64,000 nt of DNA from Synechococcus sp. PCC 7502. GTDB taxonomy: Bacteria > Cyanobacteriota > Cyanobacteriia > Pseudanabaenales > Pseudanabaenaceae. Where the stretch lies: positions 1,022,394 through 1,086,393 of the forward strand of contig NC_019702.1 of NCBI RefSeq assembly GCF_000317085.1. Direction: 5' to 3'. Shown piece after piece: positions 1 through 64,000 of the stretch (the first letter of the stretch is position 1; each line of letters opens with the position of its first letter). The translations under genes and the position numbers were made by a program. A model generated the notes under the pieces. It searched no databases. It saw only the letters and a program-made list of their open reading frames with translations, and was not told the DNA's origin.

Positions 1-1538
1 TCCATAATTACTTGGGATGCCCTTGTACCTTGAATTTCCCTCGTAGCCTGAGTCTGTGCTTCTAATTTATCTAGCTGCCGAGATTTTAGCCTTTGTTCAT
101 TAATTAAGCGTTCTTGGGTAGTTTTTAGGGTTTGAGTTTCTGCTAAAGCTTCACTGAGGGCGATCGCATGGGATTGAGCTAAGGCTTGAATATTAGTTAA
201 ATCCAGATCGCAAGAAGATTCGTTTAATTCCAGATGATTAAGTTCATTGGTTAATGCCTCAATTTGCAGTTGCCATTGTTGCGATCGCTCTTGCAGGCGG
301 GTGAGTTCTTGGCGTTGGGGATCGAGTTGCGCTAATAAGTTATTTATCTCGGTTTGTAGTTGAGCTTGTTGTTTAACCCAATCCGTTGAAGCTGAGGCGA
401 TCGCCTGTAATTGGGTGCGATAACCTGTCACAATTTCCAATTGCCGATTGCGGACTTGGGTTATATCTAGAATTTCCTGCTCCTTAGCTTGCCGCTGCCT
501 AGATAGCTGCTCAGTTTCTTGTAAATATTGACTGATTTCCGTCTGGATACGTCCAATTTGTTCTTGATTAGTGCGATCGCGATTGCTAGATTCCTGTTGT
601 GTCCGTTGTAAGGCTCTGAGTTCAGCATTTTTAGTGGCAATTTCACTGGTTAATGCTAAATGTTCATCTTCCCCTAAACTTTTTACCTTTAAATTCAAAG
701 CTTCCAGTTCTAAATTAGATGTAGCAATAGTTTGAGCTAGTTCCGCTAATTCCTGATCGAGTTCCTTAATCGTGACCCGAATATTAGCCTGTTGCTTTAG
801 TTTCTGCTTTTGCTGTTGTTGCAGTTGGCGGTGGTGTAATACTACCTCTGAGGATTCTAAGGTTGCTAATTCCTGCCGTAATGCCTGATATTTTTGTGCC
901 TTGAGGCGATCGCTTTTCAGTTTTTCCTGTGCTAGGATCAATTCCTGCTCCACAATCCGAAACTTATCCTCTTGGGATTTGACATCATCTAGCTTTTCTT
1001 TGGCAGTAATAATTTTGCGATCAAATTCACCCACTCCTGCTAATTCATCAATAATGGCACGGCGATCGCGGGAGTTCATGGAAATAATGCTCGTCACATC
1101 TCCCTGTAAAACCACGTTGTAGCCTTCGGGATAAATTCTCAAACTAGCCAACTGCTCATGGAGTTCGGTTAAGGTGCAAGGCGAACCATTAATGTAATAG
1201 GTAGAAGTATAGGTACCCTGTCCTGTAACTCGTAATCTACGGCTTACAATCCATTCATCTAAGCCATTCACTGGTTGATCAAGGGCAAAGGTCACAGTGG
1301 CACTTGCTTCTACGGTCTTACCCTTTTTGCTATGTTCTTGATTTACCAAATCTGGTAGCCGCTCCGCCCGCATCCCCTTGGAACCAGATAAACCGAGGGC
1401 AAATAATAAAGCATCAAGAATATTAGATTTCCCCGAACCATTAGGACCTGAAACCACCGTAAAACCGGGCAACATCGGAATGGGGGTGGTGTTACCAAAG
1501 GATTTAAAACGGGATAGCTCAATGTGCTTGATATACAT
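1..1538 (-). CDS. smc: Chromosome segregation ATPase SMC, N-terminal part (cut by window edge)
   Basis: Reading the minus strand from an ATG at 1538 gives about 512 residues that stay open to base 1, so the gene continues outside the window. The start reads MYIKHIELSRFKSFGN, followed by a P-loop GPNGSGKS at residues 31-38 and the SMC head signature ending ELAGVGEFDRKI near residue 165. The rest is a long Gln/Glu/Leu-rich coiled coil. SMC proteins form the ring-shaped ATPase that compacts and segregates the nucleoid with ScpA and ScpB. The usual length is about 1,190 residues, so a little under half is visible; hinge and C-terminal head are missing. Several HIP1 sites lie in the coiled-coil codons. 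Confidence 0.95.
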   Translation of the reverse strand, partial: MYIKHIELSRFKSFGNTTPIPMLPGFTVVSGPNGSGKSNILDALLFALGLSGSKGMRAERLPDLVNQEHSKKGKTVEASATVTFALDQPVNGLDEWIVSRRLRVTGQGTYTSTYYINGSPCTLTELHEQLASLRIYPEGYNVVLQGDVTSIISMNSRDRRAIIDELAGVGEFDRKIITAKEKLDDVKSQEDKFRIVEQELILAQEKLKSDRLKAQKYQALRQELATLESSEVVLHHRQLQQQQKQKLKQQANIRVTIKELDQELAELAQTIATSNLELEALNLKVKSLGEDEHLALTSEIATKNAELRALQRTQQESSNRDRTNQEQIGRIQTEISQYLQETEQLSRQRQAKEQEILDITQVRNRQLEIVTGYRTQLQAIASASTDWVKQQAQLQTEINNLLAQLDPQRQELTRLQERSQQWQLQIEALTNELNHLELNESSCDLDLTNIQALAQSHAIALSEALAETQTLKTTQERLINEQRLKSRQLDKLEAQTQATREIQGTRASQVIM

Positions 1539-1644
1539 GGGGCTAGCAGTGCTTGAGAGACTTAAATCTATCTCAAATTTATGATGCCAATACCTTAGCA
1601 CTAACTATGGAAATTAGGCTATTGAAGTTAGTTGAAAGACTAGT

Positions 1645-2253
1645 TCAAAGACTGGCAAAAAAATCCTTTGACTCCTTCGGTGTGGGTGTCATCGTTGCCT
1701 GACCGGGTTGCCAACCTACGGGACAAACTTCGTTAGGATTAGCTTGGGTATATTGAATCGCTTTCAGATTCCGTAAGGTTTCATCTACACTCCGCCCCAC
1801 ATCAAGGTTATTAATAGTGGTGTGCTGTAAAATTCCTGCTTTATCAATAATAAATAACCCCCTTAATGCCACACCTGCTTCGGGAATGAGGACATTGTAG
1901 GCAGCACTAATAGATTTGGTAATGTCAGCAACTAGGGGATAATTTAAGTCACCGATACCACCTGATTTACGATCGCTTTGAATCCAAGCCAAATGGGCAA
2001 ATTCACTATCTACGGATACACCTAATATTTCCGTATCAAGGGCTTTAAACTCATAGTAGCGATCGCTAAATGCCGTAATTTCTGTGGGACAGACAAAAGT
2101 AAAGTCCAAGGGATAAAAGAACAGCACAACGTATTTTTTCTCTCGATAGCTGGAAAGTTTTATGGTCTGAAATTCCTGATCGATAACCGCCGTAGCCGTA
2201 AAGTCGGGAGCAGTTAGCCCTACTCGTAAAGCTTGAGTAAAATCATTAGTCAT
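1645..2253 (-). CDS. Typical 2-Cys peroxiredoxin
   Basis: Thiol peroxidase that reduces hydrogen peroxide and organic hydroperoxides, normally recycled by thioredoxin. The thioredoxin-like fold shows the peroxidatic cysteine in FTFVCPTEI and the resolving cysteine in NEVCPVGW near the C-terminus, the arrangement of the typical two-Cys (AhpC/Prx1) class. I prefer the ATG at 2253 (202 residues, [12 protein letters not shown]), which fits the roughly 200-residue family length; an ATG at 2274 would add seven residues. Neither start has a good Shine-Dalgarno. The gene stands divergent from hisB, with about 85 bases between the starts. Cytosolic; no signal peptide. Confidence 0.93.
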
Positions 2254-2339
2254 ATCAAATATACCTAAATTCATTCATCCGCTAAATCATATAAGATTCG
2301 GTTAAAATATTACTCCTAATTAATTCTTGAGCAGCCTTT

Positions 2340-2936
2340 ATGTCAGCAGCACGCACCGCCACAGTTCACCGCCAAACAGGAGAAACTAATGTTAAGGTCT
2401 CCTTGGATTTAGATGGTAAAGGCAAAGGGGCGATCGCTACAGGGATTCCGTTTTTAGATCACATGTTGCAGCAAATCTGTACCCACGGATTAATTGATCT
2501 AAATATTCAGGCGCAGGGGGATTTACACATAGATGATCACCACACGAACGAAGATGTTGGTATTACCCTAGGACAGGCTTTAGCAAAATCCCTGGGCGAT
2601 CGCAAAGGCATTATTAGATTTGGACATTTTACTGCCCCATTAGATGAAGCTTTGGTACAAATAAGCTTAGATTTTTCGGGTCGCCCTTACCTAGTCTATG
2701 GCTTAGATATTCCGACCCAGCGAGTTGGTACCTATGATACTCAGTTGGTACGGGAGTTTTTTCAAGCAGTTGTTAATCATGCCCACATTACTCTGCATAT
2801 TCGCCAGTTAGATGGTATTAATTCTCACCATATTATTGAAGCTACATTTAAAGCTTTTGCCCGATCGCTGCGCATGGCAGTAGAACCAGACCCTCGACAG
2901 ATCGATGTAATTCCTAGTTCTAAAGGGGTCTTATAG
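2340..2936 (+). CDS. hisB: Imidazoleglycerol-phosphate dehydratase
   Basis: Catalyses the dehydration of imidazole glycerol phosphate to imidazole acetol phosphate in histidine synthesis. The 198-residue length matches the monofunctional dehydratase. Metal-binding motifs are visible: FLDHML at 38-43, HHTNED at 67-72, and the second pair VNHAHITLH and [13 protein letters not shown] in the C-terminal half. No phosphatase domain is fused, unlike the enterobacterial bifunctional HisB. It stands alone, with no other his genes in the window, as is usual in cyanobacteria where his genes are scattered. Confidence 0.97.
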
Positions 2937-2958
2937 TTTGTAAATTAGCTTTTAAGAA

Positions 2959-3870
2959 TTAACTACGTCTAATGGTTAAACAAGTCCAGTCTTTAAGTTT
3001 CCACAGAGTCCCAACTACCCAACCATGACTTTCTAGGGCATCAACAATGGGATGAACTTGAGACAATAAAATTCCACTTAAAATTCCCCAGCCATTAGGT
3101 TTAATTAAATGCTGAAAACTGGGAATCAAGCCCAAAATCACATCGGCAATGATATTACAGGCAAAGCCATCCACAGGTTCTGGTATGTTCTCTAGTAAAT
3201 AATCTAGGCTGCCTTCTCCTACCCAAATTTTCTCAGCAGGAATGTGATTAAGTTCACGATTTTCATTGGTGGCTTTGACTGCCATAATATCAGTGTCAAT
3301 GGCATAGGACTTAGTTGCACCCAGTAAAACTGCGGCGATCGCTAAAATTCCAGAGCCACAGCCAATATCGGCAAAGGTAAGGTTTTGATTGTGAGCATCA
3401 TATAGGCGCATTTCGAGAGCTTCAAGGGATAGTTGAGTGGTGGGATGATTACCTGTACCAAAGGCTGATCCCGGATCGAGACGGACAACTAAGCGAGTAT
3501 TGTCAGCAGGTGCTTCTAACCAAGCGGGAATAATAATTAATTGATCGCCAATTTCTTGGGGTGCCCAGTGCTGTTTCCAACTGCTTGACCAGTCTTCTTC
3601 ATTGATGAGGTGCCATTTAACCCTGGGAGGTTCTGAATCCGCAGCGATCGCATCTTGTTTTAGCCATAGGGATAGAGCCGCAAGATCAAGAAAAGAAGCC
3701 TTAGCAGATGGGAGGTACGCTTTAGTTAAAGAATTTGTTTCCGTAACTTGGGTAGCGGTACCTTGGCAGCCAAATCTCTGTAATCGCCAAAATATCTGTT
3801 CTTCTAGGACTGGATTCCCCAAGACTTGGATTTCCCACCAGCTATTACTCACAATTTCCTTGGTCTCCAT
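2959..3870 (-). CDS. prmA: Ribosomal protein L11 methyltransferase
   Basis: SAM-dependent methyltransferase that trimethylates ribosomal protein L11. The N-terminal domain (about residues 1-100) is the substrate-recognition part; the PrmA hallmark DPGSAFGTGNHPTT is at 132-145, and the SAM-binding loop DIGCGSG at 168-174. A further family signature, ACNIIADVI, replaces the NPPY of other N-methyltransferases, as expected for PrmA (usually N-I-L-A). Length of 303 residues is normal. The gene converges on hisB with a 22-base gap and lies 49 bases upstream of the DUF4346 gene on the opposite side. Confidence 0.94.
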   Translation of the reverse strand: METKEIVSNSWWEIQVLGNPVLEEQIFWRLQRFGCQGTATQVTETNSLTKAYLPSAKASFLDLAALSLWLKQDAIAADSEPPRVKWHLINEEDWSSSWKQHWAPQEIGDQLIIIPAWLEAPADNTRLVVRLDPGSAFGTGNHPTTQLSLEALEMRLYDAHNQNLTFADIGCGSGILAIAAVLLGATKSYAIDTDIMAVKATNENRELNHIPAEKIWVGEGSLDYLLENIPEPVDGFACNIIADVILGLIPSFQHLIKPNGWGILSGILLSQVHPIVDALESHGWVVGTLWKLKDWTCLTIRRS

Positions 3871-3919
3871 AATCTTGAATTAAATTTTGGCTGCAAATTT
3901 AGACTTAATCTTGAATAAC

Positions 3920-4354
3920 TTAATCTTGAATATATGTTTGATTTTGACGTAAAGCCCACTCTGCCTTTTGTGCCTCCCTGCCTATATAGGCGGCATGATC
4001 CAGCATGGTCACTGGGGGTATAGAACTATTTTCAAAAATTTCCACACATAATTGTTTTGCGGTATATGCCTGAAATACCCTAGTCGGTTCCCGTTTAACT
4101 TGTCCTTTAGCGGGAATCACCTTGCCAGTTTCTGGATCGGTGGCTAACCCTTGGGCGTTGATCTCGTTAGTAAAGTGCTTGGCAAAAATTAGCTTTTGAA
4201 TTGGATCGATATAGATAATAAAATAGCCCGCCGTATCCAGTGCTATAAACCGTTTTGACAGTTCCGCATCAATTTGATCAATGTTTTCATCAATATTTTG
4301 ATTGTGCTTAATGACAATTTGGTTCGGCACTAATGTTTCGGGTGGAGTGGGCAT
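3920..4354 (-). CDS. DUF4346-like conserved cyanobacterial protein
   Basis: 144 residues, soluble, no signal peptide. The core, from about residue 25, reads as a compact alpha/beta domain (AGYFIIYIDPIQKLIFAKH, then a C-terminal LDHAAYIGREAQKAEWAL helix). From memory this matches the DUF4346 family, found alone or attached to dihydropteroate-synthase-like proteins; the assignment has not been checked by search and the biochemical role is unknown. It is divergent from purN with a 42-base spacer and follows the same direction as prmA, whose start is 50 bases away. Confidence 0.7.
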   Translation of the reverse strand: MPTPPETLVPNQIVIKHNQNIDENIDQIDAELSKRFIALDTAGYFIIYIDPIQKLIFAKHFTNEINAQGLATDPETGKVIPAKGQVKREPTRVFQAYTAKQLCVEIFENSSIPPVTMLDHAAYIGREAQKAEWALRQNQTYIQD

Positions 4355-4396
4355 GTTAGATAATGAATCGTACTTTTAATATCTTATCGCAGGCTT

Positions 4397-4978
4397 ATGC
4401 TTAATTATCTTGGGATTCTGGCTTCTGGTAGTGGCAGTAATATGGAGGCGATCGCCAATGCCATTAGTAATAAAGAAATTAATGCCCAAATTCGAGTGGT
4501 TATTTATAACAATCCCGATGCCAAGGTCAAAGAGAGGGCGGAAAGACTGGGAATTCCTGCGGTGCTAATTAATCATCGAGATTATAAAAGCCGTGAAGAT
4601 TTAGATCGGGCAATTATTCAAACCCTAAATGAATATCAAGTTAATCTGGTGATTATGGCGGGTTGGATGCGGGTTGTGACTCAGGTATTAATTGATGCCT
4701 TTAGCGATCGCATTTTAAATATTCATCCCAGTCTATTACCGAGCTTTCGTGGTACCCATGCTATCGATCAGGCGTTAAATTATGGTGTAAAAATTGCTGG
4801 CTGTACGGTGCATATTGTTAGTTTGGAAGTAGATAGTGGCAAAATTTTAGAACAAGCGGCGGTACCAGTTTTAACAAGTGATACGGTTGAGTCCCTACAA
4901 CAACGCATTCAGGTACAAGAGCATATAATTTATCCCAAGGCGATCGCTAATTTTCTAGCTCCAGTCTCAAATACCTGA
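4397..4978 (+). CDS. purN: Phosphoribosylglycinamide formyltransferase (GAR transformylase)
   Basis: Third step of purine synthesis: transfers a formyl group from 10-formyltetrahydrofolate to GAR. The N-terminal phosphate-binding loop ASGSGSN sits at 9-15, and the catalytic triad corresponds to Asn108, His110 (LNIHPSLLP) and Asp146 (EVDSGKI), matching the E. coli enzyme with a two-residue offset. FRGTHAI follows the active site. Length of 193 residues is typical. The start ATG at 4397 fits the family N-terminus directly. Confidence 0.97.
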   Translation: MLNYLGILASGSGSNMEAIANAISNKEINAQIRVVIYNNPDAKVKERAERLGIPAVLINHRDYKSREDLDRAIIQTLNEYQVNLVIMAGWMRVVTQVLIDAFSDRILNIHPSLLPSFRGTHAIDQALNYGVKIAGCTVHIVSLEVDSGKILEQAAVPVLTSDTVESLQQRIQVQEHIIYPKAIANFLAPVSNT

Positions 4979-5008
4979 ATGGCATATTTAATCTAAAATT
5001 CGCATTCT

Positions 5009-5923
5009 CTACAAAATACTTACTAATAGAGCTTTTTGCGCGTGAAGTCGATTTTCTGCTTCATCCCATACCTTAGATTGACTACCTTCTAAAACTTCTA
5101 CTGTAATTTCTTCACCACGGTGGGCAGGTAAGCAATGAAGAACGATCGCTTTGGGGTGTGCTAATGCCATCAGTTCAGAATTTAGTTGAAACGGTTGAAA
5201 TAACGGAATGCGATCATCAGCCTCTTGTTCCTGCCCCATACTTGCCCAGACATCGGTATAAAGTACCTGCGCTCCCTTGGCAGCTAAGTGGGGATCGTTA
5301 GTGACTAAAACCTCAGATTTACCATTGGCAATAGTTTTAGTTTGCGCTACGATTTCTGGGTCGGGCGTAAACCCGACTGGGGAAGCAATTCGCACGTTCA
5401 TCCCCACCAAAGCGCAACCTAACATTAAAGAATGCGCCATATTATTGCCATCACCAAAGTAAGTTAGGGTTAGTCCTGTTAAACCACCAAAGTTTTCGAT
5501 AACGGTTAATAAATCTGCTAGTGCCTGACAGGGATGTTCACGATCGCTCAGGGCATTTATGATCGGAATTTTACAATATTTGGCAAAGGTTTCTAATTCT
5601 GACTGAGCAAAAGTTCTGATCGCCAGAGCATCTACATAGCGATCTAAAACCCTAGCAGTATCTTCCACGGGTTCCCCTCGCCCAACTTGGGTAGTGCTGG
5701 GCAGTAGATCAATTACATGACCGCCTAACTGATGCATTGCTACCGAAAAGCTAACTCTGGTGCGGGTTGATGCCTTACGAAATAATAACCCTAGAGTTTT
5801 ACGCTCAAAATTGGGACGTAGCTCGCCTGACTTTAATTGCTTTGCTAGGTCTAAAAGTTCCAGAATTTCGGAGGTCTGTAAATCTGCCAGACTGAGTAAG
5901 TCACGCCCTTTCAAGTTAGTCAT
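5009..5923 (-). CDS. argF: Ornithine carbamoyltransferase
   Basis: Makes citrulline from ornithine and carbamoyl phosphate in arginine synthesis. All signature motifs are intact: STRTR at 52-56 (carbamoyl phosphate binding), HPCQ at 130-133, and HCLP at 263-266 (ornithine binding/catalysis). The 304-residue length is normal for the anabolic trimeric enzyme. Converges with purN (30-base gap). No arginine operator could be recognised upstream. Confidence 0.97.
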   Translation of the reverse strand: MTNLKGRDLLSLADLQTSEILELLDLAKQLKSGELRPNFERKTLGLLFRKASTRTRVSFSVAMHQLGGHVIDLLPSTTQVGRGEPVEDTARVLDRYVDALAIRTFAQSELETFAKYCKIPIINALSDREHPCQALADLLTVIENFGGLTGLTLTYFGDGNNMAHSLMLGCALVGMNVRIASPVGFTPDPEIVAQTKTIANGKSEVLVTNDPHLAAKGAQVLYTDVWASMGQEQEADDRIPLFQPFQLNSELMALAHPKAIVLHCLPAHRGEEITVEVLEGSQSKVWDEAENRLHAQKALLVSIL

Positions 5924-6048
5924 GGATGCTTAGTCAAAAAATATCCCCTTATCATAGCCTAGTTAAGCTTTTTTCTTAGCCATGTATGAGTTAGGTTTGG
6001 GGTATTGTCAATAAATGAGCGGGATAAGTTTTGGGGTAACCTAAAGAA

Positions 6049-6951
6049 CTAATTCTGATTTACAGAAACATACTCGGCTAATTGGTTAAGGTTAGAGATA
6101 TTGAATAACTTGAGATTACTGGCAGTGCGCTTAATCAATCCCGTCAAAACCTTACCTGAACCAATTTCTACAGCCTGTTCATAGCCCGATGATTGTAAGT
6201 ACAGACAAATCTCTCGCCAGCGCACGGGTGCAGTCATTTGCTGGGCAATTAGTGATTTTAGTTTTGTAGGATCGGTGGTGGGTTGGTGGGGTTGTACATT
6301 TGACAGGACAGGGATTTGGGCATCTTTAAACTCGACCTTGGCTAAAATTTGCGTAAACTTTTCCGCCGCCCCTGCCATCATGGGTGAGTGAAATGCTCCG
6401 CTAACTGGTAAAGGAATAGCCCGTTTAGTTTTGACTCGATCGCAAACTTGCTTTATAGCCTCAATATCACCAGAAATTACAACTTGATCAGCACTGTTAT
6501 CATTGGCTAAGACTACACCTGCGGTTTGAGCAATTACTGCCTCTAGTGCAGCTCGATCAAAACCTATTAAAGCTGTCATTCCTCCAGTTGTTGCCTGAGA
6601 CATTAGCAGCGATCGCTCTCTTACCAACTCTAAACCCGTAGCAAAATCAATAACCTCAGCCGCATATAAAGCGGTAAGCTCTCCTAAACTATGCCCAGTA
6701 AGAACATTGGGACTATAACCTTTGGATTTGAGGATGTCGATTAAAATTGCCGAAATAACGTAGAGGCAAGGCTGAGTAAACTGAGTTTTTGATAATTCTG
6801 TAATTTCTTTGTGGCATTTATCAGCGATCGCCCAGCCCAAAATATCTTGAGCTATTTGTAATTTTTCTTGACTAGATTGTTGATTGAACAGGTCTGCACC
6901 CATATCTACTGCTTGCGATCCCTGCCCTGGGAAAACCCACACTGTTTGCAT
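6049..6951 (-). CDS. fabD: Malonyl CoA-acyl carrier protein transacylase
   Basis: Loads malonyl groups onto acyl carrier protein for fatty-acid elongation. PGQGSQ is at residues 8-13 and the nucleophile elbow GHSLG at 86-90 (Ser88); the catalytic histidine lies in SGAFHSPMM near residue 195. The 300-residue length is typical. It stands alone here rather than beside fabH or plsX. The 125 bases between its stop and argF hold no gene. Confidence 0.96.
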   Translation of the reverse strand: MQTVWVFPGQGSQAVDMGADLFNQQSSQEKLQIAQDILGWAIADKCHKEITELSKTQFTQPCLYVISAILIDILKSKGYSPNVLTGHSLGELTALYAAEVIDFATGLELVRERSLLMSQATTGGMTALIGFDRAALEAVIAQTAGVVLANDNSADQVVISGDIEAIKQVCDRVKTKRAIPLPVSGAFHSPMMAGAAEKFTQILAKVEFKDAQIPVLSNVQPHQPTTDPTKLKSLIAQQMTAPVRWREICLYLQSSGYEQAVEIGSGKVLTGLIKRTASNLKLFNISNLNQLAEYVSVNQN

Positions 6952-7163
6952 AGAATTTATTAAAAATTAAAACTAGATATTAAAAGCTACTTAAGGAATG
7001 AAAAATAAAAGATCTTAACTAGATTAAGGTTAACTAGCTTATCATCTTGCTGATTCAGTTGATTTGCTAATACTAGATTTGCAGCGATCGCTTGGGGAAG
7101 GCATTCCTAAGTCTTTGATATAATTTTTCAATACGAATCAGGATAGGCATTTTGAGAAAACCT

Positions 7164-7407
7164 ATGATTGCAAATACCCAACCAAAATTAGGATCGGACA
7201 TAGAGCAGGAGATGAATCTTAGTTTTGAGCAATTCTTGGGTCAAAGCCCTGAAGACGGTCGCTATGAACTGGTGGATGGCAAAATTAGTTTTTAGCCTAG
7301 ATGCTGAAGGAAAATATCAACTAACTCGGTTTCAAAATGATGAGCTAATTATTTCGCCCACATTTCCCCAATTACAACTTACAGCTACTCAAATTATTTC
7401 CGCTTAG
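7164..7407 (+). pseudogene. Collapsed Uma2-family (DUF820) gene remnant
   Basis: Two frames together spell the two ends of a Uma2-family protein. From the ATG at 7164 a 42-codon frame gives an Uma2-like N-terminus (LSFEQFLGQSPEDGRYELVDGKI) and stops at TAG. In the +1 frame the following bases read FSLDAEGKYQLTRF, then ELIISPTFPQLQLTATQIISA, the usual C-terminal end of these roughly 190-residue proteins. The catalytic middle is absent, so this looks like an internal deletion of around 100 codons plus a frameshift. Uma2 proteins are abundant, frequently decaying PD-(D/E)XK-fold proteins in cyanobacteria. No functional product is expected. Confidence 0.75.
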
Positions 7408-7413
7408 ATTTGG

Positions 7414-7824
7414 CTATCGCAACCCAAAGAAGTTACCACTATTGGCACTAAAAGGAGTAGCACCCAGTAAAGGTGGGGTAATTTGCCAATTTCCCTGTTC
7501 ATATTTATATTGGGCTAATTTAACTTGCCGATTGTTTTCAACTACAATGTCATAGCGATTTTCTAGGGCAACGTTCCCCAGTTTTTGCATAATCTCGTAA
7601 CGCTTGATGTAGTTAGCTGTTAACCATGTCTGACTGTTAACTTGGAGTCTAATAAGTTTGGCATCTTGATCAATTATCCAATTTTCAATAAATCCTTCCC
7701 CTAGGCGATCGCTAATCCACCATAAACTTGGCTGAGATGGTGCCAATGGTACTAGCGCATCTGGGTTTTGTGCTTGTGCTGCCAGTGGGAGTAATACGAG
7801 TAAAACCATTAACCAAAACTTCAT
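7414..7824 (-). CDS. Secreted protein of unknown function
   Basis: From the ATG at 7824 the product is 136 residues with a clean Sec signal peptide (MKFWLMVLLVLLPLAAQAQ, cleavage after AQA). The mature part is a small soluble domain of alternating charged and hydrophobic stretches with no cysteines and no motif I recognise. The 10-residue longer form starting at 7854 would bury the signal peptide, so I reject it. It converges on the Uma2 remnant with six bases between. Likely periplasmic or thylakoid-lumen located; function unknown. Confidence 0.7.
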   Translation of the reverse strand: MKFWLMVLLVLLPLAAQAQNPDALVPLAPSQPSLWWISDRLGEGFIENWIIDQDAKLIRLQVNSQTWLTANYIKRYEIMQKLGNVALENRYDIVVENNRQVKLAQYKYEQGNWQITPPLLGATPFSANSGNFFGLR

Positions 7825-8051
7825 AACTAGCCTAGTGGTAATGCAATGCCCCACTTCTATCTTGAACTACAAACACAACTAAGTCAATGGAATCAATGGA
7901 TCAAGGCAAAAGATCAATGACATCTGCGAGTATTTTACGAGACAGGAGCATCGTTAGAATAAGTATAAAATTATACCTAAGCTAGACTGAGTATAGACCT
8001 GTTCACTTTTACGAATCTATCTAAATCACCCCTAATTATTGACTGGATTAT

Positions 8052-9248
8052 ATGACACCTCTGACTTGGACAGAACTAGAAGCCCTCACAGATTTTCAAA
8101 TCGATACTACTAACGGCAATACCAACTCCCAATCTCGATTACGGCTATTTGGACAATCAGAATCTGATGTGCGGGTTACCCTATTTCGAGATCATCATGC
8201 TTGGTGTCCCTATTGTCAAAAAGTTTGGCTATGGCTAGAGGAAAAGCAAATCCCCTATCGCATTGAAAAAGTGACAATGTTTTGCTATGGCGAAAAGGAA
8301 AGTTGGTACAAGCACAAAGTCCCTTCGGGAATGCTGCCAGCGATCGAGTTGGATGGCAAAATTATTACGGAAAGTGATGAAATTTTGATTGCCCTAGAAC
8401 GGGTATTTGGCAAACTCAATCACAGTATGAAAGACTCCTTGGTTATGCCCTTGAGAAAATTAGAGAGACTTCTGTTTAGAGCATGGTGCAATTGGTTATG
8501 TTACCCCATAACTTCAGAACGTCAAGATCAAACTCTTCGTCAGCAATTTAAAGATGTGGTAGCAATGGTTGAATCTGCTCTAGCAAAGACCTCTGGTGAT
8601 TATTTTCTGGATCAGTTTGGGATCGTGGATGTGATCTTTACCCCATACGTTGAGCGTATGAATGCCAGTCTTTATTACTACAAAGGCTATTCCTTGCGAG
8701 ATGAAAATCCCTATTTATCCCATTGGTTTAATGCCATGGAAACCCGCCTTACCTACAGAGGTACTCAGAGTGATTTTCATACCCATGCCCATGATTTACC
8801 GCCGCAAATGGGAGGCTGCTATAGGAACAATGAGCCGCAAACACTGATTAATCAAACAAAGGTAGATAACGGTTCTTGGTTTGAGCTACCCGATGTTAAG
8901 TATCCAGAACCAGAGAATGCCCGTGCGGAGGCACTATACCGAGTCTTGAAGCACCGACATAATATTATCCGTATTAATCCTGCGGAAAATAGCTTAATTG
9001 ATCAAGCATTACGCTGTGCTTTAACTTTTATGGTTACTCAAGAAGTATGTGTACCACCTCAGGATTCTGATCTAGCTCTAAGATATTTGCGCGATCGCAT
9101 TAGTGTGCCACGGGATATGTGTATTTATGCGGCAAAACATTTACGGGAGTCCTTAGAAAAAACTGCTGCCTTGGTGGGCGATCGCCCTTCTCCTCCGTTA
9201 CCAACCTCCCATCGTAGGGATCAAGACCCAGCAAATTTTAGGTCTTGA
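8052..9248 (+). CDS. Glutathione S-transferase-like protein
   Basis: 398 residues. About residues 40-125 form a thioredoxin/GST N-terminal domain with a redox-type CPYC motif ([10 protein letters not shown]), a PAIELDG segment with the cis-proline, and ESDEI matching the glutathione-binding E-S pair. An all-alpha GST C-terminal domain follows (to about residue 240), then roughly 150 more residues not typical of GSTs ([16 protein letters not shown], later DRISVPRDM). The extended form appears to be a conserved cyanobacterial/plant architecture rather than a fusion artefact, but substrate and reaction are unknown. Upstream 197 bases have no gene. Confidence 0.82.
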
Positions 9249-9414
9249 GTTTCCAGTTACTCAATCCAGCCCAATTATGAAGGGTTTTGTTCGGCTTACT
9301 AGATGCAAGAAAGTTACTCAGAAAAATTAAACTATAAACTTTAGCTATTTAGACTAATATGCTAGGCTAGTAAAGCTGTATTTAAGTTTCTATACCTTTC
9401 TATATTCTATAGCC

Positions 9415-9696
9415 ATGCCTAAACCTAATATTCACCCCACATGGTATCCCGATGCCAAAGTTATCTGTAACGGCGAAGTAGTTGCAACCGTTGGCTCCAC
9501 AAAGCCTGAGCTCAATGTTGATATTTGGTCTGGCAACCACCCCTTTTATACTGGTACCCAAAAAATTGTTGATACCGAAGGGCGTGTAGAAAGATTTTTG
9601 CGTAAGTATGGGATGTTCGATGCTAACGCTGCTGAAGATGCTGTTCCTCAAGAAGAAGTTAAAGTTAAAAGAGGCATCAGAAGTCGCAAGAAATAG
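9415..9696 (+). CDS. rpmE: 50S ribosomal protein L31
   Basis: 93 residues. The N-terminal MPKPNIHPTWYPDAKVICNGEVV and the WSGNHPFYTG segment are diagnostic of bacterial/plastid L31. Only one of the zinc-ligand cysteines is kept (Cys at VICNGE), so this is the zinc-free (C-minus) type. The last 25 residues form a basic tail (KVKRGIRSRKK) typical of cyanobacterial and plastid forms. prfA follows 51 bases downstream on the same strand, so the two probably share a transcript. Confidence 0.96.
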   Translation: MPKPNIHPTWYPDAKVICNGEVVATVGSTKPELNVDIWSGNHPFYTGTQKIVDTEGRVERFLRKYGMFDANAAEDAVPQEEVKVKRGIRSRKK

Positions 9697-9747
9697 CAGT
9701 ATTGATTGTTTGGCTTTTCCCTTGATTTCCCACCTCATAAATGCAGT

Positions 9748-10842
9748 ATGCCCGCTCCCTATCTTCTTAGCAAGCTCAAATCCGTAGAGCAAACCTTTAA
9801 TGAACTGACCCGTCGCATGGGTGATCCTGATGTTGCGAAAGACCCTTCTGAATTTCAGCGCATCGCCAAAGCCCGTGCATCTTTAGAGGAGACTGTCCAA
9901 ACTTTTGATACCTTGCGGAAAGCGGAAACTGATCTACAGGAATCTGAGCAAATTCTCAAAGAGTCCAATGATCCTGAGTTAAAAGAAATTGCGTCCTTAG
10001 AGATTGAAGAGCTAAGAGCTAAGTTAGAACATTTAGAAGAGCGGCTAAAATTACTGCTTTTACCCCAAGACCCCAATGATGATAAGAATATCATGCTGGA
10101 AATTAGGGCTGGTACTGGTGGTGATGAAGCTAGTATTTGGGCGGGAGATTTACTCAGGCTCTATTCCCGCTATGCCGATCGCCAAGGTTGGAAAGTAAAA
10201 CTAGTCAGCGAATCCATTGCCGAATTGGGTGGTTTTAAAGAAGCTGTGTTAGAAATTCAAGGCGATCGAGTTTATAGCAAGCTGAAATTTGAGTCAGGGG
10301 TGCATCGAGTGCAACGAGTCCCTGCCACGGAGGCATCGGGTAGGGTGCATACTTCTACAGCTACAGTCGCCGTTATGCCCGAAGTAGATGCGGTGGAAGT
10401 GCATATTGATCCCAATGATATTGAGTTAACAACCATTCGCTCAGGCGGTGCGGGCGGACAAAACGTGAACAAAGTGGAAACTGCGGTGGATTTAATGCAC
10501 AAACCCACAGGGATTCGGGTTAAGTGTATGGAAGAGCGATCGCAACTGCAAAACCGAGAACGGGCAATGCAGATTCTGCGGGCAAAACTGTATGAAATTA
10601 AAATGCAGGAACAACAGGATGCCGTAACGTCAATGCGGCGATCGCAAGTTGGAACTGGTGCTAGATCAGAAAAAATTCGTACCTATAACTATAAAGATAG
10701 TCGCCTTACCGATCATCGTCTCAATCAAAACTTTACCCTAGCTAGTATTTTAGATGGGGATTTAGAAGAAGTAATTCAAACCTGCATTTCTCAAGATCAA
10801 CAGGAACGCTTACAAGAACTTGCTACTTCTATGGGTGAATAG
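9748..10842 (+). CDS. prfA: Peptide chain release factor 1
   Basis: Recognises UAA and UAG stop codons and triggers peptide release. The GGQ peptidyl-hydrolase motif is in [10 protein letters not shown], and the RF1 tripeptide PAT ([10 protein letters not shown]) is present instead of the SPF of RF2. I take the ATG at 9748 (364 residues, [17 protein letters not shown]), because the extra 14 residues from a TTG at 9706 do not resemble the family. The gene follows rpmE and precedes the gene-poor start of the restriction-modification island. Confidence 0.96.
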
Positions 10843-11055
10843 TCGGCTTTATTGATCAGAGCCTTATTCCATAGGATATTTGCAGGTATTGCTAGTTGCC
10901 TGATCCCTGAGGTGATGCAAAATCATTCTGAATTTATTTTTGCTGGGTTCAGCTACTTTCTTCTGTTTCTAAGCATTAGTTTTGCAATATTGCTCTGCAT
11001 TTTTCCGTGTTATACCCCGTATAAGGATGTTATCCAGAAAAATTCTGCCTAGTAC

Positions 11056-11067
11056 ACTAAATAATTG
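11056..11067 (+). repeat. Left copy of 12-bp direct repeat flanking the R-M island
   Basis: ACTAAATAATTG occurs here and again, exactly, at 13479-13490, on the two sides of the methyltransferase/endonuclease pair and the attC-like structure. Such a pair could be a target-site duplication or the trace of recombination between short homologies. It is AT-rich, so chance is not excluded. Confidence 0.45.
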
Positions 11068-11078
11068 TTTTACTCGAC

Positions 11079-11133
11079 AGTTTCCGTATAATCACCTTGT
11101 ATTGGGTAGTTATACAGAAAGTTTCAGTATAAT
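11079..11133 (+). promoter_or_regulatory. Twin promoter-like elements upstream of the R-M genes
   Basis: AGTTTCCGTATAAT (11079-11092) and AGTTTCAGTATAAT (11120-11133) differ by one base and are 41 bp apart, close to four helical turns. Each ends in TATAAT, a perfect sigma-70 type -10 box. They may be tandem promoters or paired binding sites for a regulator. The start codon of the methyltransferase is about 170 bases downstream, so a long leader would result. Confidence 0.4.
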
Positions 11134-11229
11134 ACTTAGGTAGCTTAACCCTCGGGGGAGTCGTTATGGAGGGCATGCTCACTCCAATCAATTCATAAGA
11201 TCAAAGTTAAGATTTGTAAGCTGCTTGTA

Positions 11230-11297
11230 TTAAAGAAGTTCGGATACTAGCCGATTGCAGTATTCTTATCTCTATTTGTTGACGGATACTTCTTTAA
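11230..11297 (+). promoter_or_regulatory. Spaced inverted repeat just before the methyltransferase start
   Basis: TTAAAGAAGT at 11230-11239 and its exact reverse complement ACTTCTTTAA at 11288-11297 bracket about 48 bases, ending four bases before the start codon. CGGATACT also occurs as a direct repeat just inside both arms. The arrangement could fold the leader mRNA over the start region or form a two-site operator for autoregulation of the methyltransferase. Functional evidence is lacking. Confidence 0.4.
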
Positions 11298-11301
11298 ACA
11301 C

Positions 11302-12162
11302 ATGGTCAAGATTGAACAGTACGAGGACAATGAGCATATTCTATTTCATGGCGATGCCCTACATACTTTGTCTAGTAAAGTTCCCTCTGAGTTTGTGGAT
11401 CTTATTTTTGTTGATCCTCCCTACAACATAGGAAAGCGATTTTCAAATTTTTACGACAAATGGGAATCTGAAGAAGAATATGCGAAGTGGGCATATAAAC
11501 TGCTTGATGAATGTCTTCGAGTGTTGAAGCCAAATGGAAGTTTGTATGTCATGACAAGCACCCAAGCAATGCCGTACTTTGACCTTTACTTAAGACAAAG
11601 AATGGTAATTCTTAGTCGAATTGTTTGGCATTATGATAGTTCTGGAGTTCAAGCAACAAAATATTTTGGCTCAATGTATGAGCCTATACTTCACTGTGTC
11701 AAAGATAAGAATAATTACATTTTTAATTCAGAAGATATTAAGATAGAAGCAAAGACAGGTGCACAACGAAAATTAATTGACTACAGAAAAGCAATTCCAA
11801 GCCAATACAGTACAGAAAAAGTGCCCGGTAATGTATGGTATTTTCCACGTGTAAGATATCGGATGGAAGAATATGAAAATCATCCTTCGCAAAAACCCGA
11901 ATCATTACTAGAGAGAATTATTCTTGCAAGCACTGGTAAGGGTAACATTGTGCTTGATCCATTTGCAGGAACTTTTACTTCGGCTGCTGTAGCAAAGCGT
12001 TTAGGACGAAATTCAATTAGCATTGAATCTCAAGAAGAATATCTGAAAGTTGGTCTTAGGCGAGTTTTGGGATGGCAAGAGTACAAAAAGGAAAAACTAT
12101 TGCCTCCATGTAAGAAGAATACTAGAAAGAATAAGAACGGACAAAAAATTAACGTAATATAG
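11302..12162 (+). CDS. Site-specific DNA methyltransferase, beta type (N6-adenine or N4-cytosine)
   Basis: 286 residues. The catalytic motif IV DPPYN is at 38-42 and comes before the SAM-binding motif I (DPFAGT, 219-224), the order of beta-class amino-methyltransferases; HPSQKP at 194-199 is the matching motif X. DPPY-type enzymes methylate the exocyclic amino group of adenine or cytosine; DPPYN is most often adenine. Target sequence cannot be read. The next gene starts just behind it with a ribosome site (AGGAGAG) overlapping this stop codon, so the pair is probably translationally coupled. The gene lacks HIP1 sites and is more AT-rich than its neighbours, suggesting acquisition. Confidence 0.92.
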   Translation: MVKIEQYEDNEHILFHGDALHTLSSKVPSEFVDLIFVDPPYNIGKRFSNFYDKWESEEEYAKWAYKLLDECLRVLKPNGSLYVMTSTQAMPYFDLYLRQRMVILSRIVWHYDSSGVQATKYFGSMYEPILHCVKDKNNYIFNSEDIKIEAKTGAQRKLIDYRKAIPSQYSTEKVPGNVWYFPRVRYRMEEYENHPSQKPESLLERIILASTGKGNIVLDPFAGTFTSAAVAKRLGRNSISIESQEEYLKVGLRRVLGWQEYKKEKLLPPCKKNTRKNKNGQKINVI

Positions 12163-12175
12163 GAGAGCATTTTTG

Positions 12176-13333
12176 ATGCCGATAGTACAGCATGAGTTCA
12201 CAAGCAAGATTGTTGAAATTCTAAATTCTCATTTTCCTAATCAGGGAGTTACAGTTCTGAATTCTAGTGAGTTATTACAGTATCTAAACATTAAAACAAA
12301 AGCTGCTAATCGAGGCTCAAAATCACGAGCGGGGTTTGCAAATCACTATGCTATTTATGTTCTAGTTGAAGACTATCTCAATAATGAATTTCATATTCGA
12401 GGTGGGTATGATGATTATCAAGGTGCTCAGTTTGTCACACTTTTTCGTAGACAGAGAGAGCTTCCATTTGGCAATAAGCTACAAAATCACGCACTAAATC
12501 ATCGTCTGAATGAAGAATTTAAGAAATACTTCCCGACAATATCCTATGTGCCGGTAATAAGAGATGCTACAACAAATAGATATTGGATCAACGAAAATCT
12601 TATTAAAATTTCAGTTGGTGGAAATCAAATAAATATTGCTGAAGCTGTAAAGAACATTATTGATGCTTACGTGCAAGCACGGAGAGAGTCGTTTAGTGAC
12701 TTCATGATCTACTGCCAGCAAATGATCGATATCCAACAGCAAGAGCCTCAGCGGGCTCTTGAATTCATTCGAGGTTTGCTAAGACCAAATATCGATGCAA
12801 GAGTTTTTGAAATTGTGAGCTATGCAATTTTAAAGGAATACTATGGCGATCAAAAAATTTACTGGGGATGGTCACCTGATGAGCTAAATGTTGAGTATTT
12901 GATTTTATATAAAACTGGTCGCACAAATGCGAATGATGGAGGAATAGACTTTGTAATGAAGCCTCTGGGACGATTTTTTCAGGTAACAGAAACTATTGAC
13001 GCTGGAAAATATTTTTTAGATATCGATAAAGTGCAAAGATACCCTATAACCTTTGTTGTAAAAACTGAACAGACGACTGAAGAAATCTTAGATAAGGTTG
13101 AGGAACAAGCTGCGGCAAGATATAGCATCAAGGCTATTGTTAGAAGGTATATGGAATCCATAGAAGAAGTCGTAAATATTCCAGAACTAATGGATCGTTT
13201 TAATTCAGTTTTACAACAAGGCAAAGGAGGTGCCGTTATCGAAGAAATAGTTTTACAGAGTCGTGTTGAATTCAATGTAGAGGCAGAGGAACAGGACGTT
13301 CTCATCTATGGAGATACAGTAGACGATGATTAA
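12176..13333 (+). CDS. Probable type II restriction endonuclease partner (Mrr/PD-(D/E)XK-like)
   Basis: 385 residues from the ATG at 12176, eight bases after AGGAGAG. I do not recognise a named family. The C-terminal half has what looks like a PD-(D/E)XK core of the Mrr flavour: a helix Glu (ARVFEIVSYAIL, near residue 212), then NDGGIDFVMK with Asp near 258, then FFQVTE where Mrr-type enzymes have Q-x-K. The expected lysine is replaced by Glu, so the active site is either a variant or inactive. The N-terminal half is probably the DNA-recognition part. Position directly behind a methyltransferase is the main reason for the call. No HIP1 site in the gene. Confidence 0.65.
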   Translation: MPIVQHEFTSKIVEILNSHFPNQGVTVLNSSELLQYLNIKTKAANRGSKSRAGFANHYAIYVLVEDYLNNEFHIRGGYDDYQGAQFVTLFRRQRELPFGNKLQNHALNHRLNEEFKKYFPTISYVPVIRDATTNRYWINENLIKISVGGNQINIAEAVKNIIDAYVQARRESFSDFMIYCQQMIDIQQQEPQRALEFIRGLLRPNIDARVFEIVSYAILKEYYGDQKIYWGWSPDELNVEYLILYKTGRTNANDGGIDFVMKPLGRFFQVTETIDAGKYFLDIDKVQRYPITFVVKTEQTTEEILDKVEEQAAARYSIKAIVRRYMESIEEVVNIPELMDRFNSVLQQGKGGAVIEEIVLQSRVEFNVEAEEQDVLIYGDTVDDD

Positions 13334-13340
13334 TATTCAC

Positions 13341-13430
13341 GCCACCTAACACTGCGTTGGTGCGGACGGAACAGAGGTTATCGGTGAGAGTTCAAGGTTA
13401 TTTGCCGCCGCACAACTTCACCGTTATATC
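13341..13430 (+). repeat. attC-like imperfect hairpin behind the restriction gene
   Basis: Left arm CCTAACACTGCGTTGGTGCG (from 13345, continuing GACGG) and right arm CCGCCGCACAACTTCACCGT (from 13405, continuing TATA) are imperfect reverse complements around a roughly 35-base loop. The layout matches an integron attC: R''-like ACCTAAC, inner L''/L' boxes with GTTGGTGCGG against CCGCACAACT, and an R'-like GTTATAT. attC sites sit at the 3' end of gene cassettes, which is where this lies relative to the R-M pair. No integrase is in the window, and a stand-alone cyanobacterial hairpin repeat is an alternative. Confidence 0.45.
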
Positions 13431-13478
13431 TACCGATACTACTAATTGAGTTTGTTGAGATTGTCTGAGTGCGACCAT

Positions 13479-13490
13479 ACTAAATAATTG
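13479..13490 (+). repeat. Right copy of 12-bp direct repeat flanking the R-M island
   Basis: Exact second copy of ACTAAATAATTG (first at 11056-11067). It lies 48 bases beyond the attC-like hairpin and about 100 bases before ftsX; HIP1 sites resume immediately after it (13534). The repeat pair therefore coincides with the limits of the HIP1-free segment. Confidence 0.45.
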
Positions 13491-13592
13491 AGCCATAATA
13501 ACTGATTATAATTTTTCTCTTTGTAACTAGAGCCGCGATCGCTATACTCATAATTAGTGTCAACACTGGCTAGTAAACAATTTTTTAAGCAA

Positions 13593-14501
13593 ATGTCCAC
13601 TTTTTTAACCAAATTAGATTATCTCCTGCGCGAAACTTTACTGGGAATCAAGCGAGGCGGCTGGATGAACTGGGCAGCAATTAGCACCGTAGCAGTTTTA
13701 TTATTTTTATTTGGTGCCAGCTTACAAACTAGTTGGCAACTGGAAAATGTCTTAGGGCAGTTGGGTAGTCAGCTTGAGATTTCCGTATATTTAGAGCAGA
13801 ATGTTGCTGGAATAACTATGCAGCCGCAAATAGAAGGTATAGCAGGCGTGGCTACGGTGCAGATAATTGACAAAGAGCAAGCTTGGCAGAAATTACTTAA
13901 AGATTTAGGCGATATTGATCCTAAAAATGCTACGGCACAATTGGGGGTAAATCCCCTAGTAGATGAATTAAAAGTACGAGCAATCAATAGCGATCGCCTG
14001 CCAGAATTAGCAAAACAAATTCAGAAAATTGCAGGAGTAAATGAGGTTTGGTACACCAATGAGGTGGTGGATCGGCTCCGTCAATTGCGACAGGCTGTAA
14101 CCAGTACTAGTTCAGTGGTAGTGGTGGTTTTTACCCTAGTAGCGATCGCCGTAATCATGACCACGATTCGCTTGATTGTGATGGCAAGACGTTTGGAAAT
14201 TGAAATCATGCAACTGGTGGGAGCTACTGCCAATTGGATTTATTTTCCATTTATATTACAAGGTGTTTTCTTTGGCATTATCGGCGCAGCGATCGCCTAT
14301 ACGATGCTAGTCCTTGGCTTAAATTTGCTTTCGGGCATAATTGTGAACCAGCCTGAATTAATTAAATCTTTGAGTATGGGATTAACTAATGATCCACGAG
14401 TAGAGTATTTCTTGCCAGTAATTTTATTGGGATTCGGGTCGGCGATCGGCGTTTTAGGCAGTTTAATTGCCGTCCGCAGATTTTCTTTAAATCAAACTTA
14501 A
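13593..14501 (+). CDS. ftsX: Cell division protein FtsX
   Basis: Membrane subunit of the FtsEX ABC-type complex that couples divisome assembly to septal wall hydrolysis. The protein has the family layout: cytoplasmic LLRETLLGIKRGGWMNW, a first membrane helix (AAISTVAVLLFLFGASL), a roughly 120-residue extracytoplasmic loop, then three more helices. I choose the ATG at 13593 (302 residues) because it gives the usual cyanobacterial N-terminus; a GTG at 13557 would add 12 residues. FtsE is not adjacent, so the pair is split in this genome. Confidence 0.93.
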   Translation: MSTFLTKLDYLLRETLLGIKRGGWMNWAAISTVAVLLFLFGASLQTSWQLENVLGQLGSQLEISVYLEQNVAGITMQPQIEGIAGVATVQIIDKEQAWQKLLKDLGDIDPKNATAQLGVNPLVDELKVRAINSDRLPELAKQIQKIAGVNEVWYTNEVVDRLRQLRQAVTSTSSVVVVVFTLVAIAVIMTTIRLIVMARRLEIEIMQLVGATANWIYFPFILQGVFFGIIGAAIAYTMLVLGLNLLSGIIVNQPELIKSLSMGLTNDPRVEYFLPVILLGFGSAIGVLGSLIAVRRFSLNQT

Positions 14502-14536
14502 GCTATTTTTCTGACAAACTTCCTTGGCAAATTTCT

Positions 14537-15049
14537 CTAGTGTAATCCTTGCATTTGTCTAACTAGGTGAATAATTTCAGGTTGAATTAACTGCTCGATC
14601 GCTAATTTGACAGCATTACTAGAACCGGGTAAGGAAAACACTAGCTTATTTTGATAAATACCTGCCACTGCCCTAGAAGCGATCGCCCGTGATCCAACTT
14701 CTTGCCAACTTAAATAGCGAAACATCTCCCCAAAGCCGGGCAAAGTTTTTTCTAACAAGGCAGCGATCGCATCGTAGGTGGTATCCCTAGGCGCAATCCC
14801 CGTCCCTCCATTTAAGATAATGGCATCAAGCTCTGGATCGGCAGCTAATTTTTGCACATATTCCCGAATTTGCTCAGGCTCATCTTTAACAATTACATAG
14901 CTACTGATGATGTGACCAGCATTACTAAGTGATTGTTTAATAAAGTTACCACTCTTGTCATTGTCAAAGGAACGAGTATCACTAACCGTAATTACAGCGC
15001 AGTTAACTCGATGCAATGGTGGATCAGGGCAGGGATTATTAGTTGCCAT
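14537..15049 (-). CDS. moaB: Molybdenum cofactor biosynthesis protein MoaB/Mog family
   Basis: 170 residues forming one MoCF-binding (MPT adenylyltransferase-type) domain: AVITVSDTRSFDNDKSG, then LNGGTGIAPRDTTYDAI (substrate loop GGTG) and FSLPGSSNAVKLAIEQLI. Family members adenylylate molybdopterin or bind it before molybdate insertion. MoaB and MogA are hard to separate from sequence alone. Converges with ftsX (35-base gap). The N-terminal 12 residues (ATNNPCPDPPLH) are a variable extension. Confidence 0.9.
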   Translation of the reverse strand: MATNNPCPDPPLHRVNCAVITVSDTRSFDNDKSGNFIKQSLSNAGHIISSYVIVKDEPEQIREYVQKLAADPELDAIILNGGTGIAPRDTTYDAIAALLEKTLPGFGEMFRYLSWQEVGSRAIASRAVAGIYQNKLVFSLPGSSNAVKLAIEQLIQPEIIHLVRQMQGLH

Positions 15050-15086
15050 AGCTGAAATAATTGCTGGAATAATTTAAGTTAACAAT

Positions 15087-15428
15087 CTAAGCTTTATTAA
15101 AGCCCATCCCATTCGCTTCGGCATAGCGATTCATAAACCGCATAAACCGATCCCAGGCTTGGGGGCTATCAATAATATATACTGCTTCAATGCCCGCAGG
15201 TTTACCATTAATAAATTTGGCATTGACGTTACGAGTTACCAATTCACCTTCTTCATCGGTCATAAACATCCCCGTAATATCAGTTAGGGCTTTATTTGCC
15301 TCATTAGTGCATTTTGGGTCTTTAAAGATAAACGTGGCAGTGCCGTTAGAACCATCTTTGGCACGAGTCAGACGAACATCGGAAACATCTTCGTCAATTC
15401 CACGGGTTAATTGAATTTTTGCAGTCAT
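15087..15428 (-). CDS. psb28: Photosystem II assembly protein Psb28
   Basis: 113 residues matching Psb28 over the full length: [29 protein letters not shown] is the hallmark N-terminus (cited here in part), followed by [13 protein letters not shown] and a C-terminal [16 protein letters not shown]. Psb28 binds the cytosolic face of CP47 in PSII assembly intermediates and stabilises them during biogenesis and repair; it is not part of the mature dimer. It lies 37 bases upstream of moaB on the same strand. The region above it (to 15588) is strongly AT-rich with TTTTGTGGTT repeated, probably promoter. Confidence 0.95.
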
Positions 15429-15576
15429 ATTATATTTTTATAGTTTATTTTTTGTGGTTATTATTTTGTGGTTTATAGTTTTTTAAAAATTTGTTCAGTA
15501 TATTAAAAAATTTAGTTAGAAGGTCATTATTTCACAATTCCATTAATATTGATACAAGCTATTGGATTGCTATTCT

Positions 15577-15583
15577 AAGGGAG
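15577..15583 (+). promoter_or_regulatory. Ribosome binding site fixing the murG TTG start
   Basis: AAGGGAG lies five bases before a TTG at 15589, directly ahead of the conserved murG N-terminus KKIILTGGGTAGH. This supports the TTG start over the upstream in-frame TTG at 15562, which has no such site. Confidence 0.7.
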
Positions 15584-15588
15584 CGAAA

Positions 15589-16647
15589 TTGAAGAAAATT
15601 ATCCTAACGGGTGGAGGTACGGCGGGTCATGTTACCCCAAATATTGCCTTAATTCCCAGATTGCAGTCTTTGGGCTGGGAAGTTGAATATATTGGCTCCA
15701 AGCATGGCATTGAGCAACGGCTAATTTCTGAATTACATATTCCTTTCTATGGAATTGCTTCGGGTAAATTAAGAAGATACTTTGATCTACAAAATTTTAT
15801 TGATCCTTTTAAAATTATTAAAGGTGTATTTGATGCCTATTTTCTATTAAGGAAAATCAAGCCCGATATTATATTTTCCAAAGGTGGCTTTGTGACCGTT
15901 CCCGTAATTTTAGGAGCTTGGGCAAATGGCATTCCAATTATTATTCATGAATCAGATATTACCCCCGGATTGGCAAATAAAATCTCTATTCCTTTCGCTA
16001 CCAAAATCTGTGTTACCTTTCCTGAGACCCTGAAGTATATTCCCCAAGCTGTTTTTACAGGTTTACCCATTAGAACTGAAATCTTAGGAGGAAATGCGGA
16101 ACGGGGACGAGAATTCTGTGGATTTAAGCAAGAATTACCGATTTTATTAGTAATTGGTGGTAGCTCTGGCTCTGAAAAAATTAACTTAGCTGTACGAAAA
16201 ATTCTGGGGCAGTTAATCACTAAATTTCAAGTAATTCATGGTTGCGGTAAAGATAATACCGATCGCAATTTTGATGATTTGCCTAATTATAAACAGGTGG
16301 AATATTTAGGTGCAGAACTGGCTGATGTTTTAGCGATCGCCGATGTGATTATATCCCGTGCTGGAGCTAATTCGATTTTTGAGTTTCTGGCATTAAAAAA
16401 ACCACATTTACTCATTCCGCTATCTAAAGCCGCTAGTAGAGGTGATCAAATTCTTAATGCTCAGTCCTTTCAGCACTTAGGGTATAGCTCGGTGTTATCA
16501 GAAGAGGATTTAACTAGTGAAAGTTTATGGCAGGCAATTAATCAGTTATATGACCGACGGCAGGAATATATTGAGGCGATGACTGGTAGCGAAATTGGCG
16601 ATATTATTAGTAGGATCACTCAGTTAATAGAGCAAGTCGTAGGTTAG
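15589..16647 (+). CDS. murG: UDP-GlcNAc:undecaprenyl-PP-MurNAc-pentapeptide GlcNAc transferase
   Basis: Makes lipid II by adding GlcNAc to lipid I on the inner face of the plasma membrane. The nucleotide/acceptor loop GGGTAGHVTP is at residues 8-17, with SKGGFVTVPVIL, IIHESDITPGLANK and the donor-binding RAGANSIFEFLAL further on. 352 residues from the TTG start, normal for the family. It runs into the next gene with a five-base gap, so the two are probably cotranscribed. Confidence 0.95.
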   Translation: MKKIILTGGGTAGHVTPNIALIPRLQSLGWEVEYIGSKHGIEQRLISELHIPFYGIASGKLRRYFDLQNFIDPFKIIKGVFDAYFLLRKIKPDIIFSKGGFVTVPVILGAWANGIPIIIHESDITPGLANKISIPFATKICVTFPETLKYIPQAVFTGLPIRTEILGGNAERGREFCGFKQELPILLVIGGSSGSEKINLAVRKILGQLITKFQVIHGCGKDNTDRNFDDLPNYKQVEYLGAELADVLAIADVIISRAGANSIFEFLALKKPHLLIPLSKAASRGDQILNAQSFQHLGYSSVLSEEDLTSESLWQAINQLYDRRQEYIEAMTGSEIGDIISRITQLIEQVVG

Positions 16648-16651
16648 GTAT

Positions 16652-17653
16652 ATGGCACAAAGCAGCATTTTAGAACTTGCCAAACAGGGAGATGGAGATG
16701 CGATCGCCACCCTAATTAATCGTTCCATTCAAGCTAAGGGCATTACGGCTACAGCTAATTTGGATCATGCCTGCTTACATATTGATCTGCGATCGCCCCA
16801 AAAAATCAACCAAAAAGCTATGGTATCTCTGATTCGGAAAGGGATGCTGAGCCTACAGGTTAAAACTATTCAGGAATTAGAAATTTCTGCCTATCTATCT
16901 GATTATGAAACCGCCAGCGATCAGTTAATTTGGGAAATTCATTTACATCTGGAATCATCGGAAGTAGCTTTAGAACCAAACTCTGCGATCGCCCTTAATG
17001 AAAATAAAGGTGAAAGTAAAAATGCAATTCCCGATCCCATACCTCCAACCCAAATTCCTAACCAAATTTCTACAGATGCAACCGTCACCGCTCTAACTGT
17101 TCACCAACCCGTCCAAATTAAACACATTCCCCAATCTTACCAAGATATTATTATTCGCTTTACCGACCCGCTTTACGGACATATTAAATGCCTTTGTACT
17201 CTGACGGAATTAGTACAGGTAATTAATAACTTTAGTTTTGGTAGTGCTAATCCTGCCCTTAAAAACCTATTGGAAGCGATCGCTGAATCCACAACTATTG
17301 ATCAAAATGGCGATCGGATCATTAATAATATTTCTGTCCTGCAACCCGGTTCTCAATGGCAAAAGGCAAAAATCAGATTAGTAGTCAATATCTTTTTTGA
17401 ATCAGAAGGCTATGTGCCACCGACAGATACTAATATAAATAGCAATACAGACGTAATTACCCTCGAAGCTGCCCCGATCGAAGAAAAGCCCGAACCAGCC
17501 AAAACACCCAAACAAATATTACTTGAAGACCTGTCCAGCTTACTTAGTGACATTGGGAAATCAGAGCCAACGGAGCCACTAGCTAGTAAATCAGAAGCTC
17601 CAGAGTCAGATAATGATGTCATGACCCTAGATGAATTAAGCAAAGTTTGGTAA
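16652..17653 (+). CDS. Conserved cyanobacterial protein of unknown function
   Basis: 333 residues. The first 80 residues (SILELAKQGDGDAIATLINR, QAKGITATANLDHACLHIDL) match a short module that I recall at the start of many cyanobacterial hypothetical proteins. A low-complexity Pro/Asn/Thr linker follows, then a second folded region around 165-255 (IIIRFTDPLYGHIKC to KIRLVVNIFFESEG), and an acidic tail ending LDELSKVW. No catalytic motif or membrane segment is visible. It lies four bases behind murG and 71 bases ahead of rubA. Confidence 0.7.
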   Translation: MAQSSILELAKQGDGDAIATLINRSIQAKGITATANLDHACLHIDLRSPQKINQKAMVSLIRKGMLSLQVKTIQELEISAYLSDYETASDQLIWEIHLHLESSEVALEPNSAIALNENKGESKNAIPDPIPPTQIPNQISTDATVTALTVHQPVQIKHIPQSYQDIIIRFTDPLYGHIKCLCTLTELVQVINNFSFGSANPALKNLLEAIAESTTIDQNGDRIINNISVLQPGSQWQKAKIRLVVNIFFESEGYVPPTDTNINSNTDVITLEAAPIEEKPEPAKTPKQILLEDLSSLLSDIGKSEPTEPLASKSEAPESDNDVMTLDELSKVW

Positions 17654-17724
17654 TGGATCAAATTAGGTTAGCGATCGCAAAAATGTCATAATCTGTAACA
17701 GTAAGGCTTTTAAAAAACAAGTTT

Positions 17725-18123
17725 ATGGAACCCGAAATTAATAATTCTGAGCAATCAATTCAGGAAATAAATCCACCAAGCCCAGTCCTATTAGAGCCTG
17801 TAGTAGCAATTGAAGAGCCGCACCGCTACGAATGTGGTTCCTGTGGCTATGTCTATGAACCGACTTCTGGTGATCCCAAGCGGGGAATTATTCCCGGTAC
17901 TCTATTTACCGATTTGCCAGCCGATTGGCGTTGTCCTGTTTGCACATCTCGTCCCGCCGTATTTTCGGATATTGGGATTCCCAGTAAGCCATCGGGATTT
18001 ACGGAAAATTTAGGGTATGGATTTGGGGTAAATGTGATGACTCCGTCCCAGAAGAACCTATTAATTTTTGGGTCTTTGGCTGTTGCATTTGCCTTTTTTA
18101 TGAGCCTTTATGCTCTTGATTAA
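17725..18123 (+). CDS. rubA: Membrane-anchored rubredoxin RubA
   Basis: 132 residues. A rubredoxin domain binds one iron through Cys37, Cys40, Cys70 and Cys73 (CGSCGY and CPVC), preceded by an acidic N-terminal extension and followed by a linker and one C-terminal membrane helix ([20 protein letters not shown]). This anchored type is specific to oxygenic phototrophs and is needed for photosystem assembly. It sits 51 bases upstream of ycf48, the usual order in cyanobacteria. Confidence 0.96.
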
Positions 18124-18174
18124 GCTTTTTAAAAAATATCAATATAAATATCAATAAAATTAGGAATTTTTCTG

Positions 18175-19191
18175 GTGAAAAAATATCTTTGTGCTGTTTT
18201 TCTGGCTTTTATTTTAGTTGTTACTCTTACCTTTACAGGCAATTCCCCACAGGCGATCGCTGCTAATTTAGATACAGGTCTAAATTCTGGAACTTGGCAT
18301 CGGGTGGAACTACCCACCAAAGCTACTTTGCTTGATATTGCTTTTAGTAGCACCAATCCAGATAGTGGCTGGCTAGTCGGTACAGATGGAGCTTTGCTAG
18401 AGACTAAAGATGGCGGTAAAACATGGGAACCTAGAAACCTTGAACTTGGTGATGGCATCTATCGGTTTATATCGGTAAGTTTTATCGGTGATGAAGGTTG
18501 GATTGTCGGTAAGCCTTCGTTACTTCTACATACCGAAGATGGAGGTAAGTCGTGGAACCGTATTGGTTTAAGTTCTAAACTGCCCGGTGATCCAGCCCTA
18601 ATTAAAGCCCTAGCCCCCCAGACAGCAGAAATGGCGACCGATGTTGGCGCAATCTATCGCACAAGCGATCGCGGACAAAATTGGAAAGCTTTAGTAACTC
18701 AGGCTGTGGGTAACGTGCGAAATCTCTATCGTGCCGATGATGGTAGATACATTGCGGTGTCGGCAAAGGGTAACTTTTACTCCACTTGGTCACCAGGGGA
18801 AGCAGCATGGACACAACATAATCGTAATAGCTCCCGTCGTGTGCAACGCATGGGCTATAGTCCCGATGGCAGAATTTGGATGCTAAACCGAGGTGGGCAG
18901 TTACAGTTTAGTAAATCCACTACGGTCGATAGTTGGGAAAAACCCCAATATCCAAAGCAGGCTAAGGGCATAGGATTCCTGGATTTAGCATACCAAGACG
19001 ATCAAAATGTTTGGGTTACGGGTGGTAATTCTATTTTGTTGCACAGTGAAGATGGCGGTAAATCTTGGGTCAGAGATGAATCCTTAAAAGGTACTGGAGC
19101 AAATTTTTATAGTATTTTGTTTGTGGGTAGCGATCGCGGCTATATCCTAGGACAGGATGGTAGCTTATTAACATACTCCCCTAATTCCTAG
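18175..19191 (+). CDS. ycf48: Photosystem II assembly factor Ycf48 (HCF136)
   Basis: 338 residues from a GTG. An N-terminal signal peptide ends near AIAAN; there is no lipobox cysteine, unlike many cyanobacterial Ycf48 lipoproteins. The rest is a seven-bladed propeller with repeated blade motifs such as SEDGGKSW, TSDRGQNWK and KDGGKTWEP. Ycf48 binds precursor D1 and helps build the PSII reaction centre in the lumen. It follows rubA but is followed by nth nine bases later, not by psbE-psbF-psbL-psbJ. Confidence 0.95.
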   Translation: MKKYLCAVFLAFILVVTLTFTGNSPQAIAANLDTGLNSGTWHRVELPTKATLLDIAFSSTNPDSGWLVGTDGALLETKDGGKTWEPRNLELGDGIYRFISVSFIGDEGWIVGKPSLLLHTEDGGKSWNRIGLSSKLPGDPALIKALAPQTAEMATDVGAIYRTSDRGQNWKALVTQAVGNVRNLYRADDGRYIAVSAKGNFYSTWSPGEAAWTQHNRNSSRRVQRMGYSPDGRIWMLNRGGQLQFSKSTTVDSWEKPQYPKQAKGIGFLDLAYQDDQNVWVTGGNSILLHSEDGGKSWVRDESLKGTGANFYSILFVGSDRGYILGQDGSLLTYSPNS

Positions 19192-19199
19192 ACTTCATC

Positions 19200-19871
19200 A
19201 TGGGTATTGCCAAAAAGAAATATGCCAATCAAATTCGCGCCTTAGAGATTTTAGTACGCTTAAAACGGCTTTACCCTGATGCTACTTGTACGTTGAACTA
19301 TGAAACCCCTGTACAGCTTTTAGTTGCAGTAATTCTTTCTGCCCAATGTACCGATGAACGCGTAAATATTGTCACAGCAGAGTTGTTTCGGCGATTTCCT
19401 GATGCTAAGGCGATCGCCGAGGCAGATTTAGCAGAAATTACAGAAATAGTACGCCCTACGGGTTTCTATCGCAATAAGGCTAAAAATATTCAAGCCACCT
19501 GTGCCTTATTACTGCAAAAGCATGGGGGAGAAGTACCGAAAACCATGCCCGAAATCATAGAGCTACCCGGAGCCGCCCGCAAAACCGCCAATGTGGTATT
19601 GGCACATGCCTATGGTATTAACGCAGGTGTGACCGTAGATACCCATGTCAAAAGGCTTTCAGGCAAACTGGGTTTAACCAAGCATGATGACCCCATTAAA
19701 ATTGAACGGGATTTGATGGGTTTGCTACCCCAAGCAGATTGGGAAAACTGGTCAATTCGTCTGATCTATCACGGTCGAGCCGTATGTAAAGCACGGAAAC
19801 CCGATTGTAGCAATTGTGCCTTGGTAGATTTATGTCCATCATCGGAGGTATCAGCTCCAACTAATCCGTAG
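19200..19871 (+). CDS. nth: Endonuclease III (DNA glycosylase/AP lyase)
   Basis: Removes oxidised pyrimidines in base-excision repair. The catalytic lysine is K128 in the helix-hairpin-helix segment and the catalytic aspartate D147 (VDTHVKRL). The [4Fe-4S] cluster ligands are Cys196, 203, 206 and 212 with the standard 6-2-5 spacing. An oddity is the hairpin reading LPGAARKTA where most family members have LPGVGRKTA. Length of 223 residues is normal. Probably cotranscribed with rubA-ycf48 because of the nine-base gap. Confidence 0.95.
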   Translation: MGIAKKKYANQIRALEILVRLKRLYPDATCTLNYETPVQLLVAVILSAQCTDERVNIVTAELFRRFPDAKAIAEADLAEITEIVRPTGFYRNKAKNIQATCALLLQKHGGEVPKTMPEIIELPGAARKTANVVLAHAYGINAGVTVDTHVKRLSGKLGLTKHDDPIKIERDLMGLLPQADWENWSIRLIYHGRAVCKARKPDCSNCALVDLCPSSEVSAPTNP

Positions 19872-19958
19872 CGAGAATTTAGCAAATTTCCAAATATTCT
19901 GAGTATGTGGATACACAACTTAGTACAATAAGAGCCGAATCTAAAAAATCAAGCGCGC

Positions 19959-20519
19959 ATGATCTCCAGTAACGATTTCAGACCGGGTGTAACTATAGAA
20001 ATGGATAACGGTGTTTGGCGAGTGGTAGAATTTCTCCACGTCAAGCCGGGTAAAGGTTCTGCCTTCGTGCGAACTAAGCTTAAAAATGTCCAAACAGGAA
20101 GTGTCCTAGAAAAAAACTTCCGAGCTGGAGAAATGATGCCCCAAGCTGTGCTCGAAAAAAGTACGATGCAGCACACCTATAAAGAAGGTGATCAATTTAT
20201 CTTCATGGATATGTCCAGCTATGAAGAAGCAACCTTAACTGCTGCTCAAATTGGCGATCGCGTCAAATACATAAAAGAAGGAATGGAAGTTAATGTAATC
20301 ATGTGGGGCAAGCAAGTCCTAGAAGTTGAATTACCTAACTCTGTTACCTATGAAGTGATTCAAACCGATCCAGGATTAAAGGGTGATAGTGCCACGGGTA
20401 GCTCTAAACCTGCAATTATTGAAACGGGAGCTCAAGTTATGGTGCCTCTATTTATCTCCACTGGCGAAAAAATAAAAGTTGATACTCGTACAGATACATA
20501 TTTGGGGCGTGATAACTAA
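19959..20519 (+). CDS. efp: Translation elongation factor P
   Basis: Binds between the P and E sites and rescues ribosomes stalled at polyproline. 186 residues, three beta-barrel domains; the loop lysine that contacts the P-site tRNA is Lys32 in PGKGSAF. The N-terminus [16 protein letters not shown] and the C-terminal [10 protein letters not shown] are classic. accB begins on the next base after the stop codon, the usual cyanobacterial efp-accB pair. Confidence 0.97.
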
Positions 20520-20978
20520 GTGGAACTTAATTTAGAGGAACTAAAAGAACTAATCTCCCTGATTAACCAGACAGACCTAACGGAATTGAGTCTAGAATTT
20601 GGGGATGTGCGTTTAAATATTCGCAAAAGCGAGAAAACCATAGCTCCAGTGAGTCAGGTTGTTTCTGTAGTTCCCTCTGAACCTGTAATTACAGCTGCTC
20701 CTGTGCAGGCTCCTCCTCCGAGCAATAAGAACTTAATTGACATTCCCTCTCCAATGGTAGGAACTTTCTATAGGTCGCCTAAACCCGATGAGCCGCCTTT
20801 CGTAAATAAAGGGGACTTAGTTCGTAAAGGTCAGCCTGTATGTATTATTGAAGCTATGAAGCTGATGAATGAAATAGAAGCGGATATGGATGGGCGCATT
20901 GTCGAGATTTTAATAGATAATGCTCAACCAGTGGGTTATGGACAAGTGTTAATGAAAATTGATCCTACAGCCAAGTAA
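20520..20978 (+). CDS. accB: Biotin carboxyl carrier protein of acetyl-CoA carboxylase
   Basis: 152 residues from a GTG that directly follows the efp stop. A short N-terminal helix-rich part ([20 protein letters not shown]) leads through a Pro/Ala linker to the biotinyl domain, with the biotinylated Lys114 in EAMKLMNE. It carries biotin between biotin carboxylase (AccC) and the carboxyltransferase in the first step of fatty acid synthesis. The zero-base junction implies translational coupling with efp. Confidence 0.97.
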
Positions 20979-21021
20979 AAATATTTATCTAAATATCTAA
21001 ATTAATTGCCGAGGTTTGGGT

Positions 21022-21537
21022 ATGAAACATTGGAGTTACCTAGGAGTATTATTGTTTACTTCTTTTACTTGTTTCCCGATCGCTGCTCAACTTAGATCAG
21101 AACTGAGCAATCCTGCAATTGATATGACGGGCTATCTAAAAGTTGCCCAAGAAACTGCTATCCATCGAGAATCAAGGCGATTATCTGAACCTGATTTTAT
21201 CCTAAAAAGCCTTGAGCCAAATACAATTATCCTAGATGCCCGCAGTCGGCAAAGATATAATGAACTGCATGTTAAAGGAGCTATTAACCTCAGCTTTCCT
21301 GACATTGCGATCGCTAGTTTAGAGCAGTTAATTCCAGATAAAAGTACAACTATTCTCATTTATTGTAATAACAATTTTCTGGGAGCAGAGAGTCCATTTC
21401 CCACCAAAATTACCACAGCTTCCCTCAATCTCTCGACCTACATCACTCTTTATAATTATGGCTATCGCAATGTATTTGAGTTAGCTCCATTAATTGATAT
21501 TAAAAATTCTCAGCTTGAGTTTGAGTCTTCTCCGTAA
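21022..21537 (+). CDS. Exported rhodanese-like protein
   Basis: 171 residues from the ATG at 21022, preceded by GAGG. Signal peptide (residues 1-22, LLFTSFTCFPIAAQ), then one rhodanese domain: IILDARSRQRYNELHVKGAINLSF and an active-site-type loop starting at Cys115 (IYCNNNFLGAES). The loop is longer than the usual six residues and the C-terminal part (TAYNYGY-like YNYGYRNVFEL) keeps the fold. Rhodaneses move sulfur or act as phosphatase-like domains; the periplasmic role here is unknown. Follows accB by 43 bases. Confidence 0.8.
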   Translation: MKHWSYLGVLLFTSFTCFPIAAQLRSELSNPAIDMTGYLKVAQETAIHRESRRLSEPDFILKSLEPNTIILDARSRQRYNELHVKGAINLSFPDIAIASLEQLIPDKSTTILIYCNNNFLGAESPFPTKITTASLNLSTYITLYNYGYRNVFELAPLIDIKNSQLEFESSP

Positions 21538-21584
21538 GTGTTTATGTATCGATATTATTGATCGGTATAACTGAGCTAAATTAA

Positions 21585-21764
21585 TCAATTATATTTTTTG
21601 TTGAATAACTCTTTAGCTTTTTTATAAATCTCGATTGTAATCTCGTTAAGGTGATTTTCCTGTGCGTAGGTTTCAATCTTTTTACGGGCAAAAGGACGGA
21701 TAAAAAATGGAATTTCTTTTAGCATTGCCTCAGCTTCTACAGTCCACGAAATTATTTCACTCAT
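21585..21764 (-). CDS. Small PCP-reductase-domain protein (59 aa)
   Basis: A 59-codon frame on the minus strand, starting MSEIISWTVEAEAMLKEI. It aligns by eye with the C-terminal domain of light-independent protochlorophyllide reductase subunit B (PCP_red family): W-x-x-E-A-x-x-x-L-x-x-I-P-F-F-x-R-x-x-A-R-K, then IETYAQENHLNEIT and a final helix. In ChlB this domain caps the protochlorophyllide site. Stand-alone copies are annotated in phototroph genomes as PCP reductase family proteins; their role is unclear. The Shine-Dalgarno is weak. Neighbours are a rhodanese (convergent) and rnz (same strand, downstream is free). Confidence 0.8.
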   Translation of the reverse strand: MSEIISWTVEAEAMLKEIPFFIRPFARKKIETYAQENHLNEITIEIYKKAKELFNKKYN

Positions 21765-21854
21765 TAACTTTAGGAAGGTGTTACCTAATTTTTATCTAAG
21801 GATTCTAACATTTTGGGTTAAGGATGCGTCAAAGACAAGAAAACTTTAGCCTAA

Positions 21855-22817
21855 TCAAGCTGGAATCTTAGGTGTTTCTTTTGCCAGTGCGATCGCCTCC
21901 ACATCAAAAGTCATAAAATCATAGGAAATGTAGGTATTTGGGAAAATCATTCTTGCCTCATGCAATAAATCATCTAGCTGCACAGAATTGCCTGGAGCAT
22001 ATCTGGGGCTGAAGTGGGTCATAATCAGAGCTTTCACCCCTGCAGCTAGAGCGACTTGGGCTGCCATTGTGGTGGTGGAGTGCATTCTCTGATATGCCAA
22101 ATCTGCATCTTGATGGGCAAATGTTGCCTCATGAATTAAAACATCCGCATCCTTCGCCAGTTCTACAGCATTTTCGCAATAGATCGTATCAGTGCAGTAC
22201 ACCACCTTATGTCCGATTTGGGGGGGACTTTGAAAATCGCTGCCATTAATAAATCTACCATCGGCTAAAGTCACATTCTGCCCCCGTTTTAACTGCCCAT
22301 ACAGAGGTCCTGAGGGAATCTTCTGAGCGATCGCTTTTTCCACATTAAATCTTCCCAATCGATCTTTTTGCTCAATCCGATAACCGTGGGCTGTAACTCG
22401 ATGCTTTAGTGCTGCACAGGTAACGGTAAATTCTTCATCTTCACAAACAAATCCCGGTGCCACTTTATGAACTTTAATTGGATAGGAAAGACGGGTATCA
22501 CTGTAGCGTAAACAGGAATTCAGATACTCCCCTAAGTCCGCAGGTCCGTATAAGTCAATATGTTCGACATTCCCAGCCATGCCACAACTTGCAAGTAAAC
22601 CAGCTAGTCCAAAAATATGATCACCGTGCATGTGGGTAATAAATATCTTGGTAATTTGGCTAATCTTGACATCACTGCGTAAAATTTGCTGCTGGGTACC
22701 TTCACCGCAGTCCATTAGCCACACCTCAGCCCGTTGAGGCAACCGTAGCGCAATACTGGACACATTACGTTTACGGGTGGGAACTCCAGAACTGGTACCA
22801 AGAAAGGTGATTTGCAT
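21855..22817 (-). CDS. rnz: Ribonuclease Z
   Basis: Zinc endonuclease that removes the 3' trailer from tRNA precursors. Metallo-beta-lactamase fold with the HMHGDH motif at 62-67, the starting LGTSSGVPT loop, the exosite-type LGRFNVEKA/IPSGPLYGQLKRG segment used for tRNA binding, and further metal ligands in CTDT and MTHFSPRY. 320 residues, the short (RNase Z-S) form. Follows folC on the same strand with a 29-base gap. Confidence 0.95.
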   Translation of the reverse strand: MQITFLGTSSGVPTRKRNVSSIALRLPQRAEVWLMDCGEGTQQQILRSDVKISQITKIFITHMHGDHIFGLAGLLASCGMAGNVEHIDLYGPADLGEYLNSCLRYSDTRLSYPIKVHKVAPGFVCEDEEFTVTCAALKHRVTAHGYRIEQKDRLGRFNVEKAIAQKIPSGPLYGQLKRGQNVTLADGRFINGSDFQSPPQIGHKVVYCTDTIYCENAVELAKDADVLIHEATFAHQDADLAYQRMHSTTTMAAQVALAAGVKALIMTHFSPRYAPGNSVQLDDLLHEARMIFPNTYISYDFMTFDVEAIALAKETPKIPA

Positions 22818-22846
22818 ATAAGGTCAAGATCGGCGGTGTCTGTATT

Positions 22847-24091
22847 CTAGGCTAGAAACTCACCGACTAGATATAAAGAGCCACAAAGAATTACAAGATC
22901 GGAGTCTGCATAATCATAACTAAATGCTGTTTCTAGTCCGCCCTCAAGATTGGTGCACAGGTAAGCAGGGCATTCTAGGATTTCGTTGGCGATCGCCTGC
23001 ACAGTTTCAGGATTAACGGATTGATGATTAGGAATTGGGACGATAAATAATAGGTCTTGGGGTTGTAAAAGCGATCGCAAAATGCCTGCATGATCCTTAG
23101 TATCCAACATTCCGATCACCCACCGTTTTTTGACATGGGGATAATATTCATCGACAAATTGGCGTAAATACTCAGCTGCGGCTTGATTATGCGCTCCATC
23201 TAGTAAAAGTTTATGAGATTTATTATGAGATTTATAGGTAGTCCATTGTAATCTTCCCTGCCATTGGGTTTGCTGCACTCCTGTATAAATAGCATCCGCA
23301 GAAATGTTCCAACCTTGATCATTCAAAGTTTCAATGGTGGCAAGGGCAATCCCTGAGTTCATTAATTGATGTTTACCTAAAAGTGCTAAGGGATACTCTA
23401 AACCTCGCCATAATGCCTGATTAGGATTCTTATTGGTTGCGGATTCCACCCAAGCGATCGGGGCGTGACAAACTTCAGCTTTCTGGCTAATCACCGCTGC
23501 TGCCTCTGGGGGTAACTCTCCCACAACTACTGGACAATGAGGTTTGATAATTCCTGCCTTTTCCGAGGCGATCGCTGCTAAAGAATCTCCTAATCTCTGC
23601 CAATGGTCACGACTAATGGAGGTAATTACGGAAATTAAGGGGCGATCGCATACATTCGTAGCATCCAGCCTTCCCCCTAATCCTGTTTCAATCACGGCAA
23701 TATCAACCTGAGACTGGGCAAAATACCACCACATCGCTGCGGTAATCACTTCAAACTGAGTGGGCATAGCGTCAGGTTTAATGACAGACTGTACTCGCTG
23801 TAGAGCTTTTAATAAATCATCATTACTAATCCAGACAGAGTTAATACAAATGCGTTCTCGCCAATTGACTAAATGGGGGGAAGTATATCTCCCAACCTTA
23901 TATCCTGCTGCCATTAGGATAGACGAGAGATAGGCGCAAACTGAACCTTTGCCATTCGTCCCCGCCACATGGATAATCGGCACTTGATTCTGAGGGTTCC
24001 CTAAATCTGCTAAAAGCTGTTGAATGCGCTCTAAACCCAAATGAATCCCAAAGCGGGCAAAACTGGATAAAATCTCTTCTGCGGTTGTCAT
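22847..24091 (-). CDS. folC: Folylpolyglutamate synthase/dihydrofolate synthase
   Basis: Mur-ligase-family ATPase that joins glutamate to dihydropteroate and to folates. The P-loop GTNGKGS is at 44-50, with ETGLGGRLDATNV and SISRDHWQRLGDSLAAIASEKAG (partial) as folate-ligase signatures, and DGAHNQAAAEYLRQF in the C-terminal domain. 414 residues, typical. It is transcribed toward rnz and separated from the upstream GTPase by 126 bases without features. Confidence 0.95.
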   Translation of the reverse strand: MTTAEEILSSFARFGIHLGLERIQQLLADLGNPQNQVPIIHVAGTNGKGSVCAYLSSILMAAGYKVGRYTSPHLVNWRERICINSVWISNDDLLKALQRVQSVIKPDAMPTQFEVITAAMWWYFAQSQVDIAVIETGLGGRLDATNVCDRPLISVITSISRDHWQRLGDSLAAIASEKAGIIKPHCPVVVGELPPEAAAVISQKAEVCHAPIAWVESATNKNPNQALWRGLEYPLALLGKHQLMNSGIALATIETLNDQGWNISADAIYTGVQQTQWQGRLQWTTYKSHNKSHKLLLDGAHNQAAAEYLRQFVDEYYPHVKKRWVIGMLDTKDHAGILRSLLQPQDLLFIVPIPNHQSVNPETVQAIANEILECPAYLCTNLEGGLETAFSYDYADSDLVILCGSLYLVGEFLA

Positions 24092-24217
24092 TATTTATCA
24101 GATTTTTAAGGCATCATTGTCAAACAGACTAATTTTAAGCAAATTTTTATTTATAAAGACGGATTTAATATGTCTAACTTGGATTTTAACTTGCTTTTTG
24201 TTGATACTGAGGGCAAC

Positions 24218-25741
24218 TCAGGACTCAAGTTTTCCTAACCTTTGCACAGCTTCTTTAATAAAGGATTTAATAAATTCATCACGACGGTTAAGTTGAAATT
24301 GCCGTTCTACAACTGCACTAATGCCACCATCTCCCCAATTTTGATTGGCACTAAAGTATTCCATAAAACTTTTACCTGCAATGTGGGTGAGGTATGCCCC
24401 TGTAACACCTTGAACCGTTGATTTTAGTAGGTATCCCACCACTGTCACTGAAATCGCCGAGGTTACAATTTGGGATATCCCTTTAATAATGCCCAGACTT
24501 GCCATAGTTTTTGCCAAGGAGGATGCTAATTCCTTACCTTGATTAATATTTAGTTCGCATTCATAGACCTTCGCAATTTCCACAACCATTTGGGCATTAA
24601 TTGCCGCCGTTGCCAGTAAATCGACTACAGGTAATGGGGTGGCAAAAATCACGCCGACGACTAACCATTGAAATTTGGTAATTATTTGCTCGGCTGCCTG
24701 TTGTCTTTGCTGATTAAGTACCTCACGGGCTTGAGTGCTAAGCTTTTGAGACTGGAGCAAAATATTATCTGCAACTAGATCATCGCCTTCCGTATCCAGA
24801 ACTATGACTAAACGTTTGAGTAGGGGTTTCAAAATAGGAATAGGTGTGATTATTTCTCCCGACTCTAGGGTAATGGGTTTAGGATTAGCAGCGATCGCCA
24901 CCACATCTTTAGGGTTAATAAATTCTTGCACTCGCTCCCTAAGCCGATCTAGGATAATTTGCTGATCACTTTTAGTAAACAGATCAATTTTATTGAATAC
25001 TAATAGCGATCGCTTGCCAATGGCACTGAGATTTTTTAAGAGTTCATATTCAGATTTGAGCAAGTCATTATCTACAACGAATAATAGTAAATCTGATGTG
25101 GTTGCGACCGCCTTTGCCATTCGTTCACGCATTGTCCCCGCCGTACCTACTTCTAAAATTCCCGGAGTATCGGTAATGGTTAATGTCAAGTCGATCCTTT
25201 GTCCAGAGACCCTTCCCGAAATTTGTACGGAGCTATAGACTGTTCCCACTTCTGTAGTTCCCATCGCTGCACTAACTTTTCCCACTTGCGAACCCAACAA
25301 AGCATTAACTAAAGAGGTTTTACCCGCCGAACCAGTACCAAAGATAACTACGGAGATTTCTGCTGTTTCTAATTCAGTTTGTAACTGCTGGGATTGAGAA
25401 AGGAGCGATCGCTTGATCACTTCATCTTGAATTTGATTAACCTGCTGTTGAATTGCCTCCAGATTTTCCGTAGCTGCTTCAAACTTATCAGTAGAGACTT
25501 CTGGAATGACAACCTTGGGCGATCGCCTCGAAAATATCCCTAAATATTTCCAACTGACTAAACCTAAAGCCACAACTAAAGCCAGTAACAGCAATACAAC
25601 TAATACTGCTAATAGGGGCTGATACTGGGCAACAAATTGATAAATGGCAGCAAGCCGATCCAGTAGCGTAATTACCAATCCGAGGGTCAAGCCACTACCA
25701 ATTAAAAAAATGAGCGATCGCCACCAGGGAAAATTAGGCAT
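24218..25741 (-). CDS. Membrane-anchored Era-like GTPase with DUF697 domain
   Basis: 507 residues. Two N-terminal membrane helices (about 8-30 and 41-65), a short coiled coil, then a small G domain: G1 GTGSAGKT (135-142), G3 DTPG (191-194), G4 NKID (250-253). The C-terminal part has two hydrophobic hairpins (VVGVIFATPLPVVDLLATA and GIIKGISQIVTSAISVTV) as in DUF697/YcjF-like proteins. The family is common in cyanobacteria; proposed roles concern membrane or stress homeostasis, but none is established for this protein. Divergent from the TPP riboswitch/thiC unit. Confidence 0.85.
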   Translation of the reverse strand: MPNFPWWRSLIFLIGSGLTLGLVITLLDRLAAIYQFVAQYQPLLAVLVVLLLLALVVALGLVSWKYLGIFSRRSPKVVIPEVSTDKFEAATENLEAIQQQVNQIQDEVIKRSLLSQSQQLQTELETAEISVVIFGTGSAGKTSLVNALLGSQVGKVSAAMGTTEVGTVYSSVQISGRVSGQRIDLTLTITDTPGILEVGTAGTMRERMAKAVATTSDLLLFVVDNDLLKSEYELLKNLSAIGKRSLLVFNKIDLFTKSDQQIILDRLRERVQEFINPKDVVAIAANPKPITLESGEIITPIPILKPLLKRLVIVLDTEGDDLVADNILLQSQKLSTQAREVLNQQRQQAAEQIITKFQWLVVGVIFATPLPVVDLLATAAINAQMVVEIAKVYECELNINQGKELASSLAKTMASLGIIKGISQIVTSAISVTVVGYLLKSTVQGVTGAYLTHIAGKSFMEYFSANQNWGDGGISAVVERQFQLNRRDEFIKSFIKEAVQRLGKLES

Positions 25742-25857
25742 TCAACAGAAAAATCTTAAAGTAAGCATTAATCGATTATGACAATGTTTATGGCAATGTT
25801 AAGTTAAAAAATCATTCATTCCAAAAAGTCACCGCCTGCTATGGGTTATTATTGGGA

Positions 25858-25941
25858 AACGCTAGGAGTGTCTGGTTTAATTTCCAGACTGAGATAACAT
25901 CCTTAGAACCTGTTCGGCTCACACCGGCGTAGGAAAGCAAA
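25858..25941 (+). promoter_or_regulatory. TPP riboswitch (THI element) upstream of thiC
   Basis: The conserved blocks of the thiamin pyrophosphate aptamer are present in order: a P1/P2 start with CGCTAGGAGTGTCTG, the pyrimidine-sensor block CAGACTGAGATAACA, the junction CCTTAGAACCTG, and the pyrophosphate-sensor block ACACCGGCGTAGGAAAGC. The thiC start codon is 20 bases downstream, so translational control by masking of the ribosome site is likely; no terminator hairpin with a T-run is visible between. Confidence 0.95.
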
Positions 25942-25957
25942 CTATAGAGAATCATAA

Positions 25958-27337
<1,380 letters not shown>

Positions 27338-27498
27338 ATCTATAGTCTTACCTACTTTTGAAAGTATAATTACTTAGTGAAGTTACTTATCCCTTGACTC
27401 TTTATATTTACGCTTTGATATAAAGTTTGGAGCATAGGTAACTTTCATTTTTTCTGTAACTTTCTCTCCAGCTTCTTAACCCAAAATAATTAGAATTA

Positions 27499-28596
27499 AT
27501 GTTGGATTTTGCTAAGAATCGAATTTTATCCCCTAAGCCAAGTTGGAGTCATAAATTCAGTGATTACGTTACGGCGATCGCTTGGGCTGAAGAATCTGAT
27601 CATTTAGCAATTGCCACCGCAGATGGGGAAGTGGGTTTATGGTTGGGGAATAAATCTACACAAATTTTCCAAGGGGCAAATAACGAGTCAGTGGACTGTT
27701 TAAGCTTTAGTAGTCAGGGTTTTAGCGGTAATTGGTTAAGCGCAGCAGGCGAAGGCGGTAAAATTAAGCTCTGGAACTTGAATTTAGCAAATTTTTCCGA
27801 ACAGCCCATAATAAGTCCCCAAATAAGTATTGATCAGGGTAATACTTGGATTGATTTTTTGGCATGGCATCAGTCAGATTTTGCCTTTAGTTTGGGTAAG
27901 TATGTGCAGGTTTGGAGTGTAAAAACTCAAGATATTGTCACAACAGTCAACTTTGAAAATTCTTCTGTACAAGGTTTAGCGTGGCATCCAACGGGAAATT
28001 ATCTGACTGCCAGTGGTTATCAAAGCATAAAAATCTGGAATGCTGCTGATTGGGATCAAGACCCCTTTACTTTACCTTTACCTACGGCTATAACAGCGAT
28101 CGCTTGGCAGGATCGAGGGCAGTATTTAGTAATTGCTACCGCCGATAAGATGGTAATTTTTTTAGAATACCAAGATGGCGAGTTTACCCTGTCGCCCTTT
28201 CAGCTTCGGGGATTTGTCAGTAAAATCAAGGCGATCTCCTGGTCAAATTATCAAACTGGGAATACCTTTGCCCTAGCTAGTGGAAATGAGATTACTCTGT
28301 GGCAGCCCCATCCTCAGCCCAATAGCGGTTGGCAAGCCGAGGTCTTGAACCAACATTCAGGCAATGTCAATGCTTTGGAATTTCAACCCCACAGTAAAGT
28401 TTTAGCTTCTGGGGATACCGAAGGTAAGCTCTATTTATCTAGGGGAACAAATACCATTCAATCTTTCAATCTAAATTCAGAAATTACCTGCCTCAAGTGG
28501 CACCCCCAAGGACATAAACTAGCTGTGGGTACTGCCCAAGGTGAGGTTCTAGTTTGGGAAATAAATAAAAAGTCTAGTAAGGGATTTGGTACTTAA
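27499..28596 (+). CDS. WD40-repeat protein
   Basis: 365 residues almost fully made of WD40-type repeats: AIATADGEVGLWL, AAGEGGKIKLWNL, GLAWHPTGNYLTASGYQSIKIW, ALEFQPHSKVLASGDTEGKLYL and VGTAQGEVLVWEI. About seven blades fit one propeller. No signal peptide, enzyme domain or kinase is attached, so it is probably a cytosolic scaffold; function unknown. It ends 18 bases before a TauE/SafE permease on the same strand, suggesting a common operon. 160 bases separate it from thiC. Confidence 0.85.
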   Translation: MLDFAKNRILSPKPSWSHKFSDYVTAIAWAEESDHLAIATADGEVGLWLGNKSTQIFQGANNESVDCLSFSSQGFSGNWLSAAGEGGKIKLWNLNLANFSEQPIISPQISIDQGNTWIDFLAWHQSDFAFSLGKYVQVWSVKTQDIVTTVNFENSSVQGLAWHPTGNYLTASGYQSIKIWNAADWDQDPFTLPLPTAITAIAWQDRGQYLVIATADKMVIFLEYQDGEFTLSPFQLRGFVSKIKAISWSNYQTGNTFALASGNEITLWQPHPQPNSGWQAEVLNQHSGNVNALEFQPHSKVLASGDTEGKLYLSRGTNTIQSFNLNSEITCLKWHPQGHKLAVGTAQGEVLVWEINKKSSKGFGT

Positions 28597-28614
28597 GCAA
28601 AGGATTTTGTACTG

Positions 28615-29415
28615 ATGTCTATTTTATATCTTGCCCTAGTTAGCTTTTTTGCTTGGATCATTAGTACCCTAGCGGGTGGTGGTAGCCCCTTTGTGATGAT
28701 TCCTCTAGTTAACTTAATGCTAGGCGCAGAAGCAGTCCCGCCAGTAATCACCATTGGCATGTTTTTGGGTAACTCCCATCGCATCTTATTATTTTGGCGA
28801 TTTATAGACTGGAAACTAACTCTCTGGTATTTCCCAGGGGCGATCGCTGGCGCATTTCTTGGTGCTTATACGTTTACCCAAATCCATTTGGAGTGGCTAC
28901 AGTTACTGATTGGGGTATTTTTAGTTATCAGTGTAATTGGTTTTGCGTTGGAAAGTCCTAAACAGAAAGAGCCGCAAACTACTGAATCAACGAAATCAAG
29001 CGAATTAGGAGAATTAAAGAAAACTCGGTTTAAGCTTCAAGCTTGGCACATCATGCCCGCCAGTTTTTTAAAGGCATTTGTCTCTGGTTTGATCGGTACC
29101 ACAGGTCCTGTATTAAATCCTTTTTACCTGCGTTATGGTTTAGTCAAGGAAGAATTAATCGCTACCAAAGCTACCCATGTCGTAATTATTCACACAGTCA
29201 AAATTTTTACCTATGGGTTATTAGGGGCATTAAACACCCAAGAAATTTATGCTGGACTAGCGATCGGACTAGCAGCAATTCCTGCTAACTTTGTTGGTAA
29301 ATACCTGCTGGAGCGCATCAGTTCTCAGTTATTTCGGCAGTTTGTTCTGACTTCGATGATTATTAGTGGCTTGTATATGTTCTGGGAACAAAGAGGATTT
29401 TTAAGTTTGGGTTAA
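28615..29415 (+). CDS. TauE/SafE-family membrane permease
   Basis: 266 residues with about eight membrane helices in two halves. The first half carries the family mark IISTLAGGGSPFVMIPLVNL (A-G-G-G-S-P), the second the internal repeat FVSGLIGTTGPVLNPFYLRYGL. TauE/SafE proteins export sulfite, sulfonates or organic sulfur compounds; the substrate here cannot be told. It likely shares a transcript with the WD40 gene in front. Confidence 0.85.
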   Translation: MSILYLALVSFFAWIISTLAGGGSPFVMIPLVNLMLGAEAVPPVITIGMFLGNSHRILLFWRFIDWKLTLWYFPGAIAGAFLGAYTFTQIHLEWLQLLIGVFLVISVIGFALESPKQKEPQTTESTKSSELGELKKTRFKLQAWHIMPASFLKAFVSGLIGTTGPVLNPFYLRYGLVKEELIATKATHVVIIHTVKIFTYGLLGALNTQEIYAGLAIGLAAIPANFVGKYLLERISSQLFRQFVLTSMIISGLYMFWEQRGFLSLG

Positions 29416-29467
29416 ATTTCGACTAATTCACTAAAAATCTAGCAGAGAAACCTCAATCAATGCAAAG

Positions 29468-29533
29468 TTAAGAAATCATATAACCAAATAAGTTAGGATC
29501 AATAAGTTAGGATCGCCACCATCGTAAGTATGA
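29468..29533 (-). repeat. Degenerate duplicate of the ubiD 3' end
   Basis: Bases 29468-29500 match 30363-30395 (the last codons and stop of ubiD) at 31 of 33 positions. A 14-base tandem copy (29487-29500 and 29501-29514) is inserted, after which similarity to ubiD resumes for about 15 more bases (GATC-CCACC-TC-TAA). The remnant would encode the GGDPNLFGYMIS tail of UbiD. It lies on the far side of the pentapeptide-repeat gene, so that gene is bracketed by two ubiD ends. Confidence 0.75.
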
Positions 29534-29615
29534 TTAGTCTCAGCTACGAGATTTATGCCTGTAGGATCGGAGTAACGCTTTTTATTGCTTGCTGGCTTGG
29601 CTAATGGCATTACAT

Positions 29616-30353
29616 CTATTCATCTCCCCGATAAACTAAATTATCTCCATCAATTTCATACCCAGTACCTGTGAAATCAGCATCAGTCCAGTCTGAATTG
29701 CTAATATTGTAAATATCTTTTAGGTTTGCATTTTTAAGACTTGCATTCTTTAAATCTACATCTAGCATATATGAATGAAAGAAATTCACATTATCTAAAA
29801 TGGCTGATACTAAATTAGTACCAATAAATTCAGTGTTTGAACAGTTTGCTCCAGTTAAATCAACTTTAGACATATATGTATCTATTAATGATGAGTAATT
29901 TAAGTTTGCGTTTCTCATGTTTGCATCTCTTAAATTACAGCCACCAAAATTTGCATGATCTGAGTATGAATACAAAAACTTTGCGTTTATCAGTTGAGAA
30001 CCAAGAAAGTTTGTTTTTGATAAATTGCAGTAAGAAAAATCTGCAAAATTGATTATCGCCGAAAAAATTTCATTCTTGACTAAAATTGAATGCTGAATAT
30101 TACTGTATTCGAGATTTGCAAAACTAAGCTCAGAGATTACTAACTTTGAATTGTTAATAGTTATACCTTTAAGATTTGCACGATAGAAGTTCATTTTAAC
30201 TAGATTAGAGTTATTGATAGAAGCTCCTTCAAAGTTAGAGTCTGAGAAGTCAACATTTTTAAGGCAGACGTTATCCAAATTGATACCTTTAAGATTGATT
30301 CCAGTAAAGTCTCTCTTACCCTCTTCATATTCCTTTAGTATTTTTTCCCTCAT
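29616..30353 (-). CDS. Pentapeptide-repeat protein
   Basis: 245 residues. After a short N-terminal helix (REKILKEYEEGKRDF) nearly the whole chain is pentapeptide repeats of the A(D/N)LXX type: LKGINLDNVCLKNVDFSDSN, CNLRDANMRNANL, DLTGANCSNTEF, SLKNANLKDI, forming a right-handed quadrilateral beta-helix. Soluble, no signal peptide. Such proteins have no assigned function except a few DNA-gyrase mimics. It lies nine bases downstream of the ubiD stop and may be cotranscribed with it. The gene is more AT-rich than its neighbours, free of HIP1, and bracketed by a duplicated ubiD tail, which suggests insertion. Confidence 0.9.
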   Translation of the reverse strand: MREKILKEYEEGKRDFTGINLKGINLDNVCLKNVDFSDSNFEGASINNSNLVKMNFYRANLKGITINNSKLVISELSFANLEYSNIQHSILVKNEIFSAIINFADFSYCNLSKTNFLGSQLINAKFLYSYSDHANFGGCNLRDANMRNANLNYSSLIDTYMSKVDLTGANCSNTEFIGTNLVSAILDNVNFFHSYMLDVDLKNASLKNANLKDIYNISNSDWTDADFTGTGYEIDGDNLVYRGDE

Positions 30354-30362
30354 GGCAGTCTT

Positions 30363-31877
30363 TTAAGAAATCATATAGCCAAACAAGTTAGGATCACCAC
30401 CTTCTAAATTTAAGTCTGCTAATCCATATTCCGCCCAACGGCGATCGCACATAGCAGCAATTTCAGGATCAGATTCTAAGGCGGCTCCCCATTCATGATC
30501 AGCTTCTGGCGCAATTTTAGTCGTAGCGTCAATGCCCATGCGTCCACCTAGTCCGATTTTTTCACTGGCAAAATCCAAAGAATCAAAGGGAGTTTGGGGC
30601 AGAATAAACACATCTCGCACTGGATCAACTTTGGAACTAATCGCCCAGACCACTTGTCTTGGATCACGAATATTTATGGACTCATCCACCACGATCACGA
30701 ATTTAGTATAGGTAAACTGGGGTAAGGCACTCCAAAATGCCAAGGCTGCCCGCCGCGCTTGACCGGGATATGCTTTTTTAATGGAAATAATTGCAGCTTT
30801 ATAACTCAATGCTTCCATGGGCAAGAAAAAGTCCGTGATTTCTGTGACCTGTTGGCGCAAAATTGGCGTGTAAATGCGATTCAGAGCGATCGCCATCATT
30901 GCTTCTTCCTTGGGTGGTCTGCCACTAAAAGTAGTAAGGTAAATCGGGTTTTGCCGATGGGTAATTGCCTGAAATCTCACTAAGGGTGAATCCTCAACTC
31001 CACCGTAATAGCCCATGTGATCACCAAAGGGTCCATCGGGCAGTACTTCACCGGGGGTAATTGTCCCTTCTAAAATAAATTCAGCTTGAGCAGGTACTTC
31101 TAGGTCTAGGGTTCTGCACTTCACCAGTTGTACGCCTTCACCACCGTAAAGCCCCGCAAAAATCCACTCTGATAAATCCACAGGAATTGGGGTCGCTGCC
31201 GCAAGGATTAATAATGGATCAACACCAAGGGCGATCGCAATTTCTAATTTTTTGCCCATTTCGGCTGCCTTGCGGAGATGTCTGGCACCACCTCGGATCG
31301 AGAGCCAATGCACGGTCATCGTATTGTGAGATTGCTGCTGTAAGCGATAAACACTAACATTAGGAATCCCATTTTCTGGGTCTTTGGTAATTACTAAGCC
31401 CAAGGTAATCACTTTACCTGCATCATGGCACCACGGACGGATCAAGGGCAGAATATTTAAATCCACTTGATCGCCTGTTAAAACTACTTCTTGACAGGGA
31501 GCATTACCAAATAAGACCTTTTGCGGACGGGACTTGACCACATCAAATAAAATTTTGCCGAAGTCGATCGCCTGAGATAGTTTTTTAGGAGGTTTGGGGC
31601 TTTGTAACTTACCGAGCTTTATTCCCAGTTCCTCTAGTTCATTCTGCTTTTCCATCCCCATTGCCCAGCAAACCCGTTCTACGGTTCCAAGCAAGTTAAC
31701 CACCACAGGGATACTCGAACCTTTAACATTCTCAAATACTAGAGCTGGTCCTCCAGATTGCAAGAGCCGATTGCTAATTTCTGCTATTTCTAAGTCTGGA
31801 TCAACCAGAGCCTTAACTCGCCTCAATTGACCACGTTGCTCTAGTAGTCCGAGAAAAGATCGAAGATCACGGGTCAT
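30363..31877 (-). CDS. ubiD: UbiD-family decarboxylase
   Basis: 504 residues. Prenylated-FMN-dependent decarboxylase; in cyanobacteria the homologue is thought to decarboxylate 4-hydroxybenzoate-derived intermediates in plastoquinone synthesis. Conserved parts include the N-terminal DLRSFLGLLEQRGQLRRV, PIPVDLSEW, LPDGPFGDHMGYYGG (the E/D-rich pFMN/metal region nearby) and VVDESINIRDPRQVVWAI. Length is family-normal. tRNA-Glu lies 22 bases upstream on the same strand. Confidence 0.93.
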   Translation of the reverse strand: MTRDLRSFLGLLEQRGQLRRVKALVDPDLEIAEISNRLLQSGGPALVFENVKGSSIPVVVNLLGTVERVCWAMGMEKQNELEELGIKLGKLQSPKPPKKLSQAIDFGKILFDVVKSRPQKVLFGNAPCQEVVLTGDQVDLNILPLIRPWCHDAGKVITLGLVITKDPENGIPNVSVYRLQQQSHNTMTVHWLSIRGGARHLRKAAEMGKKLEIAIALGVDPLLILAAATPIPVDLSEWIFAGLYGGEGVQLVKCRTLDLEVPAQAEFILEGTITPGEVLPDGPFGDHMGYYGGVEDSPLVRFQAITHRQNPIYLTTFSGRPPKEEAMMAIALNRIYTPILRQQVTEITDFFLPMEALSYKAAIISIKKAYPGQARRAALAFWSALPQFTYTKFVIVVDESINIRDPRQVVWAISSKVDPVRDVFILPQTPFDSLDFASEKIGLGGRMGIDATTKIAPEADHEWGAALESDPEIAAMCDRRWAEYGLADLNLEGGDPNLFGYMIS

Positions 31878-31899
31878 AGACTATTTTGTTATTTTAATA

Positions 31900-31972
31900 T
31901 ACCCCTAGGGGAATTCGAATCCCCGTCGCATCCGTGAAAGGGATGTGTCCTAGGCCTCTAGACGATAGGGGC
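31900..31972 (-). tRNA. tRNA-Glu (anticodon TTC)
   Basis: A full 73-base cloverleaf on the minus strand. The acceptor pairs GCCCCTA with TAGGGGT (first pair G-U), the anticodon loop is CTTTCAC (anticodon TTC), and the T arm is GGGGATTCGAATTCCCC. CCA is not encoded. In cyanobacteria this tRNA also supplies glutamate to the C5 pathway for chlorophyll and haem, besides translation. Confidence 0.97.
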
Positions 31973-32144
31973 AAAACTTTCAGCTTTCTAAGAATACACA
32001 AATAGTATCGCAATTGTCAAATTAAATTAAAAATTCAACTTTTTTACCTTTGAGTCATACCCCAAATATGCTATCTTGGCTACAAATATAAAGCTTTGGT
32101 TAAAGTCTGATAATTTGACTAAAAACTTAACTGCAAAATTGAGC

Positions 32145-33062
32145 ATGCAACAAGACGGTAGTCATATAGACCAAGTAAATTTAAATCCTCTCCATGAACA
32201 GGCTGAGGAGTTGATGGATTCACTATTTTCTGAAGTTGAGCAAACTCTGGCGATCGCTGATACTAAACTACCGTCCAGCACCAAGACAACTACCTCAAAA
32301 GCTAAACTAGAGTCGTCCATAGTAAAAATTAGACCTGAAACGATCACTAGACCAGCCAAACCCAAGCCCAAACTCAGTTCATCAATTAGCTCGCCGCAAC
32401 CACCCGCAACAATTTTCCTAGAGTCAACTCCAGTAGCTGCATCCTCCTCAGTTAGCTTCATCGATAGCCTCCTGCTTGGTTCAGCTTTGACCTCTGCTAT
32501 TTTTGCGATTTTATTAGGGTTTATAAACTTTAAAATAACTACGTCTAGTTCCCAAACATCACCTCAAACATCAATATTGTCGCAAACCGATAACGTATCA
32601 GCACCTGTAGCAGAAAAATTACGGCGATCGCTTCTAGAAATCAAACCGACAAATACTTCAGCCTCTCCAACTAGTGATACTTCTGCTGTTAATTCTCCTA
32701 ATTCCTTGGCACAGCCTTTAGTAAAGCCCATATATATTCCCATTTATCAACCTGCCCCGCCATCAAATCCTCCGACTGCATCCTCAGTAACTTCAACTTC
32801 TCCAGCATCTATTCCTGGCTCAAGGGTTGCGTCAGTTGTGGCTACACCTAAAAAACCCGCAGGCAGCTATACCTTAATTGGGGTTCTGGATTTGGGCGAT
32901 CGCTCCTCAGCAATATTTGATGTTAATGGTTCTACTCAATCTTTTAAACTTGGTAGTGTGGTTGCGGATTCTGGTTGGACTCTTGCCCGCATTACGCAGC
33001 AGGAGGTTACACTCAAACGGGGTAGCGAAGATACAAAGATTACCGTTGGTCAAAAATTCTAA
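32145..33062 (+). CDS. Membrane protein with C-terminal PilP/GspC-like domain
   Basis: 305 residues from the ATG at 32145; a TTG at 32076 would add 23 residues. The N-terminal motif HIDQVNLNPLHEQAEELMDSLF is conserved-looking. A single membrane helix follows (SALTSAIFAILLGFI, about 135-150), then a long Ser/Pro/Thr linker. The last 65 residues (YTLIGVLDLGDRSSAIFDVNGSTQSFKLGS to VTVGQKF-like end) read as a small beta domain like the homology region of GspC/PilP. The layout (short cytosolic part, one helix, Pro-rich periplasmic linker, HR domain) suggests a part of pilus or secretion assembly; this is inference. Confidence 0.65.
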   Translation: MQQDGSHIDQVNLNPLHEQAEELMDSLFSEVEQTLAIADTKLPSSTKTTTSKAKLESSIVKIRPETITRPAKPKPKLSSSISSPQPPATIFLESTPVAASSSVSFIDSLLLGSALTSAIFAILLGFINFKITTSSSQTSPQTSILSQTDNVSAPVAEKLRRSLLEIKPTNTSASPTSDTSAVNSPNSLAQPLVKPIYIPIYQPAPPSNPPTASSVTSTSPASIPGSRVASVVATPKKPAGSYTLIGVLDLGDRSSAIFDVNGSTQSFKLGSVVADSGWTLARITQQEVTLKRGSEDTKITVGQKF

Positions 33063-33110
33063 CCACAATTTTAAAGACATAAGTCAATTCCTAATTCTTA
33101 AGGAGCAATC

Positions 33111-33686
33111 ATGGGCTTAATTGAAGATATATCAAGGTTTTTGGAAACTCGGCTCGAAGAGTATATTCGTAAAAATCCACAGATGGAATTGCAGGTGCTG
33201 TTGGAGCAGCTTAAGCAGCAAGAAGCAGAAATTCTCAGGATTATTCTTGACTTTGAAAAGAAGGAAAAGCAGTTTCAGGATCAAATTTTAGCGATCGCCG
33301 AGGATATAAAGCTATGGCATGAACGTGCAAGTAAGGCAAAGGAATCTGGTCGTCAAGACTTAGCAAATGCCGCAAATGAACGGGAAGCCTCATTGTTAAA
33401 GCAAGGCAATCAGGTATGGGGACAAATGGAACTCACAAAACAAAGGTTGGCACAAACCCTAGAACTCCGCACCCAGATTAAAGATCGGATTAAAGAGGTA
33501 CAACTAAAAATTGATCAAATACCTAAATCCCGCCCAGCGAGTGGAAGTAGTGAATCTAAATCCACCTTTAGTTGGGAAACCCTTAACCCTCCTCCAAGTT
33601 CTGGTGCTGATGATCCCCTAGAAGCGCAGTTTCAAAAGTGGGAAATGGATGAGGAAATCGAAAGACTAAAGCGGAAAATGAGATAA
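33111..33686 (+). CDS. Coiled-coil protein, TIGR04376-like
   Basis: 191 residues, preceded by AAGGAGC. After MGLIEDISRFLETRLEEYIRKNPQMEL (cited in part) the chain is an alpha-helical coiled coil to about residue 135, rich in Gln, Glu, Lys. A Pro/Ser linker and a conserved acidic tail (DPLEAQFQKWEMDEEIERLKRKMR) follow. I recall a cyanobacteria-only family numbered TIGR04376 of this look; function unknown. It follows the PilP-like gene by 48 bases, so both may form one unit. Confidence 0.7.
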   Translation: MGLIEDISRFLETRLEEYIRKNPQMELQVLLEQLKQQEAEILRIILDFEKKEKQFQDQILAIAEDIKLWHERASKAKESGRQDLANAANEREASLLKQGNQVWGQMELTKQRLAQTLELRTQIKDRIKEVQLKIDQIPKSRPASGSSESKSTFSWETLNPPPSSGADDPLEAQFQKWEMDEEIERLKRKMR

Positions 33687-33803
33687 AAGCATATCTAGTA
33701 GCAACCTCAACCCAATATTTGCTAAGCTAAAATTCTGGATTAAGAATAGCAATATAGGCAAAAATAAAACTAAAAGTAAAACCAAAACTAAAACTAAAAA
33801 TAT

Positions 33804-34016
33804 ATGAGCGAAATTATATTCCCCGGTTCGGCTGTGCGTGTTTCTAATGTTGCTGATACCTACTATGGATTTGAAGGACAGGTGCAAAGAGTTAGTGATG
33901 GTAGAGTGGCAGTGCTGTTTGAAGGTGGGAATTGGGATAAATTAGTTTCCTTTCGACCTACGGAATTAGAATTGGTGGATGCAACTCTTAGCCGTAACAA
34001 AGGTAGAAAAAAATAA
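33804..34016 (+). CDS. ndhS: NAD(P)H-quinone oxidoreductase subunit S
   Basis: 70 residues with an SH3-like (KOW-type) fold: [24 protein letters not shown] and [23 protein letters not shown]. NdhS sits on the stromal/cytoplasmic arm of photosynthetic NDH-1 and forms part of the ferredoxin-binding site for cyclic electron flow. The leader (33757-33802) is an unusual run of AAACTA-like repeats. The last codons form the A-run that serves as the T-run of the opposing terminator. Confidence 0.92.
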
Positions 34017-34033
34017 GCTCTGATAAATCAGAG
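34007..34033 (-). terminator. Rho-independent terminator for the hybrid kinase
   Basis: Read on the minus strand, just after the kinase stop at 34037, CTCTGA-TTTA-TCAGAG makes a perfect six-pair hairpin, followed by GCTTA and a run of seven T. The T-run falls inside the last codons of ndhS on the other strand. Confidence 0.6.
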
Positions 34034-34036
34034 ACC

Positions 34037-37000
34037 TCAGCCTTGGCATAATTTCGCAATGATCTGGATGATCTGCTGGATACTAAAGGGTTTAGCAATG
34101 TAATCATTCATACCTGCTTCTAAACAAGTTTGGCGATCTTCGGGCATAGCATTGGCGGTCATGGCAACGATCCAAGGCTGATTTACCAAGTTTTGGCGAA
34201 TTAAGCGGGTGGCAGTTAATCCATCCATTTCTGGCATTTGGATATCCATAAATATGAGATCATATGCCTCTGCTTGCAGGATGTTTAAAGCTTCTAAGCC
34301 GTTATTCACAATATCTATTTTATAACCTAGTTTCTTTAGGGCAAACTTGGCAACTTTTTGATTAACGAGGTTATCTTCGACTAATAAAATGCGGAGAGGG
34401 TATTTCTCGGCGACAGTGCGATCAATTATCGATGGGGCTATGGCTTGAGTCTGGGTAGTATTTGATTTTGATTTTAGGGCGATCGTAAAATAGAAAGTGG
34501 AACCTTGGGTATTTTCTGGTGGTTGCCAGTTTAAGGGTGGGTTGCCGCCTATATGCCCGTGGCTTTCTACCCAGATCGTACCTTTCATTAATTCCACTAG
34601 ACGTTTGCTAATTGCTAAGCCCAGCCCTGTGCCACCATATTTACGGCTAATAGAAGCATCAGCTTGGGTAAACGGTTGAAAGAGTTTATGTAACCGGGCA
34701 GGATCAATACCGATGCCTGTATCTTTGACAGTAAAGCTGAGTTCATACTGATTTTCATGCTGATTAAATGCCCGATCCAGTAACTTAGTGCTAAATGTGA
34801 TGGAGACGTTACCACTTTCCGTAAACTTGATGGCATTGCCCACTAGATTAAGTAGGATTTGCCGAAGCCTTGCACTATCACCAATAAAGGTTTGGGGCAT
34901 AGATGAAAGCGTATAGCCAAGGGTAATGTGTTTATCCGCAGCTTGGCTACTCAGCAGTTTACAGACAGACGCTAAAATATCTCCTAGGGAAAACTCATGG
35001 GATTCTAGGGCTAACATTCCTGATTCTATTTTTGAGAAGTCAAGGATATCGTTAATGATTGTCAGTAAAGCATTACCACTATATTTAATGATTTGGACTA
35101 GTTCTTGCTGCTCGGTGGTTAAATCCTGTTCGGCAAGCAGATCGGCAATGCCAATTACGCCGTTCATCGGTGTCCGAATTTCGTGACTCATGTTGGCAAG
35201 AAAAGCACTCTTGGCGATGGTGGCAGCTTCAGCTTTTTCCTTAGCTTGTTCCAGTTCGATTTCTGCTTGTTTACGATCGCTAATATCCAAAGCAGTACCA
35301 AATAGACGCACAACCTGTCCTTGATCGTTTATTTCAACTTCTCCTCGTCCTTCATGGTAACGCATTGAACCATCGGGTTGAATTGCTTGGTAATCAATGG
35401 TGTAGGGGGTGCCGTGGGCGATCGCTGCTTCGATTTTTTGTTGTAAAGCCAATCGATAGTCAGGATGAATCATCTGTTGGAGATACTGCTCGAAAGGCGG
35501 TTCTGATTGCTGTGGATCAAGCCCAAACATCCGAAATAGTTCCTTTGACCAAGTAATTTTTTGAGTGGCAACATCAAACTCCCAACTACCAATATGAGCG
35601 ATCTGTTGTGCCTCGATTAAAGCTTTTTCACTTTTTTGTAGTGCCTCTTCAGCTTGTTTGCGATCGCTAATGTCTGAGGTAAGTATCGTGACGACATAGG
35701 CATTCAGGAATGTATCCCAGCGAGAATGGTTTGTTTGCGAAATCCAACGTAGATTTCCGTCTTTATGTCTAAATCTATAGATATAAGTCCCACCAGTCTC
35801 ATTAAAAATATCTGCGTAAATTTGATCTACCAAACTTTGCCAATCTTCAGGGTAAATCGAACTGATCCAAAGTGCTTGATCATCAATTAATTCCTTGGGA
35901 CTATACCCAGAGACTGCTTCACATGCCTTAGAAACATAGGTTATTTCCCATGTGCCATCTCTCTTAATCTGCGTTCTCGTAATTATTGCTGATGTACTAT
36001 TTAAGATGTCATTTAGCTTACTTTCTGATAATCGTAGGTCGAGTTCTAATCGCTTGCGATCGCTAAGATCAATATCAACACAATACATTTCTGGTTCGCC
36101 ATCAATATTTGTCAACATGATGTGACTAGAATAGACAGAAACTATGGAACCATCTTTGTGCAGTAAGTCCAATTCACCCGCAGGAATTTGCTGCCCTTCG
36201 GTGTACCAATTGTCGATCGCATCAATTACTGTTTGCCTCATCTCAAGGGGAATCATCAAGTCTTCAATCTGCTGACCAATAGCTTCAGATTTACTAAATC
36301 CATACAGTTTTTCACTAGCGTCATTCCAATAGATAACTTGGCGGTGGCAATTGTATCCCTGTACAGCAATTAGGGGCGTGGATTCAAAGAGCAGGCGAAA
36401 TCTTTGCTCACTTTCTCGGAGGGCAATGTCGGCTCGTTTGCGATCACTAATATCTCTTCCAGCCGATTGAATGCCAATAAGTTGACCTTGAGCGTCAAAA
36501 ACTCCTTGATTAATCCATTGCGTCCAGCCGATCTGCCCATCCCCACGCTGATCGGGGTTCTCGGCGGTAAAACTGGGATTACTGGGACTGAGGGCAGATA
36601 TTTTTTGGAATGTTTCTTCTAAGTCCTCTGGGGCAACAAAATTACTCCATTTTTGCCCAATTAATTGATTGATCGGTACATCCAAAGCACGACAGATAGA
36701 ATCGTTGGCAAAGGTAATTGTGGTATCTGGCAAAGACTGCAGAATAAAATCTACTTGGGTTTGCACAACCTGCCGATAGCGGTTTTCACTTTCGATTAAA
36801 GCATTTTCAATTTCCTTTTGTTTAGCTTCTGCTTGTTTGCGTTCGGTAATATCCTCAGAAAAACAAAGGAGGTATTGGGGATTTTGATGGCGATCATATA
36901 GTGGAACTTTTACTGTATGCAGAATGCGTCGCCCCAAACTTAAGCTATCAATTGGTTCTTCAGAAATATCTTCAGGAATACCATTAATAAATGCTTCTTG

Positions 37001-39340
37001 GTCTTTTTGATAAAAGAAATCAGCCTGTTCCTTAGGAAAATGATTATATACAGTTTTGCCGATCGCCTCTGCTGCGGTTAAGCCAAACATCTTTTCACTA
37101 GTACTATTCCAAAGCAACATTTCCCCAAAATGCTCGGCATTGCCATTTTTAACAAATAAAGCTACGGGGATGTGATCGATAATAGTTTGCAAAAAGTTGC
37201 GAGTATCTTCGAGTTTGATTTCAGACTGCTTGCGATCGCTAATATCTCTTACATTAACTACAATCCCTGAGATTGAGCCGTTTAGTTCGATATAAGGGCT
37301 ATAGGTGGCTTCTACATCCAATAAACCTGCTTTAGTATAACTAACCCTATGTTCAAACCTTTGCATTTCCCCTGCAAGACATCGTTCAAACCGAGATTTA
37401 ATAACTGTTTCAAATATTTCTGCACCGAGTAAATTGCTTACAGAATGCCCGATAATTTCATGGATAGGTTTATCATGCCATTCTAAATAAGATTGATTAA
37501 TTAATTGATAGTTGTAGTTAAGATCGACAAGGGCAATACAATCACTAGTGGCAGAGGCAATTCGTTCGTAGCGGCGCAGATTATCTTCATTTTGTTTGCG
37601 ATCGCTAATATCTAAATAGATCGAAACTACTCCACAACCATCTACAGGAATAGGACTAGCACTGACGCTAAACCACCGCAACACCCCATCCGCACAGACA
37701 ACTCCCTTTTCCACATCATAGACAGAAGCTTGGGTTCTTAAAGCCTGCATACGAGCATATTCTGCCACTGGCATGGGGGAACCATCGGCACGGATGGCAT
37801 TGGCACTAATTTGATTCTCTAAGAATTCAACTTCATCGACATTGGGTACCCCAAAAAACTGCGCCAAGAGCCTATTGCACTCAATAATTCTGCCCTGGGA
37901 ATCGGTAATGGAAATGCCAATGGGTGAGATTTGAAAGAGTACCTTATACTTTTCCTGTGATTCTTGGAGTACAGCTTCCACCCGATCAAAAGATTTCTGT
38001 ACCTGACTTGCCATCAAATTAAATGATGTTGCTAGGGTCTGAAGTTCGGCGATCGCATGATTTTCGGGTAACTGTTCCTGCCATTCTCCCTGAGCCATTG
38101 CCTTACTAGCTCGACTTAAGCGCAGAATTGGACGAGTAATCCGATGGGCTGTCCAAATACTAATGCCAATGGAAACTAAAACGGCAAAACCACATAAAAA
38201 TACTGTACGCCTTATATTGTCTTGAATTTCCGCCGTAAAGTCAGATTCTGGAATCACGGTGACTACATGCCAATCTAAACCATACTCGTCTTGATAGGGT
38301 GTAATCTGCACAAATTGCTTCTGCCCTACCACAGTTAAGCTTAGTTGGTGGGATTTCTTAATTTTGTCAAAATTACCTAATTGCTGAATCAGTTGTTGAA
38401 CTACTGCCCTTGTAACTTGATCTTGGCTATTTAAAACATTTGGTCTTAATGATTTGCCATTGGTTTGGTCATTGATCAAAGTCTTACCTGATGCTTCGTC
38501 AAGTACAGATGTAGCAACTAGATCACCCGATCGCTCAATAATAAAAACCTGTCCATTAACTGATAAATCTAGCTGATCCAGAAATTCCCCAATTTGCAGC
38601 AGCGAATAGTTAGCAGTGAATAAACCCTGAAATTTGCCTGCTTTATCTATAACAGGGGCGATCGCCAGTTTGAGGAAGAGCATAGAATCCTGTGACCTAA
38701 ATACAGGAGACCAATGTTGGGTTCTATTAGTTTTTGCCAGGCGATACCAATCAAGCTCCCGATAGTCATTTTGCAGTTTATAAATTAGCTTCCGTGGCTT
38801 GCCCTGAGAGTCTGTTAAATAATAGCGATGTTGATTAGCCCTAAACTCCATCAAAGCGATCGTGCCGATGGGGATGGTTTCACCACTAACTTGGCTGGCA
38901 GCTGTACTTTCTGTTGCGGTGGCAATCCGAATGTAACCTATGGCATTACCCTGATCGTTCCAATAACTAATTGTGGGAATTAAGGGATTTGAGCGAATTT
39001 GTAGCCAAAGTTGACGGCGTAGTTGTTCGGGATCATTGATATTAAGTACTCCCTGCTTAACCGATAGATCATTTGCCGCTACCACCTGTTGAGATACTTG
39101 CAAGTAACTACCAAGGCGATCGCTTACCCTTGCTGAAGTTTGTTTTAATAACTGATTTGCTAGATTTTCTACCGCCTGCTGCCCACTCTGATAGGACAGG
39201 TAACCAACTAAACCCGTAACTCCCACCACTTGCACCACAAAGGGTAATGTCAGGACTAAATTCATAGGAATTCTCGGAACCATCAATCCACCTGATTGTT
39301 TCCTGAGAAAATTCTGAATAAAACCCAATCGAAAACCCAT
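34037..39340 (-). CDS. Hybrid sensor histidine kinase with Cache, HAMP, seven PAS domains and a receiver
   Basis: 1767 residues. In order: membrane helix about 27-49; extracytoplasmic double-Cache sensor about 55-370; membrane helix 379-398; HAMP 400-452; seven PAS/PAC units starting near 464, 592, 716, 855, 980, 1108 and 1240; a HisKA domain with phospho-acceptor His1386 (FLANMSHEIRTPMNG); HATPase with N box RQILLNLVGNAIKF, DTGIGI and GGTGLGL; and a receiver with Glu1655-Asp1656, phospho-acceptor Asp1699 (IFMDIQMPEMDG) and Lys1750. The C-terminal receiver implies a phosphorelay to a separate Hpt protein. Most PAC units end in DISDRK, showing tandem duplication. Signal unknown; no partner regulator is adjacent. 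Confidence 0.95.
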   Translation of the reverse strand: MGFRLGFIQNFLRKQSGGLMVPRIPMNLVLTLPFVVQVVGVTGLVGYLSYQSGQQAVENLANQLLKQTSARVSDRLGSYLQVSQQVVAANDLSVKQGVLNINDPEQLRRQLWLQIRSNPLIPTISYWNDQGNAIGYIRIATATESTAASQVSGETIPIGTIALMEFRANQHRYYLTDSQGKPRKLIYKLQNDYRELDWYRLAKTNRTQHWSPVFRSQDSMLFLKLAIAPVIDKAGKFQGLFTANYSLLQIGEFLDQLDLSVNGQVFIIERSGDLVATSVLDEASGKTLINDQTNGKSLRPNVLNSQDQVTRAVVQQLIQQLGNFDKIKKSHQLSLTVVGQKQFVQITPYQDEYGLDWHVVTVIPESDFTAEIQDNIRRTVFLCGFAVLVSIGISIWTAHRITRPILRLSRASKAMAQGEWQEQLPENHAIAELQTLATSFNLMASQVQKSFDRVEAVLQESQEKYKVLFQISPIGISITDSQGRIIECNRLLAQFFGVPNVDEVEFLENQISANAIRADGSPMPVAEYARMQALRTQASVYDVEKGVVCADGVLRWFSVSASPIPVDGCGVVSIYLDISDRKQNEDNLRRYERIASATSDCIALVDLNYNYQLINQSYLEWHDKPIHEIIGHSVSNLLGAEIFETVIKSRFERCLAGEMQRFEHRVSYTKAGLLDVEATYSPYIELNGSISGIVVNVRDISDRKQSEIKLEDTRNFLQTIIDHIPVALFVKNGNAEHFGEMLLWNSTSEKMFGLTAAEAIGKTVYNHFPKEQADFFYQKDQEAFINGIPEDISEEPIDSLSLGRRILHTVKVPLYDRHQNPQYLLCFSEDITERKQAEAKQKEIENALIESENRYRQVVQTQVDFILQSLPDTTITFANDSICRALDVPINQLIGQKWSNFVAPEDLEETFQKISALSPSNPSFTAENPDQRGDGQIGWTQWINQGVFDAQGQLIGIQSAGRDISDRKRADIALRESEQRFRLLFESTPLIAVQGYNCHRQVIYWNDASEKLYGFSKSEAIGQQIEDLMIPLEMRQTVIDAIDNWYTEGQQIPAGELDLLHKDGSIVSVYSSHIMLTNIDGEPEMYCVDIDLSDRKRLELDLRLSESKLNDILNSTSAIITRTQIKRDGTWEITYVSKACEAVSGYSPKELIDDQALWISSIYPEDWQSLVDQIYADIFNETGGTYIYRFRHKDGNLRWISQTNHSRWDTFLNAYVVTILTSDISDRKQAEEALQKSEKALIEAQQIAHIGSWEFDVATQKITWSKELFRMFGLDPQQSEPPFEQYLQQMIHPDYRLALQQKIEAAIAHGTPYTIDYQAIQPDGSMRYHEGRGEVEINDQGQVVRLFGTALDISDRKQAEIELEQAKEKAEAATIAKSAFLANMSHEIRTPMNGVIGIADLLAEQDLTTEQQELVQIIKYSGNALLTIINDILDFSKIESGMLALESHEFSLGDILASVCKLLSSQAADKHITLGYTLSSMPQTFIGDSARLRQILLNLVGNAIKFTESGNVSITFSTKLLDRAFNQHENQYELSFTVKDTGIGIDPARLHKLFQPFTQADASISRKYGGTGLGLAISKRLVELMKGTIWVESHGHIGGNPPLNWQPPENTQGSTFYFTIALKSKSNTTQTQAIAPSIIDRTVAEKYPLRILLVEDNLVNQKVAKFALKKLGYKIDIVNNGLEALNILQAEAYDLIFMDIQMPEMDGLTATRLIRQNLVNQPWIVAMTANAMPEDRQTCLEAGMNDYIAKPFSIQQIIQIIAKLCQG

Positions 39341-39720
39341 TACATTTACGAACTGATTATAGATAAATAATAGTATCCCCTATTCTTAATCTTGCTTAGA
39401 ACCAATTTATTAAAGTATTAAAGCTGTCAATATTTACTTTTATGTAGTGGAAATGAACACGACTTAAGCCCCAGATACAGACCAGAGATTAGGGAATGAT
39501 TGTAGATAATTTTAACTTTTCCTCCAACCAAATCCTAACAATTATGTAAACCTTTCAATAACTTATCAATCTAAATTCTGCTGTAAAAAAGTATCTGGTT
39601 ATTGTTAGGTATAAGGTTGCGATCGCCTTTAGTAGTCCAATCAACTAAATTCAGAAATTACCAATTGTTTTATGTCATCTGTGTTAAATTGCAAAGTAGT
39701 ATCGGTGAGATAACTTTAAT
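39341..39720. other. Gene-free 380-bp stretch between the kinase and DUF433 gene
   Basis: AT-rich divergent intergenic region. It must hold the promoters of the kinase (minus) and the DUF433 gene (plus). One HIP1 site lies at about 39621. I see no coding frame with family resemblance, no hairpin with a T-run and no repeat. Confidence 0.6.
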
Positions 39721-39990
39721 ATGGAAAACCTGCTTTCAAGGATTACTTTTAATAAAGGGATTCTCTGCGGTAAACCTATCATTCGAGGTTTGAGAATTTC
39801 AGTAGCAATGATTTTAGAGTTACTAGCCAAGGGAGCCAGCATACAAGAAATTTTGGAAGATTATCCAGAACTAGAAATAGGTGACATATATGCAGCTTTA
39901 CTCTATGCCCATCACCTTGTTGCCAATGAAGAGATATTTGAACGCTCTGCTATACTCCAGCAATGTCTAAACTTTACCACTAGAACTTAG
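39721..39990 (+). CDS. DUF433 antitoxin-like protein
   Basis: 89 residues. The DUF433 core is plain: CGKPIIRGLRISVAMILELLAKG, SIQEILEDYPELEIGDIYAALLYA, a winged-helix-type DNA-binding fold of the VapB-like antitoxin group. In cyanobacteria the next gene is usually a DUF5615 PIN-like toxin; here the frame instead runs 11 bases into the opposite-strand ribD, leaving no room. It is therefore an orphan or a solitary regulator. C-terminal tail (QQCLNFTTRT) is probably novel sequence acquired from the ribD end. Confidence 0.85.
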   Translation: MENLLSRITFNKGILCGKPIIRGLRISVAMILELLAKGASIQEILEDYPELEIGDIYAALLYAHHLVANEEIFERSAILQQCLNFTTRT

Positions 39991-41074
39991 AAGATAAGTA
40001 GCCTGTAATCAGATAATCCTCACCAATAGTAGTAATTTGAGTATTAGTTAAAGCCAAAGCCTGAGTCATTTGACTATTACCAAAATTAGCGATCGCTTCC
40101 AAACCACCACCAATAATTTTAGGAGCAATAAAAGCATAAACCTTCTGCACTACTCCATCAGCGATCGCACTAGCAGCTAAATTTCCGCCACATTCCCACA
40201 AAACACTATTACAACCTCTTTTTCCTAGTTCTACCATCACAGCCTTAGGCGAGAGTTTTTCTAATGCCATCACTTCAACTTGGCGATCGGTCAGATACTT
40301 AACCATTTCACTATTCACATTGCCACTTTCGGTAAATACTAAGGTCTTCTCATGATCATTCATATCCCATAGATTAGCTGATTGGGGTAAGTTCAAAGTT
40401 CTCGACATCACCACCCTCAAAGGAGAATGTTTAGTTAAGTTATGAGTTGTCAGATGGGGATTATCGATCCTGACCGTATTTCCCCCCGTAATTACGGCAT
40501 CACAATTAGAACGAAGTAAATGCACTTGCTGGCGGGCAGGCGATCCAGTAATCCAGTAACTATGCCCTGTGTGGGTAGCAATTTTTCCATCTAGGGTCAT
40601 TGCATATTTAAGAATGCCAAAGGGTAGGTTAGTTTTAACTCGATGGATAAATCCTTCATTTAGTTTTAGACAATCTTCCTCTGCAATTCCTACTGTAACT
40701 TCAATTCCTGCCTGAATTAAGCGATCGCAGCCTTTCCCCGAAACTCGCCCATCTGGATCAATCATTCCTATAACTACACGTCTAATTCCCGCTTTGATAA
40801 TTGCCTCCGTACAGGGAGGTGTGCGTCCAAAATGATTACAAGGTTCCAAGTTTACATATAGCGTTGCCCCTTGAGTTGATTCTGATTGCGCTTGGGCATC
40901 GGCGATCGCAAAAACTTCCGCATGGGGTTGTCCCGCCTGAGGATGAAATCCCGCTCCAATTAGCCTACCATCTTTGATAATTACCGATCCGACCATGGGA
41001 TTGGGTGCTGTCATTCCCTGTGCTTGGGCTGCCAGTTTCAGGCATTCCTGCATCCATAACTTATCTTCACTCAC
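39980..41074 (-). CDS. ribD: Riboflavin biosynthesis deaminase/reductase
   Basis: Bifunctional enzyme for the second and third steps of riboflavin synthesis. N-terminal cytidine-deaminase-like domain (1-145) with zinc ligands His51 (HAEVFAI, Glu53 the proton shuttle), Cys79 and Cys88 (PCNHFGRTPPC). C-terminal reductase domain (about 150-364) with YAMTLDGKIA, TGGNTVRIDNP and WECGGNLAASAI. 364 residues, normal. Its last codons overlap the convergent DUF433 gene by 11 bases. Confidence 0.96.
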   Translation of the reverse strand: MSEDKLWMQECLKLAAQAQGMTAPNPMVGSVIIKDGRLIGAGFHPQAGQPHAEVFAIADAQAQSESTQGATLYVNLEPCNHFGRTPPCTEAIIKAGIRRVVIGMIDPDGRVSGKGCDRLIQAGIEVTVGIAEEDCLKLNEGFIHRVKTNLPFGILKYAMTLDGKIATHTGHSYWITGSPARQQVHLLRSNCDAVITGGNTVRIDNPHLTTHNLTKHSPLRVVMSRTLNLPQSANLWDMNDHEKTLVFTESGNVNSEMVKYLTDRQVEVMALEKLSPKAVMVELGKRGCNSVLWECGGNLAASAIADGVVQKVYAFIAPKIIGGGLEAIANFGNSQMTQALALTNTQITTIGEDYLITGYLSSKF

Positions 41075-41340
41075 TTTATAACTCTAAATTTTAGGTAGAT
41101 TATTACAAAGCCTTCTGCTCTGAAGCTACTCTCGGTTATTGTGAATTATAAAACTAATAGACTGATTCGGCGATCGCTTTAAGTAGGTTTTTATCAAGCT
41201 TATAATTCCCAAAACCAGCTTACTAAGTTAGCATGTTAGTCAGCTTGAGTTATCAGTGTTGACGGCACTTGGAGTTTGTTGATTAGACTCATTAAACTTG
41301 AAAAGCTAAGTAAGCTTATCCTAGAAGTAGCTTTGGAACT

Positions 41341-42015
41341 ATGTCATTTGAATTTGACCATCTCTTTATCTGTACTGATATTGGTGCCTACGAAGCTGAT
41401 TGTTTAGTATCATTTGGTTTAGTGGAGGGAACATCTAATACACACTCTGGGCAAGGCACAGCCAATCGCCGTTTCTTCTTCCGCAACGCAATGTTGGAAT
41501 TATTGTGGGTTCACGATATGGAAGAGGCAAAATCAGAGTCAATTCGTCCTACTCGTCTTTGGGAGCGATGGACAAATCGAAAGGATAGTAGCACATGTCC
41601 ATTTGGATTTTGTTTGCGCTCAGGGATAAGTGATAGTGACACCGTTGCATTTTCCAGTTGGGCATATCGTCCCCCTTATTTACCTGAAACATTAAGTATT
41701 GCAATAGGTACAAATAGCGATGTGCTAACCGAGCCGATGCTATTCCAGATTCCATTTGGTAAACGTCCAGATCAATACTCGCCTGAAAAAGCACAGCCGC
41801 TAGAACATTATGTTGATTTGTGCGAAATAACTCGTATAGAGTTGGTCAGTCCTACAGCAGATAGTCCATCATCAGAACTTCAAGCAGTGATCGACACCAA
41901 TCAGGTCAGGTTAAGATTAGAAGCAGAGTATTATGTAGAGCTTGGTTTTGATGGGGAAGTGCAGGGGCATCAAGTAGATTTTCGCCCTGAATTGCCGCTT
42001 ATCATAAGTTGGTAG
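41341..42015 (+). CDS. Glyoxalase/VOC-like protein
   Basis: 224 residues. Starts with a VOC-type first strand FEFDHLFICTDIGAYEADCL, then GLVEGTSNTHSGQGTANRRFFFRNAMLELLWV, which resembles glyoxalase-like domains where His and Glu bind a metal. The C-terminal half (SIAIGTNSDVL to VELGFDGEVQGHQVDF) would be the second half-fold. Enzyme activity unknown. VOC proteins of this look are common mobile cargo, but no recombination site was found around it. The 266 bases in front hold no gene. No HIP1 inside. Confidence 0.75.
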   Translation: MSFEFDHLFICTDIGAYEADCLVSFGLVEGTSNTHSGQGTANRRFFFRNAMLELLWVHDMEEAKSESIRPTRLWERWTNRKDSSTCPFGFCLRSGISDSDTVAFSSWAYRPPYLPETLSIAIGTNSDVLTEPMLFQIPFGKRPDQYSPEKAQPLEHYVDLCEITRIELVSPTADSPSSELQAVIDTNQVRLRLEAEYYVELGFDGEVQGHQVDFRPELPLIISW

Positions 42016-42102
42016 CGCAACTTCACAACTGCAATGCCCCAAAATGTCTCAATGTGGTCGATTGCGTTCAGTGATTGCAAACGCTATAGAGCCTAATTTA
42101 TA

Positions 42103-42135
42103 TAAAAAAGCCCACCTCCATTACGGAAGCAGGCT
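42103..42135 (-). terminator. Rho-independent terminator of dnaK
   Basis: On the minus strand, 20 bases after the dnaK stop, AGCCTGCTTCC-GTAAT-GGAGGTGGGCT (written in parts) forms an 11-pair stem with a few G-U pairs, followed directly by six T. Confidence 0.85.
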
Positions 42136-42154
42136 GATTCTATCTTAATTATTT

Positions 42155-44050
42155 CTATTTAGACTCAGTGAAATCAGCATCAATTACTGAGTCATCACCA
42201 CTGGCTGCATCCTTAGTAGTATCATCGCCTCCATCGGTTGGAGCACTGGCACCTTGCTGATACACAGAAGTACTTAGGGCATAGAGAGCTTGCTTCAGTT
42301 CTTCAGTTAAGGTCTTGATTTGATCATGATTTTCACTGGTAATAGCAGCCTTCAAGTCCTTAATTAAGCCTTCAATTTTAGTTTTGTCGCCGGCAGGCAC
42401 TTTGTCACCCAAGTCAGCAATTTGCTTCTCAGCTTGGTAAGCAAGGGAATCAGCTTGGTTCTTAGCCTCAACTTTTTCCCGCTTGAGCTTATCTTCGGTA
42501 GAATTACGCTCTGCTTCTTTGACCATGCGTTCAACTTCGCTATCGGGCAAGGTCGAAGCTCCAGTAATGGTGATCGATTGTTCTTTACCTGTACCTTTGT
42601 CCTTAGCCTTTACAGCAAGAATACCGTTAGCATCAATATCGAAGGTAACTTCAATTTGTGGTACACCACGGGGAGCAGCAGGAATACCATCTAAACGGAA
42701 GGTTCCTAAACTCTTGTTGTCAGTTGCCATTTCTCTTTCACCTTGCAGCACGTGGATTTCCACATTGCTTTGTCCATCTACAGCAGTAGAGAAGGTTTCC
42801 GATTTCTTAGTAGGAATAGTGGTATTCCGTGGAATAATCTTGGTCATCACACCCCCAAGGGTTTCGACACCCAAGGACAGAGGTGTAACATCAAGTAAGA
42901 GAATATCTTTAACTTCTCCAGCTAGAACACCTGCTTGAATCGCAGCACCTACAGCCACAACTTCATCAGGGTTTACACCTTGGTTCGGCTCTTTACCAAT
43001 TACTTTCTTCACTAGTTCTTGGACAGCAGGAATCCGAGTGGAACCACCAACCAAAACTACTTCATCTAGCTTAGATTTATCAATCTTGGCATCCCGTAGG
43101 GCATTTTCCACTGGAATACGGCAGCGATCAATTAAATCAGAGCAGAGTTCTTCAAACTTAGCACGGGTTAGACCTACATCTAAGTGCTTAGGTCCATCTT
43201 GGGTAGCCGTGATGAAGGGTAAGTTGATTTCAGTTTGGCTAACACTGGATAGCTCAATTTTTGCTTTTTCCGCAGCTTCGGTTAAGCGCTGCAGAGCCTG
43301 CTTATCTTTACGTAAATCAATACCTTCACTTGCTTGGAACTGATTAGCTAACCAATCTACAATCTTCTTATCAAAGTCGTCACCACCTAAGTGGGTATCA
43401 CCACTGGTGGACATTACTTCAAATACGCCGTCACCAACTTCTAAAACGGAAACGTCAAAGGTACCACCACCAAGGTCAAATACTAAGATAGTTTCATTTG
43501 CTTTGCTATCTAATCCGTATGCTAGAGCAGCAGCAGTAGGTTCGTTGATAATCCGTAGAACTTCAACCCCAGCAATTTTACCCGCATCTTTGGTGGCTTG
43601 ACGTTGAGAGTCATTGAAATAAGCAGGGACAGTTACAACAGCTTGAGTAACTTGTTCACCTAAATATTTACTGGCATCATCAATCAGTTTACGCAATACT
43701 TGAGCAGAGATTTCTTCAGGGGCAAACTGCTTTCCTGCTGCAGGAGCATCAATCTTAACGCTGCCACCTTGATTTAGAACTTTATAGGCAACTTGGGTGG
43801 ATTCTCCAGTGATTTCGTCATACTTTCTGCCGATAAATCTTTTTACAGAATAGAAAGTGTTATCTGTGTTCATTACTGCTTGACGCTTGGCAATTTGCCC
43901 CACAAGGCGATCGCCATTTTTAGCGTAGGCAACTACAGAAGGGGTGGTACGGAAGCCCTCGGCGTTTGCAATTACCGTAGGCTTGCCGCCTTCCATCACG
44001 GCAACAACTGAGTTTGTCGTACCCAAGTCAATTCCAACTACTTTTGCCAT
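42155..44050 (-). CDS. dnaK: Molecular chaperone DnaK (Hsp70)
   Basis: 631 residues. ATPase domain begins with [19 protein letters not shown]; phosphate loop [12 protein letters not shown]-type ([13 protein letters not shown]) and [11 protein letters not shown] follow. The substrate domain starts after [14 protein letters not shown]; the lid ends in [16 protein letters not shown]. It is closest in look to the essential cyanobacterial DnaK2. DnaJ and GrpE are not next to it. No CIRCE operator is visible in the 343 bases upstream. A good terminator follows. Confidence 0.97.
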
Positions 44051-44393
44051 AAGGCTTCCAACTCCTGAAATGTAACTTTATGATTTTTAATAAGATTAGC
44101 GACTTTTTCGGAAAAGCACATCAGGGGTACGCCCTAACTTTGGTATGGTTTACCGTACTTTAGTTTTTACCTAGCTGAACACTTCAATATTTTCAGATAG
44201 ACATACAGGCAAAGCATGATCAACTCGGATCGTTTGATTGGGTTCACCTTTTCCACAAAATACTCTATGTTACGATATTCTGTGTGATTGCTAATTCACT
44301 ATCTTCATAACCTTTTTGTTCTCTAGATTTTATTTGATTCATCTTTTTTCTGCAGTAGCATAATATCTTGTCCGTTCGGTTAAGCACAGAGCA
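44051..44393. other. Gene-free 343-bp stretch upstream of dnaK
   Basis: Holds the dnaK promoter and the 3' end of the metallophosphoesterase unit upstream. A partial palindrome GGTATGGTTTACCGTAC (about 44138-44154) is the only structure noted. No TTAGCACTC-N9-GAGTGCTAA (CIRCE) element and no coding frame. Confidence 0.55.
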
Positions 44394-45455
44394 TTACCTA
44401 AGTTCCAAAACTGTATTATTATCGGCGGGTGGGCGATCGCTAAAAGCTTCAAAGTAATTCCGAGATTTTAAGGCAAATTGGGGAAACCTAAAGTCGGCAT
44501 CACCACCTGCTATATCAGCCCAAAAGTAACGTAAATCCTTCGCCATTTCCAGAGCAGCAATGGAATCATTACAAAGAGGTGGATCGGTAAGCAGACGCAT
44601 TACAAAAGGAACAGCCCGATCGCCCATCCATTCCCGTGAAAACTGCTGTAAGTCTTGGCATTCAGGTATGGATTTAACAACGTAGGATTCCACCTGCAAA
44701 CTACCATCGGTGTAGGTTAAGACTCGATAGGGATGGGGGTAGCTGACGAGTGAGCCTGTAGTAATGTCGTAGAGATCATAGCGATCGCTTTTAGCAATAT
44801 CTTGTACATGTAAATGTCCCGTAAATACTAACTTCACCCCAAATTTATGCAGCAATTCACACAGGCGATCGGCATTACTAAGCATATAGCGTCTGCCTAG
44901 GGGATTAGTTTTTTGTTGGGGTAAATGCTCCACCACATTATGATGCACCGTAACTAAAATTAATTCATCGCTAGGAATATTCTCTAAAGTTGCTTCTAGC
45001 CAGTTGATCTGCTCTGGATCAATCTCGCCAACTTGATCCCCATAGGAATTAAAATTATTGGAATTCAGCCCAATTAGCCACACCTTGGGTAAAATCTGCT
45101 TGGTATAGTAAAGTTGTGATTTGTCTGTGTAGCCGAAAGCCTGATACATAGGAGCAAACTCACCCATGGTTTCAGGTCTAGGTACATCATGGTTACCCGG
45201 AATTACATACACAGGATAAGGGAGCTTTGATAACCTCTGTACTAACCAAGCATGATTTTCTGGTTCGCCATGCTGAGTCAGATCACCGGGTAGTAATAAA
45301 AAATCAATATCTAGCTTAGCAATTTGCTCTAAGACCACCTCAAAGGCAGGAATACTATATTCAACCAAGTGAAAACGTGAAGGATGATGCCAAATTGTTT
45401 GGGGCAGAGCAATATGGAGATCGGAAGCGATCGCAAATTTAAAGCTGGTTTTCAT
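44394..45455 (-). CDS. Calcineurin-like metallophosphoesterase
   Basis: 353 residues. All five metal motifs are present: SDLHIAL (D-x-H), LPGDLTQHG (G-D), IPGNHDVPRP (G-N-H-D), VTVHHNVVEH (H) and FTGHLHVQD (G-H-x-H). Layout resembles the Icc/CpdA-type phosphodiesterases, but the C-terminal 100 residues (SREWMGDRAVPFVMRLL to DRPPADNNTV) are a separate extension. Substrate unknown; cyclic nucleotide is only one option. Soluble. 83 bases separate it from the DUF1830 gene on the same strand. Confidence 0.88.
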   Translation of the reverse strand: MKTSFKFAIASDLHIALPQTIWHHPSRFHLVEYSIPAFEVVLEQIAKLDIDFLLLPGDLTQHGEPENHAWLVQRLSKLPYPVYVIPGNHDVPRPETMGEFAPMYQAFGYTDKSQLYYTKQILPKVWLIGLNSNNFNSYGDQVGEIDPEQINWLEATLENIPSDELILVTVHHNVVEHLPQQKTNPLGRRYMLSNADRLCELLHKFGVKLVFTGHLHVQDIAKSDRYDLYDITTGSLVSYPHPYRVLTYTDGSLQVESYVVKSIPECQDLQQFSREWMGDRAVPFVMRLLTDPPLCNDSIAALEMAKDLRYFWADIAGGDADFRFPQFALKSRNYFEAFSDRPPADNNTVLELR

Positions 45456-45538
45456 GCAAAATTAAACAAAGATTACGATATCTAATGTCTTACTTCTATT
45501 ATTGCTTTGATCCCCAAACTTAACCATAAAAATCATGC

Positions 45539-45874
45539 CTACGCACTAGGTATAACTGGCTGATTTTCCGCCGCAGGTCGAGGTACTCTGGGGAGCCAAC
45601 TAGGGGGTAATTGCGATTCGTCTTGCACTTGTAATTGAATGCAGGGGATCACGTCTGACAAAATTGAGCTTGCCATCATGCCCGTATGAATTTCTAGTTG
45701 GGCATCAATAACTGTCTCAAATATTAATTGCTGACCCGGAAAGACCACTTTTTCAAAGTACCAGTTGTCGATATTTGTAATCCTTGCTACTTGAATTTTG
45801 CTGGTCGCATTCACATAACAACAGACTAGTTTTTGATCATGATTTTCTGGGACTGAATCGAGTATCTGTGACAT
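45539..45874 (-). CDS. DUF1830 protein
   Basis: 111 residues from the ATG at 45874 (MSQILDSVPENHDQKLVCCYVNATSKIQ, cited in part), which matches the usual start of the cyanobacterial DUF1830 family better than an ATG at 45946. Key block: YVNATSKIQVARITNIDNWYFEKVVFPGQ, then LEIHTGMMASSILSD. Small beta-rich soluble protein, function unknown. C-terminal tail is Pro-rich. 270 bases upstream have no gene. Confidence 0.85.
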   Translation of the reverse strand: MSQILDSVPENHDQKLVCCYVNATSKIQVARITNIDNWYFEKVVFPGQQLIFETVIDAQLEIHTGMMASSILSDVIPCIQLQVQDESQLPPSWLPRVPRPAAENQPVIPSA

Positions 45875-46216
45875 GGCTTTGCCTAGAGGATATAAAAACT
45901 GACGAAAATTTATATTATTAAAGTTCCCAAAGTTTTGAGATTTCATAGTTACAAAAAATTATAGTGACAAATCTAAGTAGCTTCGATAATTGGACATGAC
46001 TGGACTACAGCTTTAATAATTTATTGATAATTAATAAAGGAAGAGGTATATCTGTCTTTTAGTCAAAGCCTGCGTAAATTTGCATGACTAAACTTAACAT
46101 TAAAGTAATCTGAAGTAATGTAAGCGTAATTACCAATGCTCATAATTTACGCCATCTCCGTGATTTTATAGTTGTAGTTTTTATAAATCCTCTCTAATCA
46201 AGGATTTTAGCGATCC

Positions 46217-48217
46217 CTATGCCAGACTGGCAATTTCTTTGAGGGTAAGTAGCTCACCCATTTGCTCTTGTCCAGCCGTATTTAGCTCGCTATAGCACAG
46301 ATATATTCTTTGTTCAGTACGGTAGCTGATGTCTTGTAGCAGCCGCTCTAGTCTTTGTCTGTTCATCATATTTTCATAGTCAGCATTGATAGTTTCCCCT
46401 TGCCATGATTTTAGAAATACTGGTGCGCCAAATAAAGCGGCACTCCCACCCTGTGACCATAGAGGCGAACCTGTATCTAACCAAAATTGCCAACGGTGCT
46501 GGGTATGTGCCATGCGATATTGATAAATAGTTGCCAGAGTGACGCTTTGATCCTGTTGACTACTGGGAATTTGAGGGTTAGCTGTCACTATGCCAGATCG
46601 AATTAGATCAATAAATCCGATTAAAATTTGTCGCTCTTGCCACCCTAGGCGATAACCAATTTGCCAATAGTACTGGGCTGTTTCTAAAAGTGCTTGCAGA
46701 TTAGCTAATTGTTCATAGCTAGATTTTTGTGGTACTAAAAATTTTTGGATGGCTCGATCTAGTAATAATAGGGGTGAAACCGTTGCAGATTGGTCGGCAA
46801 TCCATTGGCGAATTTGCTCATAGCCACTACTTGCTTCATAACCTAGGCGATAAATTTCAGTGTAGTCACAGCTAGGTAATAGTTTGGGATTGGATATATC
46901 AGGAATAAAACAGCGATCGCTCAGCATCCCCGCTCGCACGGGGTCAATGGTAGGTTGTAGGTTTGTTAGCATCTCTGCCACTTGATCTCGACTAACTAAA
47001 CTTCCAAGCTGGGGATAGATCAAAGTCATTAAAGTTAAAAGCGATCGCACTAGGGCAGAGTTAGCAAGGGGATGTTGATCGCTGAGGCAGATAATGGGGA
47101 TATTATTTTTAGTCAAAATCTCCCGTAGGGCATAGTTGGCAATGTTGTCCAAGCCCGGAGCAATGATGGCAATATCTTGGGGTTGAATTTCTGATGCGGC
47201 GATCGCTGTGATAATTACTTCGGCAGTAGTTCGTAATAAGCTACCCCGTGAACGAGTTTCTAGGCTAAAAAACCCTGCAATGGGCTGAGGATTGTAGAAT
47301 GGATCGGGAGTTAAGGTGAGATTGAGCAAGGACGGCAGCGCAGTTTCAGCAAAGGGATTAAAATTCTGTAGAGATACTAATTCACATTTTTCCTCTATTT
47401 GTGATTGCCAATAACCGGGGTCTGCGCCTAAACCTAAGCGGGCTGAGCCGTAGGGATTATAAGTAAATATGCCAGTTGTACCTTGATTGAGCATCACTAG
47501 ACTTAAATCGCAGGCGATCGCCGGATATTCATCCACATCATCCATGAACAAATATTTATATCTAGTCTTGAGGCTGGCTTGATATTGGGGATCGGGCAAT
47601 AAATATCTACCAAATAATTCCGTAATGATCCCATAGGTAAGTAATCCCTTCTCCCAGCAAAAATCTCGCCATGATTCTAGGGCGATCGCCATTTCTTGCC
47701 ACAGAGCAGGAGACTGATCAGTTAGTTCTATGCCATCTTGAAGTAGTTGTGGTATTTGGGCTAAGGGAGTACCACTGTATGCGGCTAGTAGATATAGGTC
47801 AAGTATTCTGCGTACCAACCGTATATCATTAGTTCCCGTCATTTTCAGTTTGCCGTTTAGCTGATCTGCCCAGAGTTTAGCTGCCAATTCCTGTTCATTT
47901 TCCACCCGCAGTAAAATCGGAAATTGGGATTTTAAGTTTAACTTTTTGATTAATAATGGAAAAAACAGAGTAACTTCATTCCGAAAAAAACTCAGGGGCG
48001 TAACGTTTGTAAATGATTTACCTGTGGTGGCTTGGGCGAGGCGATCGCTCAGTTGTCTACGATTATCAGCATCTATGGCAAAAATAAGGATTGATGTTGT
48101 GATTAATTCATGGTTTGATTCTGAATTCAGTTGCTTGGATTCTATTAATTGACAAACCTGTTCTACTAAATAAGCACTTTTTCCACTGCGACTACCGCCT
48201 CTGACCCAGATACTCAT
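46217..48217 (-). CDS. AddB/RecC-like P-loop ATPase
   Basis: 666 residues. Starts with a P-loop at once (WVRGGSRSGKSAYL, residues 4-16) and has a Walker B-like YLFMDDVDEYPA at 222-233 where UvrD-type helicases carry the DExQ box. Further on IAIIAPGLDNIANYALREIL and the final RIYLCYSELNTAGQEQMG resemble the 2A domain of AddB/UvrD-like proteins. The normal helicase motifs III-VI are degraded, and I see no Fe-S nuclease cysteines. Thus it may be an AddB-like structural or pseudo-helicase subunit. It is divergent from a HerA-like ATPase with 79 bases between starts. Role inferred: DNA end processing or repair. Confidence 0.6.
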   Translation of the reverse strand: MSIWVRGGSRSGKSAYLVEQVCQLIESKQLNSESNHELITTSILIFAIDADNRRQLSDRLAQATTGKSFTNVTPLSFFRNEVTLFFPLLIKKLNLKSQFPILLRVENEQELAAKLWADQLNGKLKMTGTNDIRLVRRILDLYLLAAYSGTPLAQIPQLLQDGIELTDQSPALWQEMAIALESWRDFCWEKGLLTYGIITELFGRYLLPDPQYQASLKTRYKYLFMDDVDEYPAIACDLSLVMLNQGTTGIFTYNPYGSARLGLGADPGYWQSQIEEKCELVSLQNFNPFAETALPSLLNLTLTPDPFYNPQPIAGFFSLETRSRGSLLRTTAEVIITAIAASEIQPQDIAIIAPGLDNIANYALREILTKNNIPIICLSDQHPLANSALVRSLLTLMTLIYPQLGSLVSRDQVAEMLTNLQPTIDPVRAGMLSDRCFIPDISNPKLLPSCDYTEIYRLGYEASSGYEQIRQWIADQSATVSPLLLLDRAIQKFLVPQKSSYEQLANLQALLETAQYYWQIGYRLGWQERQILIGFIDLIRSGIVTANPQIPSSQQDQSVTLATIYQYRMAHTQHRWQFWLDTGSPLWSQGGSAALFGAPVFLKSWQGETINADYENMMNRQRLERLLQDISYRTEQRIYLCYSELNTAGQEQMGELLTLKEIASLA

Positions 48218-48296
48218 AATACGTCGCCTCTTTTAGCATCGGTAATTATAGATATTATTGCAGTTCTTTATCTGCTAAGCTGCTTTTATCCCACAG

Positions 48297-50285
48297 ATGT
48301 CAAATAGACTCTATATGTCACAGCTAATTGGTCGAGTCTTTGCTACAGAAAGTAGCCCTAACACCCCAGACACCTTTAACTTTTGGACAGAATTAAACTC
48401 ACCTGTGGGGATTGGTACTATCGTTAAGGTTTCGGTTCCACAACCATCTCGACGGAATTTTGGCAATGTGAATGCTACGGAATGGGATACCTACGGTATT
48501 GTAGTCGAAGCGCATGGATATACCGACTTAGCCTCTGCTTTACATGATTACATTGGAGCCGATCAAAGTCCTCAATTAGCGGATGATGCCCCCACGATTA
48601 GACCAGAAATTCGGGCATATAAAGCTGCGGTGTTGCGAATGGAACCAGAGGAACCCTTGCAACCAGTTCCCATTGGTTCAGTTTATCTGGCAGATGATGA
48701 ATCCGTAATCATGTCTCTCCGTATGGATGAGTACTATAAAAAGCGAGGGATTCCCGTAGGTGTATATGTTAAGGGAGGCATGAATTCTCCTGTATATTTA
48801 GATGCTGACTTTTTACTGGGTCCTGAAGCAGCGCACCTCAATATTACTGGGGTTTCGGGGTTAGCCACAAAGACATCTTTAGTTGAGTTCTTATTAAAAA
48901 GTATTTTTGCTCACTACTATCCCAATGATCCGAGTAAGAGTGTAGCGGCGGTATTTTTTAATGTCAAAGGACCAGATTTATTATATTTAGACTTACCACC
49001 TACGGATTCAGGAAAACTGACCGATGAAGAGTTGGCAATTTATGACAAATTAGGCATCCCTGCTACACCCTTTGCCAATGTCCAATATTACGCTCCCTAT
49101 AAGCCCGATGGCTATAATCTCAACACGTTACGCACTCATCCAGACTTAATGCATAATGTTTCAGTTTTACAGTGGGGCTTGAGAGAGATTTTTGAATATG
49201 CAGAGGTTTTACTGAATCGAGATGATGTGGATGCCAAAGCTGATGCAGTATTAGCTTTAATTGAAGAGAAGGTGATTCGCACCAAAGACCCTAACTATAC
49301 TTTGGGGATTAAAGTTACGAACTTTCAACGCCTAGAGGAATGGTTCCGTACCGTAATTGAAGAGATGGAAGCAGAGAACAAAAAGGAATGGCATAGTCAT
49401 CACATTGCCACAATCTATAAAGTTCGCAATCGGTTAATGAATATTACCAATCGTTGCAAAGGACTAGTCGGTAATGGTGATAATGTCAGTGATTTACCTT
49501 GGGGAGAATTTAAAAAGAATCATGTGTATGTAATTGATGTGGCAAATTTGGAGCAAACTGCCCAGGATTTAGTATTTACCCGCACCGTCAGTAAAATTCG
49601 TGAATCCTTAGAACAAAATAATTTAGGCGTAGAACGAGTGGTGATCTTTGTGGATGAGTTAAATAAATATGCTTCTTCCGATGGGCAAGATAGTTATCTC
49701 AAGCGCACTTTACTAGATATTTCCGAACGGGGGCGATACTTAGGCGAAGTTCTATTTTCCGCACAGCAGTTTCGATCGCAAGTCCATAAACGCATAGTTG
49801 GTAACTGTGGCACAGGCTTGTATGGACGCATGGATATGGATGAATTAGCTACTCCCGGCTATGGCACCCTTTCTAGTGCGGTTAAAACCAAATTAGCAAC
49901 ATTACCCAAAGGGGAACTGATGGTTAGACATCCCCATTTTACCCAGCCAGTATTTTTGAAATTTCCCCGTCCACCAGTGATGCGTGGGCAAGATGGGAGA
50001 AACTTATATCAACCTCAAACAGATATGCCCTTTGCTGAGGCGATGGTATGGCGACTCCGACAACTGGATCGAAATTTATCAGCCGTCAAAATTAAAGATG
50101 CGATCGCCGATTTTGATCAAGAAACCGTAATGGCAAAGATCAACCAATTGGAGCAGCAAAAACCTGAGGATATATTGGCATGGCTGAAATCTAATTTACA
50201 AAAGATACAAACCCGCAAAAATGGACATCAAGTTAAAGTTGCTCCTGTATTTGAAATTGATGATGATGATCCTTACAAAGATTAG
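48297..50285 (+). CDS. HerA-like hexameric ATPase
   Basis: 662 residues. N-terminal beta-barrel (HAS-type; LIGRVFATESSPNT, GIGTIVKVSVPQP, then YGIVVEAHGYTD), followed by the ATPase: Walker A region GVSGLATKTS at 185-194 (a departure from GxxGxGKS), Walker B VVIFVDELN at 448-456, and an arginine-finger-like RTLLDISERGRYLG. HerA proteins are DNA-translocating hexamers that work with NurA nuclease in end resection. NurA is not adjacent. The shared divergent promoter with an AddB-like gene suggests one repair or defence function. Could start at Met7. Confidence 0.78.
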   Translation: MSNRLYMSQLIGRVFATESSPNTPDTFNFWTELNSPVGIGTIVKVSVPQPSRRNFGNVNATEWDTYGIVVEAHGYTDLASALHDYIGADQSPQLADDAPTIRPEIRAYKAAVLRMEPEEPLQPVPIGSVYLADDESVIMSLRMDEYYKKRGIPVGVYVKGGMNSPVYLDADFLLGPEAAHLNITGVSGLATKTSLVEFLLKSIFAHYYPNDPSKSVAAVFFNVKGPDLLYLDLPPTDSGKLTDEELAIYDKLGIPATPFANVQYYAPYKPDGYNLNTLRTHPDLMHNVSVLQWGLREIFEYAEVLLNRDDVDAKADAVLALIEEKVIRTKDPNYTLGIKVTNFQRLEEWFRTVIEEMEAENKKEWHSHHIATIYKVRNRLMNITNRCKGLVGNGDNVSDLPWGEFKKNHVYVIDVANLEQTAQDLVFTRTVSKIRESLEQNNLGVERVVIFVDELNKYASSDGQDSYLKRTLLDISERGRYLGEVLFSAQQFRSQVHKRIVGNCGTGLYGRMDMDELATPGYGTLSSAVKTKLATLPKGELMVRHPHFTQPVFLKFPRPPVMRGQDGRNLYQPQTDMPFAEAMVWRLRQLDRNLSAVKIKDAIADFDQETVMAKINQLEQQKPEDILAWLKSNLQKIQTRKNGHQVKVAPVFEIDDDDPYKD

Positions 50286-50313
50286 GCGATCGCTTTTGGC
50301 AAACATAGCATTT

Positions 50314-51789
50314 TCATGAAATTTTTTCTGAAACTCTCCGCCTAACCAGCTTATTGTCAATATACTTCAATAAATTTGCTCCCAGAATATAAGCGTAGAG
50401 ACTAGATGGGCAAAATTCAAACTCTACCCCTTTATACTGAATGTCTTTATCTGAGATAGTTTGGCTAGTTATCAAAATTGGTTGAGATATATTGGGATGC
50501 TTATTCACAAATTCAACACAATTATCTAGTTCTGCAAGTGTCCTATAAGGGCGATCGCTCCACTTCACTTCAACAATCCAAGAGGGTAATTGATTAACCT
50601 TATCTAAATGTACAATATCAACCTCTCCCGACTTCCATCTTGCATAATAAAGTTCAGTAATTTTGCTGTGCTGCCATTGACTAAAAATTGCAGTTTCCGT
50701 CATCGCTCCTATAGATTCGGAACTTTCATCAATCTGTCCAAATAATGCAGCTCTCATGGATGGATTGGTTAAGTAAACCTTGAAACACATCGCTCTTTTA
50801 AATCTCTTTGCATTGTTATCTATTCGCTCAACACGTCGAATTAGGAACGCAGCCTCAAGATATTCGAGATAACGCTTGATCGTATTTTTAGCAACACCAG
50901 AGGATTTAGATAATCCATCCAAGCTCACCTCATTCCCAGAGTTGTAAGCTAGGGTCGTAAATAGTCTATTTAATTCTTGAATGTCGTTAATACCGTAAAG
51001 ACTTGGAAGATCTCGGAGTAATACCTTATCGATAATGTCACTTTTGATGTATTGTCTAGGATCTTGTCTGATGGTTTCTGAAAAGACTGCCTCTGGATAT
51101 CCACCAAAGTTTAAGTAATTTATAAACTCTTCATTGAGTGCTTTGATATCTGTAACAGAGTATTCATTTTTCTCCAAATCAAAATCTTCAATTGGCGTTA
51201 ACTTTATAAGTTCAGATTCTCGCCCAGTAAACATTAAGTACTCAGCGAAAGTTAATGGCGGCAGAACATAATCGCTAAAGCGACCAGCGCCAGACTCATT
51301 GCTCTTTAGTCTTAATGCTGCCGCAGCAGAACCTGTGGCAATAAAGCGATAGTCCGCGTATGAATCAACTAGAGATTTGAGATGTACTTCCCAATTACGC
51401 AAATACTGAATTTCATCAAAAAAGACAAATAGTTTGGCATTGCGTTTATGTTCAAAAAGTTTCTGAAAATAATTGAGTATCTGTTCTAGATGTAATCCTG
51501 TGTAGATTGGAGTTTCAAGGGAAATGTATAAAATATTTGTTGCTTCTACACCAGAGTCTAAGAGTGCGCGAATGGTGTGATAAACCATAACAGTTTTACC
51601 GACGCGCCTTGGTCCCATTAAAACGATCGCTCGGCGAACATTTGAATCCAAAATATTTTCGTAAAAGGTCTCGAAGTACTTACGTCGAGGTGTATTTTCG
51701 TAAGTTATTTTCCCTTCTTTACCTTGTTCCCACCAAGGATTATCAAACCGCAGTCGGGACAAAATATCTGGTTCTGAAATTTCCAGCAT
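50314..51789 (-). CDS. AAA_14/DUF4143 ATPase
   Basis: 491 residues. P-loop GPRRVGKT at 59-66, Walker B VFFDEIQYL, sensor ATGSAAAALRL, then a helix-turn-helix (VSLDGLSKSSGVAKNTIKRYLEYLEAA) and a C-terminal DUF4143 domain with a nuclease-like end (VDIVHLDKVNQLPSWIVEVKWSDRPYR, the D...E-x-K pattern of PD-(D/E)XK folds). Members are widespread, often exchanged horizontally, and lack an agreed function. Two copies of a palindromic element lie directly upstream. Its 3' end converges on the HerA-like gene (28 bases). Confidence 0.88.
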   Translation of the reverse strand: MLEISEPDILSRLRFDNPWWEQGKEGKITYENTPRRKYFETFYENILDSNVRRAIVLMGPRRVGKTVMVYHTIRALLDSGVEATNILYISLETPIYTGLHLEQILNYFQKLFEHKRNAKLFVFFDEIQYLRNWEVHLKSLVDSYADYRFIATGSAAAALRLKSNESGAGRFSDYVLPPLTFAEYLMFTGRESELIKLTPIEDFDLEKNEYSVTDIKALNEEFINYLNFGGYPEAVFSETIRQDPRQYIKSDIIDKVLLRDLPSLYGINDIQELNRLFTTLAYNSGNEVSLDGLSKSSGVAKNTIKRYLEYLEAAFLIRRVERIDNNAKRFKRAMCFKVYLTNPSMRAALFGQIDESSESIGAMTETAIFSQWQHSKITELYYARWKSGEVDIVHLDKVNQLPSWIVEVKWSDRPYRTLAELDNCVEFVNKHPNISQPILITSQTISDKDIQYKGVEFEFCPSSLYAYILGANLLKYIDNKLVRRRVSEKIS

Positions 51790-51800
51790 AAATTCTAAAT

Positions 51801-51867
51801 AAGATTAATTAACTAATCTTATTTTATCTTGGTTTTGTATTTAAGATTAATTAACTAATCTTATTTT
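51801..51867 (+). promoter_or_regulatory. Two identical 25-bp palindromic elements upstream of the AAA_14 gene
   Basis: Identical 25-base units at 51801-51825 and 51843-51867, starts 42 bases apart (four helical turns). Each contains arms AAGATTA and TAATCTT around a six-base spacer ATTAAC; in the first copy the arms extend to ten pairs (AATAAGATTA/TAATCTTATT). They begin 12 bases before the ATPase start codon, a fitting place for operators of a dimeric regulator. Confidence 0.7.
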
Positions 51868-51965
51868 TGATCTCACAAGCTTATCTATTGGTATATGTAT
51901 CAATCACTAACATAGGCGCAGTTCTGATGCAATCTTGGCTGACTCGCACATAGAAAATTGATGCT

Positions 51966-52919
51966 TTAGAAAGTGGACTTTACCTTTGGTTCTTTATAAT
52001 CTAATTCCTTAAGCTTACGCAGAATTCTGCCAAAGTATTCCTGTAGGTATGATTCTAGGGTGGTGATCTGTTCTGGATCAATGCCTAAAATTCTATAGGT
52101 TTCAGTCATATCCGCAGTTACTGGCATCCCGCTAGCTTGGACTTCTACATAGGCTACCCGTTCGGCAAAACTCCAACCACCTTCAAACCACAGAGCCAAG
52201 TTGCGCGCAAACCTAACTGCACCCAAAGGCATTCTAGCAGTACGGGCGGTACGACCTGAGAATCTTTCACATTGACGAATAATTTCGCTGGGTGCCCATG
52301 CTTTTAATCCAGCAATCGGTAAAGTTTGACGAGTTGCCTCAGAACTTGATAGGGCGGCGATCGCAAATTTGGCAATATCTTGAGTATTCATATAGGCGAT
52401 CGGGGCATCTTCAGCACCTACCCAAATAGTTTGATTTTCGAGCATGGGAATGGCATATTCAGAAATCAAATTTTGAAAAAACCCACAGGGGCGCAGAATT
52501 GTGTAGTTTAAGCCTGTCTGTGCCAGAAATTTCTCTGTACAGTTTTTAATATCCATTAATGGTACTTTGGGATATTTTTCGGCATTAAGAATGGAAAAAA
52601 AGATGAACCGCTCAACCTGTGCCTTTTCTGCGGCTTGAATTAACGCAACTTTTCCCTCCCAGTCGACTTTTTTAATGCGGGCAGAATCTGTGGCTCTAGT
52701 AGTAGCAGCATCAATTATCATAGTTGTGCCTTCGATCGCCTTAGTTAAAGTCTCTGGCTTAGTTAAATTTCCTATAACTAGGTCGGCACCCCATTCTTTT
52801 AAAAAAGCAGCTTTTTGAGGGTTGCGTACTAAACATTTAACTTTCAGCCCCTGATCCAACGCATGGCGAGTAATCTGGCGACCAAGGGTACCTGTAGCCC
52901 CAACGATCAGTAAGGTCAT
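51966..52919 (-). CDS. ycf39: Photosystem II assembly protein Ycf39 (NmrA-like SDR)
   Basis: 317 residues. Rossmann fold with the atypical SDR motif GATGTLGRQITR at residues 7-18, then CLVRNPQKAAFLKEWGA and FIFFSILNAEKYPKVPLM, matching Ycf39. Ycf39 works with high-light-inducible proteins to deliver chlorophyll to newly made D1. The C-terminal PVTADMTETYRILGIDPEQITTLESYLQEYF (in part) is the family tail. No catalytic tyrosine is required. Confidence 0.92.
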   Translation of the reverse strand: MTLLIVGATGTLGRQITRHALDQGLKVKCLVRNPQKAAFLKEWGADLVIGNLTKPETLTKAIEGTTMIIDAATTRATDSARIKKVDWEGKVALIQAAEKAQVERFIFFSILNAEKYPKVPLMDIKNCTEKFLAQTGLNYTILRPCGFFQNLISEYAIPMLENQTIWVGAEDAPIAYMNTQDIAKFAIAALSSSEATRQTLPIAGLKAWAPSEIIRQCERFSGRTARTARMPLGAVRFARNLALWFEGGWSFAERVAYVEVQASGMPVTADMTETYRILGIDPEQITTLESYLQEYFGRILRKLKELDYKEPKVKSTF

Positions 52920-53040
52920 ATAAAATAAGATTTAAAAAAGAATTGTTAACATTTATAAATCTACCAGATAAATTTACCAGATCAGGTAAAGCCCAAATTA
53001 ATCGCCACCGCTCTAGAAATCTATAACAAAATTTACAACT

Positions 53041-54495
53041 GTGAACAATCTAACCACTCACCGCAAACTTAATCTACATAATATCTTGGCTAAATTAGAT
53101 TTACCTAAGGCTGATTGGATAGGACTACGGGAGGTTCGGGAAACTAATACTACTCGTTATGTTAGAGATGGTAAACCACAGGCAAATGGGCGCAGTCAAA
53201 CCCACGGCATTATGGTTGAAGTTTTAGCGAATGGGCAATTTGGCTACGCTAGTACCAATCAACTCAACTTAATTAGTATTCAAACCGCCGCCGATCATGC
53301 TTACCAACAGGCGATCGCCGCTTCTAAGTGGGCAATTCATAGCTTTACGACTCACCAAAGACCTCAAGCAATCGGGCAGTATCATTCTCCGTTTCTGCTA
53401 CCCCTAGAGGCAATGTCTGTAGGAGAGATTAATGATTTACTGATCAAAATTTGTGATGCTCTAAAGGTGTCAGACAAAATTGTGAAAACCACTGCCTACA
53501 TGATTACCACCGAAACTGAGGTGCAGTTTGTGAGTAGCAATGGCTCTGATATTTACCAAAAATTTATGCTACTTGCCACCGATTATGCTGCTATAGGGCA
53601 GGACGGGAATATTATTCAACGGCGGGGCGATAACGGACAACTGGCAAGGTGTAATCAAGCAGGGCTGGAATTATTGGATCAAGACTCCGTACTAAATCGC
53701 GCGCAGGTAATCGGTCAACAGGTTTTAGAATTACTCAATGCTGAGGATTGCCCCACCACCACTACATCTTTAGTTTTAGCTCCCGATCAAATGCTGTTGC
53801 AAATCCATGAAAGCGTGGGACATCCTTTGGAAATAGATCGAATTTTGGGAGATGAGCGCAATTATGCGGGTAGCAGTTTTGTCAAGCTAGAGGATTTTGG
53901 CAATTTGGTTTACGGTTCTGATTTGATGAATATTACTTTTGACCCAACAGTAAGTGGTGAATATGCCAGCTATGGGTTTGATGATGTGGGAATGCCTGCG
54001 ACTAGGGAATATTTAATTAAAGATGGATTATTACTAAGAGGCTTAGGTAGTTATGAAAGTCAGGAGCGATCGCAAATTGCGGGTGTGGCTAGTGCTAGAG
54101 CCTGTTCTTGGAATCGACCTGCTATCGATCGCATGGCAAACTTAAATTTAGAGGCTGGGGATACTAGCTTTGAGAACATCATCAGTGGGGTAGAACATGG
54201 CATTTATATGCAGTCCAATCGCTCTTGGTCAATTGATGACTACCGCAATAAGTTTCAGTTTGGTTGTGAATATGCTCAATTAATTGAAGATGGCAAGTTA
54301 ACTAAAACCATCCGCAACCCCAATTACCGAGGCATTACTAATCAGTTTTGGCGGAGTTTATCTAAGGTGGGCGATCGCTCTACCAGTGAATTCTATGGAT
54401 CACCATTTTGCGGAAAAGGCGAACCCAATCAAACGATCCGAGTCGGTCATGCTTCGCCCATGTGCCTATTTGAAAATATTGAGGTGTTCAGCTAG
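53041..54495 (+). CDS. TldD/PmbA-family metalloprotease
   Basis: 484 residues from a GTG. The zinc site is HESVGHPLEIDR (H-E-x-x-x-H), with the TldD glycine loop NYAGSSFVKLEDFG following and a C-terminal NPNYRGIT and FCGKGEPNQTIRVGHASP. TldD partners with TldE/PmbA to degrade unfolded peptides and mature some peptide products. This is the TldD-type (intact metal ligands) subunit; the other half is not in the window. Confidence 0.9.
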   Translation: MNNLTTHRKLNLHNILAKLDLPKADWIGLREVRETNTTRYVRDGKPQANGRSQTHGIMVEVLANGQFGYASTNQLNLISIQTAADHAYQQAIAASKWAIHSFTTHQRPQAIGQYHSPFLLPLEAMSVGEINDLLIKICDALKVSDKIVKTTAYMITTETEVQFVSSNGSDIYQKFMLLATDYAAIGQDGNIIQRRGDNGQLARCNQAGLELLDQDSVLNRAQVIGQQVLELLNAEDCPTTTTSLVLAPDQMLLQIHESVGHPLEIDRILGDERNYAGSSFVKLEDFGNLVYGSDLMNITFDPTVSGEYASYGFDDVGMPATREYLIKDGLLLRGLGSYESQERSQIAGVASARACSWNRPAIDRMANLNLEAGDTSFENIISGVEHGIYMQSNRSWSIDDYRNKFQFGCEYAQLIEDGKLTKTIRNPNYRGITNQFWRSLSKVGDRSTSEFYGSPFCGKGEPNQTIRVGHASPMCLFENIEVFS

Positions 54496-54523
54496 GTAGA
54501 AACTAAAGGCAAAGAATTAATAA

Positions 54524-54715
54524 CTAATTTTCTTCACTATCTTTGAACATGGTAAGCACAGGGAAAGATGCACCTACACAGGAAGCGATCGCTGCCACCC
54601 CACCAAAAATATTAGGTGCCTGGAAGTAGTTAAGAATATTTTGAAAAGTCTCTCCAAGGGTAAAAAGCAATAGGGCTGAAATTGCCAGACGGGAGAAGAT
54701 TTGACTAGTGTTCAT
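54524..54715 (-). CDS. Small membrane protein, unknown
   Basis: 63 residues with ATG at 54715, five bases behind a perfect AAGGAG. Two predicted helices (LAISALLLFTLGETFQNIL and GVAAIASCVGASFPVLTMF) and an acidic tail (KDSEEN). No recognised family. The strong ribosome site is the main support that it is a real gene. Converges with the tldD-like gene. Confidence 0.6.
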   Translation of the reverse strand: MNTSQIFSRLAISALLLFTLGETFQNILNYFQAPNIFGGVAAIASCVGASFPVLTMFKDSEEN

Positions 54716-54894
54716 ACACACTCCTTAAATTCAGTAACACTGGGAGCTTCATTTATGCCTCATTTATTATCGATGGATTTTTCCAATAAACAATTATAAA
54801 CAAGCATAGCTTAGAGTATATGTACTCATTTTGATCCCCAATGTATTCTGCCACACATATAGGCGTGACTTTGATCACAAGATAAAGAAAAAAG

Positions 54895-55314
54895 TTAACG
54901 TCTGACCTTGCCCGTAAAACCTGAAGCTTTAAATTGGACTAAACTCAATGGCTCTGGCATATCTGCGGGAACACTGATCGTAATTTCAAAGTTACTTTTA
55001 CCCGGTGGCAGTTCAGCGATCGCCCCTAATCTGGTTCTTTCGGGCATGGCATCATTACCATTAGCATCATAAACTCGACCAAAGACATCAGCGTTATAGA
55101 CGGTTTTATTTTTAGGATTATTGGCTGTACCAGTTACTAAATAGCAATTTGCAGACATTACACCCCCGCCTAGCACCATATTGGCGGCAATTTCTGGTGG
55201 ACATCCTCCATATTTAATATCACTGAGCTTGATCTGCACAGCCGCATTGGCAACGGGTATCCAAGTCATAAGGCTTAGACAGAGGGAAAGTATGGCTATT
55301 TTAAAAAAATTCAT
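54895..55314 (-). CDS. Secreted small protein, unknown
   Basis: 139 residues. Sec signal peptide (MNFFKIAILSLCLSLMTWIP, cleavage after ANA), then a beta-rich domain of about 115 residues with two cysteines (GGCPPEI and ANCYLV), possibly a disulfide. The pattern of NKTVYNADVFGRVYDANGND and LPPGKSNFEITISVP resembles small FxLYD-type immunoglobulin-like domains. Function unknown; lumenal or periplasmic. Divergent from psbK. Confidence 0.7.
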   Translation of the reverse strand: MNFFKIAILSLCLSLMTWIPVANAAVQIKLSDIKYGGCPPEIAANMVLGGGVMSANCYLVTGTANNPKNKTVYNADVFGRVYDANGNDAMPERTRLGAIAELPPGKSNFEITISVPADMPEPLSLVQFKASGFTGKVRR

Positions 55315-55439
55315 GGATCAAAAATAAATAATCGTTTAATAGATTGTACGGCGATCGCAGCATGTTAAAATTCACATTAAGATTTCGTCTAAATTTTGTT
55401 TACTTTGTTTGTTTAAAGTTTAAAAAAGGGTTATTTTAC

Positions 55440-55571
55440 ATGGAAATTTTATTTGCCGTACTGCCTGAAGCCTACAGAATCTTTGATCCTTTAGTTGATG
55501 TTCTGCCCGTAATTCCCGTATTTTTTCTTCTATTAGCCTTTGTATGGCAGGCATCGGTTGGCTTTAAATAA
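55440..55571 (+). CDS. psbK: Photosystem II protein PsbK
   Basis: 43 residues from the ATG at 55440. The mature form begins at [20 protein letters not shown] and continues through one membrane helix to [10 protein letters not shown], diagnostic for PsbK; the first 6-8 residues are removed. PsbK lies beside CP43 and stabilises its attachment to PSII. A longer frame from 55344 exists but does not fit. The 4Fe-4S ferredoxin gene follows by 21 bases. Confidence 0.95.
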
Positions 55572-55592
55572 GCTCAACAATTTGCTGAGATC

Positions 55593-55820
55593 ATGGCTTA
55601 TACAATCGTCACCGATATTTGTGAAGGGGTAGCAGAATGTGCATCTCAATGTCCCGTAGCTTGTATTCATGAAGGTGGCGGTGCTAATCTTAAGGGCACT
55701 AGTTGGTATTGGATTGACTTTGATACCTGTATTGATTGTGGAGTTTGCTTAGTTGTATGTCCAGTGCAGGGAGCAGTATTACCTGAAGCTAGACCAAATT
55801 TACAAAGGACTCCACAGTAA
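55593..55820 (+). CDS. Ferredoxin with atypical first cluster motif
   Basis: 75 residues with eight cysteines. The second motif is standard: Cys46, 49, 52, 56 (CIDCGVCLVVCP). The first is altered: Cys10, Cys16, Cys20 and Cys24 (ICEGVAECASQCPVACI), with spacing 5-3-3 instead of 2-2-3. The pattern recalls seven-iron ferredoxins that carry a [3Fe-4S] and a [4Fe-4S] cluster, though eight-iron is possible. Small soluble electron carrier; partner unknown. Probably cotranscribed with psbK. Confidence 0.88.
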   Translation: MAYTIVTDICEGVAECASQCPVACIHEGGGANLKGTSWYWIDFDTCIDCGVCLVVCPVQGAVLPEARPNLQRTPQ

Positions 55821-55863
55821 TTATTAATTCATCTGATTGTATAACTATCACCTAACCAATTGC

Positions 55864-57249
55864 CTAACCATGGGATGCACGTTTGTATGCTTCATCTAAA
55901 ACTTCGCTGAGGGTAGGATGGGCATGGACATTGCGAACTAGATTATGCACAGAGGCTCGTTGGGCGATCGCTGCTGAAGCTTCATGAATTAAATCGGAGG
56001 CATGAATCCCAATAATATGCGCCCCTAGAAGCTCACCCGTATCCTTACGATAGATAATTTTAGCAAACCCATCGGTTTCGATTTCTGCCAGAGCCTTAGC
56101 ATTACCTTTGTAATAGGAACGCACTGTAGCAATTTCAAATCCTTCAGCATCAGCTTTGGTTTTTGCCTGTGGTTCAGTTAAGCCGACAAAGCTAATTTCA
56201 GGATGGGTAAAGGCAGCAGCAGGAATACTCTGATAATCAATGATAGCAGCACGTCCAGCAATATTTTCCACAGCCACAACGCCTTGAGCAGCAGCAGCAT
56301 GTGCCAACATCATTTTGCCCGTAGCATCGCCGATCGCCCACAGATGAGGGACTTTAGTTGCCATAGTTTCATCTACTTCAATGAATCCACGGCGATCGCT
56401 CTCAATACCGACAGTTTCTAAGCCTAGATTTTTAGTAGCAGGAATCCGACCAGTAGCAACTAGGCAAGCATCTACTTCCAAGACTTCGCCTGTATCTAAT
56501 TCAATCACCACAGGAGAACCAGGGATTACCTTTTTGGCACGGACTCCCACTTTCGTTTCGATGTCACGGGGTTTAATCAAAATCCGTTCCGCTAATTTCG
56601 CAATATCTGGATCAAACCCAGGCATTAATACATCCAAAGCCTCAATCATTGTGACCTCAGAGCCAAGGGCGGTATAAATATCGGAAAACTCTAAACCAAT
56701 ATACCCACTGCCAATGATCGCAATCCAACTAGGGAGCCAGTCCAGTTTTACACCCTCATCACTGGTAAATACGGTTTTACCGTCTAATGCAATCCCTGGG
56801 GGAACAAAGGGAATAGAACCTGTGGATAAAATAACATCTTTGGCGGTAATAATTCTGCCATCGACATCAACTTTTTGAATGCCTGCAAGTTTTCCCCAGC
56901 CTTGAATAATATCTACTCCTAGCTTTTTGAGACTATTGGTTAAATCACCTTTTTGTTTGTTGACCATGTTGCCCGCATGGGTAGCGATCGCACTTCGATC
57001 AAACTCAATTTCCCCGATTTCTATCCCTAAAAGTTTTAAATGCTCCTTGGCTTTAAGTTCTCGGACTCGTCCTGATGCTGCTAGTAGTGCCTTAGAAGGA
57101 ATACAACCTCGATTTACACAGGTACCACCCATGTCTGCGGCTTCGACGATTGCTGTTTTCAAACCATTTGCTACAGCATGAAGGGCTGCTCCATGTCCAC
57201 CTACCCCTGCGCCAACAATCACGAGATCGTAATCAAACTGTTCTGACAC
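55864..57249 (-). CDS. lpdA: Dihydrolipoyl dehydrogenase
   Basis: E3 component of pyruvate dehydrogenase and the glycine cleavage system. 461 residues; FAD loop [14 protein letters not shown], redox disulfide Cys44/Cys49 ([14 protein letters not shown]), NAD loop [11 protein letters not shown], and active-site His444/Glu449 (HAHPTLSE). Soluble. No E1 or E2 gene nearby. Converges with the ferredoxin gene (43-base gap). Confidence 0.96.
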
Positions 57250-57451
57250 GCTATTTATCCTTTACTTAAAGTTTTGACCTATTCTAACTTGATTCTATGT
57301 CTCATTTTTAGCTTCCAGATGGTTTGATCAAACTTGAAATTATGTTTTCCCTGAGTTTGTCAATATTTCTATACCAATCCGTTAGCTGGGACATTGCTAG
57401 ATTTATGATTTTTGCTAAGTCCTGAGCCAGCCTTAAACAACCTTAAAATGA

Positions 57452-58093
57452 ATGACAAATAAATTAGTCCTAATTTTAGTGGGGCTACTTATAGTTGAAT
57501 TTGCCCTCTTAGGTTTTTTGGCAACGCCGTACTATATTGGTAAACTTGCCGCAACTGCCCTTCCTGCCTATACTTTAGTTAGTGGAGTCCCGATTTGGGT
57601 TCTGAGAATTATGCTCCAATTCCAAAAATTCTGGAATGTAGTCCTTACCCTCTTCGTGATTTTCCATGAGGTGATTTTCCTGTACTTTGTACCTTTATTG
57701 ATCATTCTAGGACTGAGGTTGCCAAGAACCAATTGGGTTAAGGTATGTGCGATTAGCTATGGAGTGGGCTTTTTAGTTCTGTTGTCCACCTTTTTGAATA
57801 CTATCAATTTCAGTGTAACCTTAGCGATCGCTGTAATTGCCTTAGGTGTCTTTACGGGTGCATTAATCAGGCTATTCTGGCAAGCTAGGTTTCATAAAAT
57901 CTATAGTGTCTCCACAGTGGTATTTGGAATCATACTTGGTAAGGTTTTGGGAGTTTTTGCGATCGCTGCTATCTTCTCCGTTCAAACCGTGGGGGCTTTT
58001 CCAATCCAATGGACAACGTTACTAATGCCAATTTTTTTACTGCTATTATGTCTGGCACTTTCCCTTAGGTATCAATTTAAAAGGGATAGTTAA
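57452..58093 (+). CDS. Hypothetical polytopic membrane protein
   Basis: 213 residues with about six membrane helices (LVLILVGLLIVEFALLGFLA; YTLVSGVPIWVLRIML; VVLTLFVIFHEVIFLYFV; SYGVGFLVLLSTFL; VTLAIAVIALGVFTGALI; LLMPIFLLLLCLALSL). I find no motif or family. Its last four bases overlap the convergent hydroxylase-like gene. Function unknown. Confidence 0.6.
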   Translation: MTNKLVLILVGLLIVEFALLGFLATPYYIGKLAATALPAYTLVSGVPIWVLRIMLQFQKFWNVVLTLFVIFHEVIFLYFVPLLIILGLRLPRTNWVKVCAISYGVGFLVLLSTFLNTINFSVTLAIAVIALGVFTGALIRLFWQARFHKIYSVSTVVFGIILGKVLGVFAIAAIFSVQTVGAFPIQWTTLLMPIFLLLLCLALSLRYQFKRDS

Positions 58094-58818
58094 AAGGAAT
58101 ACTTAAAGTCAAGTAATAAAACAATTCGGGTGCGATCGCTTTTATTCCAAGCCTCATGCTCAAAGGTATCATCAAAAATCAAGCACTTTCCTTCTGCCCA
58201 GTTCCGAGTTTGAGTTCCGACTCTAATCCCGCATCGAGTTTCACAGTTGTCTGGCACAAATAAGCCAAGATGACACCTTAAAACTTGCTCAGGATAGCCA
58301 GTATGCGGAATGATATGTGTTCCTGCTTCTAGGGATGAAAATGCAGCTGTATGTAAATTTGGAATCTTTTCAATTAGTTTTGTGGTTTCAGGACAAAGTT
58401 CACAATTACGTTCAATTTTAATTCCGAAGGCATAAAGCCCTAGGGTTTTCCAACCACTCTTATATAAAAACTTTTCACTATATTCAATAAAGTTCATGCC
58501 TTGGAGTTGGGTTAACTCTTGGCGAATTATCTGCCAATTTGCTTCTAAATTTGCTACAAAGGGAAAATTAGATGAGTCATAAAATTCTAACCTTGGTGCA
58601 TTCGATTTGAAACTTGATAAATCATCGCTATTTGGCTGCTGGGTGGATTGCTGTGTAGCTTGTTGATGACTTCGTAAAATATGAATTAACTTTCCTAAAG
58701 CTCTCAACCATGATTTAACGCCACCTACTTGGGAAATTAATTGAACTACAAATACAAGCCAATCCCAGCCTCTTTTAATTGCCTCTCGTAGGGATGGATT
58801 TGCGGTTTCATTAATCAT
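58090..58818 (-). CDS. Aspartyl/asparaginyl beta-hydroxylase-like protein
   Basis: 242 residues. N-terminal helix-rich part with a weak hydrophobic stretch (WDWLVFVVQLISQVG). The catalytic double-stranded beta-helix domain shows ligand histidines in HIIPHTGYPEQVLRCHLGL and DDTFEHEAWNKSDRTRIVLLLDF, with the 2-oxoglutarate-binding Arg in the last. Same fold as LpxO and Asp/Asn hydroxylases; substrate unknown. Convergent overlap of four bases with the membrane protein. Confidence 0.82.
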   Translation of the reverse strand: MINETANPSLREAIKRGWDWLVFVVQLISQVGGVKSWLRALGKLIHILRSHQQATQQSTQQPNSDDLSSFKSNAPRLEFYDSSNFPFVANLEANWQIIRQELTQLQGMNFIEYSEKFLYKSGWKTLGLYAFGIKIERNCELCPETTKLIEKIPNLHTAAFSSLEAGTHIIPHTGYPEQVLRCHLGLFVPDNCETRCGIRVGTQTRNWAEGKCLIFDDTFEHEAWNKSDRTRIVLLLDFKYSF

Positions 58819-59067
58819 TAGAAGAGGATGAATTTATCGTTATTTTTGATTATATTTAGACAAATGCGAAATCACAATCTAGTCACCTTTATTTTTTTAG
58901 AAATTTATTGTTTAGGAGTTTATGTACTCGACCTAGGGCTGAAAATATCTGAAACTTTAATTTTAAATTCAGGGAAAGCCAAGGGTGAGAGGCGAATATC
59001 TAGTAAGGTCATGCTAATTAATCTCTTCACTCTCTAATCTCAAATCTTCAATCTCAAAGTTTAGTAA

Positions 59068-59598
59068 TTATGCTTCTCGAATTAAACCCAGCGATCGCTG
59101 CAATTCCGCTAATTCATCCTTATGCCCTTTAACCCATAGTTGCGTATTTGGTCGCAGTTGGAGACTAATTTCTTCAATCCGATCTGCCCCATTCCAGTAA
59201 AACAAACCTGCCCCAATGGCTGTAAACACTGCAATTTCAGCGATCGCTAACCAGTTATCACTAAAAAACGGCACTAAAATCGTCAAGACTAAACCCAAGC
59301 ACCCCATGCCGATCGCTGCCACAACCACCAAAACTAAAGTTAGAAAAATACTAGGTCGGACTCTGCCTGCTAAGGTTACAGTTTCCCGATCGCCCTCCAG
59401 TTTGATCACTTGATAACCCCTTTGCTTAAAATGATCCCTAGTTTTGCTTAAGAGTTGATCTTCATTAAAATTCACACTTTTTAGAATCATCTCTGTAGTC
59501 CGATCTTTCACCGATGAACGTAAAAATGAAAGCAACCCCACAAGGAGCAGAACCGTCAAAAGGAGAGTAGAGGTTAGAACCTGATCAGTGAAGTCCAT
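59068..59598 (-). CDS. ccb1: CCB1-like cytochrome b6f cofactor assembly protein
   Basis: 176 residues from the ATG at 59598 (MDFTDQVLTSTLLL). First helix is followed by LSFLRSSVKDRT, the CCB1-type mark; then a soluble loop (LSKTRDHFKQRGYQVIKLEGD), two more helices (TLVLVVVAAIGMGCLGLVL and AIAEIAVFTAIGAGLFYW) and a final GHKDELAELQRSL. CCB1 helps attach haem ci to cytochrome b6. An ATG at 59685 would add 29 residues and leave only six bases to the divergent autokinase, so I prefer the shorter form. Confidence 0.8.
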   Translation of the reverse strand: MDFTDQVLTSTLLLTVLLLVGLLSFLRSSVKDRTTEMILKSVNFNEDQLLSKTRDHFKQRGYQVIKLEGDRETVTLAGRVRPSIFLTLVLVVVAAIGMGCLGLVLTILVPFFSDNWLAIAEIAVFTAIGAGLFYWNGADRIEEISLQLRPNTQLWVKGHKDELAELQRSLGLIREA

Positions 59599-59691
59599 AG
59601 CTAGTGCAATAATATGATCGATGGTTAAATCATAGCCTTTACCTAGTAAATCGAGGCAGATTCCAAGGCAGATAAAGATTAGCAAAAACCC

Positions 59692-61848
59692 ATGAAAGTA
59701 TATTCAAGTAAAGTTTTCTCACCTCTTCTGTCCACATTCTTAGTGAGAAGACTTGTACGCAAACATTTAGTCACAGTGATTTCTACCACCGCCCTAACCC
59801 TTGGCGGCGCAGCAATTTATACATTTAATCAACCATTTTTATATGAATCTAAAGGGTCTTTATTAATAGAAAATGCCCCCACCGATGGTAATAGCCTATC
59901 CACCCAAGCTGCTATTCTGGCGAGCAGACCCTTGATTGAAACAGCTTTACCCAAAATTCCTGCTAATCTTTCTACCAATTTATCGAAACAGGACTTGATT
60001 ACGCAAATTTCCGATCACCTGACGATTACCCCCGATGCCAAAGTCTTAAATATTAGCTATAGCGATCGCAACCCCAAAACCGCAGCTACCATTCTCCAAG
60101 GATTACTAGAAACCTACAAAGCTTACGGAGCAAACAAAGCCAATCAAGCTACCCAATTAATTCAAGCCCAGATACCCGATGCCAAAAAGCAATTAGACCA
60201 AAATTCCACCGCCCTCACTAGATTTCGTCAGCAATACAATATTACCGACCCCGATACCTATGCGGCTTCAATTTTTAGTACAAAACAGGGACTAGCAACC
60301 CAGATTCAAGATTTACAGATTAAAATGGCGCAAACCCAACGCCAACTACAAGAGTTACAACGCCAAGTGGGAAGACCTGCGGATGTGGCAATTAGTAGTG
60401 CCATTCTCAGTCAGGATGCCAACTATCAGGCTTTGGTAAAACAGTTTCAAGAGGCACAGACCAATTACTTTTTAGAACGGGCTAGATTCCAAGATGCCTA
60501 TCCCAAGGTTCAAGCTTTACGCGATCGCCGCGATCAAATTTATAATCTCATGCAGGCTCAAGCCCAAGCTATTTTGGGAACTAAACCCGCAGATGTCACC
60601 CCAGAAGGACAATCTAGCATTAAACAAAATCTCGCTACCCAATTATTCGACACCCAAACTCGCCTTGCCACCCAAACCGCAGAACTAGGTAGCCTGAAAA
60701 TCGCCCAAACTCAAGTCGAACAGGTATTTGCCCAGATTCCTCAACTGCAACAAACCTATATTGAATTGCAGAGACAGTTAAAACAAGCCTCTACTCGGTT
60801 ATCTACCCTTTCGCAAAAATTAGAAGAAGCAAAAAGTCAAGAAGTGCAAGAAGCAACCGCATGGCAAATTTTACAGTCGCCTAGTCTTCCCAGCTATCCC
60901 AGTTCTCCGAACGTGATCCTTAATTTACTGTTAGCGGGACTGGCTGGCATATTAGTAGCAGCAATAATTATCACAGTTCTAGAAAACTCTGACGATCGCT
61001 TGCAACAGGTCTCCCAACTCCAAACCCTGAGTGATTTACCCCTGTTAGGAGCCGTACCCTACCTTGCCACCAATGCCAAATTATTATCCCCATCCTTGGA
61101 GTTAATTTCCGAACGGGCATTTTTACCCCACAGCTATAATCACAGTGCCTTTACCGAAGCAGTAAATTCCTTAGCTTTGAATATCCAGAATTTAGCAGCC
61201 CAACGGACTTTTAAAACCATTGCTTTTACTTCTTCCATTCCCTCTGAGGGCAAAAGCACAATCATTTATAACCTGAGTCTAACCCTTGCGGAATTGGGGT
61301 ACAAAGTTTTACTGGTGGATGCGGATATGAGAAAACCCACTATTCATAGTCTGGCTGGAGTTAGTAATAAATTAGGTTTATCCCAGGCGATCGCCACCAA
61401 ACTACCTTGGCAACAAATCATTCACACGGGCGATCATTCTCAATTTTCGGCAGGCTATCTGCATATCATCACGGCGGGTGCCACTCCTCCTAATCCCATG
61501 ATTTTGCTTGAGTCTAATAAATTTCAGAAACTTTTAGGAGAATGGGATCAAACCTATGACTATGTGTTGATTGATACTCCGCCCATAGTGGGAATTACCG
61601 ATGCCCAAAGTCTTGCTCCAAGGATGGATGGTGTTGTTTTAGTTACGGCGATCGAAAAAGCGACAAAACAGGCAATTTTCCGTGCGATCGAAATTCTGAA
61701 GATTAATAACTGTAAGGTGGCGGGAATCTTGGTGAATCTTGTCGATCGCTATGACAGCATCTATTGCTACGACTATTCCACTTCTGAGTATTACAGTAAT
61801 CAAACACCCCAACGTTTACTAAGTGCTGCCAGTGACTCAGATGAATAG
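59692..61848 (+). CDS. Wzc-type polysaccharide tyrosine autokinase
   Basis: 718 residues. Wzz/chain-length domain bounded by two membrane helices (about 25-45 and 410-430), with a long Gln-rich coiled coil between (residues 150-390). C-terminal BY-kinase: Walker A SSIPSEGKST (from residue 514), Walker A' LLVDADMRK (near 541), Walker B YVLIDTPPIVG and a Tyr-rich tail (YDSIYCYDYSTSEYYS). Controls chain length and export of an extracellular polysaccharide through cyclic autophosphorylation. No glycosyltransferase genes follow, so it is not part of a polysaccharide cluster here. Confidence 0.93.
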   Translation: MKVYSSKVFSPLLSTFLVRRLVRKHLVTVISTTALTLGGAAIYTFNQPFLYESKGSLLIENAPTDGNSLSTQAAILASRPLIETALPKIPANLSTNLSKQDLITQISDHLTITPDAKVLNISYSDRNPKTAATILQGLLETYKAYGANKANQATQLIQAQIPDAKKQLDQNSTALTRFRQQYNITDPDTYAASIFSTKQGLATQIQDLQIKMAQTQRQLQELQRQVGRPADVAISSAILSQDANYQALVKQFQEAQTNYFLERARFQDAYPKVQALRDRRDQIYNLMQAQAQAILGTKPADVTPEGQSSIKQNLATQLFDTQTRLATQTAELGSLKIAQTQVEQVFAQIPQLQQTYIELQRQLKQASTRLSTLSQKLEEAKSQEVQEATAWQILQSPSLPSYPSSPNVILNLLLAGLAGILVAAIIITVLENSDDRLQQVSQLQTLSDLPLLGAVPYLATNAKLLSPSLELISERAFLPHSYNHSAFTEAVNSLALNIQNLAAQRTFKTIAFTSSIPSEGKSTIIYNLSLTLAELGYKVLLVDADMRKPTIHSLAGVSNKLGLSQAIATKLPWQQIIHTGDHSQFSAGYLHIITAGATPPNPMILLESNKFQKLLGEWDQTYDYVLIDTPPIVGITDAQSLAPRMDGVVLVTAIEKATKQAIFRAIEILKINNCKVAGILVNLVDRYDSIYCYDYSTSEYYSNQTPQRLLSAASDSDE

Positions 61849-61920
61849 CCCTAAGGTGATGTTTGGGAGATTAACTACACCGTTAACAGTCTCGGACATA
61901 ACCTCTCATTTTTTGTCTTT

Positions 61921-63276
61921 TTAGCGATGGGGATTGAGTAAATAACGGGGATCAAATTTTTGCTTGAGCGCAGTCATAACCTGTTGGGCATTACCAGCAT
62001 ATCCCCCCACATCTAGCTGATTTTTAAATTCAACTGGTGCTTCTAAAATCGTCAGAAACCCACCTGTAGTTGCTAGTAAATTCCGAACTTGTAAAATTTT
62101 GGATCGATCTGATCGATCAGCGTCTTCACATCTGAGGATACCTAAACCTGAACTAGCGTGAATTTGTAATGCTATATTTCTAACTTTTTGAGCCGACATC
62201 TGATCAGAAATTTTAATTAAATTCTCAATGGCATGGTCAGCTAAAGTGCCAATCTTACAAATTATCTGAGATTCTGATTGCTTAAAAAAAGCATTTTGAA
62301 TATGTTGCCAAGTTTGCTGACTTTCAACTAGATTAAGGTTTAACCCTAAGTTGTTTGTAATCTCTATTAATTTATTAATTTGAGCCTCCACCACTTGATC
62401 TAGTCCACCAAAGCGCATGATTAGGTTAAATGCCGATACTTCTGATGTTTTTGATTGATTTGATTGAGGTGCAAACTCCGATAATATACTTTCAGAAATA
62501 ATATCCATTGCCCAAGGTGTGAGCGTAGAGGTAAGAATTTTTGCCCTAGCTGTATTGATCGCATCCATGTTTCCAGAAATAATTACAGTGCGATCGCATT
62601 TCGGTAAAGGATACAGACGAAAAGTAACTTGAGAAACAACACCCAAAGTTCCGTATGCCCCAGTTAATAACTTCATGAGGTCATAGCCCGCCACATTTTT
62701 AACAACTCTGCCCCCAGCCTTGACTAATTCCCCATCTGCCCGCACGAAGGAAATGCCTAAGATCATATCTCTAATGCCGCCATAGCGTTGACGGAAGGAG
62801 CCAGTATTAGCAGTATTAACGATTTCACCAATGGTTACAGTTTCGGAATAGGCGGAATCAATCGCCAAGAATTGCCCAGATGCTACCAAGATATTTTGTA
62901 AATTCCTGAACCTTATCCCCGCTTCACAGGTTACGGTTAAATCGCCCACAGCATGATCAATTAAGTTATGGAGGCGAATAGTACTTACCACAATCCCGAT
63001 TTTAGAAAATTTCACCAAACCTCCCCAACTTAAATAGCTATCAGAGGTCAAGATGGGGATTTGATATTTGCTAGCAAGGGCGATCACTTGGGTTAACTCG
63101 GTTGGAGTTTGGGGATAAATAATACAGGCGGCTTCAGCACTATCGGGATGAAGTAAGTTTCTAATTTTAACGATCTGATCTCTAATTTGATCTGTAATCT
63201 GACCTGTGGATAGAAGATCAACCCCTTGTACTCCTAATAGATCAGTAAAAAGTTGATAAATTTCATTGGAATTCAT
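61921..63276 (-). CDS. glcE: FAD-binding glycolate oxidase subunit GlcE-like
   Basis: 451 residues from the ATG at 63276 ([15 protein letters not shown]); the longer frame from 63366 lies within comB. The FAD-binding PCMH domain covers 50-230: [65 protein letters not shown] (in part), and [13 protein letters not shown]. GlcE helps GlcD oxidise glycolate to glyoxylate in photorespiration. GlcD and GlcF are not in the window. Starts 14 bases inside comB, so translation is probably coupled. Confidence 0.88.
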
Positions 63277-63985
63277 TGGATGCTGCCAAAACACCTGAGG
63301 AAATTTGCTTGGGTAGGACTTTGACTTTATCAATGGAGGCACAATAGGCAATATCCAAGTCTCCACCTAATCGGAGCAAACGCTGCCCGTGACTGGCATG
63401 ACGAAATAACTCTTCAAGGCGATCGCTCCATTGTTGATATAAACACTTAGCGGCAATAGCTTCATCATTGCCAAATTCCCAGTCTAAACCTGCGGCGATC
63501 GCTCCAGCACAGGCGGTATCTTCTAAGGAATAACTACCTTCCCATCCCGATGCTACGATCCATACAGTTGGGGGTTGAGTTTTTTGTAAATATGCCAATA
63601 CTGAACCCAAGTTAATCATGGACGCTGCTAGGACTACAGGAACAGCCTGAATACATTGCAACGCCCTAGTACCGTTAGTGGTACTCATAAAAATGCGCTT
63701 GCCGTTAACCCTTTCATGGGTATAGTCAAAGGGTGAGTTCCCTAAATCAAATCCCTCAACCGTCTTTCCACCCCGTTCTGCCGATCGCAGTCTTAATGCT
63801 TCTGGATGTAATTCACTGGTTTTAGCTAATTCATCTAAATCGGAAAATACTTGTACCGCCTCCGCCCCTGCTGCCAAAGCTGTGGAAATTGTGGTTGTAG
63901 CTCTTAGAATATCGACAGCGATCGCACAATCAGGCAACCCCACCTTAGGAGTTAATTCAGGGGTGTGATAGACAAATAGTTTCAT
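63263..63985 (-). CDS. comB: 2-phosphosulfolactate phosphatase (ComB family)
   Basis: 240 residues starting [14 protein letters not shown]. Family blocks are present: [51 protein letters not shown] and [17 protein letters not shown]. In methanogens ComB dephosphorylates 2-phosphosulfolactate in coenzyme M synthesis; in cyanobacteria, which lack that pathway, the actual substrate is uncertain. Overlaps glcE by 14 bases. The 15 bases to the window end hold nothing. Confidence 0.93.
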
Positions 63986-64000
63986 TAATTAATATTTGAG

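Follow-up and report, generated by a model that had tools for sequence, protein, structure and literature searches.

The type II restriction-modification (R-M) gene pair that stands before an attC-like hairpin in this cyanobacterial genome is most probably a two-gene cassette of an integron relic, which would have been captured and integrated behind an attI site before the integrase gene, intI, was lost; we give this reading a probability of about 0.83. The window, that is, the whole stretch of DNA that we analyzed, is 64 kb long (G000:C3:1022394-1086393) and positions refer to it unless a contig or locus is named. From its sequence we interpret the unit as a single-cassette integron that lacks intI, i.e., a SALIN with an attI-like end.

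Locus and R-M genes

In the window, the methyltransferase gene, the endonuclease gene and the hairpin are bracketed by prfA, which ends at 10842, and ftsX, which starts at 13557. The features of the unit are:

11003..11144, + strand: attI-like region in which imperfect palindromes of the TTATACnGAAAnTTTCnGTATAA type occur three times (about 11029-11054, 11069-11095 and 11108-11134) and which has the core ACTTAG|GTAGC at 11134-11144
11140..13423, + strand: predicted gene cassette with putative boundaries; it would extend from the junction with the attI-like core on its left as far as the G of R' in the attC on its right
11302..12162, + strand: DNA adenine methyltransferase, N6_N4_Mtase family (NF008572, YhdJ-like); PF01555 at 1e-57, NF008572 at 481.5 bits (over the cut-off), PADLOC MTase_II
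12176..13333, + strand: type II restriction endonuclease, the partner of the methyltransferase, with its ATG at 12176; PADLOC REase_II PDLC03455, 665.5 bits
13344..13429, + strand (the bottom strand folds): attC site; R'' 13344-13350, L'' 13356-13369, variable loop, L' 13405-13416, R' 13423-13429
13359..13366, - strand: two bases left extrahelical when the bottom strand folds, a T facing A13366 and a C facing G13359, with six bases between them, taken from the fold

Judged by these family matches, the two genes are predicted to form a type II R-M system of known families, which presumably serves ordinary phage defence. The order of methyltransferase and endonuclease is kept in relatives, and the endonuclease has no sequence match in Pfam, NCBIfam or the PDB. 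Upstream of the methyltransferase start an inverted repeat around AAAGAAG...GGATAC (11232-11299) is possibly an operator of the R-M genes, and a consensus promoter scan of this upstream region returned no promoter. Elsewhere in the window, a TPP riboswitch (Rfam RF00059) lies at 25854-25952.

The attC site

The preliminary description had proposed an attC-like hairpin at the 3' end of the R-M pair, and this is confirmed, coordinates included: the site at 13344-13429 begins 10 bp after the endonuclease stop and has the same orientation as the genes, as expected in a cassette. Its boxes are R'' ACCTAAC (13344-13350), L'' GTTGGTGCGGACGG (13356-13369), L' CCGCCGCACAAC (13405-13416) and R' GTTATAT (13423-13429). 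Compared with the core motifs of attC sites (PMC3053210), R'' matches RYYYAAC and R' matches GTTRRRY at 6/7 positions, and the length of 86 bp falls inside the 57-141 bp range given in the same work (PMC3053210). L'' and L' are complementary and, when the bottom strand folds, leave a T and a C unpaired on the same side, in the T-N6-C geometry tested in PMC3053210; placing the C opposite G13360 instead of G13359 is an equally good alternative. The plain folding energy of the hairpin is unremarkable (z from -0.9 to -1.7) because the loop is large. A strict attC grammar, which requires TAAC, a helix of three segments interrupted by two bulges, and GTTA, matches once in the 64-kb window and never in 40 shuffled windows, so that the arrangement of these elements is far beyond chance; as the grammar was written after the site had been seen, these counts measure its rarity and are not an independent prediction. 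Over 18 related sites, 96.5% of the cells are paired and 7 are compensatory, above all shuffles, and since some of these sites are closely related we use this as supporting evidence only. Conservation among the copies ends at TAAC and GTTA.

Scoring with an attC covariance model had been proposed as a check, with the absence of a score as the result that would speak against an attC, and this result did not occur. Model R2, trained on 24 attCs from six other cyanobacterial genomes, in regions with an intact or near-intact intI and with the window excluded, gives the site 77.6 bits (E 5.8e-15 for the genome) and ranks it first genome-wide; because its training sites were chosen with a model that had already seen the window, R1, only the parameters of R2 are held out and the model is not wholly independent. 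R1 itself, which had the site in its training, scores it at 108.2 bits. Rfam, at gathering and at E-value threshold, holds nothing relevant at the hairpin, and there was no match to the site in phages by BLAST or to its pattern in viral contigs. Anatomy and model score together make the hairpin at 13344-13429 look like a genuine attC of an integron.

The left end and the integrase remnant

Directly upstream of the R-M genes, the stretch 11003-11144 looks like an attI. By blastn it aligns with DNA immediately 5' of intI in seven other cyanobacterial genomes, three of which have a full-length intI without internal stop (L154, L155 and L153), one a single intI match over model positions 10-292 with one stop (L128), and three truncated or broken copies (L131, L133 and L134). 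Its core, ACTTAG|GTAGC, compares with ACATAG|TTAGC in integrons with intI. A weight matrix that left out the window and included three copies from the same genome gives 35.1 bits at 11108, the next best position in the window reaching 14.1; with a matrix built from integrons of other genomes only, the site scores 17.2 and is again the top of the window, but this value falls within the range of the shuffled maxima, 11.3-17.5, and is of borderline significance for 64 kb. The position of the stretch directly before the R-M genes adds weight to the call.

If the attI-like core marks the left end, the cassette would be 11140-13423. The exact left core expected for a cassette, GTTAGGTG, is absent at this end; against the core site G|TTRRRY, the attI-like TAG|GTAGC at 11137-11144 differs from GTTAGC by one change. 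TTAGGT at 11136, tried as a left core, did not exceed chance expectation (P 0.185). The unit is also flanked, at 11056-11067 and 13479-13490, by a 12-bp direct repeat, ACTAAATAATTG, which is weak evidence and could be chance.

One possible option for the left end is that a lone cassette was inserted off-target at a secondary site of the attG type and that the likeness of its left flank to attI is incidental. Off-target activity of IntI is known (PMC10127599), lone cassettes integrate at attG sites according to Loot et al. (2024) as cited in PMC12901181 and PMC12444791, and four attCs of this same genome gave no attI-like match in the stretches scanned. Yet the flank in question matches the intI-adjacent DNA of seven genomes, with the terminal palindrome and the core included, and we consider insertion at an attG unlikely.

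The claim of the preliminary description that no integrase lies nearby is true inside the window, but a TIGR02249 search found a C-terminal intI fragment at C3:1020230-1020412, which lies upstream, about 2 kb from the window and about 15 kb from the attC. In its full extent (C3:1020176-1020412; L043:12177-12413) the fragment joins residues 33-50 to residues 261-319 of the IntI of Kovacikia, having lost about 200 residues in between, and is 88% identical to that protein over 59 residues. It adjoins smc and DDE transposase remnants and is, as its sequence indicates, a pseudogene. A search of the genome for intI, also proposed earlier, found this fragment and no intact gene. There is no intI remnant directly upstream of the attI-like site, and where a complete integron has a functional intI adjoining attI, only the broken fragment some 15 kb upstream is found here. 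Because its strand is not that of a simple partner of the attI-like site at 11003, the fragment may come from another integron copy.

The mechanism that we propose, as the simplest account, is that a type II R-M operon was captured as a two-gene cassette with an attC of the cyanobacterial type, and that in an ancestor IntI recombined the folded bottom strand of this attC and so placed the cassette behind attI. The intI that belonged to this attI would since have been lost, a broken intI being left 15 kb away next to transposase remnants, and the attI-like stretch, the methyltransferase, the endonuclease and the attC would be what remains. Excision or re-integration of the cassette would then be expected only if an active IntI enters the cell. 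The earlier suggestion of a mobile cassette in a lone, CALIN-like setting is thus supported as far as the cassette is concerned, its past mobility being probable on this mechanism, and has to be modified for the setting, as an attI-like stretch precedes the pair and a dead intI fragment lies 15 kb away.

Other attC and attI-like sites in the genome

Further copies in the genome, which had been suggested as something to search for, do exist: over the whole genome R2 found six attC-like sites at E below 3e-4, plus two weak ones. Most of the further single sites lie right after ORFs:

C3:3103787, 2341637, 2915447, 1432596, 3095697 and 2351178, and C1:12228: further single attC-like sites, of which 2351178 and C1:12228 are weak

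Those examined are mostly 3' of ORFs and in cassette orientation. One of the genes before them is reverse-transcriptase-like, lies in two frames and matches RVT_1 weakly; others code for a TOTE-domain protein or for a ParE-like toxin, the latter next to a small partner gene, and further ones are short ORFs that match nothing in Pfam. In one unit no ORF of at least 50 aa lies between the attI-like stretch and the attC. The reverse-transcriptase-like gene, at L164:7013-8754, appears as two overlapping ORFs before a single attC. Attached attI-like stretches were found at two further attCs of the genome and, at two more places, stretches of this kind without a detectable attC. The latter, C3:3444025-3444083 and 2531984-2532034, are followed by ORFs of 221 and 115 aa, and no attC was found near them within the stretches searched. 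Altogether the genome has six or more single attCs in dispersed places, and its attI-like stretches number about five.

One possibility is that units of an attI and one cassette, without intI, are scattered over the genome and were spread as such, perhaps by an IntI acting in trans, and that the R-M unit is one of them. We regard this as improbable. If such attI-like relics are truly dispersed without intI, their mode of spread becomes a testable question; in other genomes an attI-like stretch is rare at single attCs.

A comparison for an empty site near the single attC by dnaG showed none. At the R-M unit, none could be shown against the only congener because gene order there differs on both sides, prfA being followed by ugd and ftsX preceded by ispH; in the further members of the family that were tested, neither prfA-ugd nor ispH-ftsX is conserved.

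Origin of the R-M pair

Another hypothesis accepts the attC as genuine but not the R-M genes as its cassette: they would have arrived beside an attI-attC remnant in some other way, such as after deletion of the original gene or by insertion between the two sites. Nearly all relatives of the pair are without attCs: among the 80 fetched from the genome collection, 79 had no convincing attC nearby, the sole exception being a locus of Ca. Parabeggiatoa (L200), from which we conclude that the pair is not normally a cassette. (Near one relative, L088, R1 gave a weak match of 17 bits that R2 did not confirm.) Nucleotide similarity to relatives spans just the two genes, 11287-13333, and the left core is imperfect. 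Against this, the 10-bp gap between the endonuclease stop and the attC is as short as in other single cassettes of this genome, the same pair family lies between attCs in L200, and an unrelated methyltransferase pair in Kovacikia bears the same attC subtype. Weighing these points, we find a separate arrival of the R-M genes quite unlikely and retain their capture as a cassette.

Distribution among Cyanobacteria

A search with the attC pattern found it in 29/386 sampled Cyanobacteria, a reversed control pattern being nearly silent, and R2 has matches in 93/386 genomes and 55/143 genera; an intI over the family cut-off is present in 22 of the 386. The fetched loci that adjoin intI carry ordered arrays of attC-like sites, nearly all in one orientation. 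Dispersal of the hairpin as a repeat unrelated to cassettes had been named beforehand as grounds for rejecting the attC, and from these matches the repeat is indeed dispersed, but together with integrons: because its copies sit in arrays beside intI or right after ORFs, it appears to be related to cassettes. That the hairpin is a palindromic repeat or MITE-like cyanobacterial element without any link to integrons is hardly credible, for although near-identical copies occur across many cyanobacterial genera and the majority have no intact intI nearby, such a reading is contradicted by recognition with a model trained on intI-adjacent array attCs alone, by the arrays with their nearly uniform orientation, by conservation that stops at the two core ends and by the place of most copies of this genome 3' of ORFs. 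The distribution suggests that integron activity has commonly left lone cassettes behind in the phylum, and several of those found here carry defence or toxin-antitoxin-like genes.

Comparison with known systems

Several elements of this locus belong to known kinds. R-M systems in cassettes have been described (PMC12444791), as have attCs of cyanobacteria (PMC8352920), and lone cassettes are likewise familiar; the scattered attI-like relics without intI are less ordinary. SALIN and CALIN, in IntegronFinder terms, denote a single attC or a cluster of attCs without an integron-integrase (PMC12690207, PMC8618304). The unit resembles these in having one attC behind its genes and no functional intI nearby, and differs in the attI-like stretch that precedes its cassette; the label is applied here from our own models.

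For a cassette of two R-M genes, which the preliminary description had considered unusual, we found two parallels. Plasmid pB of Kovacikia minuta (NZ_CP083584.1) has an annotated, complete integron integrase gene, and next to it, oppositely oriented, are a gene for a C5 methyltransferase and, overlapping it, a hypothetical gene; the latter has no Pfam or PADLOC match and would be the restriction partner if the two are, as we suppose, an R-M pair. The 3' attC of this first cassette is 88% identical to that of the window, the same value as for IntI over its 59 residues, and four more model matches follow in the same orientation. The likeness thus lies in attC, in IntI and in a first cassette made of a methyltransferase and a second gene, whereas the intI of Kovacikia is intact, its attCs form an array of five or more, and its methyltransferase is of the C5 type and unrelated to that of the window.

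The second parallel, in Ca. Parabeggiatoa (NBMI01000303.1, L200), has the R-M pair family of the window exactly between two attC-like sites, one at 2088-2142 and the other at 4205-4276; the left and right ends of the unit carry the matching core sites GTTAGGTT and AACCTAAC, respectively. Both are two-gene units of the same methyltransferase-endonuclease family (the endonuclease is 71% identical) with a 3' attC; the attC of L200 is of another, shorter type and attCs stand on both sides. In the endonuclease tree the window groups with Cyanobacteria and L200 with Gammaproteobacteria, and because of this separation the two captures were probably independent. A complete R-M operon is thus tied to an integron attC in a cyanobacterium, and the same R-M family is a two-gene cassette in a gammaproteobacterium.
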